From the IMG/VR virus record IMGVR_UViG_3300042306_001197, positions 1 to 62,021 of that record: a stretch of DNA of 62,021 bases; one strand, 5' to 3'. Every line of letters starts with the position of its first letter. Within the stretch, counting starts at the first letter, position 1. This DNA is from a virus. This document shows positions 1 through 62,021 of the stretch, piece by piece. Under the pieces are notes generated by a model, which did not search any database, was not told where the DNA came from, and saw only the letters and a list, made by a program, of their open reading frames with translations. The translations under genes were made by a program, and so were the position numbers.

Positions 1-472
1 CCCCCATTTCTCCTTCAATTTCAGCTTTTGGTGTTAATGCAGCAACTGAGTCAATTACACAAACTGATATTTTACCAGATGCAATCAAAGCTTCAGCAAT
101 TTCTAGTGCTTGCTCACCATTATCAGGCTGTGAGATTATTACTTGATTCATGTCTAATCCTAAATGCTCTGCGTAGTTTCTATCAAATGCATGTTCTGCA
201 TCAATAAATGCAACTCTTTTGTCTGGATTATCTTTCTGTGCTTGTATCATTGTATGAATACACAGTGTAGTTTTACCTGAGCTTTCTGGAGCAAATATCT
301 CTACCATTCTGCCTTTACCCCAACCACCACCGGTGATAATGTCCATTCCCAATGAACCTGTACTTTGCCTTTCTGTTTGGATAACTGTGTCACCTACGAT
401 AACAGCACCTTTTCCAAATCGCTTGTCCATACTAGCAAGTACGTCCAATAACGGGTCTTTTTCTTCTGCCAT
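1..472 (-). CDS. recA: RecA recombinase (N-terminal part, runs off the left edge)
   Basis: Reading the minus strand from the ATG at 472 gives 157 residues of a clear RecA before the window ends. The Walker A loop reads APESSGKTT (residues 61-69), almost the bacterial GPESSGKTT. Walker B VCVID is at 137-141, followed by the [16 protein letters not shown] segment that leads to RecA loop L1. RecA forms ATP-dependent filaments on single-stranded DNA and drives strand exchange, here probably for phage recombination-dependent replication and repair. The N-terminal domain is short: only about 20 residues precede the conserved RFGKGAV segment. It is the last visible gene of the leftward replication module and lies just downstream of the helicase on the same strand, with its own promoter-like site. 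Identification is certain; the C-terminus is outside the window. Confidence 0.97.
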
Positions 473-493
473 AATTTACTTTTAATTTGTGTA

Positions 494-501
494 CAAAGGT
501 A
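494..501 (-). promoter_or_regulatory. Probable -7 box of the recA promoter
   Basis: Minus-strand TACCTTTG fits the Bacteroidota -7 consensus TAnnTTTG and lies 22 bp upstream of the recA ATG. No good -33 TTG is visible at the expected distance; the sequence there is AT-only and abuts the end of the helicase gene. It may be a weak or internal promoter. Confidence 0.5.
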
Positions 502-529
502 CAAAAAATTTATTAATTAAAAAATATAT

Positions 530-1927
530 TTAAGAAATATTTAACAAAGTTGCTATTTCTTTTTTCAACCAGTTTTGATTAGGCCTAAATGTAAAATTTT
601 CCATAATCCAAACTAAGTAGCCTTTATCTTTAGCTAGTATTGCATTAAGTGTGTGGTCCTTATACTTACCAAAAGTAAGTCTAGTTGTACCAACTCCTGA
701 CACTGTGGCTGCCACTGGCTTTGCTATATTAGGGTTGTACTTTTTCTCAAGATTTGATTTTCTTGGTCTATTTTTTGCCTCTATCGGATAGTTACTTATT
801 AAAAACTCACCATTAAAAAGCCCCCAACCATATCCTTTTATAAACTCAACAGTAAAGTCTTCAACTCTACCGAATCTTTTATAGTTCTCACTAAGATCAA
901 TAACAACAGTCTTTGTCTTACTGTCGTGTATACGAACACCTCTGCCAATCATTTGGTAATAAAGTGCAAATGACATTGTTGACCTTGCTAGTATAATAGT
1001 CTCTAATTCCGGGTAGTCAAAGCCTGTAGTTAGTATACCTACGTTTATAACAACTTTTATATCTCCTTTTTTAAAACCTTCAATTATCTCATCTCTTTCT
1101 TTTTTAGAACTAAGCGAGCTAACATACCTGGATCCTTCTATCTTGTTTGATAGAATCTCGGCTTCTGATATAGACGGAACAAAAACTAGTATTGACTTAG
1201 AGCCTTCATACAAACAGTGTTCCACATTATCAATAACTTGTGATTGTAAATCATTATTTTGATAAAAGCTTTTCATGCTATCTTCTGTGTAATCTGATCC
1301 TGAGGAGTTAACTTTTAAAAATGTATCGTCCTGCTCAACTATACGGTATTCTAGAGGGGTCCAGTGGCTGCCTGATACCATATTATTTATTTGGTGAACA
1401 TAAGCAATATCAGTAAATAGTTTGCCTTTTACTTTTGTCAACATTTTAAGCTCTGCTCCTGACATTGAGCTTGCTAATACAAATGGTGTTGCAGTTAATC
1501 CTAGTGTATTATTTATTCCTAAGTCTTTCAAAAAAGAACGTAGTTGTGAACCTGACTTTACTCCAATATGTGCCTCGTCAATAATAAGCTTTTTGACTTT
1601 TAGTCTTTTTAGCTCATTGACAGCTTTCTTTATAGAACCTATGGTTGCAAACGTAACTTTACTTATTTCTTTTACTCCAGCAGATGCTGAGTATATAGTA
1701 GCTTCACCACCAACATCTATAAACTTTTTATAGTTTTGTTCAAGTAGTTCTTTTGAAGGCTGTAGGATAACCACAGGCTCATTTAATTGCTTTACTATTT
1801 CTGCTATTACAATAGACTTACCAGCACCTGTTGGTAGTACAAGCAGCTCTCTTCTTGACTTCTCTGAGTTAAGCAGTTCCAAACCTTTTGCAACTGAATC
1901 AGTTTGATAATCTCTTAATTTATACAT
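530..1927 (-). CDS. SF2 DEAD/DEAH-type helicase with C-terminal ExoX/DUF3820-like domain
   Basis: This is a 465-residue protein from the ATG at 1927; a longer frame starts upstream but would run through the promoter. SF2 helicase motifs occur in order: LRDYQ (4-8), Walker A PTGAGKS (32-38), DEAH (117-120), TATP (145-148) and the motif VI arginine-finger region QMIGRGVR (about 323-330). It is closest to the RecG/UvsW/type III Res subunit-like helicases that phages use to remodel branched DNA. The last ~50 residues contain FGKYKDHTL and a GYLVWIMENF segment, matching the small ExoX C-terminal/DUF3820 fold, which is separate from the helicase core. It lies upstream of recA on the same strand, so both probably serve recombination-dependent replication. 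The helicase call is firm; the exact branch is not. Confidence 0.9.
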   Translation of the reverse strand: MYKLRDYQTDSVAKGLELLNSEKSRRELLVLPTGAGKSIVIAEIVKQLNEPVVILQPSKELLEQNYKKFIDVGGEATIYSASAGVKEISKVTFATIGSIKKAVNELKRLKVKKLIIDEAHIGVKSGSQLRSFLKDLGINNTLGLTATPFVLASSMSGAELKMLTKVKGKLFTDIAYVHQINNMVSGSHWTPLEYRIVEQDDTFLKVNSSGSDYTEDSMKSFYQNNDLQSQVIDNVEHCLYEGSKSILVFVPSISEAEILSNKIEGSRYVSSLSSKKERDEIIEGFKKGDIKVVINVGILTTGFDYPELETIILARSTMSFALYYQMIGRGVRIHDSKTKTVVIDLSENYKRFGRVEDFTVEFIKGYGWGLFNGEFLISNYPIEAKNRPRKSNLEKKYNPNIAKPVAATVSGVGTTRLTFGKYKDHTLNAILAKDKGYLVWIMENFTFRPNQNWLKKEIATLLNIS

Positions 1928-1941
1928 ACTTAAATATTTTT

Positions 1942-1975
1942 GCAAAGATACAACAATTATACTAAACTGCAAAAT
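1942..1975 (-). promoter_or_regulatory. Helicase promoter (Bacteroidota type)
   Basis: Minus-strand TATCTTTGC (-7 box, 1950-1942) is preceded, 27 bp upstream end to end, by TTTTGC (-33 box, 1975-1970). Transcription would start about 10 bp before the helicase ATG, so the leader would be very short. The -7 box belongs to the TAnCTTTG class seen on the leftward genes. Confidence 0.7.
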
Positions 1976-2010
1976 TTTTGTGTAAATATTTTACAATTAT
2001 TTTTAGTACC

Positions 2011-2365
2011 GTCTTTCTAAGGCTGTTCCTTAGAAGACCGCCTTTTTAATGTGCAATGTTTTTGTAGGAAAACACCCCCTTACCCCCTCTTTAATAACTA
2101 AAGAAAGAAGTAAGAAGTGCCAGCAGCGGAAAAACACCGAATCCAAAGACCTGCTGTAGATTTTTTGTTTGTACACTGAAAGACACTTTGTCTTATTCGA
2201 CAGCATTATTTATTTATCTGCCTACCTTCGTGAATGGGCTGAAATCTTAAACAGCCCTCCTCTGGCGGTCTTCATTACATAAAGTAATGCCCTCTTCCAT
2301 TTAGCATAGGTTATTAAAAACCGCAACGTGAATCTTTTCAGATAGCCGCACGTCATAAATTATAT
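2011..2365 (-). ncRNA. Candidate structured RNA between the divergent modules
   Basis: No convincing gene lies in this interval, which is visibly richer in G+C than its surroundings. On the minus strand, downstream of two TACCTTTGC promoter boxes, it can form many perfect stems (plus coordinates). These are 2326-2330/2349-2353 enclosing 2332-2335/2340-2343 with a GAAA tetraloop; 2309-2312/2319-2322; 2273-2278/2284-2289; 2236-2241/2252-2257; 2180-2185/2189-2194; and 2121-2126/2151-2156. A 10-bp perfect long-range helix pairs 2264-2273 with 2033-2042. The 3' hairpin 2011-2022/2028-2038 shares bases with that helix, so the two are mutually exclusive. The GNRA loop and the promoters favour the minus strand. 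It could be a stand-alone phage RNA or a long helicase leader. A 44-codon frame (2356-2222) overlaps the 5' part. I do not recognise a known RNA family. Confidence 0.5.
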
Positions 2366-2370
2366 TTTTT

Positions 2371-2379
2371 GCAAAGGTA
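2371..2379 (-). promoter_or_regulatory. Promoter -7 box proximal to the candidate RNA
   Basis: Minus-strand TACCTTTGC matches the -7 consensus and would start transcription near 2365, just before the first hairpin. A TTTG lies upstream at 2395-2392, but closer than in the other promoters, so this may be a secondary start. Confidence 0.5.
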
Positions 2380-2422
2380 CAAAACCTTTTTCAAATAAAA
2401 AAATAAAATTGTAAATATTTTT

Positions 2423-2464
2423 GCAAAGGTACAAACTCTTTTTTTATTTTCCAAATTTGTTAAC
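2423..2464 (-). promoter_or_regulatory. Main leftward promoter of the divergent region
   Basis: Minus-strand GTTAACAAATTTGG (-33, 2464-2451) and TACCTTTGC (-7, 2431-2423) have TTG and TTTG ends 28 bp apart, the same geometry as the other promoters in the window. The -33 box lies six bases from, and back to back with, the -33 box of the rightward promoter. It would drive the candidate RNA and probably the replication genes. Confidence 0.75.
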
Positions 2465-2470
2465 TATTCT

Positions 2471-2512
2471 TTTAACTTATTTGGATATTATAAATCTTTT
2501 TTGTAATTTTGC
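2471..2512 (+). promoter_or_regulatory. Rightward late promoter, first copy
   Basis: TTTAACTTATTTGG (-33, 2471-2484) and TAATTTTGC (-7, 2504-2512) have a 28-bp end-to-end offset. Transcription would start about 10 bp before the ATG of the first rightward gene. It is one of seven copies with an identical -7 nonamer. Confidence 0.8.
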
Positions 2513-2528
2513 ATAAAAACCAAATAAT

Positions 2529-2813
2529 ATGTCAACAAAAGATTTTACCTATTCAGAATTTCAAGAACTTACCTATGAGGAGTTCTACGATTTGTTGTGG
2601 GAAGATGTATCAGAAAAGATAGTTTCTACAGCGTACCTTGATGAGAACGAGGATTTTATAAGCAACCTTACATTTGATTTATTTAGATTGTATCAAATGA
2701 ACCCAGTATTAACAATAAGAGTTATGTCAAGAATGACAGAATCTTTTTTCTTTAATACTTTTAGGTTTCAACCAATGACTAGTAACATTATTGAGATACA
2801 AGACAACTACTAG
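2529..2813 (+). CDS. Small acidic protein, unknown
   Basis: This 94-residue protein is the first gene of the rightward module. The N-terminal half is rich in Glu, Asp, Tyr and Phe (repeated EFQELTYEEFYDLL-type pattern) and the C-terminal half is hydrophobic/aromatic with Met and Arg (RVMSRMTESFFFNTF). There is no signal peptide or obvious membrane segment. Its position directly behind the first late promoter and ahead of a second promoter suggests that it is made alone or early in the rightward programme. I do not recognise a family. The start is fixed by the promoter, which leaves a short A-rich leader. Confidence 0.75.
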   Translation: MSTKDFTYSEFQELTYEEFYDLLWEDVSEKIVSTAYLDENEDFISNLTFDLFRLYQMNPVLTIRVMSRMTESFFFNTFRFQPMTSNIIEIQDNY

Positions 2814-2824
2814 TTAAATAATTG

Positions 2825-2864
2825 TTAAATAATTTGGAATTCTCAAAATAGCTTTGTACCTTTG
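2825..2864 (+). promoter_or_regulatory. Rightward promoter with early-type -7 box
   Basis: TTAAATAATTTGG (2825-2837) and TACCTTTG (2857-2864) have TTG/TTTG ends 28 bp apart. The -7 box is of the TAcCTTTG type otherwise found on the leftward genes, although the -33 resembles the late promoters. It lies 17 bp before the GTG of the next gene. Confidence 0.75.
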
Positions 2865-2881
2865 TACAAAAATAATAGCAA

Positions 2882-3241
2882 GTGAGTTTTCCAACATTAA
2901 AAAGTAAGTACAAAAACGAAATAGATCTTATTGATAAGATTCTACGTGTCTACTCAATATCGCAGGATGTTCCCTTAAGAAACTTTGAAAGACTAATACT
3001 AATATACTATATTAGAAACGGGTATAGCAAAGAGACCAAGGAGTTCATAAAAGAAGATACTGGGAAAAAAGATGGTGATATTAGAGTGGCAGATGTGCAT
3101 CTTAGAGATAAAGGATACCTAATGTCAAGTGAGAAAAATCTAAGAATGAGCAAGTTATCTCCAGATATGGAGAGTATTCGTGAAAGTTTTATAAAAAACA
3201 AAAAGCAGGTTTATGTCTTGGCCTTTCAAAAAAAGCAGTAA
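2882..3241 (+). CDS. Unknown protein with helical, possibly DNA-binding character
   Basis: This 119-residue protein starts at GTG; no ATG lies in frame until near the C-terminus, and the GTG follows the promoter directly. The sequence is mostly helical, with a hydrophobic LERLILIYYIRNGYS-like segment near the middle, then a Lys/Asp-rich turn and a LRDKGYLMS segment. That layout resembles small winged-helix (MarR/Rep-like) folds, where a recognition helix is followed by a 'dkGyl' wing. This is only a pattern match. The gene overlaps the next by 29 bp, so the two are probably translationally coupled. It may be a regulator of late expression (inference). Confidence 0.7.
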   Translation: MSFPTLKSKYKNEIDLIDKILRVYSISQDVPLRNFERLILIYYIRNGYSKETKEFIKEDTGKKDGDIRVADVHLRDKGYLMSSEKNLRMSKLSPDMESIRESFIKNKKQVYVLAFQKKQ

Positions 3242-3677
3242 GCAAGTATATTTTACAGAAGATATAGTAGAGGAGCTTTCTGCAATAACAGGAAAAGATA
3301 AAGACCTAATAGCAGATATAATAAAGCACAACATAGTTTATCTAAAAAGATCTATACAATCAGAGGAAGAGTTGGTATTAGTAAATTTTCCAAATCTTGG
3401 TAAGATGAGGTTTAATTATTACCTTGGGATGTGCTTAGTTAGTTATTTAGGACGAGCTAAAAAGTATGATTATCTAAGAAAAAAGATAAGGTATTTAAGA
3501 GGCTTGCTTAAGAAAAAAGATGGAGGGGAGTTGAAAAACTTTAATAAGCCGTTGGTTCATAACTCTATAATGTATAGAGAGAAGGATGTACCAAGAAATA
3601 TTTTACCATTTTTTTACAAGTACTGGAAAATTTTAGAAACAACACACAATGAAGAGCATATCAAATATTTTAAATAA
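3213..3677 (+). CDS. Possible HU/IHF-like protein
   Basis: The protein has 154 residues. Residues ~15-70 have an HU-like layout: a helical ITGKDKDLIADIIKHNI part, a second helix, then ELVLVNFPNLGKMRFN, which resembles the turn-strand start of HU/IHF (where the family has a 'lxgFGxF' type motif). The C-terminal half is basic (runs of Lys and Arg around 85-105) and ends in an aromatic KYWKILE segment. crAss-like phages are known to carry IHF-like subunits; a second, clearer one is at 39767. It overlaps both neighbours by 29 bp, suggesting tight coupling. The function would be DNA bending or packaging-related (inference). Confidence 0.55.
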   Translation: MSWPFKKSSKQVYFTEDIVEELSAITGKDKDLIADIIKHNIVYLKRSIQSEEELVLVNFPNLGKMRFNYYLGMCLVSYLGRAKKYDYLRKKIRYLRGLLKKKDGGELKNFNKPLVHNSIMYREKDVPRNILPFFYKYWKILETTHNEEHIKYFK

Positions 3678-3966
3678 GGCTAGGCTTGCAATAAAAAGCA
3701 GGAGGGAGTACCAAAAAACACTAACAACGCTTCAAAAAAAGAGGTTAAAAATTTGTAAAGGTTGCCCAACTAATTCTGATAATAAATCACAACTAACTTT
3801 CGAAGATAAAGTTAAAATGTTTTTTAACAAGCTACTCAACTTTATAATGATGGTTAGTGTAGATGATGACTCTATTTGTACAAATTGCGGTTGCAATTTA
3901 ATATTTAAGAGTTCTCAAGAAGACCCTGAAAATATGTGCCCCGAAGGCAAATGGAATAATTTATAA
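3649..3966 (+). CDS. Small zinc-ribbon protein
   Basis: The 105-residue protein has a basic N-terminal helix and cysteines arranged as C36-x2-C39, then C77-x2-C80-x-C82, and C97 in an MCPEGKW motif. This is a split zinc-ribbon, with a hydrophobic stretch (FFNKLLNFIMMV, 58-70) between the two halves. Short proteins with KGCP... CTNCGC... CPxGKW are common in Bacteroidota phages of this type; a function is not established. The stop of the previous gene lies inside this gene, so translation is coupled. Zn binding is inferred from the cysteine spacing only. Confidence 0.75.
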   Translation: MKSISNILNKARLAIKSRREYQKTLTTLQKKRLKICKGCPTNSDNKSQLTFEDKVKMFFNKLLNFIMMVSVDDDSICTNCGCNLIFKSSQEDPENMCPEGKWNNL

Positions 3967-3987
3967 ATAAAAATTAATAATAGTAAA

Positions 3988-4308
3988 ATGAGAGTACTAG
4001 GAAGTAGTAGATTAGTAGAAGTAAGTAAAGACACAGAGTTTGATATAAACTTTGGCGAGATTAAAAAAGGATCTGATATTTCAGAAAAAATAATTTTAGA
4101 AGGTGATGATTTAGCACACTTAGCTATATCAAAATCTTGTGGTTGCACAATGCCATCAGTACAAATTCTTGTAAATGGGGTAGAGATTACAATAGCTTAT
4201 GATAGTAATAAGGTTGGAGTAATTAACCAATGGGTAAACGAAAGATACTTAGAAGATGGTGTACAAAAAAATATTAAAATAAACCTTAAAGGAGTAATAA
4301 AAGAGTAG
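3988..4308 (+). CDS. DUF1573-like Ig-fold protein
   Basis: This protein of 106 residues has no signal peptide. The pattern NFGEIKKGSDI (21-31), then LAISKSCGCTMPS with C51 and C53, then a KVGVINQWV strand and a final INLKGVIKE, matches the DUF1573 Ig-like domain ('fdFGxikkGe... SCGCTxpe... g...k.i.l.Gxv'). In Bacteroidota, DUF1573 proteins are usually exported; here the domain is stand-alone and apparently cytoplasmic or virion-associated. It is embedded in the packaging operon, two genes before TerL. A minor structural role is possible. Confidence 0.75.
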   Translation: MRVLGSSRLVEVSKDTEFDINFGEIKKGSDISEKIILEGDDLAHLAISKSCGCTMPSVQILVNGVEITIAYDSNKVGVINQWVNERYLEDGVQKNIKINLKGVIKE

Positions 4309-4309
4309 T

Positions 4310-4507
4310 ATGAATTTTAAAAACAACGCAGTAAGAGAGTTACAAGAATTTTCAAAAGAATTCCCAGACTACACTTTAGGAGAATTGTTATACAGTGCTC
4401 TTAGATTAACAGGTGCCAAAAAGATATCAGATATCCTAGAGCTTACGGATGAAGAGATTTTTTCAGCTATTGAAAGAACAAAACAAGAAGAAAAAGAAAT
4501 ATTGTAA
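4310..4507 (+). CDS. Small acidic helical protein, unknown
   Basis: A 65-residue protein made of an amphipathic first helix (NFKNNAVRELQEFSKEF), an LGELLYSALRLTG segment and an acidic C-terminal helix (ELTDEEIFSAIERTKQEEKE). There is no cysteine or signal peptide. It starts one base after the previous stop, and the next gene starts one base after its own stop, so it sits in a tightly packed translational array. The size and position just before TerL would suit a small terminase-associated factor, but there is no sequence evidence for that. Confidence 0.7.
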   Translation: MNFKNNAVRELQEFSKEFPDYTLGELLYSALRLTGAKKISDILELTDEEIFSAIERTKQEEKEIL

Positions 4508-4508
4508 T

Positions 4509-4949
4509 ATGGAATTATTAAAAGACAAAGTAGCATCTCTTTACGTTGAATACAGAGAGTTCGAAAAAGTTGTAAAGGCTAAAAACGAAGCTCTTTACAA
4601 AGACAAGGCTAACTTAAAAGAGGTTGTAGAGGGTAAAACGGTAGAGGAATTGCAACAAGTTTTAGTACACACTTACGTGGATACCATACTGTATAATAAA
4701 GATTTACAGATATTATTCTTTAAACTAATAGTAAGTATAGAGACTTTCTTAGAGGTTGTAGGCCAAGGTTTACAAGAAGATATTCAAAACTTCTACTCAG
4801 AGATGAAAAACTGGGCACCTAAAAGAGTCTTCGTAATTGAAAAAGGAGAATTAGTAGAAACAGAGCCAGGCACTTTAGAAGAGGAAAGAGCTAAATTTCT
4901 AGAAAGCGATTTCTTCAAACAAATGCTTGAAAAAACAAAAGATAATTAA
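4509..4949 (+). CDS. Helical protein immediately before TerL, unknown
   Basis: The protein has 146 residues, starting at the ATG one base after the previous stop; a longer frame from 4449 would overlap the upstream gene and is rejected. It is predicted all-helical, with a Lys/Glu-rich first third (YREFEKVVKAKNEAL), a hydrophobic middle helix (LQILFFKLIVSIETFLEVVG) and an acidic C-terminus. The stop codon shares a base with the TerL start (TAATG), so the two are coupled. Small terminase subunits often sit here in phages, but crAss-like phages generally lack a recognisable TerS; the assignment is left open. Confidence 0.7.
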   Translation: MELLKDKVASLYVEYREFEKVVKAKNEALYKDKANLKEVVEGKTVEELQQVLVHTYVDTILYNKDLQILFFKLIVSIETFLEVVGQGLQEDIQNFYSEMKNWAPKRVFVIEKGELVETEPGTLEEERAKFLESDFFKQMLEKTKDN

Positions 4950-7708
4950 TGTCAGACTATGTAGATAGTTTTATAAAGAGCCACAAAGAGTATTTTAGAA
5001 GAAACAGGAAAGTAATTGAAAGCAACTACTGGAATGACAATAAAAAGTATGAGGCTGCAATGAAAAGTTTTTCAGAGCAGATATTATCCATACAACAAAC
5101 TGATGTAGAGAACAAAGAGAAAGAGCTCAAGGAAATTGAGAAGGATATAAGATCTTTTACTGAGTCTACTAAAAAAACTAAAGAGGCCTTATTTAAACAG
5201 GAAAACGAGCTTACCACGTCAATACTTGGTAGGCTTTCTGTGTTTATATCAGAAGCAGACGGAGACAGGGGACTAGAAAAAACACAGTCTTTTATAGACG
5301 AAACTGTTGAGATCATAAACTTACACATCAAAAAGTGTGATGACTACTTGAAGTACAATATGGATGTACTTACTCAAGAGGCTGAGACAGAAGATGAAGT
5401 AGAATATAAGTCTTATGAGGTTGTTTTTCAAGACTTAGTATTTAACGAAAAGATAAAAATACAAGAGAGGTTAGCAAAACTTAAGATAAACAATTCTATT
5501 GAAAGCTCAGATATAAAATTTTTCAATAATAAACAAGCATCTTTGTTGATGCGAGAACCCCTTATGCTGCTCCGAGAGGACGTAAAGGAAATTATTGAGA
5601 GAATACCTGTAGACTGGTCAGTTAGGACCTCTAAGGAGATGTTTATAAACATGAATCCAAGGGATATCCCTAAGTGGAACAATAAGAAACATTTCTTTGC
5701 ACAAGACCCTGTAGTTTTACAGTTTTGGACAGAGGAGATAAATAAGATAAAGCATGGGGTAACAATAAACGGATACTTCATACACCCATGGCTATACTTT
5801 CATCTAAATTTCTTTAGGACACCAATCCCACAAGCAGATGGTAGTGAACCAAATACACAACCAGATTTACGAGATAACGAATGGTTTTTTGCAGAAAATT
5901 TAGTAAGATCTGTAAACCCGGAAAACGAAAATTTTTATGCCAAAGCATTATTAATGTATGGCACAAGACGTTTTGGAAAGTCTGTAATTTTAGCATCACT
6001 AGCTCACTGGAGAACTATAACTAAGTTTAATTCATTCGGTTCAGTTATTGGAGGGAGCTCATCTGATATTAACGCATTGACAAGTAAGATTAAAACATCT
6101 ATGACTTATATTGATAAGCCATTACAGATAGATATCTTAAAGCAGGAGTGGGAAAACGGAGAGACAACCTTTGGTATAAAAGAGGACGCATCAAATCCTA
6201 TTATATTTTCTACGCTAATTGTACAGAACCTAGAGTCAGGTGCGAAGTCTAAAACACAGAAGACTGCGGGTCTAGCACCATCAGTGTCTATCTATGATGA
6301 GATAGGTAAGTACTCCTTTTTAAAACCGTACCTTGCAGCATTACCGTCATTTAAAACACCATTTGGTTTTAAGTGTGTAACTGTATTGGCAGGTACTGGA
6401 GGAGAGGCAGACTTATCAAAAGACGCAGTAGATGTATTGTCTAATCCAGAAGCATACGATCTTTTACCAATGGATTGGGACTTATTAGAGAACCACATTG
6501 ATCCAGACCATATCACTTGGAGAAGAAGAAAGTTTGCCACATATTTTCCTGGACAAATGGCCTACGAAAAGGGCTTTGTTAAACAGAAGCAATCATTCTC
6601 TGATTTTTTAAGAATAGATGATGCAGAAGAGCTAAGTAAGATAACAATTCATACAACAAACTGGGAGAACAACACAAAGCTTTTAAAAGATGCCATAGCA
6701 GAGGCTAAAAGCATTGGCGGCACAAAGGGACAACTACTAGAACAGCAAAGAAGAGTTCAGTACCCAATTGACCCAGAGGATTGCTTTATGTCATCTGAAG
6801 AGAACCCATTTCCGGCAGTAGAGGCAAAAAGACATAAGGATTATTTACTAGAATCAGGCGGAGGTGGTAAAAAAGTTACTATTATTCAAGAGAGTAATGG
6901 TAAGATTACTTATGAAATGACTAACAAAGAGCTTGCGGAATATCCACATCAAGGAGGATTTATTGACGCACCTGTAGTATTGTATGAAGATCTACCAGGA
7001 GAAAAACCAGTGCCGTATTTATATGTTGGTGGATTTGATGATTATAAGCAAGAAGAATCTGGAACAGACTCTATTGGATCATTCCACATATACAAAGTAA
7101 ACATCGGTATGGATAAATGGTGCGGTAGAATTGTAGCATCTGTTGCATCTAGACCAGATCCACATAATAAGCTATACAGACAAATCTTTTTATTAATGCA
7201 GGCTTTTAATGCCAGAGTATTTATGGAGAATGCCGATATGGGGTTCAAAGAATACCTTGACAGAAAAAGATCAACAGATCTTTGGTTAGTAGAATCTATG
7301 GACTTTAAGTCCGATATGACTCAACAATCAAATGGTAGAAGAAGATATGGTTGGAACCCTAGCCCAGAGAATAAGAAATTTTTATTAGGCCTTGCAAAGA
7401 ACTACGCTAAACAAGAGTTTACGATAATTGACGACAATGGGGAAGAAAAGACTATACTTGGTGTACAAATGATTAATGATATAGGACTGCTTGATGAGAT
7501 GATTATGTACAAAAAAGACAATAACGTGGATAGGATAACCTCCTTTATGTCATGTCTTGGATACGAGTTTTACCTATTCAATAACTACATGTTACCAAAC
7601 GCAAGTACTATGAGAAAGCAAAAACCTGAGGAAACTAAAAAGTCACCTGAAAAAAGCTTAGCACAAAGACTTTATGGAGGGTCAGGCAGGGCCAAAAAGT
7701 TTTACTAA
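4949..7708 (+). CDS. terL: Terminase large subunit
   Basis: A 919-residue packaging motor. The N-terminal ~200 residues are a coiled-coil-rich extension. The ATPase has Walker A GTRRFGKS (338-345) and Walker B SVSIYDE with D450-E451. The RNase H-like nuclease follows, with GGFDDYK (D697, D698), a VFMENADMGF strand and a late acidic INDIGLLDEM segment as likely metal ligands. The protein translocates DNA into the capsid and cuts concatemers. It is longer than typical TerL (about 500-700), mainly because of the N-terminal extension, as seen in crAss-like phages. It is followed after a gap by the portal gene with its own promoter. Confidence 0.95.
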   Translation: MSDYVDSFIKSHKEYFRRNRKVIESNYWNDNKKYEAAMKSFSEQILSIQQTDVENKEKELKEIEKDIRSFTESTKKTKEALFKQENELTTSILGRLSVFISEADGDRGLEKTQSFIDETVEIINLHIKKCDDYLKYNMDVLTQEAETEDEVEYKSYEVVFQDLVFNEKIKIQERLAKLKINNSIESSDIKFFNNKQASLLMREPLMLLREDVKEIIERIPVDWSVRTSKEMFINMNPRDIPKWNNKKHFFAQDPVVLQFWTEEINKIKHGVTINGYFIHPWLYFHLNFFRTPIPQADGSEPNTQPDLRDNEWFFAENLVRSVNPENENFYAKALLMYGTRRFGKSVILASLAHWRTITKFNSFGSVIGGSSSDINALTSKIKTSMTYIDKPLQIDILKQEWENGETTFGIKEDASNPIIFSTLIVQNLESGAKSKTQKTAGLAPSVSIYDEIGKYSFLKPYLAALPSFKTPFGFKCVTVLAGTGGEADLSKDAVDVLSNPEAYDLLPMDWDLLENHIDPDHITWRRRKFATYFPGQMAYEKGFVKQKQSFSDFLRIDDAEELSKITIHTTNWENNTKLLKDAIAEAKSIGGTKGQLLEQQRRVQYPIDPEDCFMSSEENPFPAVEAKRHKDYLLESGGGGKKVTIIQESNGKITYEMTNKELAEYPHQGGFIDAPVVLYEDLPGEKPVPYLYVGGFDDYKQEESGTDSIGSFHIYKVNIGMDKWCGRIVASVASRPDPHNKLYRQIFLLMQAFNARVFMENADMGFKEYLDRKRSTDLWLVESMDFKSDMTQQSNGRRRYGWNPSPENKKFLLGLAKNYAKQEFTIIDDNGEEKTILGVQMINDIGLLDEMIMYKKDNNVDRITSFMSCLGYEFYLFNNYMLPNASTMRKQKPEETKKSPEKSLAQRLYGGSGRAKKFY

Positions 7709-7710
7709 TA

Positions 7711-7752
7711 TTTAACTAATTTTGCACTCTCGAAAAAATTAACTAATTTTGC
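7711..7752 (+). promoter_or_regulatory. Late promoter before the portal gene
   Basis: TTTAACTAATTTTGC (7711-7725) and TTAACTAATTTTGC (7739-7752) form two near-identical boxes 27 bp apart. This is the clearest example of the tandem motif: the -33 and -7 boxes are direct repeats of each other. It lies 17 bp before the portal ATG. Confidence 0.85.
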
Positions 7753-7769
7753 GGTTTTAAATTTATACA

Positions 7770-10547
7770 ATGGATAGTCACAACTTACATAGTTTTTATA
7801 ATGGTGTCGGAACATCTGTTTCGTCAACACACTCAATACCAACACAGACCGTACCAGACAGCCAAAAGGCAAAGCCAGCCTGGCAAAAAAAGAACATGGA
7901 TGCTTTAGAGTCTATAGGTGTTTTGCAACTTGCCGAAAATGTTAAATTTCGTGACCTGTACAAAATGCTTGAAGGTAGACTTGCGTATTCTGACTATGAG
8001 CCAGATAACCAAATCTTAGATAGAGTTAGAGATTTAGGAGACAGCGTTGGGATACCTACGTTTGTTAAGCACTATGACTTCATAGGTATAATAACCAGAC
8101 AGTTGGTTGGCGAGTGGCTAGAACAAAAAGACGATTTTAAGATAGATACTATAGATGATATTTCTCAGAATGAGTATCTAAGAGAAAGATCAGGAAAGGT
8201 AAGAGAGTACGCACTAGACACATTTAAAAAGGAATTAGAAATAGAACTTGCAAAAGTTGGAATAAACCCTAACAAGCAAGACTTCCAATCAGAAGAAGAA
8301 CAACAACAATATTTACAACAGCTAGAAGAGGAAAAAGCCAAAATTATATCACCTGCTCAAATAGAGAAGGAGATGAAAGATTGGAAAACTAAAGCTGCTG
8401 AATGGGCAGAGCATGTCGTAGAGAAAGACCAACAAAGGTTCTACATGGATAAACTAGATAAGCAAGAGATGGAAGATTTCTTGATAACTGGTAGATTCTT
8501 TAGAAACTACTATATTGGGTATGACTACTACAAACCAGAAAGATGGTCACCATTAGAGACGTTCTTTTCTCAGGATGTTACAGCAGAAAACCCACAAGAT
8601 TGTGAGTACGTAGGTAGAGTATTTTATATATCTCCATCAGACATAATCAAAAGATACGGGCATTTACTAACACCTTCAGAAATAAAAAGACTTAACACAA
8701 ATTATGCTGAAACCTCAAGCGGTAATGCAGATGCAAAGGTTCAGTCTTGGAAAAACTCAATGAACGATGGTATGTTTGGTCAAGTTCAAACAATACCTTT
8801 CCATAATTACTATAACTACGATCTAGGTCTTCAAATACAAGATGCCTTGGATATCCCTATGGGTGAAGTATTAGTGGATACACCAGATGGACAACAAAGA
8901 GTACCAAACTGGTTAAGCCCTTTCCAAAACAATAATCACTTAGGTTTTAGTTACAGTTCTATACAAAGAGATGACATAAACATAAGAAGAGACCTTTTAC
9001 AAGTAACAGAAGCTTATTGGAGAAGCTGGAAAAGAATGTGGTTTATAAACTACACTACAGATGCTGGGTATGAAGATACAGCAATTGTAACAGACGATAT
9101 TCTACCTGAGTTTGTAAAAGAAAACAATATTAAAAAAGTTACAACTAAAGCTTTAAGAGACATACAAAAAGATCTTGAGGCCAATACTATGTATGAGTTT
9201 TATGTTCCTGAAATTTGGCAAGGCACTAAAATCAACGCTGGTAATTCCTATTTAACAGAGAACCTATACTTAGCAGTAGAGCCATTACCTTATCAGATAC
9301 GTGGAGAATCTAATATTTTTGATGTTAAGATTCCAGTAGCTGGTGTTATTTCATCATCTGTAGCACAGAAACTAAGACCTTATCAAATTGGTTACAACAT
9401 CTGCTTAAATCAGATCTTTAACCTATTGGAGAAAGAGATTGGTATGTTCTTCTTGTTTGATATAAACTTCTTACCATCTGAATACAAAGATCATGGTACA
9501 ATAGAAGAGTCACTAGAGAAACTTAGAGATTTAGCAAAAGATGTAGGACTTGTTCCATTAGATACAACTAAGCAGAACATGGCTGGGGCTAATGGTCAAA
9601 TGAATACATTTATGACTCAAGATATATCATTTGATAAGCAAATAAATAGTAGAATTCAATTATCTGAGTACTACCAAAGAAAAGCTTTAGAGCAAATAGG
9701 TATAACTCCTCAGAGATTAGGACAACCAAGCGTTTACGAAACTGCTACTGGAGTAAAACAAGGTACAGAAGCTTCTTATATGCAAACAGCCGACATCTTT
9801 AACACAATGGCTGTAGCTAGAAGAAAAGCTATGGAAATACATTTATCAATAGCACAGTACTGCCAAAAAGAGTATCTAGATGTTGATTTTGTATTTTCTA
9901 ACTCAGACGGTGATAAGATTTTTATGCACTTGTCTGATCCAGATTTTCCATTAAGAAGAATTGGAGTATTTCCTGTTAATGATCCTAAGAAACGTAGAGA
10001 GCTTGAAACAATGAAACAAGCCCTATTAAACATGAATACTTTAGGAAGCGATCTACTTGATTACGCAGAGTTATTCTCAGCAGACACAATAGTAGAGCTT
10101 GTTAGCATAGGTAAAAAAGGACGTGCAGAAAAGCAAAAAGAAATAGAAGCACAAAGAGCACATGAGCAAGAGTTGGCAGATAAGCAAATTCAAGCACAGA
10201 CTATGGATAAGGATAAAGAGAGAGCCTTTAAAGCTTCAGAAAGTCAGAAAGACAGAGAAGCAAGTATCCTAAGAGAAGAGATACAAGCTCAAGGTCGTGC
10301 TGCAGATAAGCAGGCAGACGCACAGTCATTCAAGAACATAAGTGCACAAGCAGATATGGCTTTAAAAGAAGTTAAAACTAGCAGCGACATAGAAGCTAAT
10401 AATAGAAAGCTAGCCTTACAAGAACAGCAAGCATCACAAAAAGCTGATAGTATTGGTAGGGACTTAGAGATAAAACTTAAGCAAATAGAGCAGAAAGATC
10501 GTCAGATGATGAATGATCGATATGTTGCAGAGATAAACAAGAATTAA
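7770..10547 (+). CDS. Portal protein
   Basis: This is a 925-residue protein placed directly between TerL and the scaffold/capsid genes, the canonical portal position, and of the size seen for crAss-like portals. The N-terminus is low-complexity (Ser/Thr/His). The body is rich in aromatic and helical segments (for example RFFRNYYIGYDYYKPERW near 240-255). The last ~170 residues are a long Gln/Lys/Glu/Ala-rich coiled coil, typical of a portal barrel/crown extending into the capsid. The portal forms the dodecameric ring through which DNA is packaged and ejected, and docks TerL. The call rests on synteny, size and architecture. Confidence 0.9.
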   Translation: MDSHNLHSFYNGVGTSVSSTHSIPTQTVPDSQKAKPAWQKKNMDALESIGVLQLAENVKFRDLYKMLEGRLAYSDYEPDNQILDRVRDLGDSVGIPTFVKHYDFIGIITRQLVGEWLEQKDDFKIDTIDDISQNEYLRERSGKVREYALDTFKKELEIELAKVGINPNKQDFQSEEEQQQYLQQLEEEKAKIISPAQIEKEMKDWKTKAAEWAEHVVEKDQQRFYMDKLDKQEMEDFLITGRFFRNYYIGYDYYKPERWSPLETFFSQDVTAENPQDCEYVGRVFYISPSDIIKRYGHLLTPSEIKRLNTNYAETSSGNADAKVQSWKNSMNDGMFGQVQTIPFHNYYNYDLGLQIQDALDIPMGEVLVDTPDGQQRVPNWLSPFQNNNHLGFSYSSIQRDDINIRRDLLQVTEAYWRSWKRMWFINYTTDAGYEDTAIVTDDILPEFVKENNIKKVTTKALRDIQKDLEANTMYEFYVPEIWQGTKINAGNSYLTENLYLAVEPLPYQIRGESNIFDVKIPVAGVISSSVAQKLRPYQIGYNICLNQIFNLLEKEIGMFFLFDINFLPSEYKDHGTIEESLEKLRDLAKDVGLVPLDTTKQNMAGANGQMNTFMTQDISFDKQINSRIQLSEYYQRKALEQIGITPQRLGQPSVYETATGVKQGTEASYMQTADIFNTMAVARRKAMEIHLSIAQYCQKEYLDVDFVFSNSDGDKIFMHLSDPDFPLRRIGVFPVNDPKKRRELETMKQALLNMNTLGSDLLDYAELFSADTIVELVSIGKKGRAEKQKEIEAQRAHEQELADKQIQAQTMDKDKERAFKASESQKDREASILREEIQAQGRAADKQADAQSFKNISAQADMALKEVKTSSDIEANNRKLALQEQQASQKADSIGRDLEIKLKQIEQKDRQMMNDRYVAEINKN

Positions 10548-10603
10548 AGATTGTTTAACTAATTAAATATAATTTAACAACAGAAGTATAAAAAAGGCAA
10601 ATT

Positions 10604-10644
10604 TTAACTAATTTTGCCAATCCAAAAAAAACCATTAATTTTGC
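10604..10644 (+). promoter_or_regulatory. Late promoter before scaffold and capsid genes
   Basis: TTAACTAATTTTGC (10604-10617) and TAATTTTGC (10636-10644) have ends 27 bp apart. The start site would fall at about the ATG of the next gene (8 bp), so the leader is minimal or the message is leaderless. Confidence 0.85.
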
Positions 10645-10651
10645 AGAGAAA

Positions 10652-11803
10652 ATGAGAACAGAACAAAACCAACAAGAGCTGTCATTTGAACAATTATTAG
10701 AAATGAACGATTTCTCCTTAGATGGAGAACAAGTAATTACCGAACCAGATATCGACATTAATCTTAATGAAGATGGAGAGGAAGAGCCTGAGGTAGATAT
10801 TGATCCAATAGATACAGAGGATACTGATAAGGAAGATGATAAGAAAAAGGTTGAGACTAAAAGTAAAGCTAAAGAGGAGCCTAAGAAAGAAGAAATAGTT
10901 TTTGATAATTCAAGTAGTGTATACTTTGACATAATTAAAGACAAATTAGATTCTGGAGAATGGGAAGACGTACTTATCGAAACAGAGGATGGAACTGAAA
11001 AGTTACTATCTGAGTTAGATTCTGTAGACAAAGAGACTTTTAAAAATCTTGAAAGAGCCATTAAGGATCAGAAAGAAGAAGAGTTTAAATCAAAGTATAT
11101 TGAAGTAGATGGATTAGACGAAGTTAAAAAACGTCTTATTAGTATCGTTAAGAATGGGGATTTAGAATTAGCAAAAGCTTTATTTGAAAACCCTGAAACT
11201 TTAGAGGAGCCTTTCCAAGGTTATGATGAGGATAACGATGACCACAATGCAGACGTATTAGCCTGGTACTACAAACAAGTATTAGGACACAGCCCTTCTG
11301 AGACTAAAGCTTTAGTAGAGTCTTCTAAAAAAGATCTTACATTAGATGTAAAAGCACAAAAGATTGTGCAATACCAAAGAGATCAATTCTACAAAAATTT
11401 AGAAGCTAAAGAGCAAGAACTTATTGCTAATCAAGAAAAAGAGCAAGCAAGAATAAAAGAGTATAAAAAAGGATTATTAGCAGATCTAAAACAAGACGGT
11501 GTTTCTGAAAGCTTAGCTAGAAAATTTGCAGATGTTGCAACTAAGAAAACAGAAAACGGATCTTTTGAAATAGATGATATCTACGAAGAGTGGATGAATG
11601 ATCCTAAAAAAGCAAAAGAACTTATTCAATTTATGTTAGATAAGGAAACTTATTTAAAAAGAGTAACTTCAGAAGTAAAGAAAAATGTACAATTAGATAA
11701 TCTTAAAAAGATTAGAATAGTACAAGACACCAGTAGAGTAGAGAGAAGCAAAAAAGAAGAGACTACTCCTATCTCACCACTGGAAACTTTGAATTTCGAT
11801 TAA
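10652..11803 (+). CDS. Probable scaffolding protein
   Basis: The 383-residue protein is highly charged. Residues ~25-60 are very acidic (DIDINLNEDGEEEPEVDI-type), followed by a Lys/Glu-rich linker. A helical middle and a strongly coiled-coil region (about 240-290, rich in Gln, Glu and Lys) come before a basic C-terminal tail. An acidic, coiled-coil protein encoded between portal and major capsid protein is the hallmark of a phage scaffold, which directs prohead assembly and then leaves or is ejected. No protease motif is visible. Scaffold sequences diverge quickly, so the call rests on position and composition. Confidence 0.8.
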   Translation: MRTEQNQQELSFEQLLEMNDFSLDGEQVITEPDIDINLNEDGEEEPEVDIDPIDTEDTDKEDDKKKVETKSKAKEEPKKEEIVFDNSSSVYFDIIKDKLDSGEWEDVLIETEDGTEKLLSELDSVDKETFKNLERAIKDQKEEEFKSKYIEVDGLDEVKKRLISIVKNGDLELAKALFENPETLEEPFQGYDEDNDDHNADVLAWYYKQVLGHSPSETKALVESSKKDLTLDVKAQKIVQYQRDQFYKNLEAKEQELIANQEKEQARIKEYKKGLLADLKQDGVSESLARKFADVATKKTENGSFEIDDIYEEWMNDPKKAKELIQFMLDKETYLKRVTSEVKKNVQLDNLKKIRIVQDTSRVERSKKEETTPISPLETLNFD

Positions 11804-11836
11804 CAACAATAAACAAAAATTAAATTAAATTAAACA

Positions 11837-13531
11837 ATGGTAACACAACAAAACATTCCTTTCGTTGTAAATGGAGACCAAGTTATAATGTTCACAGATA
11901 AGAAAACAGTTTCTTCTATTGGTGGTGCACAAGACTTACCTTCACTTTACTCATGGTACAAAGAAGACCCAAACAAACATCACTTAGGTTTGATGAACTT
12001 ATGGGGTAAACAAGCTGTAAGAAGCTACGGTATTCTTAGAGAATTATTGCAAAACAAAGCTATCCTAGAAGTAAATGGATGGGACGGTGGATTTACTTAC
12101 GACATCGCTGTAGAAGAGTACAAAGGATGTTACACAACTCGTGACACATCATCTCAAGCTTATCCAGGTGTTGACGGAAGTACTTTCAAAATTGTATTGA
12201 ACAGAGCTTACACAACAGGAGACGTTTTATCTAACGATAAATACTACGGACAACAAATTATTGTTTCTGGAGAAGAGCCAGTTGTAGCTGTAGGAGAAGG
12301 TTTTGAGCACACTGTTAAATTAGCAGATAACGATAAGAGCACTTGGTTCTTAGCATCTAACTTGGCAAAAGGTATCCAATACTTTAAAGTTGGTCACGCT
12401 ATCTTAGGAGAAAGAGGTACTAACTTCTCTCACTTTGATTTACCAGACACAGTTGGAACAATGAGATGTGAATTCCGTTTAGGATCTGCATCAGGAGTTG
12501 AGGCTTACATCACAGGTATGGCTGACTCTAAATCATTCTCTGGAGCTGATGCTCAATCTAAAGCTTATTTAGATAAATTGCAATCAGAATTTGGTGGTAA
12601 TGATTACGCTGTCTTGACTAACTTAATCACTAAAGGTGGTAAGAAAGTTCCAGACATGAAAAATGCAAAAATTGGAGCAACAATGGAGTTCTTAACAATG
12701 AGAGAACTTGAAAGATTGACTGCACAAAAACTTTTATTCCAACGTGCTGCTACAGTTCGTGATTCAAATGGAGTTGCTAGATTAAACGAAGGTTTATGGC
12801 ACCAATTGAGACGTGGAAAACTTGTTAAGTATGGTCGTCCAGGTGGAATCACTCGTGATCACTTGAAAGAAGCTGCAGAATATGTATTCCGTATTAACCC
12901 ATTCAAACAAGATGTTGAAAGACGTTTGAAATTCAAATGTGGTAAATATGCATACCAAAACATCTTAGAGATTTTCTCTGACGAGGTTAATGCACAAAAT
13001 GCTTCATTAAATACATTCTTAGGTACTACTAGAACTATCCCTAACCCAGTTCGTGGAGAAGATCCATTTAACTTGGAATATGTGCCAATTCGTTTCACTA
13101 AAGTTTTCATTCCTGGAATCGGAAGTGTTGAAATCGAAGAGGATACATCATTGAACATGATGGAAGGTGTTGATCGTTTGGCAGGTGGATTCCACCCAGA
13201 GAACTTATCACCAACTGCTTACTCAATGGTTATTTGGGATGTTGAAGATCAAATGTACTCTAACAACAAAGCTTTACCAGCAGGTGCTACTTTAGTAGAC
13301 GGTGGTAACTCTGGAGCTAACATCTACTTAGTTAAACCACAAGGCGAAATGTGCTACTGGGGTACAACTAACGGACGTTACGATTACAGAAAAGCTGGAG
13401 ATATTATGTCTTCAATGAAACAAATCGGACAAGAATTCTGGGCATTTAATATCGCAGATATTCACGTAAGAGATTTAACTCGTTTCGTTATGATCGAGTT
13501 AGACGAAGCTGGAAGAAAAGGCTTCAACTAA
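11837..13531 (+). CDS. Major capsid protein
   Basis: The 564-residue protein is of the crAss-like major capsid type (HK97 fold), encoded right after the scaffold. It has a balanced globular composition, few low-complexity regions, and many Gly/Asp turns (for example NGWDGGFTYDIAVEE near 80-95). Arginine codons are largely CGT here, while neighbouring genes use mainly AGA, and codons often end in C. This host-optimised usage is expected of the most highly expressed phage gene. It assembles into the icosahedral shell. A stable hairpin and a new promoter follow. The call is by synteny, length and codon bias. Confidence 0.9.
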   Translation: MVTQQNIPFVVNGDQVIMFTDKKTVSSIGGAQDLPSLYSWYKEDPNKHHLGLMNLWGKQAVRSYGILRELLQNKAILEVNGWDGGFTYDIAVEEYKGCYTTRDTSSQAYPGVDGSTFKIVLNRAYTTGDVLSNDKYYGQQIIVSGEEPVVAVGEGFEHTVKLADNDKSTWFLASNLAKGIQYFKVGHAILGERGTNFSHFDLPDTVGTMRCEFRLGSASGVEAYITGMADSKSFSGADAQSKAYLDKLQSEFGGNDYAVLTNLITKGGKKVPDMKNAKIGATMEFLTMRELERLTAQKLLFQRAATVRDSNGVARLNEGLWHQLRRGKLVKYGRPGGITRDHLKEAAEYVFRINPFKQDVERRLKFKCGKYAYQNILEIFSDEVNAQNASLNTFLGTTRTIPNPVRGEDPFNLEYVPIRFTKVFIPGIGSVEIEEDTSLNMMEGVDRLAGGFHPENLSPTAYSMVIWDVEDQMYSNNKALPAGATLVDGGNSGANIYLVKPQGEMCYWGTTNGRYDYRKAGDIMSSMKQIGQEFWAFNIADIHVRDLTRFVMIELDEAGRKGFN

Positions 13532-13547
13532 TAAATAGTTAAATAAT

Positions 13548-13575
13548 CTTGCCCCATCTTAATCGGTGGGGTAAG
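13548..13575 (+). terminator. Hairpin after the capsid gene
   Basis: CTTGCCCCA and TGGGGTAAG form a 9-bp stem (one G-T) around a 10-base loop, 17 bp after the capsid stop. There is no U-run after it, so it may stabilise the 3' end of the capsid message or terminate only weakly. Confidence 0.5.
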
Positions 13576-13578
13576 AAA

Positions 13579-13620
13579 TTTAACGAATTTGCAGAATCCA
13601 ATATTTATTTGTAATTTTGC
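13579..13620 (+). promoter_or_regulatory. Late promoter after the capsid gene
   Basis: TTTAACGAATTTGC (13579-13592) and TAATTTTGC (13612-13620) have ends 28 bp apart. It resets transcription for the downstream head-completion genes and lies 67 bp before the chosen ATG. Confidence 0.8.
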
Positions 13621-13687
13621 AGAACAAACCAACCAAAAGAATGCAACCCAACACAGAAAAAAGTTAAGTAACCAAAAATTAAGACAC

Positions 13688-14659
13688 ATGGCAATAAAGC
13701 CCAAAGTAACAGATAATGTTATCTTAAACATCTATGATTTTGCGATCAAGAAAGATACATTATATGAGATAAAAGAAAAGTTAGATACATCAGCACCAGA
13801 CGGTTTTAAAGAGTTTAACACAACTAAAGTATTAAGTGATACAGTTGTAGACACTTTTCCAGGAGCAGTATTTGATAGAGAAAGAGGTATTTGGGATACA
13901 GGTTTATACCCAACTTCTTCATCTTTTATGAGAGCTATACCTGTAGACCTAAGAGTTGCAGCATTGAAATCTATAAAAGAAAACATTATTAAGCCTATAG
14001 AGGCAGAAAAAGGAGTAGATGTTTTAGACCACACTGCTAACAATAACCATTTTTGGGATTCTTTTAGAATTGATTTGCAGAGAGGTAAAATATTTGATAC
14101 AGCTAAAGCAGAAGACTTGCTAAAGTTGTATTTGTTACTTATCCACAGAAGAGTAACACCTAAACACATGGAATCTCATCCAGAATTTAAGCAACCTATT
14201 TCAATGTACTGCATTGTAGATAAAGATAGTTCTATATCTAGAGAGGCTGAAAAAGAAATGAGACAGGCTAAAGCATCTGCTTTATTCTACAACTTATTAG
14301 GATCAGATAGAGAAGGACTAATCAGAGTATTAGATTACTTAGGAATCAGTGCTAACAATGGTACAGAAGACGGAGTATTGTATACAGTTTTTGGAAACTT
14401 TATTAAATCTAAAGAAGATAAGTTCCAAAATGATAAAGTCTTTATTGACACAGTTGAAAAGTATCAAACTGAAGCTGGAGAAGAAGAGATTTACATCCAT
14501 TCTAAATTAAAAGAATTTTACCTAAAAGGAAAAGTAAAAAATAAAAAAGGAGAAATCTGGTTAGACGATGTCTTTATTGAAAGCGGTTGGAAAAATGCTG
14601 CTAGAAAAATCAAAGAAGACAAAGAGTTGAAACAGTTGTTTACTACACTTTTAGAATAA
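13688..14659 (+). CDS. Conserved virion-region protein after the capsid gene, unknown
   Basis: The protein has 323 residues from the ATG at 13688; an earlier in-frame start at 13589 lies inside the promoter and is rejected. It is mixed alpha/beta with a Lys/Glu-rich surface. Segments include LRVAALKSIKENIIKPIEAE (about 95-115) and a C-terminal KNAARKIKEDKELKQLF helix. There is no signal peptide or membrane segment. A gene of this kind commonly follows the capsid gene in crAss-like genomes and is a structural or assembly candidate. It is followed by a strong terminator. I cannot assign a function. Confidence 0.75.
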   Translation: MAIKPKVTDNVILNIYDFAIKKDTLYEIKEKLDTSAPDGFKEFNTTKVLSDTVVDTFPGAVFDRERGIWDTGLYPTSSSFMRAIPVDLRVAALKSIKENIIKPIEAEKGVDVLDHTANNNHFWDSFRIDLQRGKIFDTAKAEDLLKLYLLLIHRRVTPKHMESHPEFKQPISMYCIVDKDSSISREAEKEMRQAKASALFYNLLGSDREGLIRVLDYLGISANNGTEDGVLYTVFGNFIKSKEDKFQNDKVFIDTVEKYQTEAGEEEIYIHSKLKEFYLKGKVKNKKGEIWLDDVFIESGWKNAARKIKEDKELKQLFTTLLE

Positions 14660-14667
14660 CATTAAAT

Positions 14668-14696
14668 ACGGGGGGTGTTTAACCCCCCATTTTTTA
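14668..14696 (+). terminator. Intrinsic terminator
   Basis: GGGGGG (14670-14675) and CCCCCC (14683-14688) form a stem with a 7-base loop, followed by ATTTTTT. The next gene starts 5 bases later without a visible promoter, so this likely attenuates rather than ends transcription. Confidence 0.85.
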
Positions 14697-14700
14697 AAAA

Positions 14701-15366
14701 ATGACTACAGAACAAGCTTATATAAAGTTTCAGATAAAAGTTAATGACAACTTTGAAAATTCAAATGTTGCAGGAGATAGAGGTAGATTCGTAGTCTTAT
14801 TTAATGAAGCCCAGAATAAGATGGTAGAATACATCTTAGACAATAAAAAGAACGATGAATTAAGATACATCCAAAAAATCTTAGTATCTAACCACAAGAT
14901 ACAAAAGCATCAATCTGTTGAGTTTGCAGATACTTTCAAGCTCCCAAGCAATTACTTCGACATTTCATCAGCCTACTCAAAGGGCTCAAACAGTACTTGT
15001 AAAGACCAGAAGATAAATCTTTTTGAATTAAAAGATGATAACAAGGTAGAGATATTACAAGACGAGTTTAATAAGCCATCCTTCTTAGCTAGAGAGGCAC
15101 CATTTACAATCACATCAGACAGCTTACACGCTTACAAAGATTGTTTCACACACGATGAATTATTTTTATCTTACTACAGATACCCAGTACAAATTAGTAC
15201 AATAGTAGAAGATGATCCAGAAAGCCCTTTTAACGAGGAAAATAACCCAGAATTTGATGATAGATTTGTAGATAGAATAATATCTATGGCTGCAAGTTTA
15301 TTCAAAGGTAATAGCTCTGATCCTGCTTATCAACTAGATATGCAAAGAGCACTACAAAAAGTATAA
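14701..15366 (+). CDS. Probable head-tail connector (adaptor) protein
   Basis: This 221-residue protein begins TTEQAYIKFQIKVNDN. It has a helical N-terminal half with RFVVLFNEAQNKMVEYIL, the pattern of small alpha-helical adaptor proteins in which a long helix inserts under the portal. A beta-rich middle (FKLPSNYFDISSAYSKG) and a C-terminal FVDRIISMAASLFKGNS helix follow. Size and location between capsid and auxiliary proteins fit a ring/adaptor protein of the neck. It starts very close to the preceding terminator, so its expression probably depends on read-through. The family assignment is tentative. Confidence 0.6.
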   Translation: MTTEQAYIKFQIKVNDNFENSNVAGDRGRFVVLFNEAQNKMVEYILDNKKNDELRYIQKILVSNHKIQKHQSVEFADTFKLPSNYFDISSAYSKGSNSTCKDQKINLFELKDDNKVEILQDEFNKPSFLAREAPFTITSDSLHAYKDCFTHDELFLSYYRYPVQISTIVEDDPESPFNEENNPEFDDRFVDRIISMAASLFKGNSSDPAYQLDMQRALQKV

Positions 15367-15402
15367 TAACAAAAACAATAATTAACTAAATTAAAATTAA
15401 AA

Positions 15403-17370
15403 ATGGCAAGTCACGCACCACAAACAATCTTATTTGTTACTAACGAAGGTTCAGTAATGAGTAATGGCTACTCTACAAGATTAGCAAAAGGTCAGTTTGG
15501 TATTGTTGATAAAGGAGCTACTCCATCTGCATTAGGTATGGCAGTAGTAAATACTTTCCCAGCAACTCCAAAAGACAGATTATTCGAATTGAAATTGGGT
15601 ATCGCACCTTTAACTCCAACTCGTTCTCAATCTAACAAAGCATATTCATCTATGCCTTTCAAACTTTCAGAAATTGTTGACATCAAAGTTAACGCACCAA
15701 AGTTAGGAGTATCAGTAGATGAGTTTATCATCGGTTATGATGGGATTAACTACGATACAAGATTAAACCTACAACCTGGGGATAATGAAGTTATCGACAT
15801 TACATTAGCTGGAGAAGCTATTGGTATGTTGGGTTACCCAGAAGCAAAAGTAACAGTAAAACTTTACTTAGAAGCACCAAACGCTATCCCAGGACAAATG
15901 GTATCTGTTAACATGGAGAAAATTGTTCAAGAAGGTGTTGAAAGATTGAAACAAGTAACTTTATTAGGAGGAGTTCCTATTACTGAGTACATTGACATTA
16001 CTCCAGTAAATAGCTCAAACCCACAAACTGTAACAGGTACTGCATACACTTTCTTCAAGTTAAAAGTACAAGACGCAGGTAATGCAAGTGCATTAGGATT
16101 AGTTCAAGCACAATACCCAGCTCACTTAGTAAAAAGAGAAGAGTTTATTGGAGGTGTTTCTGAATATGTAATCTTAGCACCATCAAATACATCTTTGGCA
16201 TCATTTGCTCAAATTTTGTCTTCTCAAGACTCTGATTGTGCAGGATCTCCTGATTGTACAGATACAGTAACAAACATCGCATGGACTGCAGGCGAAGTTG
16301 GTACAGCAGTAGCTAAAACTTTTACTTTACAATTAGCAGATGACAAATGTGGAGAAGATAAGTTAGAGGCACTTCAAGCAGCTTACCCAGAATTGGCAAT
16401 CACTGCAGGACAATCTCAAGCATGTCAAACAGTTTATACTACTACAGTATTATCTAACATTGTTTCAGAAGAGTGTTCACCAATCTTAAGAGATTTATTC
16501 TTGGCAGAAGCACCAGCACCTTACGAATTTGTAAGTTGGGAAGCAGCACCAGTACAATACAATGGAATGAGTGCTATGGGTATTCACTTGAAAGGTAAAG
16601 TAAATATCTTTGCTGGATCAGAAGAATACAGAGATGAGTTACCATTCGTTTACTCTTCTACAAGAATCTCTATTGCAAATGCAGCTCCTGGACTTGTTTC
16701 AGAGTCATTCAAAATGGGATCTAACGGAAGATTCAATGTAAAATTACTTTCAATCGCAACTGAACCAGAAGCAGTAGGAGGTCAATTTTATGACTTAGAA
16801 GAGCGTACTAGAGTATACTTTGAAAATCGTCAAAGATTAGCAGGTAACAACTACGGTAAATTAGTATTAGGTCAAGAATCACACTTGAAACCAACAGTAC
16901 AATACGTAGATTACTCTATCAGAATCAGAACAAATCGTTTTGCTCAATCATTCTCAGGAGAGGTTGTTGAAAACATTGATTACCACATCTTAGTAGATGC
17001 TTGTAAATACCAAGGAGTTGAAGCATTGATCAACCAATTAGCTACAGCAGCTGGATTACCAACTGTACAAGCTTACCCGGCTAGTTCAAACACAACTACA
17101 ACTACAGCATCATCTAGTACAACTGCACCAACATTGTTTGGAGCTTATTCAACAGGTACTACTGATTACATCTGTACATACGGAGGAAGCTCAGTAGCAT
17201 TTAGTACATTAGATGGAAACAATTTCTGTAGCACTAATGGTATAAGTTGGTCACCAATGTTCCAATTACCTAGTTCATTTAACATTAACTACAATGGACA
17301 GATAAGACAATTTACTAACATGGGTAACAACATGGCATCAGCAGCTAGCGGATGTACTAGCTGTTACTAA
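15403..17370 (+). CDS. Abundant virion protein with Thr-linked C-terminal Cys domain (auxiliary capsid candidate)
   Basis: The 655-residue protein has a large beta-rich body and no signal peptide. Cys pairs (near 283-290 and 340-350) may form disulphides. Residues ~563-578 are a Thr/Ser linker (TTTTTASSSTTAP) leading to a ~75-residue C-terminal domain with the motif FGAYSTGTTDYICTYGG. A related FG-x-(F/Y)S...Y-x-C-x-GG motif follows a Thr linker in the long adhesin at 31343. Codon use is partly capsid-like (several CGT), suggesting high expression, and a strong terminator follows. By position it could be the auxiliary (decoration) capsid protein of crAss-like virions, with the C-terminal domain exposed as an adhesin. 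A sheath-like role is less likely in a podovirus. Confidence 0.6.
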   Translation: MASHAPQTILFVTNEGSVMSNGYSTRLAKGQFGIVDKGATPSALGMAVVNTFPATPKDRLFELKLGIAPLTPTRSQSNKAYSSMPFKLSEIVDIKVNAPKLGVSVDEFIIGYDGINYDTRLNLQPGDNEVIDITLAGEAIGMLGYPEAKVTVKLYLEAPNAIPGQMVSVNMEKIVQEGVERLKQVTLLGGVPITEYIDITPVNSSNPQTVTGTAYTFFKLKVQDAGNASALGLVQAQYPAHLVKREEFIGGVSEYVILAPSNTSLASFAQILSSQDSDCAGSPDCTDTVTNIAWTAGEVGTAVAKTFTLQLADDKCGEDKLEALQAAYPELAITAGQSQACQTVYTTTVLSNIVSEECSPILRDLFLAEAPAPYEFVSWEAAPVQYNGMSAMGIHLKGKVNIFAGSEEYRDELPFVYSSTRISIANAAPGLVSESFKMGSNGRFNVKLLSIATEPEAVGGQFYDLEERTRVYFENRQRLAGNNYGKLVLGQESHLKPTVQYVDYSIRIRTNRFAQSFSGEVVENIDYHILVDACKYQGVEALINQLATAAGLPTVQAYPASSNTTTTTASSSTTAPTLFGAYSTGTTDYICTYGGSSVAFSTLDGNNFCSTNGISWSPMFQLPSSFNINYNGQIRQFTNMGNNMASAASGCTSCY

Positions 17371-17394
17371 TAAAGTAAAGATAGATTAAACTTT

Positions 17395-17426
17395 AAAAAG
17401 GAGGAGCAAAACACTCCTCCTTTTTT
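17395..17426 (+). terminator. Strong intrinsic terminator
   Basis: AAAAAGGAGGAG pairs perfectly with CTCCTCCTTTTT around a 7-base loop, ending in a T-run. It separates the structural block from the long lysis/adhesin operon. No TAnnTTTG promoter is visible before the next gene, so read-through is expected. Confidence 0.9.
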
Positions 17427-17463
17427 ATATTAAAAAAATTACAACATTATAATAAAATAGAAA

Positions 17464-17928
17464 ATGAAAGACTATTTTGGGGGCATTGCCTTGACCATGA
17501 AAGAGTTCATAGCTTATATTGCAACATCCCTTATAATGTTTTTTACCCCAGTGGGGGGAATATTAATTGCAGTAGCAGTTGCAATAGCATTAGATACAAT
17601 CTTTGGAATATCTAAAGCAATAACAAAAAAAGAAAAATTAACCTCAAGGAGGGCCAGCCATATAGTCTCTAAGTTTGTATTATACCAAGCAGCAGTTTTG
17701 TTGATATTTACAATGGACAAATTTTTACTAGGAGAGTTTTTTAAAATATGGTTTAGTATAGAATTCTTTTTTACAAAGGTAGTAGCAATAATAATAATTT
17801 TTATTGAGATGCTTAGTATGAAAGAGAACTTTGAAGAAGCGTTTAATATCAACATATTTAGTAAGGTAAAAGAAGCTCTAAAAAGAACAAAAGAATTTAA
17901 AGAAGATATTCAAGAAATAACAAAATAA
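17464..17928 (+). CDS. Phage holin
   Basis: The 154-residue protein has about four hydrophobic segments: two close together at ~14-50 (FFTPVGGILIAVAVAIALDT), then ~75-92 (VLYQAAVLLIFTMDKFLLG) and ~103-120 (KVVAIIIIFIEMLSM). A charged Lys/Glu-rich cytoplasmic tail follows. The conserved ALDTIFGISKA, then the basic RRAS segment, and a central DKFL match the phage_holin_4 (toxin secretion/phage lysis holin) family. The protein makes inner-membrane lesions that release or activate the endolysin at 29222 in the same operon. Family assignment by pattern is good. Confidence 0.85.
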   Translation: MKDYFGGIALTMKEFIAYIATSLIMFFTPVGGILIAVAVAIALDTIFGISKAITKKEKLTSRRASHIVSKFVLYQAAVLLIFTMDKFLLGEFFKIWFSIEFFFTKVVAIIIIFIEMLSMKENFEEAFNINIFSKVKEALKRTKEFKEDIQEITK

Positions 17929-17935
17929 ATATAAA

Positions 17936-18484
17936 ATGTCACAGATAGTAGGAGAAATAAAAATAGACTTTGATGTAATACAATCAACAGTTCAGACACT
18001 ATGGGTCGGTGACAGCAGTGATTGGGTACACGCAGAAATATTACCTGCAACTATAGACGTAATACTTCCAGGCTCAAAAAAAGCCTTAGTATTCTCTTAT
18101 AAAAAAAATGCAATCACATCTCTAAATAGCCACAATCTAGGAATCACTTGTTTAAAAGGGGATTGTAAAGATGAGGTGTACGGAGACTTACCAGATGGTG
18201 TTTACACAATAACGGTAAAAAGTGGATACTCAAATTTTGAAGCCACAAAATATTATTTAAAAACAGATAGGATTGAACTTGAAGTTTCAAAGATGGTTGT
18301 AAAACACGGATTTGAATACTCTAAGTCAGACAAAAACTTCAGAGATAAAATCTACGAAATTGATTGGTTAATAAAAGTAGCCAAAGCTCACGCAAAATTG
18401 GGAGACTTTGTAAAAGCAGATAGATTTTTTAACGAAGCAAGAGAAGAATTAAAATCATTCGGTAACTGTAAAGACTGTATCTAA
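17936..18484 (+). CDS. Conserved phage protein, beta domain plus helical hairpin, unknown
   Basis: The protein has 182 residues. The first ~115 look like a beta-sandwich (DGVYTITVKSGYSNFEATKYYLKTDRIELEVS) that resembles the start of tail-fibre or baseplate-like modules. The C-terminal ~60 are helical with a TPR-like pair (LIKVAKAHAKLGDFVKADRFFNEAREEL), ending in Cys-x2-Cys (CKDC). It is tightly linked to the next gene (2-bp gap). Proteins of this two-part type are common near fibre genes in Bacteroidota phages. A role in fibre attachment or assembly is inferred from position only. Confidence 0.65.
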   Translation: MSQIVGEIKIDFDVIQSTVQTLWVGDSSDWVHAEILPATIDVILPGSKKALVFSYKKNAITSLNSHNLGITCLKGDCKDEVYGDLPDGVYTITVKSGYSNFEATKYYLKTDRIELEVSKMVVKHGFEYSKSDKNFRDKIYEIDWLIKVAKAHAKLGDFVKADRFFNEAREELKSFGNCKDCI

Positions 18485-18486
18485 AC

Positions 18487-18831
18487 ATGGCAGGACAACA
18501 AAACTATCTATATCTATCCCAAGAAGCCTATTATGATAAGGCAGAGGAAGAGATACTAAGATCAGCAGACTTATACTATATTAGTAAAAGGTTTGGTGTA
18601 GGAGAAGGACCGGATAAAGAAAAGCTTAGACATAATCAGTTATTCTACAACATCCTATGTACGGATGAATGTGAATTAATCGAATGGGTAAGTAAAAAAA
18701 TAAACGGGGAATTAGAAAAAAGACCTCATAAATTAAAAATGAAGGATCACAAAGTTTATGATATACCTTACGGATATGATAACAGTGATGATATCTCTAG
18801 CTGTTGTGCTTGGGGAGAATTAGAATGGTAA
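18487..18831 (+). CDS. Conserved small phage protein, unknown
   Basis: The 114-residue protein is mainly helical, with an LYLSQEAYYDKAEEEILRSADLYYISKRFG start, a central LFYNILCTDECELIEWVSKKINGEL segment and a Cys pair (SCCAWGELEW) near the end. It is acidic and aromatic-rich. It sits between the preceding two-domain protein and the fibre genes and probably works with them. There is no signal peptide or membrane helix. I do not recognise a named family. Confidence 0.65.
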   Translation: MAGQQNYLYLSQEAYYDKAEEEILRSADLYYISKRFGVGEGPDKEKLRHNQLFYNILCTDECELIEWVSKKINGELEKRPHKLKMKDHKVYDIPYGYDNSDDISSCCAWGELEW

Positions 18832-18855
18832 TCCTTTTTAAAAAATAAAAACACT

Positions 18856-19224
18856 ATGGCTGCTAATTCAGAGGTAAAGCATTACAAGGTAGTTGAACTA
18901 CCACAGTACCCAAGGCCTAATACAGTGTACTATGTAAAAGAGACACCTGACTCAGATGTAAAAACTTATATTACAGATTTAAACGGGGTCCCAGTACCAC
19001 TAAATGATGAAGTAGGAAATACAGTAGGCGATAAAAACTTTGAGTATATCCAGTTGTCTGCATCAAATACTTGGGAGATAGTACATAACCTAAATAAATA
19101 CGTTAGCGTAACTGTAGTAGACTCAGGTAATAATATGGTAATAGGAGATATAGAATATGAATCTCCAGACAAAGTAATAGTAAGATTTCAAGCATCTTTC
19201 TCAGGAAGAGCATACTTAAACTAA
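18856..19224 (+). CDS. Small tail-fibre-type protein
   Basis: The 122-residue protein has a C-terminal half with WEIVHNLNKYVSVTVVDSGN, then VIGDIEY, VIVRFQASFSGRAYLN. This is the typical terminal beta domain of phage tail fibres ('W.i.HnLgk.psVtvvds.g..v.gdv.y.d...v.i.Fs...sG.ayln'). The N-terminal part (YPRPNTVYYVKETPDSDVKTYI) is also a common fibre-cap module. It is likely a short fibre or a distal tip protein. A related end module is found in the next gene. Confidence 0.75.
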   Translation: MAANSEVKHYKVVELPQYPRPNTVYYVKETPDSDVKTYITDLNGVPVPLNDEVGNTVGDKNFEYIQLSASNTWEIVHNLNKYVSVTVVDSGNNMVIGDIEYESPDKVIVRFQASFSGRAYLN

Positions 19225-19238
19225 AAACATAAAAACAA

Positions 19239-20411
19239 ATGAAATTTTTAACCCACATAGATCTTAGTAAGAATCAACTACAAAACGCTGTAGTTCATCC
19301 ACTAGGAACAGCTCCTTCAGGAGGAGTAGAAGGACAAATTTATTACAATTCTACAATAGGGGATAAAAAACTTTATATACACAATGGTTCCACTTGGACA
19401 CCAGTAGGAGACATAACAAGCGTAGTCTCAACAACACCACAACTAGTAGTAACTAGCGGAACATCTGGAGATGTATCCTTAGCAATAAATATTGCACCAA
19501 GTATAGCAAATGGCGGAGCAGGTTTAGTAACATCAGACTTAGTCTATGATTACATAGACGCACTTGATTTAGTAAATTCTGTAATTGCAGGAAATGGAAT
19601 AACTGTTTCTTCAGCAACTGGAAACGTCACTATATCTCACTCTGATACATCGTCTGTAAGCAACGTTATCGCATCTGGGAGAACTTATCTTACCGGATTA
19701 ACTTTTGATACGTTTGGACACGTCACAGGAGTTACAACAGGAACAGAAACCGTTGTAGATACAAACACAACATATGATTTATCAGTAGTTGGGCAATTAA
19801 GCGGAGCTTTGTTATCCTTAATAGGTAATGATTCTACTACAGATAGCATATTTATTGGAGGAACACCAAACGAAATAACTGTTGGAGCAGTTGGCACTAC
19901 AATTTCTATAGGATTACCTGATGATGTAACCATCACAAACAACTTAGTAATAGGTGGAAACTTAACAGTATCAGGAACAGTGACAACTGTAAATACTGAA
20001 ACTATTTTACTTGCTGATAATATTATTACATTAAATAGTAATGCTACCGGAACACCAACTGAAAATGGAGGTATTGAAGTAGAAAGAGGCAGCTCTGCAA
20101 ATGTTTCAGTTATATGGAACGAAGCTACAGATAGATGGCAGTTTACAAATGACGGAACAACTTATTATAACATACCAGTTGGACCAGATGCCACCCAAGA
20201 TTCTTACACAACAACTTTAACAGCCACTTCTGGAGCACAAGTAGTAACTCACAACTTAGGCTCAAGAAATGTAATAGTACAATTATACGATACAATTACT
20301 TACGAGACTTTATACGCTGATATTGTAAGAACATCTTCAAATGATGTTACAGTAACTTTCGTATCAACTCCACCAAATGCAGTAATTGCAATGGTACAAC
20401 TTATTGACTAA
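19239..20411 (+). CDS. Tail fibre protein
   Basis: The 390-residue protein has a fibrous composition (Gly, Ser, Thr, Val, Ile, Asn; almost no Cys). It begins with the module GQIYYNSTIGDKKLYIHNG and W-T-P-V, common near fibre N-termini. Repeated collagen-free beta segments follow, and VIGGNLTVSGTVTTVNTET marks the usual 'v.vgGnLtV.G' stalk turn. The C-terminus (VVTHNLGSRNVIVQLYD) has the same HNL... terminal fold as the previous gene. Likely a trimeric receptor-binding or accessory fibre. It lies upstream of the S74 fibre in the operon. Confidence 0.8.
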   Translation: MKFLTHIDLSKNQLQNAVVHPLGTAPSGGVEGQIYYNSTIGDKKLYIHNGSTWTPVGDITSVVSTTPQLVVTSGTSGDVSLAINIAPSIANGGAGLVTSDLVYDYIDALDLVNSVIAGNGITVSSATGNVTISHSDTSSVSNVIASGRTYLTGLTFDTFGHVTGVTTGTETVVDTNTTYDLSVVGQLSGALLSLIGNDSTTDSIFIGGTPNEITVGAVGTTISIGLPDDVTITNNLVIGGNLTVSGTVTTVNTETILLADNIITLNSNATGTPTENGGIEVERGSSANVSVIWNEATDRWQFTNDGTTYYNIPVGPDATQDSYTTTLTATSGAQVVTHNLGSRNVIVQLYDTITYETLYADIVRTSSNDVTVTFVSTPPNAVIAMVQLID

Positions 20412-20431
20412 CAGACAAACAAAACCAATAG

Positions 20432-22882
20432 ATGTCTCAAAAAATATACTCAAACCTTGATATAAAAGGTAACGCCACAATTGGTGATATAGCCAACGCT
20501 ACGTCAGATACAGATAAATTTCTTGTATCCGATGCTGGCGTTGTTAAGTATAGAACAGGTTCTGAAATGTTGTCTGATTTAGGCGTAGCTCCTGGAGTAG
20601 CATCTAATATACAACACCAAGTAAAAGCAGGTGTTGCTATCAATAAAGGACAAGCTGTTTACGTAACAGGAGCAGACGGTACTAATATGATTGTCGGCCT
20701 AGCTTCAAATGCATCTGAAGCAACCTCTTCTAAAACAATGGGACTAATGACATCAACAGTTGCAGCTAATGGTTTTGGCAACGTTGTGGCAGAAGGTCTT
20801 TTAGCAGGATTAGATACAAGTACAGCTAATGCAGGTGATCCTGTATGGTTGGGTACAAATGGTAGTCTTATATACGGATTAGCCAACAAACCATACGCTC
20901 CAGCACATTTAGTATTTATAGGTATTGTTACCAGAGTAAATAATAACAATGGTGAGATATTTGTTAAAGTACAAAATGGATTCGAGCTTAATGAAATACA
21001 TGATGTAGATTTAAAAACCACCACTCCTTCAGGAAATGAAATACTTGCATTTGAAGGTGCACCAGTTAATTTATGGAGAAATAAAACAATACCATCTGTA
21101 TTAGGCTATACACCTGTATCACAAGCAAGAACATTAACAATAAATGGTACTACATTTGACTTGTCAGCAGACAGGTCTTGGACTATAGCATCAGGAGTAA
21201 CTAGTTTTAATACTAGGACTGGAGCAATCACTTTGACATCAGGAGATGTTACAGGGGCTTTAGGATATACACCTTATAATTCATCAAACCCTGCTGGTTA
21301 TATTTCTTCTTATACAGAAACTGATCCAACAGTTCCAGCACATGTAAAAAGCATAACTACGACAGAAAAGTTAAATTGGAATACAGCATTTAGTTGGGGC
21401 AACCATGCTTCAGCTGGTTATGTACCTTCAGCAAGAACAATAACTATTAATGGTACAACACAAGATCTATCAGCTAATAGAAGCTGGACGGTAAGTGGAA
21501 CAGATAATACAAAGCTTCCGTTAACAGGGGGAACTTTGAGTGGTGCATTATTTATGACATCGTCTTATCCATATATACAATTTAATGATACAGTAAGCAC
21601 TACTAAGTCTGCTTATATACAGTATGGGGTTACATTAGGTGGAGGCGGAGCTGGAGGAGGTGGATATTTATTAAACTATTCTCAAGATAGACCATTTGGA
21701 TGGACTGTTGGCGGCAATCAAGGTGTAATGACTATTGATACAGTTGGAAATGTGCAGGCTTTAACTTCTTTAAGAGCACCTATATTTTATGATTCAAACG
21801 ACACAACTTATTATATTGATCCAGCTAGTAATGGGACTAGAGCGGCATTTTTAAATGGTAACGTTTGGATTAGACCCAAGTCTGAATCTTATGGCGAAGG
21901 TATTGCATTTCTTATGCCAAGTCAAAGTACTTGGGGTGGATTAAGATGGGTAAGAAGTACAACTGATTTTACAGGAGCGTGGGCTTTTGGTTATTTTGGA
22001 AATGAAGCAAATAACGATATAGGTTTTCATAACGGTACAAATGGGTGGAGATTAGATCAATCGTTTAATATGACATCAATAGGGTCTGTTAGATCACCTA
22101 TCTTCTACGACTCCAACAATACTGGCTATTATGTAGATCCAGCAAGTACTAGTAATACAAATACTATGCTTGCATACCAATATCAAGGTAATGGTAACGT
22201 AGGTGGAACAGGTGCTGCATCATGGCACCCATCAGGGATATATTGCGGTAGCACCATGTGGCAATATGGAGCAATGTATAAAAACTATACTGATATATGG
22301 GATGTAAACAATGTTTACGCCAGAGGTTGGTTTAGAAACTATGGTAATCAAGGTATATATAATCAAGACTATGGAGTTCATTTTTATGCACAAAGTTCAA
22401 GTGCTTGGACTATAACAGGCAGCGGTGGAAATATAGAATTACAATTTAGATCTAACCACAACTCCACATTAAGAGGCTATGTATATGCAGACACATCAAA
22501 TAACATAGGCTTTTTAACCTCAGGAGGCGGATGGAGATTAAGATGCGATGACTCTGGTAATGCGATTGCTACAGGAGACGTTACAGCATACTCAGATAGA
22601 AGGGTAAAAGAAAATATAATTACAATTGAAAAACCATTAGACAAAGTTTTATCTTTGAGAGGGGTATACTACAACAGGATTGACTCAGATGATAAACAAA
22701 GAAAGGTAGGAGTTATTGCTCAAGAAACTTTAGAAGTTTTACCCGAAGTTGTTGGTCAAGATACTGATGGTATGTATAACGTAGCTTATGGGAATATCAC
22801 AGCAGTATTAATAGAGGCAATAAAAGAACAACAAACACAAATAGAGGAACTAAAAAAATTAGTTAACGAATTAAAAAAATAA
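20432..22882 (+). CDS. Tail fibre with C-terminal self-cleaving S74 chaperone
   Basis: An 816-residue protein. The stalk has paired fibre modules, including repeated LTINGTTFDLSADRSWT/TINGTTQDLSANRSWT and two FYDSN(D/N)T-x-YYxDPAS repeats (near 452 and 556). The last ~100 residues are a peptidase S74 intramolecular chaperone: AYSDRRVKENI with the predicted catalytic S721-D722, then YYNRIDSDDKQRKVGVIAQE and a coiled-coil end (QIEELKKLVNELKK). In this family the chaperone trimerises the fibre and cuts itself off just before the Ser. So the mature fibre should be about 720 residues. The main candidate for receptor binding in this part of the operon. Confidence 0.9.
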   Translation: MSQKIYSNLDIKGNATIGDIANATSDTDKFLVSDAGVVKYRTGSEMLSDLGVAPGVASNIQHQVKAGVAINKGQAVYVTGADGTNMIVGLASNASEATSSKTMGLMTSTVAANGFGNVVAEGLLAGLDTSTANAGDPVWLGTNGSLIYGLANKPYAPAHLVFIGIVTRVNNNNGEIFVKVQNGFELNEIHDVDLKTTTPSGNEILAFEGAPVNLWRNKTIPSVLGYTPVSQARTLTINGTTFDLSADRSWTIASGVTSFNTRTGAITLTSGDVTGALGYTPYNSSNPAGYISSYTETDPTVPAHVKSITTTEKLNWNTAFSWGNHASAGYVPSARTITINGTTQDLSANRSWTVSGTDNTKLPLTGGTLSGALFMTSSYPYIQFNDTVSTTKSAYIQYGVTLGGGGAGGGGYLLNYSQDRPFGWTVGGNQGVMTIDTVGNVQALTSLRAPIFYDSNDTTYYIDPASNGTRAAFLNGNVWIRPKSESYGEGIAFLMPSQSTWGGLRWVRSTTDFTGAWAFGYFGNEANNDIGFHNGTNGWRLDQSFNMTSIGSVRSPIFYDSNNTGYYVDPASTSNTNTMLAYQYQGNGNVGGTGAASWHPSGIYCGSTMWQYGAMYKNYTDIWDVNNVYARGWFRNYGNQGIYNQDYGVHFYAQSSSAWTITGSGGNIELQFRSNHNSTLRGYVYADTSNNIGFLTSGGGWRLRCDDSGNAIATGDVTAYSDRRVKENIITIEKPLDKVLSLRGVYYNRIDSDDKQRKVGVIAQETLEVLPEVVGQDTDGMYNVAYGNITAVLIEAIKEQQTQIEELKKLVNELKK

Positions 22883-22887
22883 GTAAA

Positions 22888-23241
22888 ATGGCAATAACAT
22901 TTGAATTTTTAACAGATGATACAATGAAGTTAGAGATAGCCCCAGTATTAGGCAATCTTGAACAAGTTGTTACAAGAGTTAGATACAACTACGTAGGAAC
23001 AAACGAAAATGGTGTTAGATCTACTTTTCCAGGAGCAACGCCTATGCCTTTACCGGAAGATACAGAAAACTACATCCCATTTTCACAATTGCAACCAGAG
23101 AACATTGTATCTTGGTTAGAAGCTGTAGCGGATATAGCTCATATGCAATTAACAATTACTAAAAGCATAGAAGCTCAAATAAACCCTAAGTATGAATCTG
23201 TACCTTCTCCTTGGGCAAATACAACAACACCACAAATATAA
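22888..23241 (+). CDS. Small fibre-associated protein, unknown
   Basis: The 117-residue protein starts 5 bp after the S74 fibre. The N-terminal half is beta (FEFLTDDTMKLEIAPVLGNLEQVVTRVRYNYVGT), the middle holds PLPEDTENYIPFSQL, and the C-terminal part is a helix (VSWLEAVADIAHMQLTITKSIEAQI). The pattern resembles small proteins that accompany fibres in marine and Bacteroidota phages. It may be a fibre assembly helper or a minor tail protein. No catalytic motif or signal peptide. Confidence 0.7.
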   Translation: MAITFEFLTDDTMKLEIAPVLGNLEQVVTRVRYNYVGTNENGVRSTFPGATPMPLPEDTENYIPFSQLQPENIVSWLEAVADIAHMQLTITKSIEAQINPKYESVPSPWANTTTPQI

Positions 23242-23247
23242 TAAATT

Positions 23248-23625
23248 ATGCCATTACCTTGCAGCGGAACAATAAGCATATCTCAAATTAGATCAGAGTT
23301 AGGTACTGGAACCGGATCACTTAGGGCACTAAGCAGCCTTGCTGGAAAGAGTATACCAGACTCTATGTCTGAGTTTTGGTGCTACACAAACTGTCCTCCT
23401 GCTTGGCAATACTACACACAATATTGCGATGGATGTACATTAGTATATATGTATCATAACGGAAGCTGCGGATACTACTACAGCTATCAGTATGACTCAC
23501 CAGCATGTGGTTGTGGAGGAACATATTTCTGCCAATCTTATCCAGGAGATCCTTGTTTTATTACTTCAAGCCCTTGTTGGCAATTAGGTCTGTATGACTG
23601 TGGCGGAGGTGGAGCTATTCAATAA
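23248..23625 (+). CDS. Cys/Tyr-rich small virion protein
   Basis: A 125-residue protein. The start, SGTISISQIRSELG... LRALSSLAGKSIPDSMSEFW, matches the short N-terminal anchor module of many phage fibre proteins ('isls.i..e.g....sl..ls...g...p.smsef.g'). The rest is unusual: 14 or so Cys, many Tyr and Gly, in patterns such as YCDGCTLVYMYHNGSCGYYYSY and a Gly-rich end. It has no signal peptide, so disulphides would form only after lysis or in the extracellular virion. Likely a small adhesive tip. The anchor is recognised by pattern; the Cys-rich part is not assigned. Confidence 0.7.
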   Translation: MPLPCSGTISISQIRSELGTGTGSLRALSSLAGKSIPDSMSEFWCYTNCPPAWQYYTQYCDGCTLVYMYHNGSCGYYYSYQYDSPACGCGGTYFCQSYPGDPCFITSSPCWQLGLYDCGGGGAIQ

Positions 23626-23639
23626 TAAAAAAATAAATT

Positions 23640-23882
23640 ATGATAATATATCTAAAAGCAGAAACAGGAGTAATTAAAATTGATAGCGATACAAAACAAG
23701 CATTATCAATATGGGAAGACCCTAATGGAGATAGAGTAATATGTAGCACACTAGATGAAAGCACATATGGTTTAATGACTGTAGCTAAAGTACAAGAAGG
23801 TTTCTTTACTGAAATAACAGAAGAGGAATTTTTAATTAAAAAAGATCAAGTAAAAAATAAATTAACTAACCTTGGATTTTAA
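23640..23882 (+). CDS. Small unknown protein
   Basis: This 80-residue protein consists of a beta-rich N-terminal half (IIYLKAETGVIKIDSDTKQALSIWEDPNGDRVICS) followed by VQEGFFTEITEEEFLIKKDQVKNKL. The C-terminal 'teiteeEFlikkdqV...l' form is common in small phage proteins linked to fibres. No signal peptide. Function unknown. Confidence 0.6.
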   Translation: MIIYLKAETGVIKIDSDTKQALSIWEDPNGDRVICSTLDESTYGLMTVAKVQEGFFTEITEEEFLIKKDQVKNKLTNLGF

Positions 23883-23908
23883 TTCAGAACACTTAAAAAA
23901 ATAATCAA

Positions 23909-24046
23909 ATGGCAAAGGTAAAACAAGAATCTATAAAAGTAGAAAAAAAGAAAGTAAGTAGACCTGGAATACATGCTAAGTCAAAAACCTCACTTTCAAA
24001 AAACTCTAAGAACTATAAGAAGTTAAATAGAGGTCAAGGTAAATAA
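23909..24046 (+). CDS. Small basic conserved phage protein
   Basis: A 45-residue, Lys-rich frame reading MAKVKQESIKVEKKK, then SRPGIHAKSKTS, KNSKNYKK and LNRGQGK. The RPG(I/V)HxKxKTS...SKNYKK..RGQG pattern is a recurrent short protein in Bacteroidota phage genomes, so I treat it as real in spite of its size. It is highly basic with no hydrophobic core, so probably binds nucleic acid or an acidic virion partner. It fills the gap between two well-supported genes. Confidence 0.75.
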   Translation: MAKVKQESIKVEKKKVSRPGIHAKSKTSLSKNSKNYKKLNRGQGK

Positions 24047-24068
24047 CAAACAACTAAACTATAACACT

Positions 24069-24305
24069 ATGAAAGAATTATTTAATGATGAAAATAAAAT
24101 AAATGAGAAAAGCCTTATTGGATTTTTAGCATTTTTAGTAATGGTAGGATTTGCAGCAGCAGATGTACTTACAGGTTATTTCGGAAAAGACCTAATTGTA
24201 AATGAATTTATATTTAACGCATTCCTTGTACTTTGCTTAGGAGCATTTGGATTTGGTTCTGTTGATAAGTTCATCAACTCTAAAAAAGAGGATTCAGAAG
24301 AGTAA
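24069..24305 (+). CDS. Small two-helix membrane protein
   Basis: The 78-residue protein has two hydrophobic helices (about 16-38, LIGFLAFLVMVGFAAADVL; and 47-66, FIFNAFLVLCLGAFGFG), separated by a short GYFGKDLIVNE loop, with charged ends. The topology suits a small inner-membrane protein or a second holin/antiholin. Its stop overlaps the start of the next gene by one base. It opens the block of envelope-directed genes. No family name is certain. Confidence 0.7.
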   Translation: MKELFNDENKINEKSLIGFLAFLVMVGFAAADVLTGYFGKDLIVNEFIFNAFLVLCLGAFGFGSVDKFINSKKEDSEE

Positions 24306-24778
24306 TGATTAAAAGATCAGCATTAATAATTTTTATGTTGATATCTTCTATAGCATTTTCACAAGAGATAAGTATAGGGCCTATTAATAATAAAATAGAG
24401 ATAGGCCCATTATCTGGAAACAGAGACTTAGCCTTTGGTATAAAAAATATATTAGAGGAGATATTACAAGAGAGAGGATATGAATTATTACCTAGTGCTG
24501 AAAAATCTATAGGAATAGACATACTTTACTTCGATGTTAAAAGCACCAATATGCAAATAGCATTATATGCTAACAACTTAGAGGTTACAGAAATAATAGC
24601 ACAAGGTAAGATAATCACACAAGGAAAAGAAATAAAAACAGTTGTAGCAAAAGGTCAAGCAAAGTCAGTATCAACAGCTACACTTATTATAGATCAAGGA
24701 GGTAAGTTTTCTCAAACTAACGTTTCATCAGCACTTAAGAAAGTCTGTGAACAAATTATCGACAAATTAAAAATATGA
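24305..24778 (+). CDS. Exported protein, periplasmic, unknown
   Basis: The 157-residue protein has a clear signal peptide (MIKRSALIIFMLISSIAFSQ, cleavage after ~19-20, SPase I type). The mature part alternates strands and helices: a helix in FGIKNILEEILQERGYEL, a strand-rich centre with IDILYFDVKSTNMQIALY, and a final SALKKVCEQIIDKL helix. This layout recalls small periplasmic alpha/beta proteins of the LpoB/YajG/CsgG-related type, but the evidence is only the pattern. It overlaps the next gene by 4 bp (ATGA), so the envelope genes are translationally coupled. Confidence 0.7.
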   Translation: MIKRSALIIFMLISSIAFSQEISIGPINNKIEIGPLSGNRDLAFGIKNILEEILQERGYELLPSAEKSIGIDILYFDVKSTNMQIALYANNLEVTEIIAQGKIITQGKEIKTVVAKGQAKSVSTATLIIDQGGKFSQTNVSSALKKVCEQIIDKLKI

Positions 24779-26370
24779 AAAAGCTTATAACACTTTTATT
24801 GCTAATACCAATATTTTCATTTGGTCAAGTTATAATTGATCAAACAATACTAGAGCCGGGTCCTTACAAGGTAGGCGATATTATAACATTAGAATACAGG
24901 CTTAACCCATCAAATTTAGATGTAAATTACATTTGGTTTAGATACGACTATAACAACAAGAACTTAGAGATGATACCAAACTCTACAGTTTTTACGCAAG
25001 GTCAGAGTACACAAACTTTCTATACTCACTGGAATAACTACATATTTAACCCAAATCCTCAAATAGGAGTTGGAGAATTATTAAGACAATACAATTCTGG
25101 AGGATGGAATTACACACAAAACAATGACTGGAATGTAGCTCAACTGTCTATACAAAGAGCAGACGCTAGTATATCAGGCATAATAGCTACACAAAAATAT
25201 AGAATAAAAGATAACACAAGCTTTAAAAATGTACACAAGTTACATTTAGCTTATGCTACAACTAGAAATAACACAGCTGTAACTAGCATTGGATCTAATG
25301 TATTGTGGCTAAGCTTGGACAATGTGTCAAGGTTAGTGTCCAGCGTTAAGTTTAAGGTAGCTTTTCCTGCTGGGTATGATATAACAAAACATAATGTACA
25401 AGTTATGGCTACTAACGCACAAGGCACAGTTGATTGGTCAACCAATCCTCAACCAGTTGCTATAGGACCGTTAGATTCATCTGGAGAGTTTTTGACAGAC
25501 AAGCTAGAAAAAAATAAACAATACCTAGTTATGGTAAACCCTGCTTGGGGGCAAAACGTACCAAGTAATATCATAACTGTGACGGATGCTTATAAAGCTT
25601 TTAAGGCACTAAACGACAGAGGCATAAACAATACAGATGCACAATTTAGCACAAGCTTAGAAAGCAGGATTGCCAATGTAACACAAGATCAGTCCTTTGA
25701 TAGCCAAGATGCTTATTATTTGTTTGCTACAGTAATGGGAATTGACTTATCTAGTGTACAAGGGCTTATGCTTCCTACAAAAGATATGACAAAACCCGTA
25801 AAGTTTTTATCAGGACCTACAGCAACATTTTCTAATATGACTGGTCCAAACAACATTACACCGGTAGCAGATGCAGAAGTATATAACTTATCTTATGCTT
25901 GGGGAGGAGATCTTGATTTTTCTCATTCATCTCCACTAGTAGTTAGTACAACAAGTGCATCAAGCAAAGGATTATCCATATCTAGCGTAGTACCACAGAT
26001 TGTATCAAAAGCAGATACATCAATTAATACATCATTAGTAAACGGAAAGGTTGTTGTTACTATAGGATTAAATGCCGAATCACTTGCAGGAGCAGAGTAC
26101 AAAATTGGATATGACGACAGCAAGTTAAAGCTAGATGATATAACATTCGATACGGGTAATACAGTTACAAATTTTTCAACACACAAAGAAAACATAGTAA
26201 CATTTGGTTCTCTAGATAAATCAGGTAATTCTTCCATAAAACAAGGAACACCATACAAGTTAATCTTTACACCAAAAGTGACATTGATTAACACATCAGG
26301 ATTAATATTCACATACTTTGCAGAAGCCGTAGACACAAAAGCTAACAAAGTAAACTTAACTATAAAATAA
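24775..26370 (+). CDS. Exported multi-domain protein with cohesin-like and dockerin-like segments
   Basis: The 531-residue protein has a signal peptide (MKKLITLLLLIPIFSFGQ). The N-terminal ~260 residues are beta-sandwich-like with aromatic-rich repeats. A segment near 270-330 (NDRGINNTDAQFS, then DQSFDSQDAYYLFATVMG) is like a dockerin-type Asp/Asn helix pair. The C-terminal ~120 residues (VNGKVVVTIGLNAESLAGAEYKIGYDDSKL... LIFTPKV) match the cohesin fold layout. Cohesin/dockerin-like domains in Bacteroidota usually mediate extracellular assembly, not cellulose degradation. The protein is probably surface-exposed or secreted. It is a cargo or scaffold candidate for the CsgG-like gene downstream. 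Confidence 0.7.
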   Translation: MKKLITLLLLIPIFSFGQVIIDQTILEPGPYKVGDIITLEYRLNPSNLDVNYIWFRYDYNNKNLEMIPNSTVFTQGQSTQTFYTHWNNYIFNPNPQIGVGELLRQYNSGGWNYTQNNDWNVAQLSIQRADASISGIIATQKYRIKDNTSFKNVHKLHLAYATTRNNTAVTSIGSNVLWLSLDNVSRLVSSVKFKVAFPAGYDITKHNVQVMATNAQGTVDWSTNPQPVAIGPLDSSGEFLTDKLEKNKQYLVMVNPAWGQNVPSNIITVTDAYKAFKALNDRGINNTDAQFSTSLESRIANVTQDQSFDSQDAYYLFATVMGIDLSSVQGLMLPTKDMTKPVKFLSGPTATFSNMTGPNNITPVADAEVYNLSYAWGGDLDFSHSSPLVVSTTSASSKGLSISSVVPQIVSKADTSINTSLVNGKVVVTIGLNAESLAGAEYKIGYDDSKLKLDDITFDTGNTVTNFSTHKENIVTFGSLDKSGNSSIKQGTPYKLIFTPKVTLINTSGLIFTYFAEAVDTKANKVNLTIK

Positions 26371-26372
26371 CT

Positions 26373-26744
26373 ATGAAAAGAGTACTCACAGGTATTGCAC
26401 TATTCACATTAATTTTTTCATGCTCAGACATGGACACAGTTACAGATATCCCCACTTCATCTGTACCATTAGAATTAGGACTAAACACCGTGGGGATAAA
26501 ACTAGCTTCTAACTTTGTAACAACAGAAGCAAGAATGAATGTTAGGTTAGAGGCAGCAGATAAAGTAACAATTAAAATAGTGGACTTATCTGGAAAAACT
26601 GTTTCTTCAGAAACTGTAGAAGCTAAAGCAGGAGACAACTTATTAAATGTTTACACAAAAGCATTACCAAGAAGTTCTTATGAACTTCATTTATACAATT
26701 CAAATAATCAACAAATAGGTAAAACCTTAATCAATTTATTATGA
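26373..26744 (+). CDS. Lipoprotein with T9SS-tail-like C-terminal domain
   Basis: The 123-residue protein begins with a lipoprotein signal (MKRVLTGIALFTLIFSCSD; lipobox LIFSC, lipidation at C17). The mature part has one beta domain. Its second half, VTIKIVDLSGKTVSSETV, GDNLLNVYTKALPRSSYELHLY, then IGKTLINL, closely follows the type A secretion-tail pattern of Bacteroidota ('v.iydlsGk.v......G.n...l..LpkG.Yllki....gk...kli'). A tail of this sort on a lipoprotein is odd, since T9SS cargo normally has an SPase I signal. It overlaps the next gene (ATGA). Confidence 0.65.
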   Translation: MKRVLTGIALFTLIFSCSDMDTVTDIPTSSVPLELGLNTVGIKLASNFVTTEARMNVRLEAADKVTIKIVDLSGKTVSSETVEAKAGDNLLNVYTKALPRSSYELHLYNSNNQQIGKTLINLL

Positions 26745-27043
26745 GCGAAGAACAAGGAGGAAACTCAATTAAGAACATCCTTATAGGATTAGTTAGTACT
26801 GTAACAATAGGAGTTGGTACATTTGTAACAAATAAATTAACAGGTGGAGAAGAGGAAGCTAAGACGGAAGTTGCTGCACCAGCCCCTGCCCCAGTTATTA
26901 ATATTACAAACACAAACCAACAAAAACAGGAACAAGCCGCACCAGCTGGAAAAACTATTATAATCAAAGAGAAAGCAGCACCAGTAAAAGCACAAGAGCC
27001 GGCACAGGAAAAAAAGAAAAAAGAAGAAGAAGAAACTTGGTAA
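26741..27043 (+). CDS. Membrane protein with Pro/Ala/Lys/Glu tail
   Basis: The 100-residue protein has one hydrophobic segment (about 11-31, ILIGLVSTVTIGVGTFVTN) followed by a low-complexity tail: Pro/Ala-rich (VAAPAPAPVINITN), then a Lys/Glu-rich end. The architecture is that of a TonB/periplasm-spanning-type linker, though no TonB motif is present. The tail composition resembles the Lys/Glu linker in the barrel protein at 27934 and might bind it (inference). It is coupled to the preceding lipoprotein. Confidence 0.65.
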   Translation: MSEEQGGNSIKNILIGLVSTVTIGVGTFVTNKLTGGEEEAKTEVAAPAPAPVINITNTNQQKQEQAAPAGKTIIIKEKAAPVKAQEPAQEKKKKEEEETW

Positions 27044-27044
27044 T

Positions 27045-27221
27045 ATGGAACAACTATTAACATTTATAGCAGTAGTATTTATAAGCGTATTTTCAATACT
27101 AGTTAATTTTCCAGAGCTGTTTGCATTATCTTTTATAGGGGGACTTATTTACTATAAAGTAGTCGGTCACAAAAAAGGTTGGGAATTACCAAAAGAAGTA
27201 AAAAAAAGACACCAATGGTAA
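27045..27221 (+). CDS. Small membrane protein
   Basis: A 58-residue frame starting at the ATG directly after the previous stop. It has two hydrophobic segments (LLTFIAVVFISVFSILV and FALSFIGGLIYYKVV), then a basic tail (KKGWELPKEVKKRHQW). Its last codons overlap the ATG of the CsgG-like gene, so it has its place in the translational chain and is likely real. Function unknown; the two helices and basic tail suggest an inner-membrane accessory. Confidence 0.7.
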   Translation: MEQLLTFIAVVFISVFSILVNFPELFALSFIGGLIYYKVVGHKKGWELPKEVKKRHQW

Positions 27222-27931
27222 AATTAATAACAGCAGTACTGCTTCTTATATCATTTACAACATCAGCACAAGTGATAGGTAAGACATCTACTGAAGATTA
27301 CCAAGCAGGTTTTGAAGGCAAAGAATCAATATACACTTTACCAGAATATAACGGAAAACCTGTACCAGTAGCATTGTTAGATATTGGAGTATCAAAGGAG
27401 GTAATAGAGCAGTATCCAGAGTTGGGGGACTATCGTGTAGGACTAGGATTGACAAACATAGTTGTAGCATACTTAGAAGAAACATTCAGATTTGAATTTG
27501 TAGAAACTAAGAATGATATTAAACAAAGAATGATAGCTCAGTATAAAGCCTCACAGAAGGGTATATCAACAGAAAAGATAGAACTGAAGGGAAACATCGT
27601 TTTAGCAAAATACTTCTGTTATATCGAAGTATATGACTTTTCTATTTCAGAAGACGAGACTATTAATCTAAAAGATGGTGTAAAAAATAAGCTAGTAACA
27701 AGGCTAGGTCTACAAGTTAAAATGGTAGATGCACAATCTGGAACTTATATGACAGGATCTGGATTAGGAAAAGCAGTAACAACAAGAGAAGTTACATTAC
27801 TAAACAATGAAAATTTAGAGGAGGTAAAATTTAATCAGTCAAGTATAGGGACATCAACTAAAAAAGCATTGGAAAGTGCTACAGCTAAGGTTGTTAAAAG
27901 AATGATTCAAAAACAAATATTTACAAACTAA
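27215..27931 (+). CDS. CsgG-like secretion-pore candidate
   Basis: The 238-residue protein starts from the ATG at 27215, which gives a good signal peptide (MVKLITAVLLLISFTTSAQ); a TTG start further upstream would hide it. The mature protein follows the CsgG-family pattern: VPVALLDIGVSKE near the start ('vavl.f'), a helix with LTNIVVAYLEETFRFEFVE ('l.e.L...grF.vver'), a middle strand pair with GLQVKMVDAQSGTYMTGSG ('ar.vd..tG.v..s'), and a C-terminal KKALESATAKVVKRM helix ('al..A...lv..l'). In curli systems CsgG is a nonameric outer-membrane export channel. The lipidated Cys of enterobacterial CsgG is absent. It lies between membrane/exported genes. Moderate confidence by pattern. Confidence 0.6.
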   Translation: MVKLITAVLLLISFTTSAQVIGKTSTEDYQAGFEGKESIYTLPEYNGKPVPVALLDIGVSKEVIEQYPELGDYRVGLGLTNIVVAYLEETFRFEFVETKNDIKQRMIAQYKASQKGISTEKIELKGNIVLAKYFCYIEVYDFSISEDETINLKDGVKNKLVTRLGLQVKMVDAQSGTYMTGSGLGKAVTTREVTLLNNENLEEVKFNQSSIGTSTKKALESATAKVVKRMIQKQIFTN

Positions 27932-27933
27932 GA

Positions 27934-29208
27934 TTGAAAAAATTCCTGTACATACTATTATTTTTTATAAGCACAGCGACATATAGTCAAACTGTTACAC
28001 AAACTTATTACGATAAGTGTACTGGAGAAACTAAGGTATTTACAATACCAATACAAGGAACAACTGTGGTGGTTTATTATAATAAGACGATGAACGTCAG
28101 TTATAATGACGTACAATCAGGAGCTTTCCAAGCTTGGTTAGAGGCAACTTATCAATGGTGGACAACATATAATCCTTGCTCAAGTGCTCAAGCTACTCAG
28201 AATGTTGTACAGCAAACAGCTCAACAAGCTACTCAGGCCGCAACACAAGCAGCCTCAGCAGCAGCAAGTGCAGCTAGTAGTGCAGCAGCTTCTGTACCAG
28301 TACCTTCAGCAACAACTTCTACCACAAACACCACTTCTACAAGTGGCAGCTCTTCATCATCTGAAACAAAAGCAGAGACAAAGACTGAAGCTAAGTCCGA
28401 AACAAAGTCAGAAGACAAAAATGAAGAGTCAAAGTCTGAGTCTAAGAAGGAAGAGAAAAAAGAAGAAGAAAAAAAAGAGGAAAAGAAGAAGGAAGATAAG
28501 AAAAAGCAACAATCTGTACAACCTGTATTACTTGCAGCCAACTACATGACAATGCAAAACCTAGATGGCTCATTTAATCAAGTAGCATCTTTTGGTTTAT
28601 CAAAAAGTTCATTGACTGGAGCTACATCTTATAGTGCAAATGCAATGATATGGAGTAACCTAAAACAGTTCTCTTTATCATTATCTAAAACAGACATGTT
28701 GTTTAACTATGATAGAAAGATACCTGTTAAAGTAGGTAAAGAAGTTATAGGGCATACATACGTAAGAGGTTCAATATATAAAATAACAGGACTTAGCGTA
28801 ACAGCAATGCTAATGTTTGACACAAGAGTATTATCCATAGGAATGAATGACGTATTCCTATTAAAGAAAGGAATGGTATTTGGTTATGCTTTAGGAGCAA
28901 CTTTCATAAATGTTGGTAAAGATGTAACAATGTCCCCTTTAGGAACAACGTTTATAACAAGACCTTTCCCATTTAAAAGGATAACTTTATCTCCAATGGT
29001 GGCTGTATCAGGATCGCCAATATCTTATACAACTTCGGCAAAAAAGCCCACTTTTAACCAACATGTTGTATACATTTTAGGAAACAATTTTGACTTTAAT
29101 CTAACACAAAGATTTAAAGCTAACTTAGGAATAAACACAATAGGAAACACAAATAAAGAAGTACCTATGACTTACGCAATAACAATAGGAAGTAAGATTA
29201 ACCTTTAA
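27934..29208 (+). CDS. Outer-membrane beta-barrel-like protein with Ala/Gln and Lys/Glu linkers
   Basis: The 424-residue protein starts at TTG, the only start that keeps the signal peptide (KKFLYILLFFISTATYSQ); the first ATG is 51 codons later. After a ~60-residue Cys-containing N-terminal domain come an Ala/Gln helix (~88-120), a Ser/Thr patch and a Lys/Glu-rich coil (to ~195). The C-terminal ~225 residues alternate hydrophobic/polar strands with Tyr/Phe at strand ends, finishing in YAITIGSKINL, as expected for an outer-membrane barrel. It follows the CsgG-like gene by 2 bp. It may anchor the exported proteins in the outer membrane (inference). Confidence 0.65.
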   Translation: MKKFLYILLFFISTATYSQTVTQTYYDKCTGETKVFTIPIQGTTVVVYYNKTMNVSYNDVQSGAFQAWLEATYQWWTTYNPCSSAQATQNVVQQTAQQATQAATQAASAAASAASSAAASVPVPSATTSTTNTTSTSGSSSSSETKAETKTEAKSETKSEDKNEESKSESKKEEKKEEEKKEEKKKEDKKKQQSVQPVLLAANYMTMQNLDGSFNQVASFGLSKSSLTGATSYSANAMIWSNLKQFSLSLSKTDMLFNYDRKIPVKVGKEVIGHTYVRGSIYKITGLSVTAMLMFDTRVLSIGMNDVFLLKKGMVFGYALGATFINVGKDVTMSPLGTTFITRPFPFKRITLSPMVAVSGSPISYTTSAKKPTFNQHVVYILGNNFDFNLTQRFKANLGINTIGNTNKEVPMTYAITIGSKINL

Positions 29209-29221
29209 AATAGAATAAACA

Positions 29222-29839
29222 ATGAGCAAAAAGATTGCAGAATTTCAAGCAGCTAACGGTTTAGTAGCCGATGGTATTTTAGGAAAAGCTTCATTTTCAA
29301 AAATGAAAGAATTGTGGAAAGTTTCAGATGAGCAACTTGCACACATACTAGGACAATGTCACCACGAGTCAGGAGGATTTACAGCTGACGTAGAGAACTT
29401 AAACTACGGAGCCAAAGGGTTACTAGGTATATTTAAAAAATACTTCCCTACAGAAGCACTAGCTAAAGCTTATGAAAGACAACCAGAAAAAATAGCTAAC
29501 AGAGTTTACGCATCTAGAATGGGTAACGGAGATGAAAAGTCTGGAGAAGGATGGAAATTTCGTGGAAGAGGAGCTCTTCAATTGACAGGCAAAGATAACT
29601 ACAAAGCTTTTACAGCTTTTATCAAAGAAGACTGTGTAGCTAACCCAGATCTTGTAAGAGGTAAATACTTTTTAGAAAGTGCATTATTCTTTTTCAACAA
29701 AAACGGATTACTTCCATTATGTACTACAGTTACAACTGACTCTATCACTAGAGTATCTAAAAGAGTAAATGGAGGAACACACGGACTAGAAGATAGAATC
29801 GTACAAACAAACAAGTTCTATAAACAAATCAAAGGATAA
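29222..29839 (+). CDS. Endolysin, GH19 family with N-terminal peptidoglycan-binding repeat
   Basis: The 205-residue protein starts with a short PG_binding_1-type module (IAEFQAANGLVADGILGKAS, 5-24; here shortened). The GH19 chitinase/lysozyme domain follows: HILGQCHHESGGF with the general acid E49, then YASRMGNGDEKSGEGWKFRGRG and GALQLTGKDNY (about 113-125), the family signature, and a late VSKRVNGGTHGLEDR (NGG motif). GH19 phage lysozymes cut the glycan strands of peptidoglycan. There is no signal peptide, so release needs the holin at 17464. The call is firm. Confidence 0.95.
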   Translation: MSKKIAEFQAANGLVADGILGKASFSKMKELWKVSDEQLAHILGQCHHESGGFTADVENLNYGAKGLLGIFKKYFPTEALAKAYERQPEKIANRVYASRMGNGDEKSGEGWKFRGRGALQLTGKDNYKAFTAFIKEDCVANPDLVRGKYFLESALFFFNKNGLLPLCTTVTTDSITRVSKRVNGGTHGLEDRIVQTNKFYKQIKG

Positions 29840-29844
29840 AAATT

Positions 29845-30150
29845 ATGAACTTCATCAAAAACCAATGGTTAGCTGGAGTTGTCATCATAATTTGGATTAT
29901 TGTCTCACTATCCAGCAACAATAATAAAGAGTTGCTGGAAGAGACAAAACAGCTAAAAATAGAAGTTGACAGCTTACAAACCATATCAGCAGGAAAAGGA
30001 AAACAAATTGACAGTCTATCAGAAGTAGATACATTAATAGTCAATAAAATAAAAACCATTAAAGAAAAAGAATATGTTGAAATTAAAGTTATTGATAGTC
30101 TTCCTATTAGTGGGCTTCAGCAGTTTTTCACAGACCGTTACGAAAGATAG
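29845..30150 (+). CDS. Inner-membrane spanin-like protein (Rz-like)
   Basis: The 101-residue protein has one N-terminal membrane helix (QWLAGVVIIIWIIVSLSS, 7-24) followed by a helical coiled-coil periplasmic part (LLEETKQLKIEVDSLQTI...). It lies 5 bp after the endolysin, and the next gene starts inside it in another frame. This is the arrangement of Rz/Rz1, whose products bridge the envelope and fuse the two membranes at the end of lysis. Sequence conservation of spanins is low, so topology and position are the evidence. Confidence 0.75.
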   Translation: MNFIKNQWLAGVVIIIWIIVSLSSNNNKELLEETKQLKIEVDSLQTISAGKGKQIDSLSEVDTLIVNKIKTIKEKEYVEIKVIDSLPISGLQQFFTDRYER

Positions 30151-30544
30151 TGTAGTAGTACTTACAGAAAAACAAGCTAGAGCAGTAGCTACAGACCTAG
30201 TTAGGTACGATGCCTTAAAGCAAGTATCTAAATTACAAGAAGACAGAATAGTAAACTTTCAAGCAAAGGAGAAGCTATTCGGAGAACAAACAGAAATAAA
30301 AGATCTAATAATATCTAAACAAACTAGTATTATAGACAAACAAAATAAAATTTTGAATGCACCTGAAAAAATAAAACTTCACAGTTATTTAGGAGTACAA
30401 ACAAAAGAGCTTACACTAGAACAACCTACTCTTAGAGGAGATATATTTCTAGAATATAAAAAGTTAAGGGCTGGAGCAATTTATACAATACAGCAAAACA
30501 ACCCGTCTAACTGGGGGATACTATTCCAATACAGATTATTTTAA
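30074..30544 (+). CDS. Exported partner of the spanin, possibly outer-membrane
   Basis: The 156-residue protein starts inside the preceding gene (77-bp overlap, different frame). It has a signal peptide (MLKLKLLIVFLLVGFSSFSQ), but the cleavage site lacks the lipobox Cys expected for an Rz1 lipoprotein. The mature part has a coiled-coil (about 50-95: VSKLQEDRIVNFQAKEK...) and a beta C-terminus ending in YRLF, the terminal-Phe signature of outer-membrane proteins. It may therefore be an unusual o-spanin with a barrel-like outer-membrane anchor in place of a lipid. The overlap supports a spanin pair; the novel anchor is inference. Confidence 0.65.
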   Translation: MLKLKLLIVFLLVGFSSFSQTVTKDSVVVLTEKQARAVATDLVRYDALKQVSKLQEDRIVNFQAKEKLFGEQTEIKDLIISKQTSIIDKQNKILNAPEKIKLHSYLGVQTKELTLEQPTLRGDIFLEYKKLRAGAIYTIQQNNPSNWGILFQYRLF

Positions 30545-30555
30545 AACAAGAACAA

Positions 30556-30993
30556 ATGAAAAACTGCGGAAACAAAATTAAACATACATGTGCAGAAAAA
30601 AACTATGCAACATGTGTACACTATGAATTGGAAGTACCAACTTTCTCTAGCCTAGTTGATCAAGATTGCATTACCATTGAAGAAACTACAGAAGATTTAT
30701 ACGAAGTAGTAGGTGGAGTAAAATCAGAAATCGAGTTATCAGAATTAGGAGACAGTTGCTTAACTTATGTACAAGAGGGCGGGAAGACTATAGTAAAAAA
30801 TGTATTACTAAAGTATGAAGAGGAAATCTGTGCATTAAAAGAAAGAGTGTCTGTATTAGAAACACAAGCTATTTGTGACAAAGTAGTTACAGATTGTGTA
30901 GATCTTTCTGGAATCACTGATCAATGTAACTCTCCAGTAAACACTTTAGGTGAGCTATTACAATACTTATTAGATAACACACAAACACCTTAA
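30556..30993 (+). CDS. Cys-rich small virion/adhesin-type protein (paralogue group)
   Basis: A 145-residue protein. The N-terminal Cys-rich part (MKNCGNKIKHTCAEKNYATCVHYELEVP) is followed by a beta segment with a QDCITIEET. A coiled-coil (about 88-115, KYEEEICALKERVSVLETQ) ends in CDLSGITDQCNSPVNTLGELLQYLL. The 'tC(V/I)xyE..vP..s.l...dc.tieet..dlY' type start is related to the heads of the next proteins. Likely a short fibre or base connector for the adhesins. No signal peptide. Paralogue relationship is by pattern. Confidence 0.65.
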   Translation: MKNCGNKIKHTCAEKNYATCVHYELEVPTFSSLVDQDCITIEETTEDLYEVVGGVKSEIELSELGDSCLTYVQEGGKTIVKNVLLKYEEEICALKERVSVLETQAICDKVVTDCVDLSGITDQCNSPVNTLGELLQYLLDNTQTP

Positions 30994-30998
30994 TAAAA

Positions 30999-31316
30999 AT
31001 GACAGCATGTAGCCAAACAAGCGGCCCAATAATAAATAGAGTAGTAGATCCATGTAATGGAATACACACCTCTACAGATTGTGTCGTACACAGTGAGCCT
31101 ATAACTTACTTATTTATAGAAGATAATACAAACTTGACTACTGTTTTAGAAGCAATTGTATTATCACTACAAAGTAATAATACTAGAGTTACTCAATTAG
31201 AAGAAGAAAACGCACAACAAGCGTCAGCAATTACAGTCTTACAAGGACAAGTAATTGATATACAACAAGCAATATTAGATATCCAAGGAAGACTAGATAC
31301 TTGTTGCCCACAATAG
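30999..31316 (+). CDS. Short paralogue of the long adhesin's N-terminal module
   Basis: A 105-residue protein. The pattern DPCNGIHTSTDCVVHSEPI, then NTNLTTVLEAIVLSL, followed by a coiled coil and a terminal CCPQ, can be aligned with the first ~105 residues of the next gene (EDPCIQGSLSTNCIFYGLAI, STNFADTLGHIVAKL, ending CCPEP). So it is the same anchor plus coiled-coil module without the adhesin part. It may act as a capping/assembly partner, or compete for the same site on the virion. Tandem duplication is the simplest origin. Confidence 0.75.
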   Translation: MTACSQTSGPIINRVVDPCNGIHTSTDCVVHSEPITYLFIEDNTNLTTVLEAIVLSLQSNNTRVTQLEEENAQQASAITVLQGQVIDIQQAILDIQGRLDTCCPQ

Positions 31317-31342
31317 TAATAATAAAAAAACAAAAACCAATC

Positions 31343-34300
31343 ATGGCAGCATGTAATCAAACAGACATACCGGTTTTAAACATACAAGAGGATCCTTGCA
31401 TTCAGGGGTCCTTATCAACCAATTGCATATTCTACGGATTAGCAATAGCTTATTTGGGCACACAAGACAGCACAAATTTTGCAGACACTTTAGGACATAT
31501 CGTAGCAAAACTTGAAGCTGGTAATAATTTAGCAACTGACTTAGAAGAGATTAATAGAGCACAGTCATTATTAATAGAAGAATTACAGGAGAGTATCTCT
31601 GAAAGCCTAATTACTTTATCTGAGATACAAGTATTACTAGACGAGTGTTGCCCTGAGCCTACCACAACTAGTACAACTACTTCGGTACCAACTACTAGTA
31701 CAACAACAATTTATTCTACTACAACAACTACTCCAAGTTCAACTATATGGTTTGGCAAATTTTCAAACACGAATAATAAATATGAAGTATGTTTTGGAGG
31801 AAATTGGAGCAGTGCAAATGTGTATACCACAGTTAGCTCTGGACCATTTGCCCCAGGAACACCACTTTATACAAACCAGTCATTAACAACATTGTGGCCA
31901 ACTAATGGAGTGATGTCTATTAATGATGTTGCATACACAATTGTAAATGGATACACTGTTGGAGCTGGTGAACCTTGTTCAAGCACAACTACTAGTACAA
32001 CAACAGTTATAAACCAAACAGCTGGGTCTTACGTAACTGAGTATGGAGTTGGAGTAGCTTTATATAATGCGGATGGAACAGAAGCAGGTAAATACTGGAC
32101 AGTAGGAAATAACTATAGTCAATTTACCAATATACCAGCAGGGCAATATTTAGGTATTGGAACTACTTTATATTTTGACGTAGCATGCACACAACAATGG
32201 ACTTTCCCTTTAATTTACTTAGTTACAGGTGTAACAGACCAATACAATATAAATCCATATACAGTTATTTGGAAAGTTGAAAATGGGGTAGTTACAGAAA
32301 ACTTTGGACAATTTGTAAATAAGGCATACTCAGTATTTAATGGTTCAAAAGTACAAAATGATCTAGTGCCTTGTAACGAATTTTTACCAAATGGAGTATT
32401 TTTAGACAATGGCTACACTGCTCTTATGCCTGGAATAAATGTTTACAGTGCACAAGGATCTGCAATTACACCAGTACCCTTATCTTATAACTATATAACA
32501 GATGGCACAAATGTGTATACAATTGTAAACAATGTTTTAACATCTCCACAGCCATGTAGCGGAATAACTACGACAACGAGTACTACAACTACTACTACAA
32601 CACCAACAACTACAACTACTACAACAGTAGTACCTTCACTTGGTAGAACTTTTGCCTACGGTAATCCTGTTACATGTGAAGTAGGTCCTGGTGTACCTAC
32701 TACGACAGTATATGTTAGAGATAATGTCGATGGTCAAAATTTAGCTATAGGTACTGGATTATATGCAGATGAAGCACTTACAACATACTTTAGACCATTT
32801 GGAAATACATCTTATGAAATACGTTTTGCAGGAAATCAATATACTGTTTTTGCGATGATTACAGGTGAAGCGTATATCAATAGTGAACCTGTACCTTGTA
32901 CTACTACAACTACTACAACAGTTGCAGTACCGGGATCTTATATACTAGGAACAACTGGGATAAGCCCATGGGACATAGTTTTAGACTCAGAAGGTAACGT
33001 CTATACATCTAACGTTAGTAGTAAAAGTGTTTCAAAAATAACACCAGATGGAACTTCTACCATTTTAGGCACAACAGGAGAAATACCTAGGGGAATAACA
33101 ATTGATACACAAGGTAATATCTATGTGATAAATTCAGGGGATAATACTGTGACTAAAATTACACCGTCTGGAGTTTCTACTATCTTAGGATCAGCAGGCA
33201 CTGGAGCAAATGATATAGCAGTAGACCAGCAAGGCAATGTCTATGTAAATAATAATGGGCCAAATACTGTGACTAAAATTACACCACAAGGGGTATCTAC
33301 AACTTTTGCATCAGTAGCCTCAAATCCACAGTGCATAACAATAGACGCACAAGGAAATGTGTACACTGCTAGTCCTAATGTAGTTAATAAAATTACACCG
33401 TCTGGAGTTTCTACTATTTTAGGTAACACACTTTACCACCCTCTTGACATAATTGTTGATGACTTAGGTAATGTTTATGTATCCACTGCAGGAAACCAAG
33501 TTGTTAAAATAACACCTTCAGGAGTTTCTACATCATTAGGCTATGTTGGAAGCTCTCCTTATGGAATAGCTTTAGACAGCTCTGGAAATGTGTACACATC
33601 GAATGCATTGTCTGACAATGTTTCAAAAATAACACCAGATGGAGTAATAACAGTTATAGCAACAACAGGACTTGGTCCAATGGCTATTGTAGTAGACCCA
33701 GCAGGTAATGTATACACTGCAAACTCTAACTCAAACAACGTAACTAAAATTGTACAAGCACCTACCACAACTACTACCATAGCCCCTACAACTACAACTA
33801 CAACAACTGTAGCACCAGGCACACTTGGGCTTTTAGGAGATGCCGGTGATGGTCCAAAGTCAATAGTACTAAATGCGGCAAGCGATGTATTTATTGCCGC
33901 ACAAAACAGCAGTAGAACGTTTAAGTTTACTACAGCTGGATTAGATAATAGCTATGGTATATCAACAAATCCTGAGGATTTAGCTATAGATCAGAGTGGT
34001 AATGTATACGCAGTAACTACTATTAATAATAATATTATTAAAATATTACCTAATGGAACAAGTAGTATTTTTGCAACATTGCCTTCACAAGGGTATCAAA
34101 TAACCATAGACAGTTTAGGAAATATTTATACATTGCACCCTAATCAAAACATCATATACAAAACAGAACCAAACGGTACAGTTACAAATTTTGGATCTAT
34201 TACTTCAAGCTCATATAGTCTTGTAACAGATTCTCAAAATAATATATACGTAACTAACTTAATGGATAAAACTATATTTAAGTTTACACCAAGCGGTAAT

Positions 34301-34645
34301 AAAACAACATTTGCCACACTTACTGCTAATCCTAGACAAATTACAGTAGATACCTTAGATAATTTATATGTTTCTACTAATAGTAACACTGTGTTAAAAA
34401 TAACACCTTCTGGAGTAGTTAATGTAATGGCAACTTTAGGCACAAACCTACAAGAGCTTACAGTAGACGCAAGTGGGAATGTTTATGTAACTGATATAAT
34501 ATTTGATAAAATATATAAGATAACACCTTCCGGAACAGTTACAGATCTAGTAACAATGAGTGGAATGTATAATCCTATAGCAACAGATTCAAACTATGTA
34601 TATTTTGGAATATCAAGTGGTAACACTTATAAAATAAAATTATAA
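31343..34645 (+). CDS. Long modular adhesin with two seven-bladed NHL-type propellers
   Basis: The 1100-residue protein starts at the ATG 31343, giving MAACNQTDIP like its neighbour; an earlier start at 31301 is inside the previous gene. Modules: anchor/coiled coil (1-104, ends CCPEP); Thr linker; Cys domain A (to ~212, ends EPC); Thr linker; domain B (to ~405, ends QPC); Thr linker; domain C (to ~518, ends VPC); Thr linker; propeller 1 (~532-805, seven 'I.vD..GNvY...n...v.KITP.G..T' repeats); Thr linker (~806-825); propeller 2 (~826-1100, seven repeats). The repeats are of the NHL/Vgb-like type. Thr linkers lie before every module. Likely a virion-bound receptor or glycan-binding fibre. No signal peptide, so it is not host-exported. 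Confidence 0.85.
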   Translation: MAACNQTDIPVLNIQEDPCIQGSLSTNCIFYGLAIAYLGTQDSTNFADTLGHIVAKLEAGNNLATDLEEINRAQSLLIEELQESISESLITLSEIQVLLDECCPEPTTTSTTTSVPTTSTTTIYSTTTTTPSSTIWFGKFSNTNNKYEVCFGGNWSSANVYTTVSSGPFAPGTPLYTNQSLTTLWPTNGVMSINDVAYTIVNGYTVGAGEPCSSTTTSTTTVINQTAGSYVTEYGVGVALYNADGTEAGKYWTVGNNYSQFTNIPAGQYLGIGTTLYFDVACTQQWTFPLIYLVTGVTDQYNINPYTVIWKVENGVVTENFGQFVNKAYSVFNGSKVQNDLVPCNEFLPNGVFLDNGYTALMPGINVYSAQGSAITPVPLSYNYITDGTNVYTIVNNVLTSPQPCSGITTTTSTTTTTTTPTTTTTTTVVPSLGRTFAYGNPVTCEVGPGVPTTTVYVRDNVDGQNLAIGTGLYADEALTTYFRPFGNTSYEIRFAGNQYTVFAMITGEAYINSEPVPCTTTTTTTVAVPGSYILGTTGISPWDIVLDSEGNVYTSNVSSKSVSKITPDGTSTILGTTGEIPRGITIDTQGNIYVINSGDNTVTKITPSGVSTILGSAGTGANDIAVDQQGNVYVNNNGPNTVTKITPQGVSTTFASVASNPQCITIDAQGNVYTASPNVVNKITPSGVSTILGNTLYHPLDIIVDDLGNVYVSTAGNQVVKITPSGVSTSLGYVGSSPYGIALDSSGNVYTSNALSDNVSKITPDGVITVIATTGLGPMAIVVDPAGNVYTANSNSNNVTKIVQAPTTTTTIAPTTTTTTTVAPGTLGLLGDAGDGPKSIVLNAASDVFIAAQNSSRTFKFTTAGLDNSYGISTNPEDLAIDQSGNVYAVTTINNNIIKILPNGTSSIFATLPSQGYQITIDSLGNIYTLHPNQNIIYKTEPNGTVTNFGSITSSSYSLVTDSQNNIYVTNLMDKTIFKFTPSGNKTTFATLTANPRQITVDTLDNLYVSTNSNTVLKITPSGVVNVMATLGTNLQELTVDASGNVYVTDIIFDKIYKITPSGTVTDLVTMSGMYNPIATDSNYVYFGISSGNTYKIKL
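33142..33417 (+). repeat. Exact DNA repeats between propeller blades
   Basis: TAAAATTACACCGTCTGGAG and the bases after it (30 bases) occur at 33154-33183 and again at 33388-33417. A 23-base AATACTGTGACTAAAATTAC... stretch occurs at 33142-33164 and 33262-33284. Identity at DNA level implies recent blade duplication or gene conversion in propeller 1; propeller 2 shows no such exact copies by eye. Confidence 0.7.
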
Positions 34646-34664
34646 ACAAATAAAACAAATAAAA

Positions 34665-35669
34665 ATGTGTAATTGCGGAAAAACAACAAATACAATATGT
34701 ACGTCAACATGTCAAACAGTTGACTGTGCTTGTCCAGTAAAAGATTTAAGTACAGATTGCGTACTATATACAGGAGAAGATTTACCTTGTACAGAAATAA
34801 AGACCGGCACCTTATTAACAGAGGTGTTCGGTCAATTAGATACCTATCTTTGTGACCTGTCTGCTCAATTAGCTAATGCTTTTAGTTTGATAAGCGTTGG
34901 TCAAGGAGTTAGAGTTTACAAAGGAGTAGACGGAATTGGTAGAAAAGAAATTAGATCTCTAGTTAGTCCAGACGGATTCTTAAATATAGGCTTATCGGCA
35001 GATAATAAGGAGATAGAATTCAGTATAAACAATGCAGTACTAAAACCTTTTATACAAGCTAATCAAATTACTTATTCTGCATCTAATATAGGATCAGGTG
35101 CAGGATTGTATAAAGAAGCAGTTAGGACCGCAGACAATGTCAACTTTAGTTTTAAGAGATTAAAATCTCAAAATAACACGATAACTATTACAGAAGAAGC
35201 AAACGAGATAAATCTTCAAGTGACCTCACCAGACCAAACTGTAACTATAACAGGAGGTGGTGCAACAACTGTAACAGGATCTTATCCAAACTTCACTGTT
35301 AGCTCAACTGACAATGATACAACATACTCAGCAGGGCTAGGTTTAAACTTATCAGGTACAACTTTTGGAGTAGTAAACTTACAAAAAGTAATTACAGGAA
35401 ACTATACTTTAACAAGTGCAGATACTGAGTACACAATATTTATAGACAATGGAACCTCACCAGTAACAATAACAGTTCCTGCAGGTTTGGTAGCAAATTT
35501 TGAAGCAGGTTTTATACAAGAGGGTACAGGAGCAGTTACATTTTCTGCAGCTGGTACTACAATAAACACACCTACTGGGTTGAAGATTAAAGGACAAAGA
35601 TACCAAGCTTTTCTTGAAAAGAGATTATCTTCAGAGACTTTTTACTTATTAGGTAACGTAATAGCATAA
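34665..35669 (+). CDS. Cys-rich-anchored adhesin/fibre protein
   Basis: A 334-residue protein. The anchor (STDCVLYTGEDLPCTEI, TGTLLTEVFGQLDTYLCDL, about 30-70) has the same form as in the preceding paralogues. A fibrous beta body follows (GQGVRVYKGVDGIGRKEIRSL, GLSADNKEIEFSINN; VTITGGGATTVTGSYPNFTVSS, an 'itG.gat.vtGsypnftvs' stalk turn). The C-terminus (ITVPAGLVANFEAGFIQEGTGAVTFSAAGT) is like the surface beta-helix ends of many fibre proteins. Likely a receptor-binding or accessory fibre. No signal peptide. Confidence 0.75.
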   Translation: MCNCGKTTNTICTSTCQTVDCACPVKDLSTDCVLYTGEDLPCTEIKTGTLLTEVFGQLDTYLCDLSAQLANAFSLISVGQGVRVYKGVDGIGRKEIRSLVSPDGFLNIGLSADNKEIEFSINNAVLKPFIQANQITYSASNIGSGAGLYKEAVRTADNVNFSFKRLKSQNNTITITEEANEINLQVTSPDQTVTITGGGATTVTGSYPNFTVSSTDNDTTYSAGLGLNLSGTTFGVVNLQKVITGNYTLTSADTEYTIFIDNGTSPVTITVPAGLVANFEAGFIQEGTGAVTFSAAGTTINTPTGLKIKGQRYQAFLEKRLSSETFYLLGNVIA

Positions 35670-35672
35670 GGT

Positions 35673-36230
35673 ATGAAAAACTTTAAAAGAAACATTTACA
35701 GACTTAGTAGCTCAGACTGTACCTTTACTGGTACAGCTTCTGAGGTTGAAGTCGTAACTTTACCTGTCACAGGACTAGTTTGGGACACAACTGTAAACAA
35801 TGCCTGTAATGCAACTCCATGGGTAATAAGCAACTCAAACTTAACAATAAGGTATAACATAACCAACTCTGTAAACTGCGGAGGTACATGCCAGTCACTA
35901 CAAGCAGGTACAGCAACAGCAACAATAACAGTAGGAGCTAAGGATGTTTATATGGGGTTAGACTTTGATGGTATAGGTGAATTACAAGCTTCACAATTTG
36001 AAATAATAAAGTTTAGCCTAGATGGAGTACAAATAGCTGACGCACATGCTGCAGGAGGTAATTTAGGCTGTGCAATGGGGCCAGTTGTAAAAACTTTTAC
36101 ACAACCATCACCTTACTTCTTAGCTGCTAATAGTGTACACACACTGTTTATTGATTTTACAACAGCAGATCCTTTATTCCACGTAGGAGCTTACTATGAA
36201 GTACAACTATCTTTTACAGAAATACAATAA
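35673..36230 (+). CDS. Beta-rich virion protein with Cys pairs, unknown
   Basis: The 185-residue protein begins right after the previous gene (3-bp gap). The start is short and basic (MKNFKRNIYR). The rest is beta with scattered Cys (SDCTF, NACN, NCGGTC, LGCAMG) and an Ala-rich 'ADAHAAGGN' turn. The core (ASQFEIIKFSLDGVQIADAHA) suggests a jelly-roll-like lectin or decoration fold. It may be the tip or cap for the fibre it follows. Function unknown. Confidence 0.65.
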   Translation: MKNFKRNIYRLSSSDCTFTGTASEVEVVTLPVTGLVWDTTVNNACNATPWVISNSNLTIRYNITNSVNCGGTCQSLQAGTATATITVGAKDVYMGLDFDGIGELQASQFEIIKFSLDGVQIADAHAAGGNLGCAMGPVVKTFTQPSPYFLAANSVHTLFIDFTTADPLFHVGAYYEVQLSFTEIQ

Positions 36231-36244
36231 ACTAAATAACTAAA

Positions 36245-37324
36245 ATGATAATATCAGTAACAATAACATCAGCGGGGTCAGATTCTGGCCCTTTTGATAT
36301 CTACAGTAACTCAACAGGTTCCTTTGTGTTAGTACAATCAAACGTAAGTAAAGCTGTACTATTTCAAGGGTATACTATGACTGTACCAGATGGCACAACT
36401 GTAGTTAGAGTAGAGTCTAAAGGAGAGTGTACAAACTACGAAGATATAATTGTGGATCTTATTACCACCACTACCACTAGTACTACAACAATTGCTCCTA
36501 CTACTACCACAACTACAGCCGCCCCGACAACCACTACAACAACAACGGCTGCACCATCAAGCGATTATAGAATAAGAAGTTATGTAATAGCTAATAATAT
36601 AAATCAGGTAGAATGTGGCAGTGCAACTTACTACGATTATATAGAGGCAGTAAAATTCGAGCTAACAGAGCTTGACGGTATTACACCAAAAGTTAACACA
36701 ACTGGGGCTGACATTGTAGTAAATATGCAATTTGATACTATTGGATGCTTTGGTTCAGGAAGTTTTTATAGAGATGTTATAATACCTCCAGGACAGTCAT
36801 CAGTAAATGCAGAAAACAAAGGTATAACTAATAATTGTGGAGGTACAGGATGTGTAACTGAAACAGAAATTATGTCATGTTATACATCAATAACACCTAG
36901 CACAGTATTACCATCAGGTCAGTTTTACTCACTTTGTGAAGCACCAACCACAACTACCACAACCACTACAGTAGCACCTACAACAGCAAGGTTAGACTAC
37001 CAAGTTACTTTGGCAGGAGGTATATCATATGGAACTTTTAACATATCAGTTAATGGAACTAATGTTTATAACACAAACGCAACAGATAGTGGGTATATAG
37101 ATGTTCCTATTAACAGCTCTATTGAAGTTAATATATATGCACCTCCAGGAGAGGCAGAAGCAACATTTAATTCGCAAGTTTTTGCAAACAATAGTTCAGG
37201 AAGTATAGCAAGCGATTCTGGCCCTAATGCATCAGCAACAATAAGCTTTACAGCAAGCGAAGACACATCCATAGTAGGTACAGCAACTACTAGTGGAAGT
37301 AATGGAACTCCTGTAATACAATAA
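36245..37324 (+). CDS. Adhesin with two Thr-rich linkers
   Basis: A 359-residue protein. The first domain (1-72) is a small beta domain with SNSTGSFVLVQSN and a VRVESKGECTNYED turn. A long Thr linker follows (73-105, TIAPTTTTTTAAPTTTT-like), then a Cys-containing domain (to ~230), a second Thr linker (~233-247), and a C-terminal Ig-like domain with INSSIEVNIYAPPGEAEATF. Linkers use all four Thr codons, so they are not a simple DNA microsatellite. It lies directly upstream of two glycosyltransferase genes. No signal peptide; likely virion-surface. Confidence 0.8.
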   Translation: MIISVTITSAGSDSGPFDIYSNSTGSFVLVQSNVSKAVLFQGYTMTVPDGTTVVRVESKGECTNYEDIIVDLITTTTTSTTTIAPTTTTTTAAPTTTTTTTAAPSSDYRIRSYVIANNINQVECGSATYYDYIEAVKFELTELDGITPKVNTTGADIVVNMQFDTIGCFGSGSFYRDVIIPPGQSSVNAENKGITNNCGGTGCVTETEIMSCYTSITPSTVLPSGQFYSLCEAPTTTTTTTTVAPTTARLDYQVTLAGGISYGTFNISVNGTNVYNTNATDSGYIDVPINSSIEVNIYAPPGEAEATFNSQVFANNSSGSIASDSGPNASATISFTASEDTSIVGTATTSGSNGTPVIQ

Positions 37325-37342
37325 TATAAAAACAAAACCAAA

Positions 37343-38026
37343 ATGAAAGTATTAATATTTACCCCCTCACATTACAAGAGGGGGGCAATGTTAAGGTACA
37401 CTTTATTAGATGTACTTAACCAAACATATCCAGACTTTACTTTTGCACTAAGTCTAAAAATTGATGACTTCCAACAAGTCTACAATAATATTTTAATTGA
37501 TGACATCAAAGATCCAAGAGTTGTTTACACAGAACAAATAAATCATAAAGTTTGTTTTACTCATTACAATGCAATGGACACTATAAAGTCAGTACCAAAC
37601 TACCAAGACTATGACTTATTCATAAAAATGGATGATGATGACATTTATAAAAAAGACTATGTAAAAAATGTAGTAGAGTTTTTTAAAAACAACCCAGATG
37701 TAGACATAGCATCTTCAAAAGTAAACACACAACTAAACGGATTTACAGTAGTAAGAAATAAGTATGGATACGAAACCTTAGGCAGAATAGCACAAGAGGA
37801 CCATTCAAATATGCCTATGACTTTTGCCTTTAATAAAAAAGCACTAGACCTTATAATAAACCTAACAAGGTCAGAGATAGGAAACGATTGGGAAGACATG
37901 GCATGGAGAAGAGCTTGGATGAAAGCAGGGCTTGTGCATAAGACTGTAGATAATTCGGAGCAAACTATCTGGAATGTACATGGAAAAAATACTACTACTT
38001 CTCAATTATTAATACCAAAAAACTAA
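37343..38026 (+). CDS. GT2-like (GT-A fold) glycosyltransferase
   Basis: A 227-residue protein. The N-terminus MKVLIFTPSHYKRGAMLRYTLLDVLNQTYPDF matches the start of family 2 transferases (strand, then 'S.r....l...l..v..Qty.df'). The metal/nucleotide-sugar motif FIKMDDDD (D97-D100) follows. A later acidic IGNDWEDMAW is placed like the family's catalytic-base region, and no membrane helix is present. It would transfer a sugar from a nucleotide donor to a carbohydrate or protein in the cytoplasm. It is the first of two adjacent transferases after the Thr-rich adhesins, so a virion-protein substrate is plausible (inference). Confidence 0.8.
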   Translation: MKVLIFTPSHYKRGAMLRYTLLDVLNQTYPDFTFALSLKIDDFQQVYNNILIDDIKDPRVVYTEQINHKVCFTHYNAMDTIKSVPNYQDYDLFIKMDDDDIYKKDYVKNVVEFFKNNPDVDIASSKVNTQLNGFTVVRNKYGYETLGRIAQEDHSNMPMTFAFNKKALDLIINLTRSEIGNDWEDMAWRRAWMKAGLVHKTVDNSEQTIWNVHGKNTTTSQLLIPKN

Positions 38027-38032
38027 TACTTT

Positions 38033-38962
38033 ATGAGATATATATGTGCACAACCTGCCAATAATTATTATACTTGGCAAGTAGAAGTTTTAATAAATAA
38101 TTTCAAAAAACAAGGTGTAAATCCTAATAAAATTGATATACTTTGTGCTATACAAAATAATCACATACCACAAGAGTGGATAAAACTACAACAACATTAT
38201 AATACAGTAAGATTCTTTTTTTACAACGACACCAGGCCAGATAAGAGCTATATCCCATCTGTGTATTTTAACTTAATGAGCAGCCACATGAAAGCTCATC
38301 CTGAATTAATTCACGAAAGGTTATTTTTACACGATAGCGATATAGTTTTTACAAGGCCTCCACAACTAGATTGGGCAATGTATGGAAAAGTTTGGTATAT
38401 GAGTGATACTAATTCCTACATAAACTATGACTACGTTATGCAAAAAGGTGATGAGAACTATGAAAAAATGTGCGAGATAGTAGGTATAGATAAAGTAATA
38501 CCTAAGCTAATGAACAGTAACTCAGGAGGAGCACAGTACATAATAATAGGAGAAGACCATAATTTTTGGGACAAAGTAGAGAGAGATAGTGTAGAGATGT
38601 ATAAGTACTTCTGCAAAGTTGAGCATCTATACAAACCTAAATATGAAGGTGACCCACCAATACAAAAATGGACAGCAGGTATGTGGGCACTACTTTGGAA
38701 CGCTTGGAGAAGTGGACATGAAACAAAGGTAGACAGCAGATTAGATTTTGGATGGACTACACACGGGATAGACACTGTAGAAAAGCATTGGATACTACAT
38801 AACGCAGGAGTAATGGCAGATCAAAAAGATTTATTCTATAAAGCAAATTATATGAATAAGCTGCCTTACAATGAAGACTTACAAATAAGAGAAAATAGTG
38901 CTAGTATGTATTACTGGCAACAAGTACAAGAAGCTGGAAAAGTTTCTGTACTATTACGATAA
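38033..38962 (+). CDS. Second GT-A-like glycosyltransferase (Ser/Hyp-galactosyltransferase-like)
   Basis: The 309-residue protein is cytoplasmic. The start RYICAQPANNYYTWQVEVLINNFKKQG and the DxD in LFLHDSDIVF (D101, D103) fit a GT-A fold. The layout (ICAQ-type first strand, 'yy.WQ.evl..nf', DSD near 100, then a W-rich 'IQKWTAGMWALLWNAW' and 'HNAGV' near 265) recalls the peptidyl-Ser/hydroxyproline galactosyl/arabinosyltransferase group (SERGT1-like). That would fit protein O-glycosylation. The assignment to that group is tentative; a transferase fold is likely. It ends the operon. Confidence 0.7.
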   Translation: MRYICAQPANNYYTWQVEVLINNFKKQGVNPNKIDILCAIQNNHIPQEWIKLQQHYNTVRFFFYNDTRPDKSYIPSVYFNLMSSHMKAHPELIHERLFLHDSDIVFTRPPQLDWAMYGKVWYMSDTNSYINYDYVMQKGDENYEKMCEIVGIDKVIPKLMNSNSGGAQYIIIGEDHNFWDKVERDSVEMYKYFCKVEHLYKPKYEGDPPIQKWTAGMWALLWNAWRSGHETKVDSRLDFGWTTHGIDTVEKHWILHNAGVMADQKDLFYKANYMNKLPYNEDLQIRENSASMYYWQQVQEAGKVSVLLR

Positions 38963-38986
38963 GAGGTTTTTGGTTTTCCTCTTTTT
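38961..38986 (+). terminator. Terminator 1 at the end of the lysis/adhesin operon
   Basis: AAGAGG and CCTCTT enclose a T-rich loop and are followed by TTTTC. It starts at the stop codon of the transferase gene. A second, stronger terminator follows within 20 bases. Confidence 0.65.
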
Positions 38987-39000
38987 TCTGTTGGGTGAGG

Positions 39001-39028
39001 AGGGGGCTTCGGCCCCCTTTTCTTTTTT
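39001..39028 (+). terminator. Terminator 2, GC stem with TTCG loop
   Basis: GGGGGC-TTCG-GCCCCC (39002-39017) followed by TTTTCTTTTTT. This UUCG-capped hairpin is the strongest terminator in the window and ends the long operon just before the next late promoter. Confidence 0.93.
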
Positions 39029-39035
39029 AAAATTT

Positions 39036-39076
39036 TTAACTAATTTGGTAAACATAAAAAAATTTACTAATTTTGC
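39036..39076 (+). promoter_or_regulatory. Late promoter before the tail-ring module
   Basis: TTAACTAATTTGG (39036-39048) and TAATTTTGC (39068-39076) have ends 28 bp apart. It lies 19 bp before the ATG. Confidence 0.83.
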
Positions 39077-39095
39077 AACCTAAATACATATAAAA

Positions 39096-39764
39096 ATGAC
39101 AAACGCAGAATTTGTATCAAGAGTTCTCAATGGACTTAATTCCTTAGACAAGGATAGCAGAATTTCCCGTAGATATATTCTACATGTAGGGAGACAAAAA
39201 TCTGCGTTCTACATTTCTCAAAAAATGAATGATAGAAGCTTGTTCAGAGAAGACAACTTATACACAACATTAAACTGCTTTGAGCTAGAAAAAATAGAAG
39301 TTACAAAGTGTGATATCATAGAGTTCAGAAGATGTAAATCTATTATGAAGTCAAAAAAGAAGTTACCAGAACTTATCTATAACAGGTATGGTAATACGCT
39401 AAAAGAGGTTACATCTATTGATGATGAAAAAGAGTTCAAAAGTACTACACCTTCACAATACAGAAGAGATAAGAACAGAACATCTATCTCAGATTACGTA
39501 GACTATTACGTAAAAGATGGATACCTTTACTTACTAGATTCAGATATACAAGTAGTAAATTTATACTTGATAACAACTGATTTACAAGCAGTAGAGGAAG
39601 TATCTTCTTGTTCATCACCAGGATGTAAAAGTTTATGGGACTACGATTTTGTGGTTGCAGATAAACTTGAGGAGTTAGTTATAGGTGAAACAGTGAGGGA
39701 GATTTCTATGAAGAAACAAATCCCGGCTGACGAAAATCCTAACTTAAACAGCAACGAAAAATAA
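39096..39764 (+). CDS. Probable tail-ring/neck protein
   Basis: A 222-residue protein. The N-terminal helix AEFVSRVLNGLNSLDKDSRISRRYIL leads to an alpha/beta body (a Cys in ELEKIEVTKCDIIEF). Residues ~150-180 hold a CSSPGC turn. The C-terminal helix ends in the pattern IPADENPNLNSNEK, common at the end of crAss-like ring proteins. Its place just before the HU-like and P22 gp4-like genes is the conserved crAss-like tail cassette, where ring/neck components are encoded. The structural role is inferred from synteny. Confidence 0.7.
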   Translation: MTNAEFVSRVLNGLNSLDKDSRISRRYILHVGRQKSAFYISQKMNDRSLFREDNLYTTLNCFELEKIEVTKCDIIEFRRCKSIMKSKKKLPELIYNRYGNTLKEVTSIDDEKEFKSTTPSQYRRDKNRTSISDYVDYYVKDGYLYLLDSDIQVVNLYLITTDLQAVEEVSSCSSPGCKSLWDYDFVVADKLEELVIGETVREISMKKQIPADENPNLNSNEK

Positions 39765-39766
39765 TA

Positions 39767-40309
39767 ATGGCAGAGTACAAAAAACCATTTTCTAAAGAAG
39801 AGTACAAATACTTTTTTAGAAACAGGGGTAGAAAAAAATCTTTAGGTGAACTAGGAAGTAGTTTTTCACTAAGGGACTACAAAGCTTACCAATACTACAG
39901 AGATAACTCAAAGCTAGCAAACCTAGAAGATATACAAAATTTTGTAGAGCACGGAAAGATAATTTCTAAGTTTTATGAATTAGTAGGAGAAAAGCTAACA
40001 GAGGCTTCTGGAGGAGTTTTTGTAGAGGGCCTAGGGTATTTTGGAATAATCCAAGAAATGGGCAGAGGAGTGTCACACAATCCCACAGACGGCTCTGTAA
40101 AATTAAATCCACGAACAGATAATAAAATTTACAATTTAGCTTTTGTACCAATAGAAAAAGAGAACATCTTTAAATCTTGGGTATTCGATTACAGCTTCTC
40201 TAGAAAAGTAAAAAAGAGTCTTTGTGACAATTTAAAAGCAGGAAAGAAATATACATTTAACGCATCTTTGTTTTTCAATAAACTCAGACAAACAGGAAAC
40301 GACTTATAG
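39767..40309 (+). CDS. HU/IHF-like virion-associated protein
   Basis: The 180-residue protein begins with a ~45-residue basic extension (KEEYKYFFRNRGRKKS). The centre has the HU/IHF form: GKIISKFYELVGEKLTEASGGVFVEGLGYFGIIQEM, with the 'G.i...fye.vg.kl....gGV.veglGyF.i' pattern that resembles 'v.l.gfG.F'. The C-terminus is basic. crAss-like phages encode IHF-like subunits beside the tail-tube gene; this matches. The function may be packaging of DNA or a structural reuse of the HU fold in the neck. It is linked to both neighbours by 1-3 bp gaps. Confidence 0.75.
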   Translation: MAEYKKPFSKEEYKYFFRNRGRKKSLGELGSSFSLRDYKAYQYYRDNSKLANLEDIQNFVEHGKIISKFYELVGEKLTEASGGVFVEGLGYFGIIQEMGRGVSHNPTDGSVKLNPRTDNKIYNLAFVPIEKENIFKSWVFDYSFSRKVKKSLCDNLKAGKKYTFNASLFFNKLRQTGNDL

Positions 40310-40310
40310 C

Positions 40311-41171
40311 ATGAAAAGAAAAGAACTAATAGCTGAGATTTTATCAGACTTAAGACAATACGATGAGTCGGGTCTTATAGATTATAGATCCGTAAACTTA
40401 TGGATAAAAAATGAGCTCAAGAGATTTGGTGCAAACATTACTGTCAAAACTGAGAAGTTTTTGGATGTGGAAAATGGAGAAGCAGAATTACCAGAAGATT
40501 TCTGGAATTTACACTTAGCAGCTAAATGCACAAGAGACAGCCATGAATTTGTAAAAGGCAGCAAGCAAGACGTACAAGATTCTCAATATTGGACTCAAAG
40601 AATTGAGAATACTTATATCTGGGACAACTTAGCCGGAACACATAAAAAGGAAAGCTACAAAGAGATTATAGAAAAGTCTTACTACAATAACACTGAAGTA
40701 AGAACTAGGTATGTAGACCCAGTAATTTTAAAGTTAACAAAAGGTTTGAAAAAAGAGTACTGTGCACCAGGTTGTAAAAATTTGCAATCATCATTGACAC
40801 ACTCTGCACCACATGAAATAAACATCGTAGGTAACAAGATACAAACAAACTTTAAAAATGGAGTAATCTACATACAATACAACGCACTACCATCAGACGA
40901 GGATGGAGATTTGTACATACCAGATGTTGTGAACTTACAAGAGTACTTGATGTATTTTGTAAAAAGAAAGATATTAGAGGGTATTTGGATGAATGATGAC
41001 GATGTTAATTTAGTAAACAAACTTCAGTACATCAAACAACAAGAAAGAGAATACTTTGGACTTGCTATGACCCAAGTAAAATTTGAGGGGTTAGGAAATT
41101 GGAGCCAAAGATTAAAGAAAAGAATGGTACAAGATACGAATAGATTCGAGAGAATGTTCCCTAACGTTTAA
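40311..41171 (+). CDS. P22 gp4-like tail-tubular / head-completion protein
   Basis: A 286-residue protein. The start (RKELIAEILSDLRQYDESGLIDYRSVNLWIKNELKRFG) and VENGEAELPEDFWNLHLAAKCT fit the gp4-like head-tail adaptor family used in crAss-like podoviruses: helices, then 'v.ng...LP.DF..i..a'. A CxxGC-type loop (CAPGCKNL) lies near 145-155. The C-terminal half has a YIQYNALPSDEDGDLYIPDV strand pair, and the protein ends in basic helices. It forms a ring between the portal and the tail. The location right after the HU-like gene and before the stabilisation protein supports the assignment. Confidence 0.85.
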   Translation: MKRKELIAEILSDLRQYDESGLIDYRSVNLWIKNELKRFGANITVKTEKFLDVENGEAELPEDFWNLHLAAKCTRDSHEFVKGSKQDVQDSQYWTQRIENTYIWDNLAGTHKKESYKEIIEKSYYNNTEVRTRYVDPVILKLTKGLKKEYCAPGCKNLQSSLTHSAPHEINIVGNKIQTNFKNGVIYIQYNALPSDEDGDLYIPDVVNLQEYLMYFVKRKILEGIWMNDDDVNLVNKLQYIKQQEREYFGLAMTQVKFEGLGNWSQRLKKRMVQDTNRFERMFPNV

Positions 41172-41183
41172 TAAAAAACTAGA

Positions 41184-44100
41184 ATGGCACAACAACAGAA
41201 TAAAAAGGTAAATTTAAGTTCTGCTAAATTGGGTATGAATAAGGACACTCATCCTTCACAACTACAAGAAGCACAATATACACACGCCTACAATGCTAAT
41301 ACGGAAAACGAATCAGGTAACAGCTTAAACATAACAAACGAAAAGTCAAATATATTAGCCTCCAAATTCAAATCAGGATTTAAAGTAATCGGTATTGGAG
41401 ATGACATAGATACAGACGCAACCTACTTCCTCCTCACAAACCCAGTAACGGGTGTTGGGGAGTTTGGTGTTATAGAGAGTAACCAAAATAATAATGATCT
41501 ACAGGACATAACCGTAGATTGTACAGACTGTGATCAGATAAAGAATTTAGCAGAGCCTTTAGAGAACATTACTCAAACGCCTCTACAAACTTACAAAACT
41601 TTATTAACAGACGCAACTGGATACTTAGATGTAAATACAAATACTTGTATGCCTTTTACAAAAGGCCAAGGGTTTAACTTTGACATAAACCACCCGGTAA
41701 AAAGAATAGTAATAAAAAATGAGAAGTCAGGTAAAACAGCTTACTTTTCAGATAACTACAATTCACCTAGACACATAAACATAACAAACATAGACAAGTA
41801 CTTTGTACAAAACGTACCATGTAATGATGATGTTACTACAAGCTGTATTAATTTTGACGAACTTAGAATTTTTAAAAGGTACAATATACCAAAAATAGTA
41901 GCCTCATCTATTGAGCTAGGTGGTAGGTTAAAGATGGGTGTGTACGAGTTTTTGTTAGCTTACTGTGATGCAGAAGGAAACGAGATCTCTCCTTATTACT
42001 CTATAACAAATCCTGTATCAGTATTTGATAAAAATAATGTAGTACTTGAACAAAAGGAAACAGCAGATAGAACAAGCTTAGCGATAAGATTAGACGTTTC
42101 TAACTTAGATAAAAATTATTCCCACTATAAAGTAGCAGTAATACAAACTGCAGATATTGAGGGGGCTACTAGATATTTTATAGAAGGTATCCACACTATA
42201 AATGATAACTCAGTTCTTTATACAACAGAGCAGGGTAAGTTAGCAACAAGTGTAGACAAGCTTTTGATAAAACCTTTGGACATAGAAAGAACAGAAAGTC
42301 TAACAGACTCTAACAATATACTATTCCAAACAGGGCTTACTATAAAAAAAGAAATAAACTTACAACCTGTAGTAAACTTACTTGGTCAGTTCTTAAAATT
42401 TCAAACTCACATTGCCCCTGAAAACTTATATGATAATGGAGTACTTAGTTCTAAGTATTTAGGATACAACAGAGACGAAGTCGTACCTTTTTCTATTAGA
42501 TTTTTAATAGATGGAGGATATGAAACTGCACTATTCCCACTTATTTCTAGAGCTTTAAGACCTGGAGAAGATTCACTTATGGTGGACGGTTCCGGAGTTG
42601 GGATAAATGAAGATGTTAGATCTATCATAGAAAACTTACAAGACTGTAATTCTAACAACAGGACTAAAAAATGGCAGTTCTACAACACCGCAGATTCTCC
42701 ACAAGGATCAGTTTGCGAAGGAGTAGGAGTTGACACAGTAGAAGTAGAAGAAGAAGTTTCCTTAACTTGTATAGTTGAAGGAGTAGGTACAGTTGGACCA
42801 GATACATTACAAATAGATATAGAAGACGATACATACGTTAACTTATACCAATACATAGAAGATAATAAATCAAACTGTAATGATGAGTTTTTAGGTACAG
42901 ATATCTGTGCAGTACTTACAGCAGATTATTCATCTATACCTTGCGAAACAGATATGTTTGAAGGGTATAATGTGTCTGGGGCAATAAGCACAGAATCAGA
43001 TACTATTATAGGGGACATTACAGATGTTGTGGAGACAAAAATACAAAAAGTTTTCCCAACTGAATATATTAAAGTTAAGCCCCCTGCAAATTGTAGTATC
43101 TATGTACCTAAGTCAGATGGTACAGGATATCAAACAGACCCAGCAATAACATACAACAACGTATACTTAAGAAACTTTTCTTTTGACAATGAAGACTGTA
43201 CTTATTCAAGTATAATTAGCACTTTTATTGGCTCAGGGAGCAATCCAAATATTGCATTTTTTAATAACTACTACGCAAGTCAAGTACAAGCAGATTTAAA
43301 GTCATCTAAGGTAGTACACCCTCTTGGGGTAGAATCTGGATTTTTAGGGAATCTACATAAGGGTGCACTATGGTTTAGCGGAGACACAGAAGGAAACACC
43401 AGCTTTGTTTTAGACTTAAGTAAGCAAAAAGATGCACCAGGAAATGACTACTTATCTACCCTTAATATAAAAAAACAAAGGGTATCTATATTCAAAAAAT
43501 GCTCAGACTCATCCGCTATCTACTCTAGAGTTATAGATATGGAGGCAGGAGAAATGTTCTTTTTTGAAAAGGTAGGATCAGATTTAAAAATAACAACCTC
43601 TTCTGGAAATGTACAAGTCATAACAAACGGATGGCCTACAAATAAAAAGTATTTTGTAGCTATTGACTCATATATGGCTGACTTAACATCCCAGTCTAAC
43701 GGCTACTTAATTGTTCCTACAGATGGATGTTACACCTTAACCAAAAGACCAATAGAGTACAGTAGAGTAGATGTAAGCTGGAGTTCTATAAGAGTAGATA
43801 AAAGAATGATTTCTACTGCTACTTGCATATTTGATCAACCTGTTGTACAAAGTTGTAAAGCAGTGCCTTATAGAAAAGGTAACTTTGCTTATTGGGAAAG
43901 TGAAGAATCTTATCCTGATAATCCAGAGTTGTTTGATTCAAGAAAGTTAGTTGTACCAGAAAACTTAATACCAAACTCTATAAAAACAGAGTTTAATAAT
44001 ATTTTTGTACTAGGAGTAAATGATGGTAACTACATACTTGGAGACAAAGCTAATTTTACATGTAAGCCAATTAGACACTTTAGATTTCCTGACAATAAGG

Positions 44101-47100
44101 TAGCACCTTTTATGTCACCATCTGCACAAAGTCCTTTTAGCAGTAGTTTAATTTTCCCATTAGGTATAACTATAGATGAGGAAGTTATAAATTCATTTCT
44201 AGACATAGCTGTAGTAAATGGATTACTTACACAAGAGGATAGAAACAAAGTGTCAGGTTATGAAATATTTAGAGGAGACACATCTTTAGACAGAAGTGTT
44301 CTAGCCTCTGGCTTATTGTATGATATGAGGCAGTATACAGAAAGCGGTAAAAAAGTACAATACTCTAACTACCCTTTTAATAGCTACCAAAGTGATTTAC
44401 TAAATAAGGATTCAGACACACCTGCAAATTGGGGTATATCTAATACTAATTATACATTTCACTCACCAGAGACAGACTACTATAGACAAACACTTCCTTC
44501 AGAGCTAAGCATACAAGGGTATATGTACGGTAACTCTCGTGGACATTTTGATGAAGTTAAGGATCACCCTAAGTGGGTTATACTATCACCTGCTGCAAAA
44601 AATCTAGCTGGAACATTAGCTACCTTAGAAGTTGCAGGAGAAATAATAATAAAAGCAGCTGAAATTACATCCAATGCACAAGTTTGGGCTGTAGGTGGTC
44701 TTGTATTTGGAGCAAACCTAGGTCTTCCAGCATTCATTGCTGCAGGAGCTGTTACGGTTTTTGGTACAGCTGAAGCCATAGTTTATAAATACTCTCAGTA
44801 TAAATACCAATGGCTAAAGATATTTAGAGATTTAGGAAGCCCTCAAAACTTTGCTTATTACTATTTTGCTGAGGGGCATTACAATTACACATTGCCTATT
44901 CAACAAGATGGTAATAGATTAAGAGGGATGCATGTAGCAAAGTACTTGAATGACGGAAGATTCAGAGTTACAAATGAAGTAACTGCAGAAAGAATTGATA
45001 TAAATAATATTGACAGAGAAAGATCAGTATTTGTATCCTTAGGAGATAAACCACTAGTTTATCCTAACTCTGGATATACAACTTACGATAAAGGATCTAG
45101 CTCAAGTATTACTTATCAATCAGAGGCAGGGTTTAACACTAGCGGAAGAAGCCCAGAAGTTATTAAAAACATAGCTTCTCCTTATGCTGCAGTAAAAAAC
45201 TACTTACCTTCTCAGTACGGAACTATAAACTCAGTTAAGTGGTTGTCAACAGGATATGTAGGGAATTTAAAAAATGCAACAGCAAACTGCCTTTCTATAT
45301 TTGGTGGAGATACATATATCTCAAGACACACCTTAAAAAGAAAGATGCCACTATTTTTAGTGACAGCTATGAAGCAAGCAGACCTAACACCTTTTAATTA
45401 CTTTTTTTATAGTAATATAGGAAAAGATCCTAGGTTCTTTTGTAGCTACGAGCAAAATACAGATTTTTCTAGAGGAGGTAAAACATTTCCAGATATAGAT
45501 AGTACGTATAATTTTGATAACAGATCTGCAACAGGTAATTACCTAGTTCCGCCATCTAAGTTTTATCTTTATTATTATGGTGTACCAAGCTTTTTAACAG
45601 AAACTAGAATCAACACTAATTACAGATATGCCGGAAAGACTTATGATAAAAGCTTTTTCCCGCAAGTTGGAGATCTAGGAACTTGGACACAAGAGACTGT
45701 AGTTTCAATAAGAGAACCAAATGTTTTCTTATATAATAATACATACTCTAAGCAAATATCTTACACTAGAAGAAGAGTATTATCAGACACATACAGCAAA
45801 GAAGTAAGCGATAAACTACAAGATATGCCAAATGGTATTATAGCTAGTTTACCAGACAGTACAGAGAATTCTATATACGATCCATGGTTAATATACAGAC
45901 CACTAGATACTTTTGAGTTCCCTTCTAGCTACGGTAAGTTAAAAGATATCATAGATATCGAAGGACAAGCTATACTGGCCAGATTTGCAAATACTTCTGT
46001 TCTATATAACAAAGTAGATAGTAAGATAGATGATGGCTCTAAGCCAGAATTAGCCACTTTAGGAGGAGCATCATTCTTTCAAAGAAGATCGACATCTTTC
46101 CATAATACTAATCTTGGATACGGAGGTACAGAAAACTTTGCTTACATCTCTAATGAGTACGGACATTTTTATGCAGATGCTAAGAGAGGACAAGTAGTTA
46201 TGGTACCTACTAACGGAGAAGGTATGGTAGAAATATCAGCTATGTCAGGAAACAATCCTAGCGGTATGAGAAACTGGTTTAAGGAACACTTACCATTTAA
46301 GATTCTAAAACACATACCTAATACAGATATAGATAACCCTTACAACGGAGTTGGTCTAACAATGGGTTGGGACAGTAGATATAGAAGAGTTTTCTTAACT
46401 AAGAAAGACTACATACCTAAGAGTGATTGTATAGAGTACTTACCTGGACAAGGTTTTGCTATTAACAATACAAAATGTGGAGAGGATCAAACACCAAGTT
46501 GCCCAGAAGGGTTTACATACAACGAGGATACAGAGATGTGCGAAAGAAGCTTTATTTCTGATGAACTATGTCCAGAGGGGTACACTTACGATAGTGTAGC
46601 AAAAACTTGTACATTAGTTGAAACAGTAGATGCTAATTGTATAGATGAAACAACTACAGTACAACCAACAACTACGGTACAACCAACAACTACAGCAGAC
46701 CCATGTTTAGATTGTATTGCACACGATGTTACAATAGGCTCACAAATTTGGACAGGTTGTAACTTAGATGTAACAACATATAGGGACGGAACCCCGATAC
46801 CACAAGTATCTGACCCATCTGCTTGGGCTAACTTGACTACAGGTGCATGGTGTTATTATAATAATGACCCCGCTAATGGAGCAACATACGGTAAACTGTA
46901 TAACGTGTATGCAATTTTAAATACAGCTAACGGTGGTTTAGCACCAAATGGATATAGAGTACCATCAAATGATGATTGGACTACGTTAACTGCAACATTA
47001 GGCGGAGGTACTTGGATTGATACATGGGGTGGAGGAACTAGTTTTTATCAACCTGAAATAGGTGGTTACCTAAAAGAGGCCGGGTCATGCCATTGGTTTG

Positions 47101-47342
47101 GAGGCCTATCTGTTGGAAGTAATACATCAGGATTTACTGCTCTCCCTGCTGGAAATAGAGCAACCGCAGGATATTTCGGTGAATTACAAGGTGCAACAAT
47201 ATTTGCTAGTTCTTCTAGAACTAATACCACACCAGGAGTTGATCAAATTTGGGGCTATTCATTAACTAATATATCCAATGTAATTGATAAAGGCTGGGTT
47301 AGTCCAACTCAGGGAATTTCTGTAAGATTAGTAAAAGATTAA
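41184..47342 (+). CDS. Tail stabilisation protein with inserted Fib_succ_major domain at its C-terminus
   Basis: The 2052-residue protein is the largest complete gene in the window. Residues 1 to ~1750 fit the giant crAss-like tail stabilisation/muzzle protein by size and synteny: N-terminal SSAKLGMNKDTHPSQLQEAQYTHAYNAN, many aromatic beta segments, and a hydrophobic Ala/Gly pair near 1140-1180. From ~1764, EGF-like Cys repeats (CPEGFTYNEDTEMC, CPEGYTYDSVAKTC) lead to a Thr-rich linker (~1822-1841, TTTVQPTTT). A Fib_succ_major paralogous domain (~1842-2052: VTIGSQIWTGCNLDVTTYRDGTPIP... WCYYNNDP... GISVRLVKD) ends the protein. The Cys pattern continues in the next gene, so the linker plus domain look inserted. 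Confidence 0.85.
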   Translation: MAQQQNKKVNLSSAKLGMNKDTHPSQLQEAQYTHAYNANTENESGNSLNITNEKSNILASKFKSGFKVIGIGDDIDTDATYFLLTNPVTGVGEFGVIESNQNNNDLQDITVDCTDCDQIKNLAEPLENITQTPLQTYKTLLTDATGYLDVNTNTCMPFTKGQGFNFDINHPVKRIVIKNEKSGKTAYFSDNYNSPRHINITNIDKYFVQNVPCNDDVTTSCINFDELRIFKRYNIPKIVASSIELGGRLKMGVYEFLLAYCDAEGNEISPYYSITNPVSVFDKNNVVLEQKETADRTSLAIRLDVSNLDKNYSHYKVAVIQTADIEGATRYFIEGIHTINDNSVLYTTEQGKLATSVDKLLIKPLDIERTESLTDSNNILFQTGLTIKKEINLQPVVNLLGQFLKFQTHIAPENLYDNGVLSSKYLGYNRDEVVPFSIRFLIDGGYETALFPLISRALRPGEDSLMVDGSGVGINEDVRSIIENLQDCNSNNRTKKWQFYNTADSPQGSVCEGVGVDTVEVEEEVSLTCIVEGVGTVGPDTLQIDIEDDTYVNLYQYIEDNKSNCNDEFLGTDICAVLTADYSSIPCETDMFEGYNVSGAISTESDTIIGDITDVVETKIQKVFPTEYIKVKPPANCSIYVPKSDGTGYQTDPAITYNNVYLRNFSFDNEDCTYSSIISTFIGSGSNPNIAFFNNYYASQVQADLKSSKVVHPLGVESGFLGNLHKGALWFSGDTEGNTSFVLDLSKQKDAPGNDYLSTLNIKKQRVSIFKKCSDSSAIYSRVIDMEAGEMFFFEKVGSDLKITTSSGNVQVITNGWPTNKKYFVAIDSYMADLTSQSNGYLIVPTDGCYTLTKRPIEYSRVDVSWSSIRVDKRMISTATCIFDQPVVQSCKAVPYRKGNFAYWESEESYPDNPELFDSRKLVVPENLIPNSIKTEFNNIFVLGVNDGNYILGDKANFTCKPIRHFRFPDNKVAPFMSPSAQSPFSSSLIFPLGITIDEEVINSFLDIAVVNGLLTQEDRNKVSGYEIFRGDTSLDRSVLASGLLYDMRQYTESGKKVQYSNYPFNSYQSDLLNKDSDTPANWGISNTNYTFHSPETDYYRQTLPSELSIQGYMYGNSRGHFDEVKDHPKWVILSPAAKNLAGTLATLEVAGEIIIKAAEITSNAQVWAVGGLVFGANLGLPAFIAAGAVTVFGTAEAIVYKYSQYKYQWLKIFRDLGSPQNFAYYYFAEGHYNYTLPIQQDGNRLRGMHVAKYLNDGRFRVTNEVTAERIDINNIDRERSVFVSLGDKPLVYPNSGYTTYDKGSSSSITYQSEAGFNTSGRSPEVIKNIASPYAAVKNYLPSQYGTINSVKWLSTGYVGNLKNATANCLSIFGGDTYISRHTLKRKMPLFLVTAMKQADLTPFNYFFYSNIGKDPRFFCSYEQNTDFSRGGKTFPDIDSTYNFDNRSATGNYLVPPSKFYLYYYGVPSFLTETRINTNYRYAGKTYDKSFFPQVGDLGTWTQETVVSIREPNVFLYNNTYSKQISYTRRRVLSDTYSKEVSDKLQDMPNGIIASLPDSTENSIYDPWLIYRPLDTFEFPSSYGKLKDIIDIEGQAILARFANTSVLYNKVDSKIDDGSKPELATLGGASFFQRRSTSFHNTNLGYGGTENFAYISNEYGHFYADAKRGQVVMVPTNGEGMVEISAMSGNNPSGMRNWFKEHLPFKILKHIPNTDIDNPYNGVGLTMGWDSRYRRVFLTKKDYIPKSDCIEYLPGQGFAINNTKCGEDQTPSCPEGFTYNEDTEMCERSFISDELCPEGYTYDSVAKTCTLVETVDANCIDETTTVQPTTTVQPTTTADPCLDCIAHDVTIGSQIWTGCNLDVTTYRDGTPIPQVSDPSAWANLTTGAWCYYNNDPANGATYGKLYNVYAILNTANGGLAPNGYRVPSNDDWTTLTATLGGGTWIDTWGGGTSFYQPEIGGYLKEAGSCHWFGGLSVGSNTSGFTALPAGNRATAGYFGELQGATIFASSSRTNTTPGVDQIWGYSLTNISNVIDKGWVSPTQGISVRLVKD

Positions 47343-47368
47343 TAAAATAATAATCAATATATTAAAAA

Positions 47369-48283
47369 ATGAATTGTACTTGCGAAGAAGGATACACACT
47401 ATCCGGACAAGAGTGTATTAAAACAATAGTCATAACCAATGTAGTATGCCCTCCGGGGTGTACTACTGTTATGCAAGAAGGCGGGAATGCTGTATGCGAT
47501 TGTAATGAATCGGTAGCACCATCTTTTGAGAACAACTACACACTTATAGACATAACACCAGAACACTTTGAAGATGTATCATGGACTGCTGCCTACTCGC
47601 CAGTACTCGGCTCATGGATCAGTTTTTACGGGTTTAAGCCTAATTATTACATTAGTCACAATAACTATTTCCAAACAGGTATAAACAGCAGTGTTGATCC
47701 TACAGAGTTTGGCCTATGGTCACACTTATTGACAAACAAATCATACCAAGTATTTTACGGTAAAAAACAACCGTTTACAATTGAGTATCCAATAAAAGAA
47801 GAATTCACTACAAAAACATTAAACAATGTTCAGTTGTGGACAGAAGCTAGAAGATACCATAACGAGTATGACTATGTAGAAAATATAGGTCTTACTTTTA
47901 ATAAGTCTATGATATACAACAACATAGTAAACTCAGGTAATCTTAATTTGATACCTGAAAAAACTAAAATGGCTAACTCTAAAAAGTATCCTAAAACAAA
48001 CACAGACAATACTCAGGATATTATGATAACAAACCCTGATGGATTTAAGTGGAACTATGACTACTTTTATAATAGAGTTAAGAGTAATACTAGTAATATA
48101 CCTATGTTACTTCAAGACAAGAACCAGATAGACAAATATGTAAACTCTTCAGCTGTAAGTTTTAAAGGAAAAGCATTACTGGATAGAATGCTAGGAGACT
48201 GGTTTTTAAATAGATTAACTTATGATAAAGATACTAGATATAACGTAGCTTTAAAGTTTACTATCAATGAATCAGAAATTTAA
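47369..48283 (+). CDS. Detached C-terminal part of the stabilisation protein
   Basis: The 304-residue protein starts with CTCEEGYTLSGQEC, CPPGCTT and CDCNES, the same Cys repeat type that ends the Stab part of the previous gene before the Thr linker. The body is aromatic and Asn-rich (LGSWISFYGFKPNYYISHNNYFQTG), then basic at ~190-205. So it reads like the natural continuation of the stabilisation protein, separated by the linker, the Fib_succ domain, a stop and 26 bp. It could re-associate with the first part in the virion. It ends exactly at a late promoter. Confidence 0.75.
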   Translation: MNCTCEEGYTLSGQECIKTIVITNVVCPPGCTTVMQEGGNAVCDCNESVAPSFENNYTLIDITPEHFEDVSWTAAYSPVLGSWISFYGFKPNYYISHNNYFQTGINSSVDPTEFGLWSHLLTNKSYQVFYGKKQPFTIEYPIKEEFTTKTLNNVQLWTEARRYHNEYDYVENIGLTFNKSMIYNNIVNSGNLNLIPEKTKMANSKKYPKTNTDNTQDIMITNPDGFKWNYDYFYNRVKSNTSNIPMLLQDKNQIDKYVNSSAVSFKGKALLDRMLGDWFLNRLTYDKDTRYNVALKFTINESEI

Positions 48284-48320
48284 CTAATTTTGTAAATTCA
48301 ATAATTTTTCTTAATTTTGC
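48279..48320 (+). promoter_or_regulatory. Late promoter before the ejection-protein operon
   Basis: TTTAACTAATTTTGT (48279-48293) and TAATTTTGC (48312-48320) have ends 27 bp apart. The -33 box overlaps the stop codon of the previous gene, and the -7 box overlaps the 5' arm of the terminator hairpin below. Confidence 0.83.
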
Positions 48321-48350
48321 CCCTAACTTACAACTAGGGGCTTAATTTTT
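48319..48350 (+). terminator. Terminator overlapping the promoter
   Basis: GCCCCTA (48319-48325) and TAGGGGC (48335-48341) form a stem with a 9-base loop, followed by TTAATTTTT. The hairpin starts within the -7 box, so transcripts starting about 48327 lack the 5' arm and escape it, while upstream transcripts can form it and stop. Confidence 0.8.
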
Positions 48351-48364
48351 ATATAAACACCATA

Positions 48365-50470
48365 ATGGCAGTAGACGATAAGAAAAAATACGCATATAAT
48401 TATTTAATAGGCAAGGGATTATCTCCTATAGCCGCAGCAGGCATAGTAGGGAACTTAGTAGCAGAGTCAGGGCTTAATACAACAATACCAGGCAAAGCGG
48501 ACAATAAAGGTTCTATAGGAATAGCACAATGGCACAGCGATAGAAAAGAGGGCCTTATGAATTTTGCAAAGCGTGCTAATCAGCCTTTTAGTAAATTATC
48601 TACACAATTAGATTACTTAGTATACGAGCTTAATAGCCCAGGATACAGTAAGGCACTGTCGGGGCTAAACTCAGCAAGAACTCCAGGAGAAGCTTCCATA
48701 GCTTTTATGAACCATTATGAGAAACCGGCAGAGTGGGCTAAAAAACAAAGTGTAGGAAAGAGGGTAAATGAAGCAGCCTCAGTATACACAGGTAAACCTT
48801 ATACAGAAGTGGCTTATACAGAAGAGGAAGGCAGTAGCTCTTACTATGATCCTAACCAAGACTTTAACTACGACAAAAATCCACAAGGCTCAACCTATGT
48901 AGCTGAAGAGGAAGAAGACTTTGAAGCAGAGACAGCAAAACAAGAGCTTGCACAAAAACAAGTAGAAAAAAACTTTTTGGCAGAACTACAATCACAAATA
49001 TCAACACAACCACAAGTACAACAAGATGTACAACAGGCATACGAAATAGACCCCTCTTTGTACCAAATGCCACAGATAGCACTTCCAGAGTATGGAGATA
49101 CAAATATTCCAACTATGCAAATAGGGGGTATAGCAGGAGAAGATCAAAAGATACTTATAAAGGATAATAGAAAAATAAGTGCCACTACAGGAAAACCTAT
49201 AAATCCAAACTCGGATATAGTGACAGGAAAGTACGATAAAAAGGTAATAAGAAATTTAGCTTTAGCTGCAAGTAAGTACAATGCTGACCCATATACAAAT
49301 ATAGCAGTAGGGTTACAGGAATCAAAGCTAGGCACTACAGATGGAAACATAGGTCATATTATAGGTAAACATGATACAAAGTTTACAGGCAGAGAAGAAG
49401 AAGATCTAGTAAGTATCTTACAAGACAAATTAAGATACGCAAAAAGACTAGGCATAGAAGATGAAGCTACTATGCTCCAAGCTTATAATGGTCTAGGTAA
49501 AATAACACCTCAGACAGAGAAAGGCTATCATGGGTTTGAAATGGCAAAAATATATGGAGTACCTTTGCCAAAAGAAGGCATAGATATGAGGAAGAACCCT
49601 CTGTACGGAAAAAGAGTAATAGACTTAAGAGATAATGTAATAAAGAAAAATCCAGAGTTAGTAAGGTACGTAGAAAGCTTACCTAAGTACAATCCATTTT
49701 CTGGGGAATACGAAGACAAAAACAACCCTTTACCGATGCTAAACTATAGAAGTAAAAAAAGGTTTCAAGAGGGAGGACAAACAGATCCAGTAAAACAGTG
49801 GACTTTAGATTACATCAATTCCCCAAAGTATAGAGAAAGATTAAAAGGAAGCGGCTACGAAGATGTAAACGGAGAAATCAAAGCTAGAGCAGAGGATGTA
49901 AAAAATACAAAGATATCGTATAGCAGACCTACTGCATTAGAGGCATTAAAAAGCTTCAGGCTTCCGGTATATCCCTCAAGCCATTTTGATGATGATATTG
50001 TTAATTTAGACTACAAATCGGATTTAAAATATCTTAAAAAGGCTTATCCTGAATTACCAATGCCTACAAAAAATGAAATATTGGCTCACGAAATGAGTCA
50101 CGCAGAGACGGAATACGGAGGTAGGGATAATAGGATGAATGATTACGATACTAGAAACCTTAAAGGGAGGGGGATGAATATTCCTTGGGTAAATAGTCAC
50201 GACAAAGAGCCAGATGAAAATAAGTCAGACCTAAATGCTTTTAGATACTTATTAAAACAGCAAGGTATATATGATGCAGGAAAAGAAGACTTTACAAAAG
50301 AGCACTTAAAAAAAGCAAAAAATACTTTTACAAAAGGCAGACTTAAAAGAAATTATTCAGACAAAAGCCTAATTTGGTTAATGAACCATGTAGCACAAAC
50401 AGATAAACAAAATGACAATATACAGTACGTCAAAGACGGAGGTACTATAAAACCCAGATTTACAAAATAA
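48365..50470 (+). CDS. Multi-enzyme ejection protein: tail lysozyme, transglycosylase-like and HExxH domains
   Basis: A 701-residue protein. Domain 1 (~1-145) is phage tail lysozyme-like: LIGKGLSPIAAAGIVGNLVAESGLN with catalytic E34, and IGIAQWHSDRKEGL. A Gln/Glu-rich linker follows. Domain 2 (~300-445) is transglycosylase-like, with NIAVGLQESKLG (E319) and MLQAYNGLG. Domain 3 (~470-680) holds HEMSH at 575-579 (HExxH metallopeptidase motif) with a late acidic DENKSDLNAFRY as possible third ligand. The motif xxGG (MQIGGI, FQEGGQ, VKDGGT) recurs between domains. It would open the peptidoglycan at infection. There is no signal peptide, consistent with a virion-delivered protein. Confidence 0.85.
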   Translation: MAVDDKKKYAYNYLIGKGLSPIAAAGIVGNLVAESGLNTTIPGKADNKGSIGIAQWHSDRKEGLMNFAKRANQPFSKLSTQLDYLVYELNSPGYSKALSGLNSARTPGEASIAFMNHYEKPAEWAKKQSVGKRVNEAASVYTGKPYTEVAYTEEEGSSSYYDPNQDFNYDKNPQGSTYVAEEEEDFEAETAKQELAQKQVEKNFLAELQSQISTQPQVQQDVQQAYEIDPSLYQMPQIALPEYGDTNIPTMQIGGIAGEDQKILIKDNRKISATTGKPINPNSDIVTGKYDKKVIRNLALAASKYNADPYTNIAVGLQESKLGTTDGNIGHIIGKHDTKFTGREEEDLVSILQDKLRYAKRLGIEDEATMLQAYNGLGKITPQTEKGYHGFEMAKIYGVPLPKEGIDMRKNPLYGKRVIDLRDNVIKKNPELVRYVESLPKYNPFSGEYEDKNNPLPMLNYRSKKRFQEGGQTDPVKQWTLDYINSPKYRERLKGSGYEDVNGEIKARAEDVKNTKISYSRPTALEALKSFRLPVYPSSHFDDDIVNLDYKSDLKYLKKAYPELPMPTKNEILAHEMSHAETEYGGRDNRMNDYDTRNLKGRGMNIPWVNSHDKEPDENKSDLNAFRYLLKQQGIYDAGKEDFTKEHLKKAKNTFTKGRLKRNYSDKSLIWLMNHVAQTDKQNDNIQYVKDGGTIKPRFTK

Positions 50471-50482
50471 CTAACATTAGCT

Positions 50483-53400
50483 ATGGAAAGAAAATACAGA
50501 AAGAAGTCAAACTTAGTAAACAGTACAGGATATACTCCAGGGTATGCTTCAGAAAATAACGCTATGAATATTATTCCTAGCAATATGATAACTATGGAAA
50601 ATACTCCGTATCCGGTATATGGGCAACCATTGGATGAATTAGGTAATCCAATTGCTGAACCTACTTACATGGAGCCTGGAGAAAATTATAATTATGGAGA
50701 CGAGGCTTCTTATGTAGCAGAGGTTCCAGCATACAAAGATGGAGGAAAAAAGCAAGATTGGATAAGTGCTAAGATATCAATGTTGATGGGAGAGGGTAAG
50801 CCTCAAAAACAAGCTATAGCTATTGCCTACTCAATGTGGAACCAGAAACACGAAAACGGTGGATACCAAATGCCACAATATCAAAATGCAGGAACCTTTA
50901 GTTTTAATCAACCAAAAAATGCATTTAGCCAACCTATTGACTTTAGTAAAGGCTTAGGGCTAGATACAAAGATAGACCCAAAAGATTATGGGTTTGGTGC
51001 AGATAGTCAGCTATCTAATAACGCACTTACAGCTGGCGAAGATTGGAAAAAAAATAATCCTTTACCACAAGGAGTTTTTGCCAGCAACATATCAGATGAC
51101 GCTACAAATTCAACTAGCACTCAATCAAGTGAAGGCTCTGGCATGGGGAGTAAAGGTATACACCAATTTTACAACCCTTATGGAGACATAGGAATGGGAG
51201 ATGCTTTGTATTTTGGTGGCCAAGAGTTTGCTAAGGGTAATAACTGGAAAGGTGCTGCAGGAGTAGGCCTTGGATTGCTAAAAGGGACTAAAGACTTTTT
51301 GGCAGGTATGGGTAACCAAAAAAGACAAGATACCATAATGAAAAGCTATAATGAAAACCAGAGAAAAAACATGACTGGTGAAAATAGAGCTCTAGCAATG
51401 AAAATGGGTGGATATTATCAAGATGGTGGAAATAAGGATAAATCTAACTATGAAGAAGAAGTAAACAAAGAAATAGATAGAAATTACCCAGAAGATACAC
51501 AAACTTGGTATGACCAAAATCCTCCAGGATTTAACTTACCTTTAGACGAAGCTCCAGCATCTTCTGAGACAACACAAAAAGAAGTTTGGCAGGTCTGGGA
51601 AGAAAAGACAGGAAAGCCTTGGAGCGAAGCTAAAAAGCTAGGGTACACAGATGGTACAGCAAAAGACAACTTAAAGTTACTCTCTGAACTAAATGACCCT
51701 AGATTTAAAGCTAGTAATCTAAGAGGCTCAGCATTAAAAACAACTACTAAAAAGAAGCAAGAAGCTGACAGCAAAGTAAAGAAAGAGATAGAAAAAGCTA
51801 AGAAAACACTTAACTACTCAGAGTACATGAAAAAGCTCCCTAAGTCAAACAGACCAAAAGGAGAAATAAAAGAAGCAGACGAATACAATATTATTTCTAG
51901 AACAGGGGAAATATTAGCAAACCCTTTACAAGCCCTAGGGGAATACGCAAAATACGGAGAGTTACCTGCATCAGGTTTTTCTAAAAATGATAAAAATGCC
52001 TATGACCAAGTTTTAGGGATAATTAACCCAGCTTATTGGGCAAATGCAGCAGGGAATGCATTAGATTTTGCAACAGAGGGTGAATATATGAGAGCCGGAA
52101 GAGAGGCACTGGACGTATTACCAGCACTAAGAACAGCAAAACTTGCTAAATTTTTACCTGTAGGTAGAGGAGCATCTGTTGGTAGTGAAGTAGCAACAGT
52201 AGGGAATAGAGCAGCTTCAGTAGCAGCACCTAGGATGACAACAGCCGTAGGACAAGCACGTAGAGCAGCACCATTAAGAAATTATTTTGAACCAGCATTG
52301 CCAGCAGGAAGAGGTGCAAATCAACTAGGACAAGGAGCTTTAAGATTACCTCAAGGTGCACCTAGATTAGGACAAGGGCCTCAGCAGTACGGACAGCTTA
52401 GTTTTGGATTTAAGCAAGGAGGGTATTACCAAGAAGGTGGAGAACAAATGGGTGGAGAGATGCCAATGCCTCAAGAAGAATCAGCAGGACAAGAAGCTCA
52501 AGTAATGCAACAAGTAGCACAAATGTTACAGCAAGGTGCTAATCCACAAGAAGTATTACAACAGCTAGTTCAAGCAGGAATACCGGAAGAACAAGCTTCA
52601 CAAATGATACAGATGGTTATGCAGGGATCTCAGGAAACACCCCAATTAAAAAAAGGGGGAGAGATGATTAAACGTGCTGACGGAAGTTATTCTAAAAGAG
52701 GGCTTTGGGATAACATCAGAGCTAATGCCGGATCTGGTAAAAAGCCAACTAAGCAAATGCTAGAGCAAGAAGCTAAGATAAAAGCTAACAAAAAAGAAAT
52801 GGGCGGTTATATGTATGCCGAAGGGGGTACAAATAATGAAGGTTTTAAATCTTTGCCTGGGTATGTGCAATCTAAGATACTCTCTAATATGCAAGAAGGA
52901 GGGGAACAAAATGACAATTCTATAGAAGTCATAATGGACCAAGTAGAAGATATGTTAGACCAAGGAGCTGATCCACAAGAAGTTCTTCAAATGTTAGTAT
53001 CTTCAGGAATGTCAGAAGATCAAGCCATACAGATAATAGAAGCTGTTATGCAAGACTCTGAACAAGTTCCTCAAATGAGAGATGGGGGTATTCCAGAAAG
53101 ATATAAAAATATGGGATTCAACAAAGTTGGTGCCAAGAAGAAATCAAGTCGACCAGGAAAAAAATGGATGGTCTTAGCTAAAAAAGGAGACCAGTATAAA
53201 GTAGTACACGGTGGGGATAATAAGATGAAAGATTTTTCTCAACATGGTTCGGAAGATAGAAAAGAGAACTTCTGGAACAGAATGGGAGGCAGAAATTCAG
53301 CTAAAGCTAATGACCCATTTAGTCCACTATATTGGCACAAAAGATTCGGAACATGGCAAGAAGGTGGAGAGATGATGGAAGAGGAAGATGAAATGGTAGA

Positions 53401-53704
53401 AGGAGAAAATCCACAACAAGAACAAATTGAAGACCAAGTAGAGCAAGCTTTACAACAAGGAGCTGATCCACAGGAAATCTTACAACAACTTGTACAGATG
53501 GGAATGCCAGAAGAAGAGGCAATACAAATGATACAAGAGATATTACAAGAGTTGCAAGGTGGGGAAGAGCCAGAAGAGGAAGAGTCTATGCAACAACCTG
53601 AAATGAAAAATGGCGGAAGCTATTTAGAAGCGATGAAAGGTAAGACAATAAAAAACTATACGTACAATAAAAATACAGGGAACTATGATGTCGAATTCGA
53701 ATAA
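50483..53704 (+). CDS. Large ejection/cargo protein with GG motifs and helical repeats
   Basis: A 1073-residue, Gln/Glu/Gly-rich, mostly disordered or helical protein. Three copies of a helical repeat (~50 residues) contain QG-A-(D/N)-PQE-(V/I)-LQ near 670, 825 and 990, followed by 'gmpeeeA.qmIq.vmQ'. Short xGG motifs (KDGGKK, NGGYQM, QDGGNK, QEGGEQ, AEGGTN, RDGGIP, QEGGEM, KNGGSY) recur throughout. Near the start is WISAKISMLMGEGKPQKQAIAIAYSMW, and a basic W-rich segment is near 890-910. The features fit crAss-like cargo proteins packed in the capsid/tail and ejected with DNA. The 20-bp overlap with the next gene implies coupling. Confidence 0.75.
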   Translation: MERKYRKKSNLVNSTGYTPGYASENNAMNIIPSNMITMENTPYPVYGQPLDELGNPIAEPTYMEPGENYNYGDEASYVAEVPAYKDGGKKQDWISAKISMLMGEGKPQKQAIAIAYSMWNQKHENGGYQMPQYQNAGTFSFNQPKNAFSQPIDFSKGLGLDTKIDPKDYGFGADSQLSNNALTAGEDWKKNNPLPQGVFASNISDDATNSTSTQSSEGSGMGSKGIHQFYNPYGDIGMGDALYFGGQEFAKGNNWKGAAGVGLGLLKGTKDFLAGMGNQKRQDTIMKSYNENQRKNMTGENRALAMKMGGYYQDGGNKDKSNYEEEVNKEIDRNYPEDTQTWYDQNPPGFNLPLDEAPASSETTQKEVWQVWEEKTGKPWSEAKKLGYTDGTAKDNLKLLSELNDPRFKASNLRGSALKTTTKKKQEADSKVKKEIEKAKKTLNYSEYMKKLPKSNRPKGEIKEADEYNIISRTGEILANPLQALGEYAKYGELPASGFSKNDKNAYDQVLGIINPAYWANAAGNALDFATEGEYMRAGREALDVLPALRTAKLAKFLPVGRGASVGSEVATVGNRAASVAAPRMTTAVGQARRAAPLRNYFEPALPAGRGANQLGQGALRLPQGAPRLGQGPQQYGQLSFGFKQGGYYQEGGEQMGGEMPMPQEESAGQEAQVMQQVAQMLQQGANPQEVLQQLVQAGIPEEQASQMIQMVMQGSQETPQLKKGGEMIKRADGSYSKRGLWDNIRANAGSGKKPTKQMLEQEAKIKANKKEMGGYMYAEGGTNNEGFKSLPGYVQSKILSNMQEGGEQNDNSIEVIMDQVEDMLDQGADPQEVLQMLVSSGMSEDQAIQIIEAVMQDSEQVPQMRDGGIPERYKNMGFNKVGAKKKSSRPGKKWMVLAKKGDQYKVVHGGDNKMKDFSQHGSEDRKENFWNRMGGRNSAKANDPFSPLYWHKRFGTWQEGGEMMEEEDEMVEGENPQQEQIEDQVEQALQQGADPQEILQQLVQMGMPEEEAIQMIQEILQELQGGEEPEEEESMQQPEMKNGGSYLEAMKGKTIKNYTYNKNTGNYDVEFE

Positions 53705-55562
53705 AATATCAATACCAAAAGAGGTTTTTGAAAATATGTTTTTTGCAGAAGGAGGAGAAAAAAGGGATTTATTCAAGGCGGTAACTGGCGAATACCAGTT
53801 CGCCTTGGACCCAAAAAAACCAATGGTTGAACCAAATGCTGAAATAGAGGGCGGGGAATACCTTTTTGACTCTCAAGGAGTAAGAAAAGCAGAAGGAAGA
53901 TCTCACGAAAGGGGAGGTATGAAAGTCTCTCTTGAAGACGGCACCAGAATACTAAGTGACCACTTAAGGATAGGGATTAACTTGGCTAAAAGAATAAAAA
54001 ATCAATTAGACATTGCAGCTAAACCTACAGACACTTATGCAAAAGTACTAGACAGGTACAATAGAAAGTACGGCTTAGACGACTTAAATTCAAAACTAGA
54101 AAGTCTTGCTAGACAAGTAAAGGTACAAAAAACAAAAGTAAAGGATGAAGAAACTTCAAACCTAAACTTAGACTACCTTACAAAACAACTTTTTGAAACA
54201 AATCAAAAAAAGAAACCTCTTGAAAAAGAAAGAGAAGGGTTGTTTAATTTTCTTTTTGAAGCACAAGAGTCTACAAAAGAATCCCCAGAGTATTCAAATA
54301 AAATGGAGAACGGTGGAGCTATTGAACTGGCTAATAAGTATGGAATAAGTCAAGAAAGAGCAGCCGAACTGTTATTGGATTTGCCAATGTATCAAGACGC
54401 TGGGCAATACTTAAGAGGAGATATGAACTTAGATGGAGTTGTAGACGAAAAGGATAACTTATACAGAGACTATAAACAACTATATGATAAAAATAGGGAT
54501 ATTATTATAAAGTCTTCAGGAAGAACAGATTTTACAAAATCCCCTATGACTGTGAACACTTTACCTTATACTCCTAGAGAAGCTAGTTCAAACCCTATTT
54601 GGAAGGGAGCTTCTTATGACACAGCATGGATACCTTTAGTAGAAACTAGTATGTCAGACGAAGCAAAGGCTAAAAGCATAGATGAGTGGTTAACTAAGAA
54701 CAAAGACAAGTACTCACCTAATATACAAAAACAATTAGAGGGACTTACAGGTGCTGATAGAATGGCAAAGATAAAGCAGTTAGCTACCGACTATAAACCG
54801 GGACCTTTCCACAATGCACTTTTACAAGCCATGGTTGAAACTACAGAACCAACTATTGCTAAAGAGGAAGAGGTAAAAAAAGAAGAAGTTAAGCCTATAC
54901 AAGGTAAAGATAAAACTTACGGGTCCTTAAATTTACCACAAAGACTGTATATACCCCCAACACTACAAAATGCGTTAAAGGTATCAACCAGATTAAATAG
55001 AATAGAGCCAACTTTAGTCTCACCTGAGCAGCAAATTGCAGAAACAGATAGAGCTGTGCTTGCAGCACAACAAAACCTTGCAGGTATGTCAGATGCACAA
55101 AGAGCAGTTGCAAATATTGGCTTAACAGCTAATCAAAGCTCTGCTACAGGTAAAGCTATACAAGAAGCAAATAGATATAACGCACAAGCAAGAGGCCAAG
55201 CAGATATTTATAATGCAAGAGTAGGAGATACTGAGCAACTTTATGAGAACCAGAATGCTTTGAATTACGAAGGTAGAATAATGAGAGGGTTAGCTAATTA
55301 TGAAAATGATATGCAGAACTTAAGAAACTTGAGATACTCAGACCAAGTAAACAATTATAAAACTGTAGAGATGATGAATGCACAAAATGCATACAACCCA
55401 CAAGTACAGTATATGGGGACAGGCTTAGGGTATGATACAAATTACACTCCAGATTTTGGAAGAGTGCATGAAGCAGAGATATCAAGTATTGCAAATGCTG
55501 GAAAAAATAAGAAAGTGGCAAAAAAAGCTTCAGCTAAATTTGGAGGAAGATTTAAAAAATAA
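53685..55562 (+). CDS. Ejection/cargo protein with calcium-loop-like site
   Basis: The 625-residue protein begins inside the previous gene, MM-start (the second ATG could serve). The N-terminus has a basic/FAEGGEKRD motif, then VEPNAEIEGGEYLFDSQG and a SHERGGM-KVSLEDGTRILSDH. A coiled-coil Lys-rich region spans ~140-185. RGDMNLDGVVDEKDN (about 245-260) is a dockerin/EF-like D-x-N-x-D-G-x-(V)-D Ca loop. A Gln/Ala/Asn-rich C-terminal half ends in a basic KKVAKKASAKFGGRFKK tail. GG motifs as in its neighbours. It probably lies in the virion interior. Function unknown. Confidence 0.75.
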   Translation: MMSNSNKISIPKEVFENMFFAEGGEKRDLFKAVTGEYQFALDPKKPMVEPNAEIEGGEYLFDSQGVRKAEGRSHERGGMKVSLEDGTRILSDHLRIGINLAKRIKNQLDIAAKPTDTYAKVLDRYNRKYGLDDLNSKLESLARQVKVQKTKVKDEETSNLNLDYLTKQLFETNQKKKPLEKEREGLFNFLFEAQESTKESPEYSNKMENGGAIELANKYGISQERAAELLLDLPMYQDAGQYLRGDMNLDGVVDEKDNLYRDYKQLYDKNRDIIIKSSGRTDFTKSPMTVNTLPYTPREASSNPIWKGASYDTAWIPLVETSMSDEAKAKSIDEWLTKNKDKYSPNIQKQLEGLTGADRMAKIKQLATDYKPGPFHNALLQAMVETTEPTIAKEEEVKKEEVKPIQGKDKTYGSLNLPQRLYIPPTLQNALKVSTRLNRIEPTLVSPEQQIAETDRAVLAAQQNLAGMSDAQRAVANIGLTANQSSATGKAIQEANRYNAQARGQADIYNARVGDTEQLYENQNALNYEGRIMRGLANYENDMQNLRNLRYSDQVNNYKTVEMMNAQNAYNPQVQYMGTGLGYDTNYTPDFGRVHEAEISSIANAGKNKKVAKKASAKFGGRFKK

Positions 55563-55604
55563 TTTAATTAATTTGCAGAATATAAATAAAAGTTGTAATT
55601 TTGC
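55563..55604 (+). promoter_or_regulatory. Late promoter before the last ejection genes
   Basis: TTTAATTAATTTGC (55563-55576) and TAATTTTGC (55596-55604) have ends 28 bp apart. It starts one base after the previous stop and lies 16 bp before the ATG. Confidence 0.83.
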
Positions 55605-55620
55605 AGAAATTATAAAGTAA

Positions 55621-58239
55621 ATGGCAAACGCATATTCTACACCGATTAACTACGGACAAACAATACCAACCACAGATCTAGCACAGTATTTGGGGACTAT
55701 TCAGCATGGGATGCAGCAAAAATTTGATGTAAACTTGGCAAAAATAGACGAGCTTATATCTAAAGTTTCTGCGGTACCTTTGGCTAGAGATAAGGATAAG
55801 AGATATTTAGGAGAGAGATTACAAAACCTACTTTCAGTAGTAGATGCAAACTCTAAAATTGATCTTACCGACAATGTAGTTGCTAGACAAATAACAGGAC
55901 AAATTGCATCGGCTATTGATGATAATGTCAGAACTCAACTACAGAACTCTGCTAAAATAAATAGCTTTAATCAAGAGCTGTCAACAATAAAGGCAAAAAA
56001 GCCTGAACTTTACAATGCCGCAAATCACGGATATGCTTTGGAGCAAGCTGGGTTTAACTCTTATATGAATGAGGATATAGACGAATTAGGGTCTTTATCT
56101 TATAGCCCATATATAGATGTAACTCAGAGCATGCTAAAAAAAGTAAAAGACCTAAAAGATTTAAAGGGAGATGAAGTAATACAAATACCCGATCCCCTAA
56201 ATCCAGGAGGTATGAGAGAAAGAACCATAAAAGGTTTGACTAAAGAAGAGCTTTTTCAGTATATGCCAAACATACTTACATCTGAAGAACAAAATCAGTT
56301 AAAGATAAATGGATGGGCTAACTATAAAGATAACTTAGTTGGAGCAAAAGCTAAATTATCTGAGTATTCTGAAAAGAGCCTTAGAAACTATGATGATGAA
56401 ATTTCTCATCAGCAAACCATAGTAGACAACAAAGCATTATCAGAAGAAGAAAGAGCGATTGCAAAGTCAAAGATAGAGGCTACAAAAAAAGGAAAAGAAG
56501 TTTTTTCAGAAAATCTAAAATCTATAAACGTAAATAAAGCAGATTCTATAGGATACTTCTTAGAATTGAATTCTTGGAAAGACGGATTTTCAGAGTTAGC
56601 AAGTGCTAGGGTATCTGAAAAATACGTAAAAAATGATTACTACTTTGAGGTAGAAAACTTAAAAATAAAACAAGAAGAGCTTGGCATTAAAAGAGCAGAA
56701 GCCCTAGCAAAAGCAGGGGTAGACGCAAATGGAAAACCTATTGTTAACCCAAATAGTGTATCTATAGCTAAGAGAGAGGGAGCTTTACCTGAAAATCTTG
56801 ATGCTATAGGAGCTCTTAAAAAAGACTACGATGACACTTATAATAGTATTGTAAGTGAAGTAAAGGCTGCATATGATAGCGAAAGTATGCCAGAAGAAGT
56901 TAAGAAGAACTTCAAATCAACTCTTGCTAAATATGGATATTCCCCAGACGGTACTATAATAAACGAAGCTTTAGCAAAAGGTAATTCAAGAGCTTCTGCA
57001 ATGAAAGTAGCTTTTGATAGTTCAAAAATGGGTGTGTATAGACCAGATGCAGCTAAAGCTTTAAGTGGATTAGACGCAAAAAGATTAAGTATAGCAACTG
57101 ACATAGCTGTACCTAAAGGCGAAGCTATAAAAGAAACATTTATAGCAAATCCTGATTCTTATGTGAGAGGGTTTACAAATGTACTAAAGAATCTAGAAAC
57201 ACCTACAAGAGCGGCTGCAAGTCCAGGTATAGGGGGTTCAGCAACAATGACAAGTAGCGACATAAACCCAAAAGTTTTAAAAGAAGCTAAAGATTTTCTA
57301 CAAAACAATGGTGGAGCAAAGGGATTAAAACAAGCTCTATTAAAAGATCCAAGAAAGATCCAAGAGTTTAACAGGATATCTAAGGCTATAGGTGGGGCTG
57401 GTGCAAACTTAGAAAGCGACTCTAAAAAAGTAGCCAACGAAAAACTGTCAAAAAATACAGAGAAAGGAAGAACAGCCTATTTTAATACTTTCCAGATAGC
57501 TAATATTACAGATGAAAAAGCTAGAGAGATTATCATAAGCAAAATACCACAAACAGAGAGTGGTCAAATATTTGACTCTAAAAAACCTTTATCGTTTTAT
57601 AAAAACGAAGATGGAAGCGTAACAATAACTCAAAATGCAGGACTTGGTGAAAACAAAGAAGGTATTTGGGCTAAAGCAAGACCTGAGGTAAGAGTAGATA
57701 AAGAAGACGATTTATATAAAGATCTTATGAACTACGTTGATATAAATGAGTCAAATAGAGGTTTAGATGCAAGTAGGACAAAGATAAAAATAAAGCCTGA
57801 AACTACACCTAGCTTTAATAGTTCAAATAATGAAATTATTTTAAGCAAAGTGGCAGAATCTATAAAAACTTTATCTCCAGATGTTACAAGTCAGTTTGTG
57901 GCACCCCCGGCTAATTTTGTAACAAAAAAAGATACAAAGAATGTATTTTTAGCAACTTTGGCAGGTGACATACCAAAAGCAGATATAGAAGCTTTTGTTG
58001 AGAAGTTACCTAGTAAGTTAAAAGACTTTGATGTAGAGTTAAAACCTATGGATGGAGTTTGGGCAGTTAATATAGAAACTAAAAATGGTTTGCTTATAAA
58101 AGAGTACTCTACAAAATCTCAGTTTTTACAACAAGACATGGCTTATTTAGTAAACCATCACCCAGAGATAATAATAAGTAATGCTTTGTTAGTATACTTA
58201 AAAGATAACCCTGAGAAAATTAATACAATATTAAAATAA
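55621..58239 (+). CDS. Ejection/cargo protein, helical
   Basis: The 872-residue protein is rich in Lys, Ala, Glu, Asn and Ser, mostly helical. The start is YSTPINYGQTIPTTDLAQYL, followed by coiled-coil segments (KRYLGERLQNLLSVVDANSK). There is a Gly/Ala-rich hydrophobic stretch near 525-545 (AASPGIGGSATMT) and an ordered alpha/beta C-terminus. It lacks GG motifs of the kind in the preceding three genes. Its position between cargo protein and the giant gene, both with late-operon traits, suggests an ejected or inner-capsid protein. It ends 1 bp before the next ATG. Confidence 0.7.
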   Translation: MANAYSTPINYGQTIPTTDLAQYLGTIQHGMQQKFDVNLAKIDELISKVSAVPLARDKDKRYLGERLQNLLSVVDANSKIDLTDNVVARQITGQIASAIDDNVRTQLQNSAKINSFNQELSTIKAKKPELYNAANHGYALEQAGFNSYMNEDIDELGSLSYSPYIDVTQSMLKKVKDLKDLKGDEVIQIPDPLNPGGMRERTIKGLTKEELFQYMPNILTSEEQNQLKINGWANYKDNLVGAKAKLSEYSEKSLRNYDDEISHQQTIVDNKALSEEERAIAKSKIEATKKGKEVFSENLKSINVNKADSIGYFLELNSWKDGFSELASARVSEKYVKNDYYFEVENLKIKQEELGIKRAEALAKAGVDANGKPIVNPNSVSIAKREGALPENLDAIGALKKDYDDTYNSIVSEVKAAYDSESMPEEVKKNFKSTLAKYGYSPDGTIINEALAKGNSRASAMKVAFDSSKMGVYRPDAAKALSGLDAKRLSIATDIAVPKGEAIKETFIANPDSYVRGFTNVLKNLETPTRAAASPGIGGSATMTSSDINPKVLKEAKDFLQNNGGAKGLKQALLKDPRKIQEFNRISKAIGGAGANLESDSKKVANEKLSKNTEKGRTAYFNTFQIANITDEKAREIIISKIPQTESGQIFDSKKPLSFYKNEDGSVTITQNAGLGENKEGIWAKARPEVRVDKEDDLYKDLMNYVDINESNRGLDASRTKIKIKPETTPSFNSSNNEIILSKVAESIKTLSPDVTSQFVAPPANFVTKKDTKNVFLATLAGDIPKADIEAFVEKLPSKLKDFDVELKPMDGVWAVNIETKNGLLIKEYSTKSQFLQQDMAYLVNHHPEIIISNALLVYLKDNPEKINTILK

Positions 58240-58240
58240 T

Positions 58241-61200
58241 ATGGATTTTAACCCAGAGAAATTAGCCAACCAGGAAGTAGACCTATTCATTAAAAATTTG
58301 AATAAGTCTGCTAACCCAGAGATAAATACTGTAGGAGATAGTATAAGAAGTTCTTATACTAAGCCTAATCCAGCTACAATGGTTCCTGACTGGTATGATA
58401 CAGCTAGTTCTAGGCAACAAGAGAATATTTTTGGACCAACAGTAAAACCTACTTTAGAAAAAAGAAATTATAATGTAGATCAAGCTTATGCAAAGTTAAA
58501 TGACGGTACATACATAGCTAAGTACGATACTTTTAAAGAAGGTAGAGATAATGCAGAGTATTTTGCACAAACTCAAGCAACCTCAGATAAGTGGATTAAT
58601 GGACTTACTAAATTTACAGGTAAGTTAGCTACAGGGATAGTAGGAGGTACAGTAGGTACAGTGTACGGAATTACTCAAGGGATTAAAGAGGGAAGCTTTA
58701 GAGCTACCTATGACAACGATTTTCTAAACTATTTAGATGACTTAGATCAAAAATTAGACTATAAGCTACCAAACTATTACTCAAAATCTGAAAAAGAGGC
58801 TGGGTTTTTTGGTAGTTTAGGTTCAGCGAATTTTTGGGCTAAAGATGTGCTAGGTGGTGCGGCATTTACTGTATCAGCCATAGGGTCTGAAGCAATATGG
58901 GCTTGGGCAACTGGTGGTACATCTTTAGCAGCAACAGGAGCTAGACTAGGTATGAGAGCCGAAAGGCTTTTAGGAGAAGGCAGTATGGCACTAAGAGCCA
59001 TAAACAAGACAAAAGATTTAGTGCTATCTCCAGTAAGAACAGCATTCTCAAAAGCTGCAGAGGCAGAAACGTTAGTTAATAAAACTATGTCAGTAGCTTC
59101 TGCGACAAAGCTTGGGAAAGCTGGTGCTATGGCAAATACTGCAAGATTTATGTACACCTCTGCAGGATTTGAAGCAGGGGTTGAAGCTAGATCTTACATA
59201 AGAGAACAAAGAGAGTCATTTGACCAAATGTTTGAGAGCAAAAATGGAAGAGCAGCTACACCAGAAGAAAGAAAGGATTTTGAAGAGAATTTAACAAACT
59301 CAGCAAACGCTTTATATGGAGCAAATACAATAATAGTAGGTACAAGTAATCTAGCCATGATAGGCAAGATAGCGGACATAAAAAACCCTTTAACTTCTCC
59401 TACTAGATGGGTAAACTCTAAGATATTTGGTGCTGGGGTAAAATCAACAGAAGCAGGATTAGAAAAAATAGCAACAAGTAAAGCACAAAAAATTGGGCAA
59501 TACGCATGGAGCTTATCAAAAGGGCCACTTACAGAAGGGGTTTGGGAAGAAGGTATGCAATCTGTAGCAAGTAACACAGCTAAAAATTGGATTAACGCAA
59601 AGTACGACCCAAAATATACAAAAGATACACTATCATTAACAGAAGCTTTTAACGATGGATTATCCCAAACTTATGGTACCAAAGAGGGTATGAAAGAAGT
59701 TGGTATAGGTATGTTGATAGGTCTTATTACAGGTACAGGTATAGGAGTTGCTAGCGGTAAAGGTATTAACTCTGAGTTTTATAATGTAAACAAGAGAACT
59801 GAAGGGTTAGAAAGCTTATCTAAGTACTATTCCCCAAAAAAAATGGCAGAGAATTTTGCCTATGCAAATAGAGTACAGCTAGCTAATGAGTCTTATGAGT
59901 CAGCTAATGCAAAAGGAGACATAGTTGGTGGAGAACTTGCTAGAAAATCCTCTGCAATAGCTCAGTTAAACTACGCATATAACTTAGACTACTTTGATCA
60001 GACCATAAGTGATACAGAAATAGCTATAAAAAATATAGACAATCAGACTATAATGAAAGAGCACGGAGTGGACGAAAAAGGTGCCATGGCTTTGAAGGAT
60101 AGTATGATACAAGAATATAAAGATACAGCTAAAACTTTTAAAAAGTATAGAGACTTTTCCGAATATTTTGTTAGTGATAAGTTAACTAAGGAGAAAGAAT
60201 TATTAGGAGATCACAATGCAGACAGTGTTAAAGAAGCAATTGCTTACGAATTGACACTAGGAGAGAGTGCTCATAATTTTTCTGGAGACTTACTTCAAGC
60301 AATTAAGCAAAAAGTAGGAACTAGCATACTAGGCACAGATATTTCAAATGCTTTAAATATCGAAGACATTCTTTTAAAAGCAGGTAAAGAGACTAAAGTT
60401 GAGGCTACCAAAAAAGAAAAGCAAGCTAAGGCTATAGCTAGAGAAATAGAAACTTTAGATAAAGAGTACTTAAATTTAGAGGCTACCTTTAACAACACAA
60501 GGACAGACGAAGAAAAGAAAACTTTCTTGGGTACAATGGACTCTAACAGAGCCAAAAAGACTAAGTTAGAAAAAGAAAGAGAGGTTTTAACTTCTGAATA
60601 CAATGCCTTATTGAGTTCTGCAAAACTAAAAAACCCATTTGGAAAATACGGTGATGAAGTTTTCATAAGCACTAAGACATTAGAAGATAGAGTTAATAAA
60701 GTTAACAACATAAATGAGATAATAAAAGCTCATCAAACAGTTGACCCTCAAGAGGCATTACAACTAGAGAAGCTTGTAAAAGAGTATTCTAAGTCTATCT
60801 ACGCATTCCAAAGATATGCTGAATTGTCAAGACAATTGTCTGACCCTACATTGGGGCTAAGAGGTAAAAGAAATATTATCTCTGAAATTATGTCAGAAAA
60901 GTCGCCTAGCCAAGCCACAGTAGAGACATTAGAAAAACTAATGGAGGGATACGAAGAAAGATTAGGGCAAAACTTGGAAGAAATAGTATCTCAACAAGAG
61001 GATGTTGAAAAAGTTATTTCAGAGGACAAAGATAAAAAAGGAGCCACTATTGATAAGATTAACCAAGACACAAGTAATGAGTCTGTGCAAAATCTTAGAG
61101 CTAAGGAGCAAGAGGAGTTAGTAAGAGAGATACCAAATATCGAAGATTACAAAGTAGACGGTAAGGTAGACAAAAGTAAGATAACTGATCCAAAGGATAG

Positions 61201-62021
61201 AGCCAAGTTTGAAGAGATTTATAATAAGTACGATAAACTTATAAGCCCTTTACTAAACAAAAGTGCTGAAAACACAGAGGCTAAAAAATCTATAAGAGAC
61301 ACTGTTCTTGAAATGATAAATAATAGTCCATACTTATTAGATTATTTTGGAGAAGGAGTCCCAGTTTTGCCTACTCAGGAAGAGTTAGATGAGTATACAG
61401 ATTTAGCTAGCAGGGCAATAAATGACCCTAAGATAGATAATGACACTATAGCTTACAAAAACCCTTACTCTTACAATAGACTAACACCAACAACAAGACC
61501 GTCATTGAAAAAGGCAGAAGTAGCTAGACTACAAGAGCTTAATAATAAGATGTCCAAATGGGGTCTTTTAGGGGCTTACTCAAATGCAGGAGGGGTTAGT
61601 ATAAAAGATATGTTACTACAAGATATAGCAGTAAACCAATCAGTTGACCCTATTATAACATCTGAAGTTACAGAAGATGAGTTAGTAACTAATTCAAACG
61701 TAGAGCCAAAACAAACAGATAAAGGAGATGGAATAAGAAATGAAGAGGTACTTCAAGTCTATCAAGATGTTTTCATAAAAAGAAATCAAACTGGTACTAC
61801 TATATCACATCTATCTTTACCAGGACTTTTGTCTAGAATGGATATTTCAGATAGTATAGGTTATGCACAAGTAACTACAAATAAAGGCAAACAAGTAATC
61901 AAAAAAGGATCTATAAAAACTATAGATATTTCTCAAGTAGAAGATAATTTAGTTCCAGGTGCCAATTTTGTATTGACTTTTTCTGATGGAGAAACAGCTA
62001 CTATATCAGTGAAAAGAAGCG
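58241..62021 (+). CDS. Giant ejection/virion-enzyme polyprotein (N-terminal 1260 residues, partial)
   Basis: Open from the ATG at 58241 to the edge without a stop. Residues ~120-280 hold hydrophobic Gly/Ala segments (LATGIVGGTVGTVYGITQG; GAAFTVSAIGSEAIWAWATGG) and a second set is near 480-510 (GIGMLIGLITGTGIGVASG), as in phage ejection proteins that cross the envelope. The following ~500 residues are Lys/Glu coiled coil. No catalytic motif of an RNA polymerase is seen in this part. In crAss-like phages a gene of this position and size carries a virion RNA polymerase or other enzymes downstream; that part lies outside the window. The N-terminal membrane segments are seen; the enzyme is conjecture. 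Confidence 0.75.
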   Translation, partial: MDFNPEKLANQEVDLFIKNLNKSANPEINTVGDSIRSSYTKPNPATMVPDWYDTASSRQQENIFGPTVKPTLEKRNYNVDQAYAKLNDGTYIAKYDTFKEGRDNAEYFAQTQATSDKWINGLTKFTGKLATGIVGGTVGTVYGITQGIKEGSFRATYDNDFLNYLDDLDQKLDYKLPNYYSKSEKEAGFFGSLGSANFWAKDVLGGAAFTVSAIGSEAIWAWATGGTSLAATGARLGMRAERLLGEGSMALRAINKTKDLVLSPVRTAFSKAAEAETLVNKTMSVASATKLGKAGAMANTARFMYTSAGFEAGVEARSYIREQRESFDQMFESKNGRAATPEERKDFEENLTNSANALYGANTIIVGTSNLAMIGKIADIKNPLTSPTRWVNSKIFGAGVKSTEAGLEKIATSKAQKIGQYAWSLSKGPLTEGVWEEGMQSVASNTAKNWINAKYDPKYTKDTLSLTEAFNDGLSQTYGTKEGMKEVGIGMLIGLITGTGIGVASGKGINSEFYNVNKRTEGLESLSKYYSPKKMAENFAYANRVQLANESYESANAKGDIVGGELARKSSAIAQLNYAYNLDYFDQTISDTEIAIKNIDNQTIMKEHGVDEKGAMALKDSMIQEYKDTAKTFKKYRDFSEYFVSDKLTKEKELLGDHNADSVKEAIAYELTLGESAHNFSGDLLQAIKQKVGTSILGTDISNALNIEDILLKAGKETKVEATKKEKQAKAIAREIETLDKEYLNLEATFNNTRTDEEKKTFLGTMDSNRAKKTKLEKEREVLTSEYNALLSSAKLKNPFGKYGDEVFISTKTLEDRVNKVNNINEIIKAHQTVDPQEALQLEKLVKEYSKSIYAFQRYAELSRQLSDPTLGLRGKRNIISEIMSEKSPSQATVETLEKLMEGYEERLGQNLEEIVSQQEDVEKVISEDKDKKGATIDKINQDTSNESVQNLRAKEQEELVREIPNIEDYKVDGKVDKSKITDPKDRAKFEEIYNKYDKLISPLLNKSAENTEAKKSIRDTVLEMINNSPYLLDYFGEGVPVLPTQEELDEYTDLASRAINDPKIDNDTIAYKNPYSYNRLTPTTRPSLKKAEVARLQELNNKMSKWGLLGAYSNAGGVSIKDMLLQDIAVNQSVDPIITSEVTEDELVTNSNVEPKQTDKGDGIRNEEVLQVYQDVFIKRNQTGTTISHLSLPGLLSRMDISDSIGYAQVTTNKGKQVIKKGSIKTIDISQVEDNLVPGANFVLTFSDGETATISVKRS

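Follow-up and report, generated by a model that had tools for sequence, protein, structure and literature searches.

Introduction

Phages alter the surface of infected cells, usually by way of one or two small proteins. Type VIII secretion system (T8SS) cassettes comprising csgG, csgF and csgA/B have been described in pelagiphages (PMC9599517) and in methylophage Melnitz (PMC9004378). The locus analyzed here lies in a 62,021-nucleotide stretch of viral DNA (the window). It resembles these cassettes in that a CsgG-superfamily gene is found in unrelated phage families, is exchanged across them and is not part of the host's own repertoire, with a surface or lysis role proposed. It differs in that no CsgF or curlin gene was found and the CsgG-like protein has no recognizable hairpins, while a separate barrel, a second CsgG-fold protein, an inner-membrane anchor and cohesin/dockerin/lectin proteins are predicted, in phages of Bacteroidota. 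Since phage T8SS cassettes are known, the kind of module has precedent, although its composition here differs.

Two further systems are comparable. In the PelB–PelC outer-membrane export complex, a ring of PelC lipoproteins sits beneath the PelB barrel (PMC12141448). The shared features are a CsgG-fold lipoprotein together with a single-chain β-barrel, and PelC ranks high among the structural matches of the CsgG-like protein described below. Nevertheless, no sequence relation to Pel was found, the barrel has about 12 strands, and there is neither a TPR scaffold nor a set of polysaccharide synthesis genes. The amyloid exporter FapF (PMC5557850) likewise has a helix and linker before a barrel of about 12 strands and is among the structural matches of the barrel protein, but identity is only 5–8%, no other Fap gene is present here, and porins share a general barrel likeness. 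No description of the cassette itself was found in the open-licence literature.

Results

Layout of the cassette

The window encodes a crAss-type terminase and portal (phrog_6547, phrog_6681), and the best relatives of its terminase and capsid are Cellulophaga phi4:1, phi17:2 and csAssE-Sib. The window is thus a crAss-like podovirus, as had been proposed, with flavobacteria-like hosts.

The cassette and its coordinates (24069–29208) were upheld, with eight ORFs rather than the seven proteins of the original prediction, all on the plus strand and with junctions spanning −7 to +2 nt (Table 1; ORFs are named by their first position). The start codon of 27934 is TTG. PHROGs offered no convincing name for any of the eight. 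Outside the cassette, the sole other convincing signal-peptide protein among the scanned genes is 30074, and the remaining rule matches look false or are transmembrane (TM) anchors. The original remark that such a number of exported proteins is rare in phages holds within the window, but the same combination was found again in hundreds of phages from the environment.

Table 1. Features of the cassette and its flanking endolysin. Signal peptides, the lipobox and hydrophobic helices come from a rule-based scan covering 51 window genes.
Feature	Coordinates	Strand	Remarks
Two-helix membrane protein	24069..24305	+	78 aa; TM segments 16–34, 42–60
Exported YajG/CsgG-fold protein, predicted (component A)	24305..24778	+	157 aa; N-terminal signal peptide; PF03923 match
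Large exported protein	24775..26370	+	531 aa; N-terminal signal peptide; cohesin-like C-terminus (~aa 410–531), dockerin-like segment centrally
Lipoprotein with Por_Secre_tail/FlgD_ig-like domain	26373..26744	+	123 aa; lipobox IFSC
Single-pass inner-membrane protein	26741..27043	+	100 aa; TM 12–30; periplasmic tail rich in Pro/Gln/Lys
Small membrane protein, optional	27045..27221	+	58 aa; TM 4–22
CsgG-superfamily exported protein, predicted (component B)	27215..27931	+	238 aa; N-terminal signal peptide
Outer-membrane barrel protein, predicted (component C)	27934..29208	+	424 aa; N-terminal signal peptide; AlphaFold model
Endolysin (GH19-like), flanking, outside conserved core	29222..29839	+	phrog_181 E 1.9e-57

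A promoter pattern of the Bacteroidota type, TTTG-N19-23-TANNTTTG, occurs 14 times in the window against 3.2 expected, and is absent between 13.6 and 38.6 kb, hence also from the cassette. The cassette is therefore probably read together with the tail and lysis genes. Its position between the fibre and endolysin genes was as predicted, and this position, with the missing promoter, makes expression late in infection probable.

Downstream of the endolysin, the genes at 29845–30150 and 30074–30544 overlap and encode a TM/coiled-coil-like protein followed by an exported protein. The pair is spanin-like (Rz/Rz1) and is conserved in a crAss-like relative, L004.

Two CsgG-fold proteins and a related cellular operon

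The 27215 protein itself has no Pfam CsgG match (PF03783), remaining below threshold, and the window search was also negative. Nevertheless, its homologues in L086, L087, L088 and L090 exceed the curated PF03783 cut-off, and one of them exceeds that of LpoB as well. Cellular homologues come from KSB1 and deltaproteobacterial genomes; family comparisons were based on alignments A4 and A7. A sequence search of the PDB with CsgG-like family profiles returned nothing convincing, and hhalign of the 27215 family against E. coli CsgG alone was insignificant, although in register.

The AlphaFold model of 27215 is of middling confidence (pLDDT 69). In Foldseek its best structural match is CsgG (4uv2; E 8.5e-6, probability 1.00, TM ~0.45–0.50), with PelC, GNA1162, FlgT and LptE also matched; in a viral structure library only one match falls below 1e-3, a phage protein with a CsgG annotation. 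Taken with the homologues above the Pfam cut-off, the model indicates that 27215 is a distant member of the CsgG superfamily, and the CsgG pattern read from its sequence is thus borne out at superfamily level. In the family as a whole, 26 of 63 distinct members carry a lipobox, so that the protein is a lipoprotein in many relatives.

CsgG becomes a pore through two membrane hairpins per subunit. After the E. coli CsgG sequence had been checked, the corresponding parts of 27215 were compared with it, and two amphipathic hairpins were not recognizable: the equivalent segments are charged and have an outward-face score of about 1 on a simple, untrained scale, against 3.2 for E. coli CsgG hairpin 2. 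The deltaproteobacterial homologues have no second-hairpin segment at all, and across the cellular operons L086–L090 it is shorter or absent. A CsgG nonamer-type pore made by 27215, which had been expected, is therefore unsupported, and the separate protein 27934 is the more likely candidate for the pore.

Protein 24305 matches PF03923 (Lipoprotein_16) with 25.4 bits, barely above the cut-off of 25. Its family aligns both with the 27215 family and with gene A of a cellular operon (hhalign ~97.7% each, the pairwise E-values being uncorrected for database search). On these alignments, 24305 is a second, YajG-like CsgG-fold protein. A match of the YajG-like profile to ribosomal protein S1 in the PDB was judged a chance similarity.

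The A7 profile also matches genes neighbouring the CsgG-like gene in KSB1 (6.6e-15) and in a desulfuromonad (2.0e-12), which indicates that a pair of CsgG-fold genes and a gene for a barrel-like protein make up the cellular operon. This three-gene arrangement is rare and was seen in Desulfuromonadales, Desulfobacterota and KSB1 (L086–L090); one of the barrel-like genes has a Pfam OMP_b-brl match. The phage cassette repeats the A–B–barrel plan of the cellular operon, with a CsgG-like protein 27–33% identical over the alignment. In contrast to the phages, no cohesin/dockerin or small TM gene was seen beside the cellular CsgG-like gene, and profile comparison detected no similarity between the phage and cellular barrels.

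The close 27215 family is rare among the sampled bacterial genomes, and the genome matches L083, L084 and L085 look like phage sequence. The L085 contig, filed as a Sphingomonadaceae MAG, carries the cassette and looks like a misbinned Bacteroidota phage.

The barrel protein

The AlphaFold model of 27934 has a pLDDT of 68, with residues 198–423 mostly at 60–88. An N-terminal domain with a Cys pair is followed by a helix (84–119); a disordered linker then leads into a barrel (198–423) of about 12 strands. The best Foldseek matches are NanC, KdgM, FapF and other porins, a likeness of shape only. The model and the signal peptide are consistent with the barrel that had been anticipated, and 27934 is predicted to be an outer-membrane β-barrel. 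PHROGs matches to this protein were dismissed as a low-complexity artefact.

Distribution and exchange between phages

A first scan of IMG/VR confirmed at least 119 relatives of the CsgG-like protein, and a second found it encoded at no fewer than 541 places, the sampling being aquatic. Among named phages, a 27215 homologue (52.7% identity) occurs only in Immutovirus, a T4-like phage of Flavobacterium, in which gp015–gp019 are the counterpart of the cassette. The cultured phage vB_FspM_immuto (Flavobacterium sp. LMO8) carries it, so that its function is directly testable.

Five core families, all exported or membrane-anchored, make up the cassette: 24305, 27215, 27934, 26741 and 24775 (with 26373). 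Their profiles were built from the first IMG/VR set, which leaves 52 independent loci among the 101 with at least 5 kb of flank on both sides. All five families are present in 97 of the 101 loci and in 49 of the 52 left out of profile building; singly, the 27934 family was found in 52 of these 52, the 26741 family in 51 and the 24305 family in 50. The same families recur in the same order, an arrangement beyond chance, while the flanking genes vary.

The tail of 26741 is conserved in relatives and ends in an acidic motif with a terminal Trp (EEETW in the window). Clear similarity to 27045 is confined to a few close relatives, and elsewhere different TM genes fill its slot.

Among 26 records tested, a crAss portal was detected in L004 and T4 Gp23 in 15. 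The cassette thus occurs both in crAss-like phages, the window among them, and in T4-like myoviruses including Immutovirus. In L005–L007, Immutovirus flanks on both sides (RNR 94–96%) enclose a window-type cassette, with a 27215 homologue 85–87% identical to that of the window and 48–51% to that of Immuto. L072 has an Immuto-type cassette; in L018 the downstream flank is again the same, and the genes are of the Immuto type. Two diverged versions of the cassette can thus occupy a single Immutovirus-type slot, which shows that it is exchanged as one unit between phage lineages. That hundreds of environmental phages of two lineages keep and swap the whole exported set is a sign of strong selection on some surface function.

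Proposed function

Several roles had been proposed at the outset, namely building a surface pore or fibre, blocking superinfection, altering the envelope ahead of lysis and displaying an adhesin; export or surface display fits best. The cassette would be a self-contained, horizontally exchanged module with which the infected Bacteroidota cell builds a trans-envelope export or surface-display device, a reading to which we give about an even chance. By analogy with PelC under PelB, the CsgG-fold proteins 24305 and 27215 would form a periplasmic collar beneath the 27934 barrel. Protein 26741 might tether collar and barrel to the inner membrane, and the cohesin, dockerin and lectin proteins could be cargo or a surface layer. 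The payoff would probably be an altered cell surface late in infection, blocking superinfection or capturing neighbouring cells. We infer complex formation, the direction of transport, the cargo and the benefit to the phage, and the ring and the contact between components A, B and C are proposed by analogy with known systems. The stronger claim, that collar, barrel, tether and cargo, spread as one cassette among unrelated phages, are a new class of envelope-spanning phage secretion or display system giving infected Bacteroidota cells an adhesive coat, is tentative and rather doubtful.

The putative cargo bears on a first alternative. Protein 24775 has no direct significant Pfam match, cohesin and dockerin included. 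Nevertheless, hhalign aligned its C-terminus with a profile of the cohesin domains found in related proteins, at a probability of 77%. Among 33 proteins, drawn from the large exported family and from its lectin partners, cohesin (PF00963) was recognized in 15, dockerin (PF00404) in 3, Por_Secre_tail in 16 and C-type lectin in 7. The cohesin- and dockerin-like segments first noticed in the sequence are thus recognized domains in relatives, and 24775 can be assigned to a cohesin/dockerin/T9SS-tail family. A C-type lectin–dockerin partner gene is often present in other phages and is missing from the window clade.

Por_Secre_tail is a type A sorting domain of type IX secretion (T9SS). The host T9SS might therefore export the cargo, leaving the barrel and CsgG-fold part to another use, for instance the uptake of nutrients or the masking of a receptor, and the likeness of 27934 to the oligosaccharide porins NanC and KdgM would suit this. 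In the window clade, however, the tail domain (PF18962, E 4.2e-5, slightly under the cut-off) belongs to a lipoprotein of its own, 26373 (lipobox in 11 of 11 relatives), and would thus be unable to sort the cohesin protein. In other clades the cohesin protein itself carries this domain as a C-terminal fusion, as in Immuto gp015, and the separate lipoprotein gene holds the same position as the fused form; from this split we infer that 24775 and 26373 are functionally linked. Cargo and barrel genes are also almost never apart, and the T9SS alternative seems unlikely.

A role in lysis, with the barrel/CsgG-fold complex permeabilizing or destabilizing the outer membrane as a timer or pore before endolysin release, is suggested by the neighbouring genes; in methylophage Melnitz, too, CsgGF has been proposed to act in lysis (PMC9004378). 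In many relatives the 24069-type gene directly precedes the endolysin, so that 24069 is probably a holin-like lysis gene and not part of the cassette proper; the remaining genes lie between it and the endolysin in the window. Same-strand endolysin genes occur within 6 kb in 44 of the 101 loci, which leaves more than half without one, and in Immuto some 6 kb separate the cassette, which adjoins ribonucleotide reductase (RNR) genes, from the annotated endolysin. Moreover, the window already has the spanin-like pair 29845/30074, and a lysis role would not account for the cohesin, dockerin and lectin domains. An aid to lysis is thus quite unlikely.

Curli-type (type VIII) secretion, in which 27215 would be the CsgG pore exporting amyloid fibre subunits, draws on the structural match to CsgG and on the complete T8SS with CsgA/B of pelagiphages (PMC9599517). 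The absence of a Pfam match and of recognizable hairpins in 27215 speaks against it, as does a separate barrel gene in nearly all loci. In addition, no cassette protein matched CsgF, CsgE or curlin repeats in Pfam, PHROGs or NCBIfam, searches that remote homologues could escape. Curli-type export is accordingly very improbable.

That the proteins are virion components with hydrophobic N-termini acting as assembly segments, as the adjacent fibre genes of the window might suggest, is the least credible reading, since classic signal peptides and lipoboxes run across the families and the Immutovirus cassette lies far from the structural module; a virion role of the signal-peptide genes is unlikely.

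Variation at related loci

Several loci depart from the common arrangement. In L011 (1837–6432), the large exported protein and the lipoprotein-tail gene each occur twice in tandem, a local duplication within the cassette. The order is rearranged in L146 and L147, with the barrel upstream and the cohesin genes doubled. Outside the cassette, the window also encodes, at 31301–34645, a long protein that has repeated propeller-like segments with threonine runs between them. In L013 (11910–13571), a concanavalin-like (LamG-like) insertion breaks the C-type lectin domain, which suggests exchange of binding domains.
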